A DNA stretch of 8,034 nt, from the NCBI GenBank assembly GCA_009840695.1, contig VXNG01000271.1:1-8034 (forward strand), written 5' to 3'. Below are positions 1 through 8,034 of this stretch, one piece after another. The notes under the pieces were generated by a model that was not told the DNA's origin, made no database searches, and saw only the letters and a list, made by a program, of their open reading frames with translations. The position numbers and the translations under genes are program-made. Within the stretch, counting starts at the first letter, position 1, and each line of letters begins with the position of its first letter. Origin of the DNA: Acidimicrobiaceae bacterium (lineage in GTDB: Bacteria; Actinomycetota; Acidimicrobiia; Acidimicrobiales; Aldehydirespiratoraceae).

Positions 1-795
1 CTGGGCGGTCTTGATGGACAGGCCTCCGGCGTCGAACGTGATCCCCTTGCCCACGTAGGCCAGCGTCGCGGCCGGGTCGCCCTCGGGCTCGTAGGTGAGC
101 TCCACGTAGCGGGGCGGATGGGTGCTGCCCCGGTTGACGCCGAGCAAGCCGCCCAGGCGCTGCTTCTTGATCTCGGTCTCGGTCCAGACCTTCGACTTGA
201 GTCCGGCCTTGCGGGCTACCGCGACAGCCTTGCGAGCGAAGGCCGGGGCGGTGAGCGAGCCGCCGGGCTCGTTGGACAGATCGCGGGCCACGCACACGCC
301 CGCCGCGATGGTGGAGCCGCGGGCCAGGGCTTCCTTGGCCGCGGCCGAAGTGCTGCCCACCACGTCGACCCGGGCCAGCCTGGGGGCGCCGTTGCCGACG
401 TCGGCGGACGACTTGTAGACGGTGTAGCGGTAGCCGCCCAGGATCACGCCCTCGGCCAGCGCCTGGCGGGCCGCGGCGTCGTTGATGGCGGAATCGGCAG
501 GAAGTCGCACCGCCGCCCGTGCGTGGCGTGAGCAGGCGCGGGCCAACGCCGCTCCCGCTCGCCGGACGGTGGTCGCGGTCACTTCGGAGGCCGGGCCTAC
601 ACCGACCAACCCGGTGAAGCCGCCATCAACGGGCTGCAGATGGACCTGCTCCGCATTGCCCGCGAAGCCGGCCGTGTCCAGCACCGCTCCGTCGAAGCCG
701 TCTACGCCGGCCTCGACATCCTCGGCGGTGACGAGAGAAACGCTGGCGGTGGCGGCCTTGGGAACCGAGCGCACCGCAGTGACTGTTATCGGCAT
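1..795 (-). CDS. pepA: Leucyl aminopeptidase, M17 family (3' end cut by window edge)
   Basis: This is the N-terminal 265 residues of a cytosolic M17 leucyl aminopeptidase, a two-metal exopeptidase that removes N-terminal residues from peptides; the left edge of the window cuts it. The last visible residues read VGKGITFDAGGLSIKTAQ. Lys250 and Asp255 match the first metal-binding Lys and Asp of the family, and Lys262, twelve residues after Lys250, matches the catalytic Lys. ARDLSNEPG is also typical of M17. The family is usually about 490-500 residues, so roughly 230 C-terminal residues with the remaining metal ligands lie outside. The ATG at 793-795 is the first start after an in-frame TAG four codons upstream; no good Shine-Dalgarno site precedes it. 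The gene follows the LigD-type gene after 97 nt that contain a strong inverted repeat, so it may be a separate transcript. Leucyl aminopeptidase is also close to dlaT and lipB in M. tuberculosis. Confidence 0.93.
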   Translation of the reverse strand, partial: MPITVTAVRSVPKAATASVSLVTAEDVEAGVDGFDGAVLDTAGFAGNAEQVHLQPVDGGFTGLVGVGPASEVTATTVRRAGAALARACSRHARAAVRLPADSAINDAAARQALAEGVILGGYRYTVYKSSADVGNGAPRLARVDVVGSTSAAAKEALARGSTIAAGVCVARDLSNEPGGSLTAPAFARKAVAVARKAGLKSKVWTETEIKKQRLGGLLGVNRGSTHPPRYVELTYEPEGDPAATLAYVGKGITFDAGGLSIKTAQ

Positions 796-835
796 CCGGT
801 CAGGCTAACGGCGGGCCGCCCACCCCTCGCAGCCG

Positions 836-882
836 GAATTGGCAGCAGAATGCACGCATACCGTGCACAACGCTGCCAATTC
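836..882. repeat. Two-tier inverted repeat (possible terminator or operator)
   Basis: The outer arms are perfect 11-base complements: GAATTGGCAGC at 836-846 and GCTGCCAATTC at 872-882. Inside a 4-by-4 unpaired segment (847-850 and 868-871) lies a second perfect 6-bp stem, TGCACG at 851-856 and CGTGCA at 862-867, closing a 5-base loop. On the minus strand it starts 10 nt after the stop codon of the LigD-type gene and ends 40 nt before the pepA start. It lacks the T-run of a classical intrinsic terminator. It could be a U-tract-free terminator, an mRNA 3' stabiliser, a regulator-binding palindrome for pepA, or a dispersed repeat. The structure is directly visible; its role is not. Confidence 0.75.
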
Positions 883-892
883 GCTCCGGGGG

Positions 893-1801
893 CTAGGAGG
901 ACGGGGCGGGGAGGTCCTGCTCGACGGTCAGCGTGGGCGCGAACAGGTCGCCGAGTTGTTCAACCCGGTCCAGCGCTTCGGGGGCGGTGAACGACAGCGG
1001 CTCGCCGTCGGCCCCGTCGGACACCTCGTCCCAGGTGATCGGCGCGGACACGGTGGGACGGTCGCGGCCCCTCAGCGAGTAGGGGGCGATGGTGGTCTTG
1101 AAGCGGGCGTTCTGGCTCCAGTCGATGAACACCTTCCCCGGTCGGAGGCTGCGCTTCATCACCGACACCACCAGCGCCGGCAGGCGCTTCTCGAGCAGCT
1201 GGGCCACGGCCAGGGCGAAGCCGGCCGCGTGGTCGTGGGAGTGCGGCCGGTTGAGGGGCACGTAGAGCTGCATCCCCTTGCTGCCTGATGTCTTGGGCCA
1301 TCCGGCCAGTCCGACCGACTCCAGAACCTCGCGGACATGCAGGGCCACCTGGCAGCACTCGACGATCGTGGCCGGCCTGCCCGGATCGAGGTCGAACACG
1401 ACCATGGTGGGCGAGTCGAGATCGCCGCAGCGGGCCATCGGAGCGTGGATCTCCAGCGCAGCGAGGTTGGCCGACCATGCCAGCGCGGCCACTGAGTCGA
1501 GGCGGCAGTATTCGATCGGCCCTCCCCTGTCGCCCGGACCACGGCACGTGGGAACCCAGTCGGGACGGTGCTTGGGGCAGCGCTTCTCGAAGAATGATTC
1601 GGCGGTCACGCCGTCGGGCCAGCGACGCAGGGTCACGCCCCGGTCGCCGACGTGGGGGAGCATCACCGGAGCGACCCTCACGTAGTAGTCGATCACCTGC
1701 GCCTTGGTGAACCCCGTCAGCGGGTACATGACCTTTTCGAGGTTGCTGACCGACAGCCGGCGCCCATCGATGGTTACGGGCACGCGCTCGGGTGCGCTCA
1801 C
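893..1801 (-). CDS. Stand-alone LigD-type end-joining polymerase/primase domain
   Basis: This is a 302-residue protein of the LigD polymerase (archaeo-eukaryotic primase) family, which fills gaps and adds nucleotides at broken DNA ends during non-homologous end joining with Ku. Visible motifs are VSNLEKVMYP at 18-27, EYCRLDSVAALAWSANLAALE at the centre, the metal-binding pair Asp137 and Asp139 in FDLDP, the nucleotide-binding loop TSGSKGMQ at 171-178, and DWSQN at 227-231 with the third acidic residue, followed by KTTIAPYSLRGR. At position 178 a Gln replaces the His usual in Mycobacterium and Pseudomonas LigD. No phosphoesterase or ATP-dependent ligase domain is attached and none is encoded elsewhere in the window, so sealing must come from another locus. 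The GTG at 1799-1801 is forced as the first start by an in-frame TAG at 1811-1813. It lies 44 nt after ku, almost certainly in the same transcript. Confidence 0.93.
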   Translation of the reverse strand: MSAPERVPVTIDGRRLSVSNLEKVMYPLTGFTKAQVIDYYVRVAPVMLPHVGDRGVTLRRWPDGVTAESFFEKRCPKHRPDWVPTCRGPGDRGGPIEYCRLDSVAALAWSANLAALEIHAPMARCGDLDSPTMVVFDLDPGRPATIVECCQVALHVREVLESVGLAGWPKTSGSKGMQLYVPLNRPHSHDHAAGFALAVAQLLEKRLPALVVSVMKRSLRPGKVFIDWSQNARFKTTIAPYSLRGRDRPTVSAPITWDEVSDGADGEPLSFTAPEALDRVEQLGDLFAPTLTVEQDLPAPSS

Positions 1802-1845
1802 TGCTCGAACCTACCCAGCACTGCCGCCCCAGTGGCCGGCGGTCT

Positions 1846-2742
1846 TCACGCGGACTTGCGTACCTTCTCGGCCGGTTCCTCCTGCGCGGCTCCGGAGTCC
1901 GACGTGGCGTCGGTGTCATCGGTCTTGGGCTTGCCTGCCGCGGGGTGACGCTTGCGGGCCTCCTTGGCCGCAGCTACCGAGGCCTCCAGCGCGGCCATCA
2001 GGTCCACGACCGTGTCGGAGGTCGGAGCCGCCGAGGCCACTGTTGCCGTGGTGTCGCCGGACGCCTTGCGCTCGATCAGCTCCAGCACCGCCTCCCGGTA
2101 GGAGTCCGTGTAGCGGCCTGGCTCGAACTGGGCTTCAAGGGCGGCGATGAGCTGGCGGGCCATGGCTGTCTCGCGCTCCTCCACCTCTATGTCGCCGAGC
2201 CCGTCGAAGCCGTCGATCTCGTCGGGTGCGACCAGCTCATCGGAGTAGACCATGGTTGACAGCATCAGCCGCCCTTCAACAGGACGGATAGCGGCCAGAT
2301 GCTGCTTGGAGCGCATCACGAAACCGCAGATGGCCACCTTGTTGGCCTCATCCATGGCCTCGGCCAGCAGCTTGTAGGGCTTGGCCGCGGCCTCGTCGGG
2401 AACCAGGTGGTAGGCGCTGTCGTAGAAGACGGGATCGATGTCGGCTAGGTCGATGAAGGCGTCGATGTCGATGGTGCGGGCCGCGACCGGGGCCAGCTCC
2501 TCCAGCTCGCGGTCGGTGACGGTGACATAGTCACCCGACGCCAGCTCGTAGCCCTTAATAATCCGCTCGGGCGGCAACTCCTTGTCATCGGCCGACGACA
2601 CCTTCTTGTAGCGCACACGGGCCCCGGTCTCGGCGTCGAGCTGGTTGAAACGCACGTTCTTGCGGCTCACCGCGCTGAAGAGCTGCACGGGAATCGTGAC
2701 CAGTCCGAAGCTGATCGATCCCTTCCAGATCACTCTCGGCAC
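1846..2742 (-). CDS. ku: Ku protein, bacterial non-homologous end joining
   Basis: This is a 298-residue bacterial Ku, the homodimeric ring that binds DNA double-strand ends and recruits LigD-type enzymes. It opens with MPRVIWKGSISFGLVTIPV, the characteristic N-terminal strand of the family. The core continues through YKLLAEAM, KVAICGFVMRSKQHLAAIRP and LMLSTMVYSDEL, and ends near residue 256 with VVDLMAALEASV, the conserved region after the core that is linked to LigD interaction. The tail (257-298) is a short basic then mixed-charge extension (AKEARKRH, AEKVRKSA), shorter than the long Lys/Ala-rich tails of some mycobacterial-type Ku proteins. The GTG start at 2740-2742 was chosen because GAGGAGG lies 6 nt upstream and the translation begins exactly where the family does; the reading frame is open far upstream but that extension overlaps the membrane-protein gene. 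The LigD-type polymerase follows after 44 nt. Confidence 0.96.
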   Translation of the reverse strand: MPRVIWKGSISFGLVTIPVQLFSAVSRKNVRFNQLDAETGARVRYKKVSSADDKELPPERIIKGYELASGDYVTVTDRELEELAPVAARTIDIDAFIDLADIDPVFYDSAYHLVPDEAAAKPYKLLAEAMDEANKVAICGFVMRSKQHLAAIRPVEGRLMLSTMVYSDELVAPDEIDGFDGLGDIEVEERETAMARQLIAALEAQFEPGRYTDSYREAVLELIERKASGDTTATVASAAPTSDTVVDLMAALEASVAAAKEARKRHPAAGKPKTDDTDATSDSGAAQEEPAEKVRKSA

Positions 2743-2748
2743 TGTTGG

Positions 2749-2755
2749 CCTCCTC
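2749..2755 (-). promoter_or_regulatory. Strong Shine-Dalgarno site of ku
   Basis: GAGGAGG on the minus strand is separated by 6 nt from the GTG at 2740-2742. It settles the ku start against the much longer open frame. It is the best ribosome binding site in the window, in contrast to the genes of the upstream block, which mostly lack one and may depend on translational coupling. Confidence 0.85.
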
Positions 2756-2763
2756 GTTCCGGC

Positions 2764-2789
2764 CCGGGTCCGGAGAAGCCGGAACCCGG
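2764..2789 (-). terminator. GC-rich hairpin between the membrane-protein gene and ku
   Basis: On the + strand CCGGGTCCGG at 2764-2773 pairs with CCGGAACCCGG at 2779-2789, with one bulged A and a 5-base loop. In minus-strand RNA it begins about 30 nt after the stop of the membrane-protein gene and ends about 10 nt before the ku Shine-Dalgarno site. No U-run follows, so it may be a GC-rich terminator without a U-tract or a structure in the ku leader. A second, weaker stem (CGGTGC at 2787-2792 with GCACCG at 2803-2808) shares bases 2787-2789, so the two cannot be fully formed together. Confidence 0.45.
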
Positions 2790-2819
2790 TGCACAGGCCT
2801 CCGCACCGCTTGAATGAGT

Positions 2820-3674
2820 CTAGGGGGCGAGCAGGATGCGGGCCACCAGGTCCTGGCCGAAGGCGGTGACGATGGCCAGGTACACCAGGCCGGTGGCGGC
2901 CATCACCGCGGAGTACTGGCGCTCGCGCAGCGCGGCTCTCGCTACCGCCACCAGCAGAAGTGTCGTGGCGGTAGAGGCGACCCAGAACCAGCCCAGCAGG
3001 CCGTTGTAGCCGTCGTCGATGGTCCCGTTCAGCACCGACACCATGCCCGTGGGCCACAGCATCACGATCGTCTCGGGCACCCAGAGCACCGCCGCGGCCC
3101 GGATCATCTGCAGCAGCGGCCCGCGGGCCAGGCCGGGCTGGACCAAGTACCAGTGGCCCAGCAGCATCGCGCTCAGCACCGCCCCGCAGAACAGCGCGCC
3201 GACAAGGGTGCGAGCCACCGCCAGCCCGAGCGGACCCCCAGCCCCGATCGCGCCGAGGAGGGTCGCCAGCAGCCCCACCGTGGCCGCCGCCAGATCCAGC
3301 GCGGGAGGGAACTCGGGCGCAAGAGGATCGAAGCGGGCCTCGGCCCGGTCGATACCGGTCATCTCCGCCACCCGGGCCGACCGGCGCGCCACCTGGGCCC
3401 GCTGACCGGCCACGCCCGCCGACCGGCGCGCCACGGAGACCGCTCCCGCGACCAGCCCGACGCAGACGAAGACCATCGTGACCGCCTCGCGGCTCCAGGT
3501 CGGCTCGGCCATTAGTGCGGTGACCAGAGAGCCGGTGGCCAGCGCCAGGAACACTCCCCGCATCAGCCAGCCGTAGCCGAGCCCGACCTCGCGGCGGCGG
3601 GTGGTCACCCACAGGAAGAACCACCCGCCCGCGGCCCAGCCGACCAGCAGGGTGGCGGCGTCGAGTTCGACCAT
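2820..3674 (-). CDS. Polytopic membrane protein of unknown function
   Basis: I do not recognise this 284-residue protein. It is an integral membrane protein with about eight hydrophobic segments, roughly at residues 6-24, 35-55, 64-82, 126-145, 150-173, 189-207, 225-245 and 255-272. A basic, soluble stretch at about 83-122 (ARRSAGVAGQRAQVARRSAR and following) separates segments 3 and 4 and probably faces the cytoplasm. Possibly diagnostic local sequence is LLGHWYLVQPGL at 171-182 at the end of segment 5; its His-Trp-Tyr cluster could be functional but I cannot assign it. There is no signal peptide apart from the first membrane segment. The ATG at 3672-3674 lies 18 nt after the M24 peptidase stop, without a clear Shine-Dalgarno site, which suggests the same transcript. 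M. tuberculosis also has a membrane-protein gene (Rv2219) after lipA, but this one does not resemble it as I recall that protein, so I do not claim homology. Confidence 0.85.
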   Translation of the reverse strand: MVELDAATLLVGWAAGGWFFLWVTTRRREVGLGYGWLMRGVFLALATGSLVTALMAEPTWSREAVTMVFVCVGLVAGAVSVARRSAGVAGQRAQVARRSARVAEMTGIDRAEARFDPLAPEFPPALDLAAATVGLLATLLGAIGAGGPLGLAVARTLVGALFCGAVLSAMLLGHWYLVQPGLARGPLLQMIRAAAVLWVPETIVMLWPTGMVSVLNGTIDDGYNGLLGWFWVASTATTLLLVAVARAALRERQYSAVMAATGLVYLAIVTAFGQDLVARILLAP

Positions 3675-3692
3675 TGCGGCGAGGCAGGCCGC

Positions 3693-4796
3693 TCAGGCGA
3701 CGACGGCCAGGTGGTGGTCGGCGCGGTTGAGGGGGTCGGGACCGGCCGGCGACGCGGCCACGATGTCCTCCAGGCGTGCCCCCCACCGACCGGGCACGTA
3801 GATCCCCGGCTCGACCGAGAAGGCGTTGCCGGCCGCCAGTGGCTGATGGTTACCCTCCACGATGTAGGGGTCCTCGTGGGCCTCGGTCCCGATCCCGTGG
3901 CCGGTGCGGTGCACGAAGTACTCGCCGTAGCCGGCCGCGGCGATGATCGACCGTGCCGCTCGGTCCACCTCTTGGGCGGGCGTGCCCACGACAGCCGCGG
4001 CCACGCCGGCAGCCTGCGCTTCGAAGAGGACTTCGTAGAGCTCGTCGAACTCGCGTGGCGGCTCTCCGGTGTACACGCAGCGGGTGATGTCGGAGCAGTA
4101 CCCCACGCCGTCGCCGCCCACCATCGTGCCGCCGAAGTCGCACAGCACGACCTCATCGGTGCCGATCACACGGCCGCCGGGCTCGTGATGGGGGCTGGCC
4201 GCGTTGGCACCGGCGGCCACGATGGCGAAGTTCACTCGATCATGGCCCTCAGCCACGATCTGTCGGCCCAGCTCGGCCGAGACCTCGGCCTCGGTCCGCC
4301 CCACCAATTCGATCTCGCCCCGCTGGAGCCGGCCCGCGATCCGGTCTACCGCCGCGCCGGCGGACCGCAGGCGCTCGATCTCGTCGGCAGTCTTAGCCGA
4401 GCGGATGGGTGCGGTCACCTCCGAGCCGCGCCTCCACACCGCGTCCGGCATGGCCCCCATCAACTCCACCAGGAACCGGGACCACATGTGGTCGCCAACG
4501 GTGGCCACCGCCGCCGCTCCGGCTAGGCCGGCCACGATGGCCACCGGGTCCTCGGTCTCGTCCCAGGGCCTCACGTCGAATACTTCGGGACGCTCCACCA
4601 CCCGGGGAGCCTCCATACGGGGCACGACCAGAGTGGCCGCGCCGTCGCGGGGCACGACCAGCATGGTGAGCCGCTCCAGCGGCATGGCCTCGTAGCCGCA
4701 GAAGTACGGCAGGTCGGCACCCACCGACAGCAGCAGCACGTCGACGCCCTGCTCGGCCATCAACTCCCTGGCCCTGTCCAGCCGACTGGCGAACAT
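3693..4796 (-). CDS. M24 family metallopeptidase (Xaa-Pro dipeptidase/aminopeptidase-like)
   Basis: This 367-residue cytosolic enzyme has the two-domain plan of prolidase-like M24 peptidases: a creatinase N-terminal domain (about 1-130, containing VDVLLLSVGADLPYFCGYEA) and a pita-bread catalytic domain (about 135-360). All five expected metal ligands are visible: Asp220 (LCDFGG), Asp236 (CSDITR), His300 (RTGHGIG), Glu329 (VEPGIY) and Glu343 (RLEDI); His307 in HEDPY matches the substrate-side His. The first two Asp residues are 16 apart rather than the usual 11 because of extra Gly-rich residues (VGGDGV). Cleavage of Xaa-Pro peptides is the likely activity, but some members act on other C-N bonds. 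The ATG at 4794-4796 is chosen: it is 10 nt after the LipB-LipA stop and starts the normal N-terminal helix. The frame stays open to 4964, but that part is a shadow over lipA. Confidence 0.93.
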   Translation of the reverse strand: MFASRLDRARELMAEQGVDVLLLSVGADLPYFCGYEAMPLERLTMLVVPRDGAATLVVPRMEAPRVVERPEVFDVRPWDETEDPVAIVAGLAGAAAVATVGDHMWSRFLVELMGAMPDAVWRRGSEVTAPIRSAKTADEIERLRSAGAAVDRIAGRLQRGEIELVGRTEAEVSAELGRQIVAEGHDRVNFAIVAAGANAASPHHEPGGRVIGTDEVVLCDFGGTMVGGDGVGYCSDITRCVYTGEPPREFDELYEVLFEAQAAGVAAAVVGTPAQEVDRAARSIIAAAGYGEYFVHRTGHGIGTEAHEDPYIVEGNHQPLAAGNAFSVEPGIYVPGRWGARLEDIVAASPAGPDPLNRADHHLAVVA

Positions 4797-4806
4797 GGCC
4801 GTAAGC

Positions 4807-6543
4807 CTAGGTTTGCGCCGCGCCCGCCTTGACGGCGGCGTCGGCGGCCTGGCGGGCGTGGTAGCTGGATCGGGTGAGGGGGGATGCCTCGACATGGCTG
4901 ATGCCCATCGCTTCGCCGATCTTCTTCCACCGCTCGAACACCTCCGGCGGCCACCAGCGATCAACCGGGAGATGACGGGCGCTGGGCCGCAGGTACTGGC
5001 CGATGGTCACGATGTCGGTTCCCGCTGCGTGCAGGTCGGCCATGGTCTGGACGACCTCGTCGTGGGTCTCGCCCATGCCCGCGATGATCGACGACTTGGT
5101 GGTCAGTCCCTCCGTCTTCGCCCTGGACAACACCGACAGGCTGCGGGCGTAGCCGGCCGACGGGCGCACCGCCCGCTGAAGCCGGGCCACCGTCTCGATG
5201 TTGTGGTTGAGCACGTCGGGACGGGCATCGAACACCGTCTGGAGAGCACCAGCGTCGCCGCCCAAGTCGCTTATCAGCGTCTCAACACGGGCAGTGGGAA
5301 GGCGACGCCGGATCGCGGCCACAGTCTCAGCCACCACAACCGCTCCCCCATCGGCCAGATCATCGCGGGCCACCATCGTCACCACCACGTGCTCGAGGCC
5401 CATCCGGACCGCGGCGCTGGCCACCCGCTCCGGCTCTTCTGCGTCCACAGGCCCGGGGCGACGGGTGTCAACCAGGCAGAAGCCGCAGGCCCGGGTGCAG
5501 CGCTCGCCGAGGATCATGAAGGTCGCCGTGCCGTCGTTCCAGCACTCCGAGATGTTGGGGCAGCCGGCCTCTTCGCAGACCGTCACCAGGTCGAGGCCGC
5601 GCAGCGTGGAGCGGACCTCGTGGAACGTCGGCCCGGTGCTGAGCGGGACCCGCATCCATTCCGGCTTGCGCGACCGTAGCGGCACCGGCTCATGGCTCTC
5701 GCCGTCCAGTCGGGCAGCCTCCAGGCGGCCCAGCAGGCGGGGCGACACTCCCTCGGCCGCGGCTCCGGCCGCCGGGCTGCCGTCCGGCGCCGGATCGGCA
5801 TCCATCGAGCCGTTGGCCGCGTCCCGGGTGAACTGGGCCAGGTCGGCAGGAGCCACCCAGTGGGCGACATCGGCGCGGTCGATGCGGCCGTGCGCGCCCC
5901 ACCTCCCAGCCGCCCGTTGCGCCACGAGGTCCACGACCTGTTGCATCGACACGTCGATGCCCTCAGCCGCCAGCGATGTCACTCCCAGACCGGTGATCCC
6001 GCAGGGCACGATCCGAGCGAACCACTCCAGATCGGGATCGACGTTGAGCGCGAAGCCGTGCATGGAGCGAGCCCGCGACAGCCTCACTCCGATGGCCGCG
6101 ATCTTGCGGGGCCGGAAGCCGTCTGGCTCCACCCAGACACCGGTGTGACGGTCGATACGCCCTGCCTCCAGCCCCAGGTCAGCGAGCACGCCGATCAACA
6201 TCTGCTCCACGCCGCCTACGTAGGCGGCGGTGTCGGCCATCCCGCCGCCTCGCCGGCCGGGCACGGTGAGGATCGGATAGCCCACCAGCTGCCCCGGCCC
6301 GTGGTATGTCACTTCGCCGCCCCGATCGGTCTCCACCACCGAGCCGCCCAACGCCTCGACGTCGACCAGCAAGTGCTCGCGCCGGCCCCGGCGACCCAGG
6401 GTCACCACGTGGGGATGCTCGAGCAGCAGCAGGTGGTCGTCGATGGAGTGGGCGTGCAGGCGACGCTGCAGTGCGAGAGCGTCGTCGTAGGCCACACGGC
6501 CGAGCCAGCGGATCCGCAGCACGGGCCGGTCAGGGGCGACCAC
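4807..6543 (-). CDS. Fused octanoyltransferase-lipoyl synthase (LipB-LipA)
   Basis: One uninterrupted 578-residue frame carries two normally separate lipoate enzymes. Residues 1 to about 243 are LipB, which moves octanoate from acyl carrier protein to a lysine of lipoyl domains: RGGEVTYHGPGQL at 74-86, catalytic Lys147 in RKIAAIG, and the acyl-cysteine Cys181 in PCGITGLG. Residues about 269-578 are LipA, a radical SAM enzyme that inserts two sulfurs into the bound octanoyl chain: auxiliary-cluster cysteines 323, 328 and 334 (CX4CX5C), radical SAM cysteines 349, 353 and 356 (CX3CX2C), and the terminal RSSYHA motif at 558-563 with the Ser that ligates the auxiliary cluster. Both halves are full length with every key residue, so both should be active. 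A linker rich in Ala, Pro, Asp and Gly joins them. The start is GTG at 6541-6543, 8 nt after the E2 stop and without a clear Shine-Dalgarno site. Confidence 0.95.
   Translation of the reverse strand: MVAPDRPVLRIRWLGRVAYDDALALQRRLHAHSIDDHLLLLEHPHVVTLGRRGRREHLLVDVEALGGSVVETDRGGEVTYHGPGQLVGYPILTVPGRRGGGMADTAAYVGGVEQMLIGVLADLGLEAGRIDRHTGVWVEPDGFRPRKIAAIGVRLSRARSMHGFALNVDPDLEWFARIVPCGITGLGVTSLAAEGIDVSMQQVVDLVAQRAAGRWGAHGRIDRADVAHWVAPADLAQFTRDAANGSMDADPAPDGSPAAGAAAEGVSPRLLGRLEAARLDGESHEPVPLRSRKPEWMRVPLSTGPTFHEVRSTLRGLDLVTVCEEAGCPNISECWNDGTATFMILGERCTRACGFCLVDTRRPGPVDAEEPERVASAAVRMGLEHVVVTMVARDDLADGGAVVVAETVAAIRRRLPTARVETLISDLGGDAGALQTVFDARPDVLNHNIETVARLQRAVRPSAGYARSLSVLSRAKTEGLTTKSSIIAGMGETHDEVVQTMADLHAAGTDIVTIGQYLRPSARHLPVDRWWPPEVFERWKKIGEAMGISHVEASPLTRSSYHARQAADAAVKAGAAQT
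5740..5814 (-). other. Interdomain linker of the LipB-LipA fusion
   Basis: Residues 244-268 of the fusion are low-complexity and hydrophilic (Ala, Asp, Pro, Gly, Ser) and match neither enzyme. The preceding residues (HWVAPADLAQFTRD) resemble a normal LipB C-terminal end, and the following SPRLLGRLEAARL resembles the start of actinobacterial LipA. An in-frame ATG at 5803-5805 and a GTG at 5746-5748 exist, but neither has a Shine-Dalgarno sequence at a usable distance. A covalent fusion is therefore more likely than two overlapping products. Confidence 0.8.
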
Positions 6544-6551
6544 CGATGAGC

Positions 6552-8021
6552 TCAGCGGATCTCAGCCTCCCAGTCGCGGGTCTCGATGATCTCCTTGATC
6601 CGGTGGAGGAACGCAGCCGCGTAGGCGCCGTCGAACGCTCGGTGGTCCCAGGCCATGGCGAGCACGCCCATCGAGTGGATGGCAATGGACTCGTTACCGT
6701 AGGAGTCGGTCACCACTACCGGCTTGCGGGCCACGCCGTCGGTGCTGAGGATGGCGACCTGGGGCTGGTTGATGATCGGGAACTGCATCATCGTCCCGTA
6801 CTGCCCGGCGTTGGTGAGGGTGAAGGTGCCGCCGGCCAGGTCGTCGGGTCCGAGCTTGCGGCTGCGGGCCCGGTTGGCCAGGTCCACGATGTCTCGCGCG
6901 ATCTGGCGGAGTCGTTTGCCCTCTGCGCCGTGGATCACCGGCGCCAGCAGGCCCTGGAAGTCGATGTCCACCGCGACGGCGAGGTTGACGTTCGCGTGGA
7001 CCACGAGTTCGTCTCCGCCGAAGCTGGCATTGAGGTGCGGGTAATCGCGCAGGGCGTCGACCACGGCCCGGGCGATGAAGGGCAGGTAGGTGAGGCTGAA
7101 GCCCTCTTCCGCCTTCCACGCCTGCTTGGCGGAACGGCGAACCGTCTCCACGCCCTCGTAGTCGACCTCTATGGCGGTAAGGACGTGAGGCGACGTCTGT
7201 TTGGACATCACCATGTGCTCGGCGGTGCGTCGCCGGATGTTGTTGAGGGGCACCACGCTGTCGCCGGTACGGACCGCGACTGCAGGCACCGCTGATCGTC
7301 TGGCCCGGCGTGAGCGCCGGGGCTCCTCAGGCGCGGCGGCCGGAGGCGGAGGCTCAGCCTCAACGGGAGCCGGAGCCTCCGCCGCTGCCGGAGATTCAGC
7401 GGCAGTGGGAGCTTCAGCTTCGGCCGAGGCGCGGGTCCGTATGGCCTGCTCGACGTCGGCGCGGGTGATGCGGCCGCCGAGGCCGGTGCCAGTCAGCGTG
7501 GACGGATCGAGGTTGTTCTCGCTGATCAGCCGGCGCACGACCGGCGACAGCACGATCCCCGCCGCTCGGAACGCCCCAGCGGCCCTCGGCTCCTCCGGCT
7601 CCGATGCGATTTCCGGCTCCGCCGGTTCAGATGGCGCCTCAACCGCTTCGGGCGTCGGTTCGGGGGCGGGTGGCGGTTCGGGGGCGGCCGGCGGATCGAC
7701 CACCTCTTGCACCGGCGCGACCGCCGGCGGCTCCACCACTTCCTGCACCGGCTCAACCGCCAGCGCCTCCGCGGGCGGGGCCTCCCCTGCCTCGCCGACC
7801 CGGGCCAGGACCTGTCCGACCTCCACAAGGTCGCCCTCACCGGCGAGGATCTCGGCCACCACCCCGGCCACCGGCGACGGCACCTCGGTATCGACCTTGT
7901 CGGTGGAGACTTCGAAGAGTGCCTCGTCGAGGGCAACCTCGTCACCGACCTGCTTGAACCATCGGGTGATGGTCCCCTCGGTGACCGTCTCTCCCAGTTG
8001 CGGCATCGTGATCTCGGCCAT
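6552..8021 (-). CDS. Dihydrolipoamide acyltransferase, E2 of a 2-oxoacid dehydrogenase complex
   Basis: This 489-residue E2 core protein carries acyl groups on a lipoyl arm between E1 and CoA. Residues 1-77 form one lipoyl domain with Lys42 in STDKVDTE, the residue to be octanoylated and lipoylated. A Pro/Ala/Glu linker (78-150) leads to the peripheral-subunit-binding domain (about 155-193, LSPVVRRLISENNL to GGRITRADVEQAI). A second Ala/Pro-rich linker ending in a basic patch (RRSRRARRS) leads to the catalytic domain (about 255-489) with DHRAFDG, catalytic His460 and Asp464. The N-terminus is of the type often named SucB in actinobacteria; the M. tuberculosis protein of that type, DlaT, is in fact the pyruvate dehydrogenase E2, so acetyl versus succinyl versus branched-chain specificity cannot be settled here. 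DlaT has two lipoyl domains; this has one. The ATG at 8019-8021 has AAGGA 6 nt upstream. The lipoylation enzyme gene follows after 8 nt. Confidence 0.95.
   Translation of the reverse strand: MAEITMPQLGETVTEGTITRWFKQVGDEVALDEALFEVSTDKVDTEVPSPVAGVVAEILAGEGDLVEVGQVLARVGEAGEAPPAEALAVEPVQEVVEPPAVAPVQEVVDPPAAPEPPPAPEPTPEAVEAPSEPAEPEIASEPEEPRAAGAFRAAGIVLSPVVRRLISENNLDPSTLTGTGLGGRITRADVEQAIRTRASAEAEAPTAAESPAAAEAPAPVEAEPPPPAAAPEEPRRSRRARRSAVPAVAVRTGDSVVPLNNIRRRTAEHMVMSKQTSPHVLTAIEVDYEGVETVRRSAKQAWKAEEGFSLTYLPFIARAVVDALRDYPHLNASFGGDELVVHANVNLAVAVDIDFQGLLAPVIHGAEGKRLRQIARDIVDLANRARSRKLGPDDLAGGTFTLTNAGQYGTMMQFPIINQPQVAILSTDGVARKPVVVTDSYGNESIAIHSMGVLAMAWDHRAFDGAYAAAFLHRIKEIIETRDWEAEIR
7689..7751 (-). repeat. 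Direct repeat within the first E2 linker
   Basis: Residues 91-99 (PVQEVVEPP) and 103-111 (PVQEVVDPP) are near-identical units separated by three residues, within a longer Pro/Ala/Glu-rich linker. Such segments act as stiff, mobile tethers for the lipoyl domain. The repeat probably arose by a local duplication, and its unit number may vary between strains. Confidence 0.7.
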
Positions 8022-8027
8022 CAGCAG

Positions 8028-8032
8028 TCCTT
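8028..8032 (-). promoter_or_regulatory. Shine-Dalgarno site of the E2 gene
   Basis: AAGGA on the minus strand lies 6 nt before the ATG at 8019-8021 and supports that start. The bases just upstream (CTAAGGA at the window edge) contain a TAA that could be the stop codon of a preceding gene, but too little sequence is present to tell. Confidence 0.65.
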
Positions 8033-8034
8033 AG

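What the first reader, a model, noticed from the sequence alone, without database searches (positions are those of the whole stretch)
4807..6543. LipB and LipA fused into a single lipoylation enzyme
The sequence shows one open frame with complete octanoyltransferase motifs (Lys147, Cys181) and complete lipoyl synthase motifs (CX4CX5C at 323-334, CX3CX2C at 349-356, RSSYHA at 558-563). These two enzymes act one after the other on the same lipoyl-domain lysine and are normally separate proteins. I infer that the fusion lets one polypeptide octanoylate a carrier domain and then sulfurate it, possibly without release, and keeps the oxygen-sensitive, slow LipA at 1:1 with LipB. I cannot say whether such fusions have already been catalogued.
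Basis: partly seen in the sequence, partly recalled or inferred. Interest (0 to 1): 0.75.

Follow-up and report, generated by a model that had tools for sequence, protein, structure and literature searches.

The report
LipB–LipA fusion enzyme of Acidimicrobiia
One bacterial gene encodes both enzymes that build the cofactor lipoic acid on its carrier protein; it usually sits beside the gene for such a carrier and is shared by most sampled members of a bacterial class, so it is real and probably useful, although each half belongs to a well-known enzyme family.

Summary
It is not an assembly error: in a 198-genome sample of its class, 182 genomes carry both halves in one stop-free frame, and 81 of 81 linkers tested are in frame without a stop, at lengths of 72-366 nt. 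Catalytic residues are invariant in 72 aligned fusions. A 2-oxoacid dehydrogenase E2 gene, the likely substrate, lies directly upstream in 68 of 80 loci. Outside the class, 0 of 31 genomes tested had both halves in one frame. Separate fusions exist in other bacteria, in the LipB-LipA and the reverse order. Databases already hold them, mostly under names such as 'lipoyl synthase'; ten searches of one open-access library listed no report that I recognised. Most likely it is a bifunctional lipoylation enzyme made together with its E2. Both activities are inferred from family; hand-over without release is untested.

The parts
4807..6543 (-). lipBA: fused octanoyltransferase-lipoyl synthase gene, 578 aa, GTG start, TAG stop
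5878..6525 (-). LipB domain (residues 7-222)
6103..6105 (-). Lys147 of LipB (catalytic role recalled)
   Evidence: invariant in the 72 sequences
6001..6003 (-). Cys181 of LipB (catalytic role recalled)
   Evidence: invariant in the 72 sequences
5758..5877 (-). linker region (residues 223-262); low-confidence core 244-259 at 5767-5814
   Evidence: pLDDT under 50 at 244-259; variable in length and composition
4822..5745 (-). LipA domain with its N-terminal extension (residues 267-574)
5542..5577 (-). CX4CX5C (C323, C328, C334), auxiliary 4Fe-4S cluster ligands by homology
   Evidence: motif role in PMC13232139 (abstract and passages)
5476..5499 (-). CX3CX2C (C349, C353, C356), radical-SAM cluster ligands (role recalled)
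4855..4872 (-). RSSYHA 558-563; Ser560 corresponds to the serine ligand of the auxiliary cluster
   Evidence: R558, S559, S560 and H562 in at least 90%'s rows; role of Arg and second Ser from PMC13232139
6552..8021 (-). 2-oxoacid dehydrogenase E2 with one lipoyl domain (which complex is not settled: SucB_Actino 408.4 bits is under its cut-off of 423.45); likely substrate; 8 nt separate its stop from the lipBA start
   Evidence: conserved neighbour in 68 of 80 loci
3693..4796 (-). M24-family peptidase, next gene downstream (10 nt after the lipBA stop); no clear role in lipoylation
   Evidence: directly downstream in 35 of 78 testable loci

Best explanation
lipBA encodes one polypeptide with two working enzymes. 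The LipB half takes octanoate from octanoyl-ACP through Cys181/Lys147 and puts it on the lipoyl-domain lysine of E2; the LipA half, a radical-SAM enzyme with two 4Fe-4S clusters, then puts two sulfurs on that octanoyl group. The gene lies in an operon-like order directly after the E2 gene, so substrate and modifying enzyme are probably made together; the fusion fixes LipB:LipA at 1:1 and tethers the second active site near the fresh product. Shown: one frame, both domains complete, catalytic residues invariant, conservation across the class, E2 adjacency. Inferred from family knowledge: both catalytic activities. Inferred only: that tethering helps the second step. The fusion most likely arose once in the ancestor of Acidimicrobiia by loss of the stop between neighbouring lipB and lipA genes.
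For: Frame and residues; families over curated cut-offs; model with mean pLDDT 85.8 and pTM 0.88, whose halves match solved LipA and LipB. Class sample: 182 of 198 genomes fused. K147, C181 and six Cys invariant in 72 fusions, chosen from the 200 at hand. Linker in frame in 81 of 81 sequences. E2 directly upstream in 68 of 80 loci; in four further genomes the E2 stop codon touches the lipBA start codon. Concatenated tree: 25 fusions on one side of a branch, support 92/88. Outside control: of 32 genomes picked for a long LipA frame or a match running through stops, 31 have a LipB and in none does it share LipA's frame. Separate fusions elsewhere, also in reverse order.
Against: No activity, expression or proteomic evidence could be obtained. 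The single-gene trees do not recover the Acidimicrobiia fusions as one group (2 label changes each); only the concatenated tree does, without starred support. Nine of 80 loci show no E2 hit (L036 and L068 are cut by the contig; L044, L045, L047, L050, L051, L055, L060 are not), and 3 show E2 elsewhere or inverted (L020, L023, L058). One sampled genome (G096) has a stand-alone LipB and no LipA hit. Thirteen of 18 genomes have a second, weaker PF21948 hit (22.1-61.7 bits) and G018 has four more; what these do was not examined. The variable linker argues against a fixed geometry for direct hand-over.
Confidence: 0.87

Rival explanations
1. The fusion is a neutral or dosage device: loss of the stop between operon neighbours fixes a 1:1 ratio, and the two domains act as independent enzymes without kinetic coupling.
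For: lipB and lipA are neighbours, some in the same frame with stops between, in several other actinobacterial loci; the linker varies 72-366 nt; both orders occur.
Against: Kept in 182 of 198 sampled class genomes and found separately in other bacteria, which drift does not easily explain; but conservation may only mean that re-splitting is hard.
Confidence: 0.4
2. Kinetic coupling: the tether keeps LipA at the lipoyl domain just octanoylated, so the two steps run with little release (channelling in the loose sense).
For: Consecutive steps on one lysine (family knowledge); E2 gene adjacent; recurrent fusion. Recalled: E. coli LipA and LipB copurify with the 2-oxoacid dehydrogenases (Hassan and Cronan 2011; only its title was seen, in a reference list).
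Against: No direct evidence; variable linker; both orders tolerated.
Confidence: 0.4
3. The primary product is cleaved, or LipA is also made alone from an internal start in the linker, so the working enzymes are largely separate.
For: A GTG (Val266) lies near where a LipA chain would begin (read from the linker DNA); 74 of 81 linkers hold some ATG, GTG or TTG codon.
Against: Only 5 of 81 linkers have a start codon with an SD-like motif at usual spacing, against 15 of 81 control stretches inside LipB; 34 of 72 have any Met in the linker. Cleavage was not testable.
Confidence: 0.08
4. Artefact: a sequencing or assembly error joins two genes.
For: None found.
Against: 182 of 198 class genomes share it; linkers in frame in 81 of 81 sequences.
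Confidence: 0.005

Closest known systems
Stand-alone LipB octanoyltransferase (1w66, M. tuberculosis; 2qhs)
   Different: Here it is the N-terminal half of a two-enzyme chain
Stand-alone LipA lipoyl synthase (5exi/5exk, M. tuberculosis; human LIAS 8ugo)
   Different: Here it is the C-terminal half
NCBIfam NF053790 LplA_LipA_fuse (bifunctional lipoate--protein ligase/lipoyl synthase)
   Same: Idea: an attachment enzyme in one chain with lipoyl synthase; the LipA half matches (338.9 bits)
   Different: Cut-off is 800 bits; only profile positions 330-605 of 606 match, the LipA part
Reverse-order LipA-LipB fusions (P0145, P0147, P0197 and relatives; a source names P0162 and P0203 'lipoate synthase/lipoate-protein ligase B')
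   Same: Same two enzyme families in one chain
   Different: Reverse domain order and separate origin
LipB-LipA fusions outside Acidimicrobiia (P0124, P0125, P0137, P0139, P0165; Chloroflexi-labelled P0267)
   Same: Same order
   Different: 17 of them fall with E. coli LipA and LipB on 100/100 branches, apart from Acidimicrobiia; P0267 was not placed on a tree

Membership tests
LipB octanoyltransferase | Matches curated LipB models | tested here: met
   PF21948 136.7/27; NF010925 195.9/155 and TIGR00214 139.6/83.55 met; NF010921, NF010922, NF010923 below cut-off
LipB octanoyltransferase | Catalytic Lys and Cys | tested here: met
   K147, C181 present, invariant in 72 sequences; roles recalled
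LipB octanoyltransferase | Octanoyl transfer from ACP to a lipoyl domain | not testable with these tools
   needs an assay
LipA lipoyl synthase | Matches curated LipA models | tested here: met
   TIGR00510 350/310.25, NF004019 390.7/203, NF009544 373.8/210
LipA lipoyl synthase | CX4CX5C, CX3CX2C and RSSY motifs | tested here: met
LipA lipoyl synthase | Sulfur insertion at C6 and C8 of octanoyl-lysine | not testable with these tools
   needs an anaerobic assay with reconstituted clusters
NF053790 LplA_LipA_fuse | Whole-protein score over the curated cut-off (800 bits) | tested here: not met
   338.9 bits, LipA part only
Bifunctional LipB-LipA fusion | Both domains in one stop-free frame, conserved in relatives | tested here: met
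Bifunctional LipB-LipA fusion | One polypeptide in the cell with both activities | not testable with these tools
   needs proteomics and complementation

The most novel reading that the evidence does not exclude
LipBA is an on-site lipoylation machine: co-translated with E2, it docks on the dehydrogenase core and carries each lipoyl domain through octanoylation and sulfur insertion without letting it go, and evolution has reached this solution several times, in both domain orders, because the slow, self-consuming LipA gains from being held at its substrate.
Probability: 0.25. Interest if true: 0.65.

Novelty: new variant of a known kind. Interest (0 to 1): 0.4.

Why it matters
It gives a natural single-gene version of the last two steps of lipoylation, whose steps could be uncoupled by point mutation: a clean system to ask whether lipoic acid assembly is channelled on the dehydrogenase complexes. 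It is also a warning for annotation: where sources name these proteins, they mostly write 'lipoyl synthase' or 'lipoic acid synthetase', so pathway surveys by name may score LipB as missing in Acidimicrobiia (inference). A compact one-gene version may also be handy for engineering.

Tried and rejected
Artefact: rejected by independent copies. Internal LipA start: not supported. Triple fusion E2-LipB-LipA: the long frames (944-1005 aa) with '1 TAG' in G067, G071, G134 and G145 looked like one, but the E2 stop codon lies directly before the lipBA start codon, so it is tight coupling, not fusion. The seven '1 TGA' rows among the spanning matches were examined: in six no stop lies in the best match and in one (L085) it lies at the C-terminal end. 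A separate-gene reading of G008 (different frame lengths) was dropped: LipB and LipA share one stop-free frame. The 'Acidobacteriota' label of P0283 is doubtful: its halves are 60% and 68% identical to the window's, so it may be a mis-binned Acidimicrobiia protein. How many of the 116 LipB-LipA proteins lie outside Acidimicrobiia was not determined. Domain geometry: no model file was available. My first M24 query was off by one base and out of frame; one search replaces it and no M24 number is used.

Literature: ten searches (searches found no paper). I judged by titles, starts of abstracts and, for seven papers, passages; no paper was read whole and not all listed papers were opened. The library holds openly licensed papers only, so this is no proof of absence.

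Full report
What is there. Window 4807-6543 on the minus strand is one open frame of 578 aa with a GTG start. Residues 19-209 match the LipB/LplA catalytic domain, 278-328 the LIAS N-terminal domain and 343-503 the radical-SAM domain; NCBIfam scores both LipB (NF010925, TIGR00214) and lipoyl synthase (TIGR00510) above their cut-offs, while three more LipB models stay below theirs. By sequence, the eight distinct PDB sequences matched are separate LipA (5exi, 4u0o, 8ugo, 8tsk, 8trw) or separate LipB (1w66, 2qht, 2qhs).

Is it real. Of the 120 listed relatives (7995 in all), 120 have LipB then LipA. The best 80 of 577 loci match almost end to end; most titles say Acidimicrobiia, Acidimicrobiales or Actinomycetota (L025 and L029 say only 'bacterium', L068 is titled Bifidobacterium breve). 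Of the 198, 187 had a hit. In 91 one match spans both halves (stops at the end explained). Of 37 whose rows were cut from that list, 34 are fused, G147 is cut by a contig start, G096 has a stand-alone LipB (250 aa) and G150 has only a spurious hit. Of the other 59, 57 show both halves in one frame (G008), G107 is cut by a contig start and G195 has its halves on two contigs. Total 182 of 198; 11 had no hit. Linkers of the 80 loci and the window are in frame in 81 of 81, 72-366 nt, no stop. Commonest linker letters are Ala, Gly, Arg, Ser and Pro.

Outside the class. In a phylum sample of 246 genomes, 210 had a hit, 22 of them the class members already seen. No listed match outside the class covers both halves without a stop; the list was cut. 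I then took 32 outside genomes, those whose listed LipA frame is 473 aa or longer (long enough to hide a LipB) or whose match runs through stops, and searched them with the LipB half: 31 have a LipB, and in 0 of 31 does its frame length equal that of LipA. In 20 outside loci, chosen by me and not at random, LipB was found near LipA in 13: in the same frame with stops between in six (L098, L099, L100, L101, L102, L111), in another frame in five (L110, L112, L113, L116, L117), in the other order in two (L103, L104). The first arrangement is one from which a fusion can arise by losing stops. The concatenated tree puts 25 Acidimicrobiia fusions on one side of a branch (92/88); the single-gene trees need two changes each and leave a single origin open (output cut in the middle).

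Separate fusions elsewhere. With E. coli LipB scored and only proteins of about 294-935 aa allowed, 103 of the 120 listed hits (672 in all) also carry LipA sequence: 85 in the order LipA-LipB and 18 in the order LipB-LipA; 17 carry none. Some are too short (for instance P0141, P0202, P0220) to hold both halves whole. With a cyanobacterial LipA scored and proteins of at least 495 aa allowed, 116 of 119 new listed proteins (3586 hits in all) are LipB-LipA and 3 join LipA to something else; many of the 116 may again be Acidimicrobiia. Source names include Gammaproteobacteria (P0137), Rhodanobacteraceae (P0139) and Chloroflexi (P0267). In the trees the 15 LipA-LipB rows form one clade (100/100 for LipA, 100/98 for LipB) and 17 LipB-LipA rows fall with E. 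coli (100/100), away from Acidimicrobiia. No source names the organisms of the LipA-LipB rows; their LipB falls with E. coli, their LipA sits on a long branch of unsure place. On parsimony the fusion arose at least three times: Acidimicrobiia, the E. coli-like LipB-LipA set, and the reverse order. Only E. coli served as an unfused proteobacterium, so the number inside Proteobacteria is not settled, and an older fusion split again later is not formally excluded.

Neighbourhood. The gene directly upstream on the same strand is a 2-oxoacid dehydrogenase E2 with a lipoyl domain; this holds in 68 of 80 loci, in 65 of the 68 within about 64 nt as extrapolated from the alignments; 9 loci show no E2 hit and 3 have it elsewhere or inverted. 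In four small genomes the E2 stop touches the lipBA start. An M24 peptidase follows directly in 35 of 78 testable loci. In 18 of 18 genomes the best PF21948 match lies in the fusion frame; four have no other, 13 have one weaker match of 22.1-61.7 bits, and G018 has four more, two of them above 110 bits. These extra domains may be lipoate ligases of the LplA kind; I did not identify them.

How it probably works. LipB octanoylates the E2 lipoyl lysine from octanoyl-ACP (PMC9307952, passages); LipA then inserts two sulfurs, consuming its auxiliary cluster, which Nfu-type carriers rebuild (human and E. coli enzymes: passages of PMC12246082, and PMC13232139). The sequence shows both enzymes intact; the activities are inferred by family. 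The tether and the E2 neighbour suggest on-site assembly. The recalled copurification of E. coli LipA and LipB with the dehydrogenases (Hassan and Cronan 2011; title only seen) fits this. Whether the tether matters kinetically is open: a variable linker and both domain orders speak for loose tethering or dosage rather than a rigid channel.

Known or new. Databases hold these proteins, and one source names two of them 'lipoate synthase/lipoate-protein ligase B'. NCBIfam has a related but different fusion, NF053790, whose cut-off is not met. Ten searches of an openly licensed library listed no report that I recognised; passages were seen in PMC10332631, PMC3917532, PMC3904984, PMC6067878, PMC12246082, PMC9307952 and PMC13232139. 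I rate it a new variant of a known kind, of moderate interest.

Noticed in passing
protein P0357 (528 aa): Most of an E2 acyltransferase catalytic domain (1-184) in one frame with a lipoyl synthase: substrate-side enzyme joined to the modifying enzyme. One database member on one contig; may be a local rearrangement.
   Followed up: partly
proteins P0145, P0147, P0153, P0197, P0225, P0234, P0237 and relatives: Reverse-order LipA-LipB fusions; 15 such rows form one clade in both trees.
   Followed up: partly
L122, L123, L124, L125 (genomes G067, G071, G134, G145): E2 stop codon TAG immediately followed by the lipBA start codon in the same frame: tight coupling of the two genes.
   Followed up: yes
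L118 (genome G096): Stand-alone LipB ORF of 250 aa and no LipA hit in that genome: the one apparent exception in the class sample.
   Followed up: partly
genomes G056 (C83:3299-3961) and G154 (C11:5264-5839): A second LipB match besides the fusion.
   Followed up: no
window 893-1801 and 1846-2775, minus strand: LigD primase-polymerase domain gene next to a Ku gene: an NHEJ pair.
   Followed up: no
window 2820-3674, minus strand: 284-aa ORF without a Pfam or NCBIfam match at E 0.001.
   Followed up: no
genome G018: Five LplA/LipB-type catalytic domain matches in one genome, against one or two in the other 17 examined.
   Followed up: no
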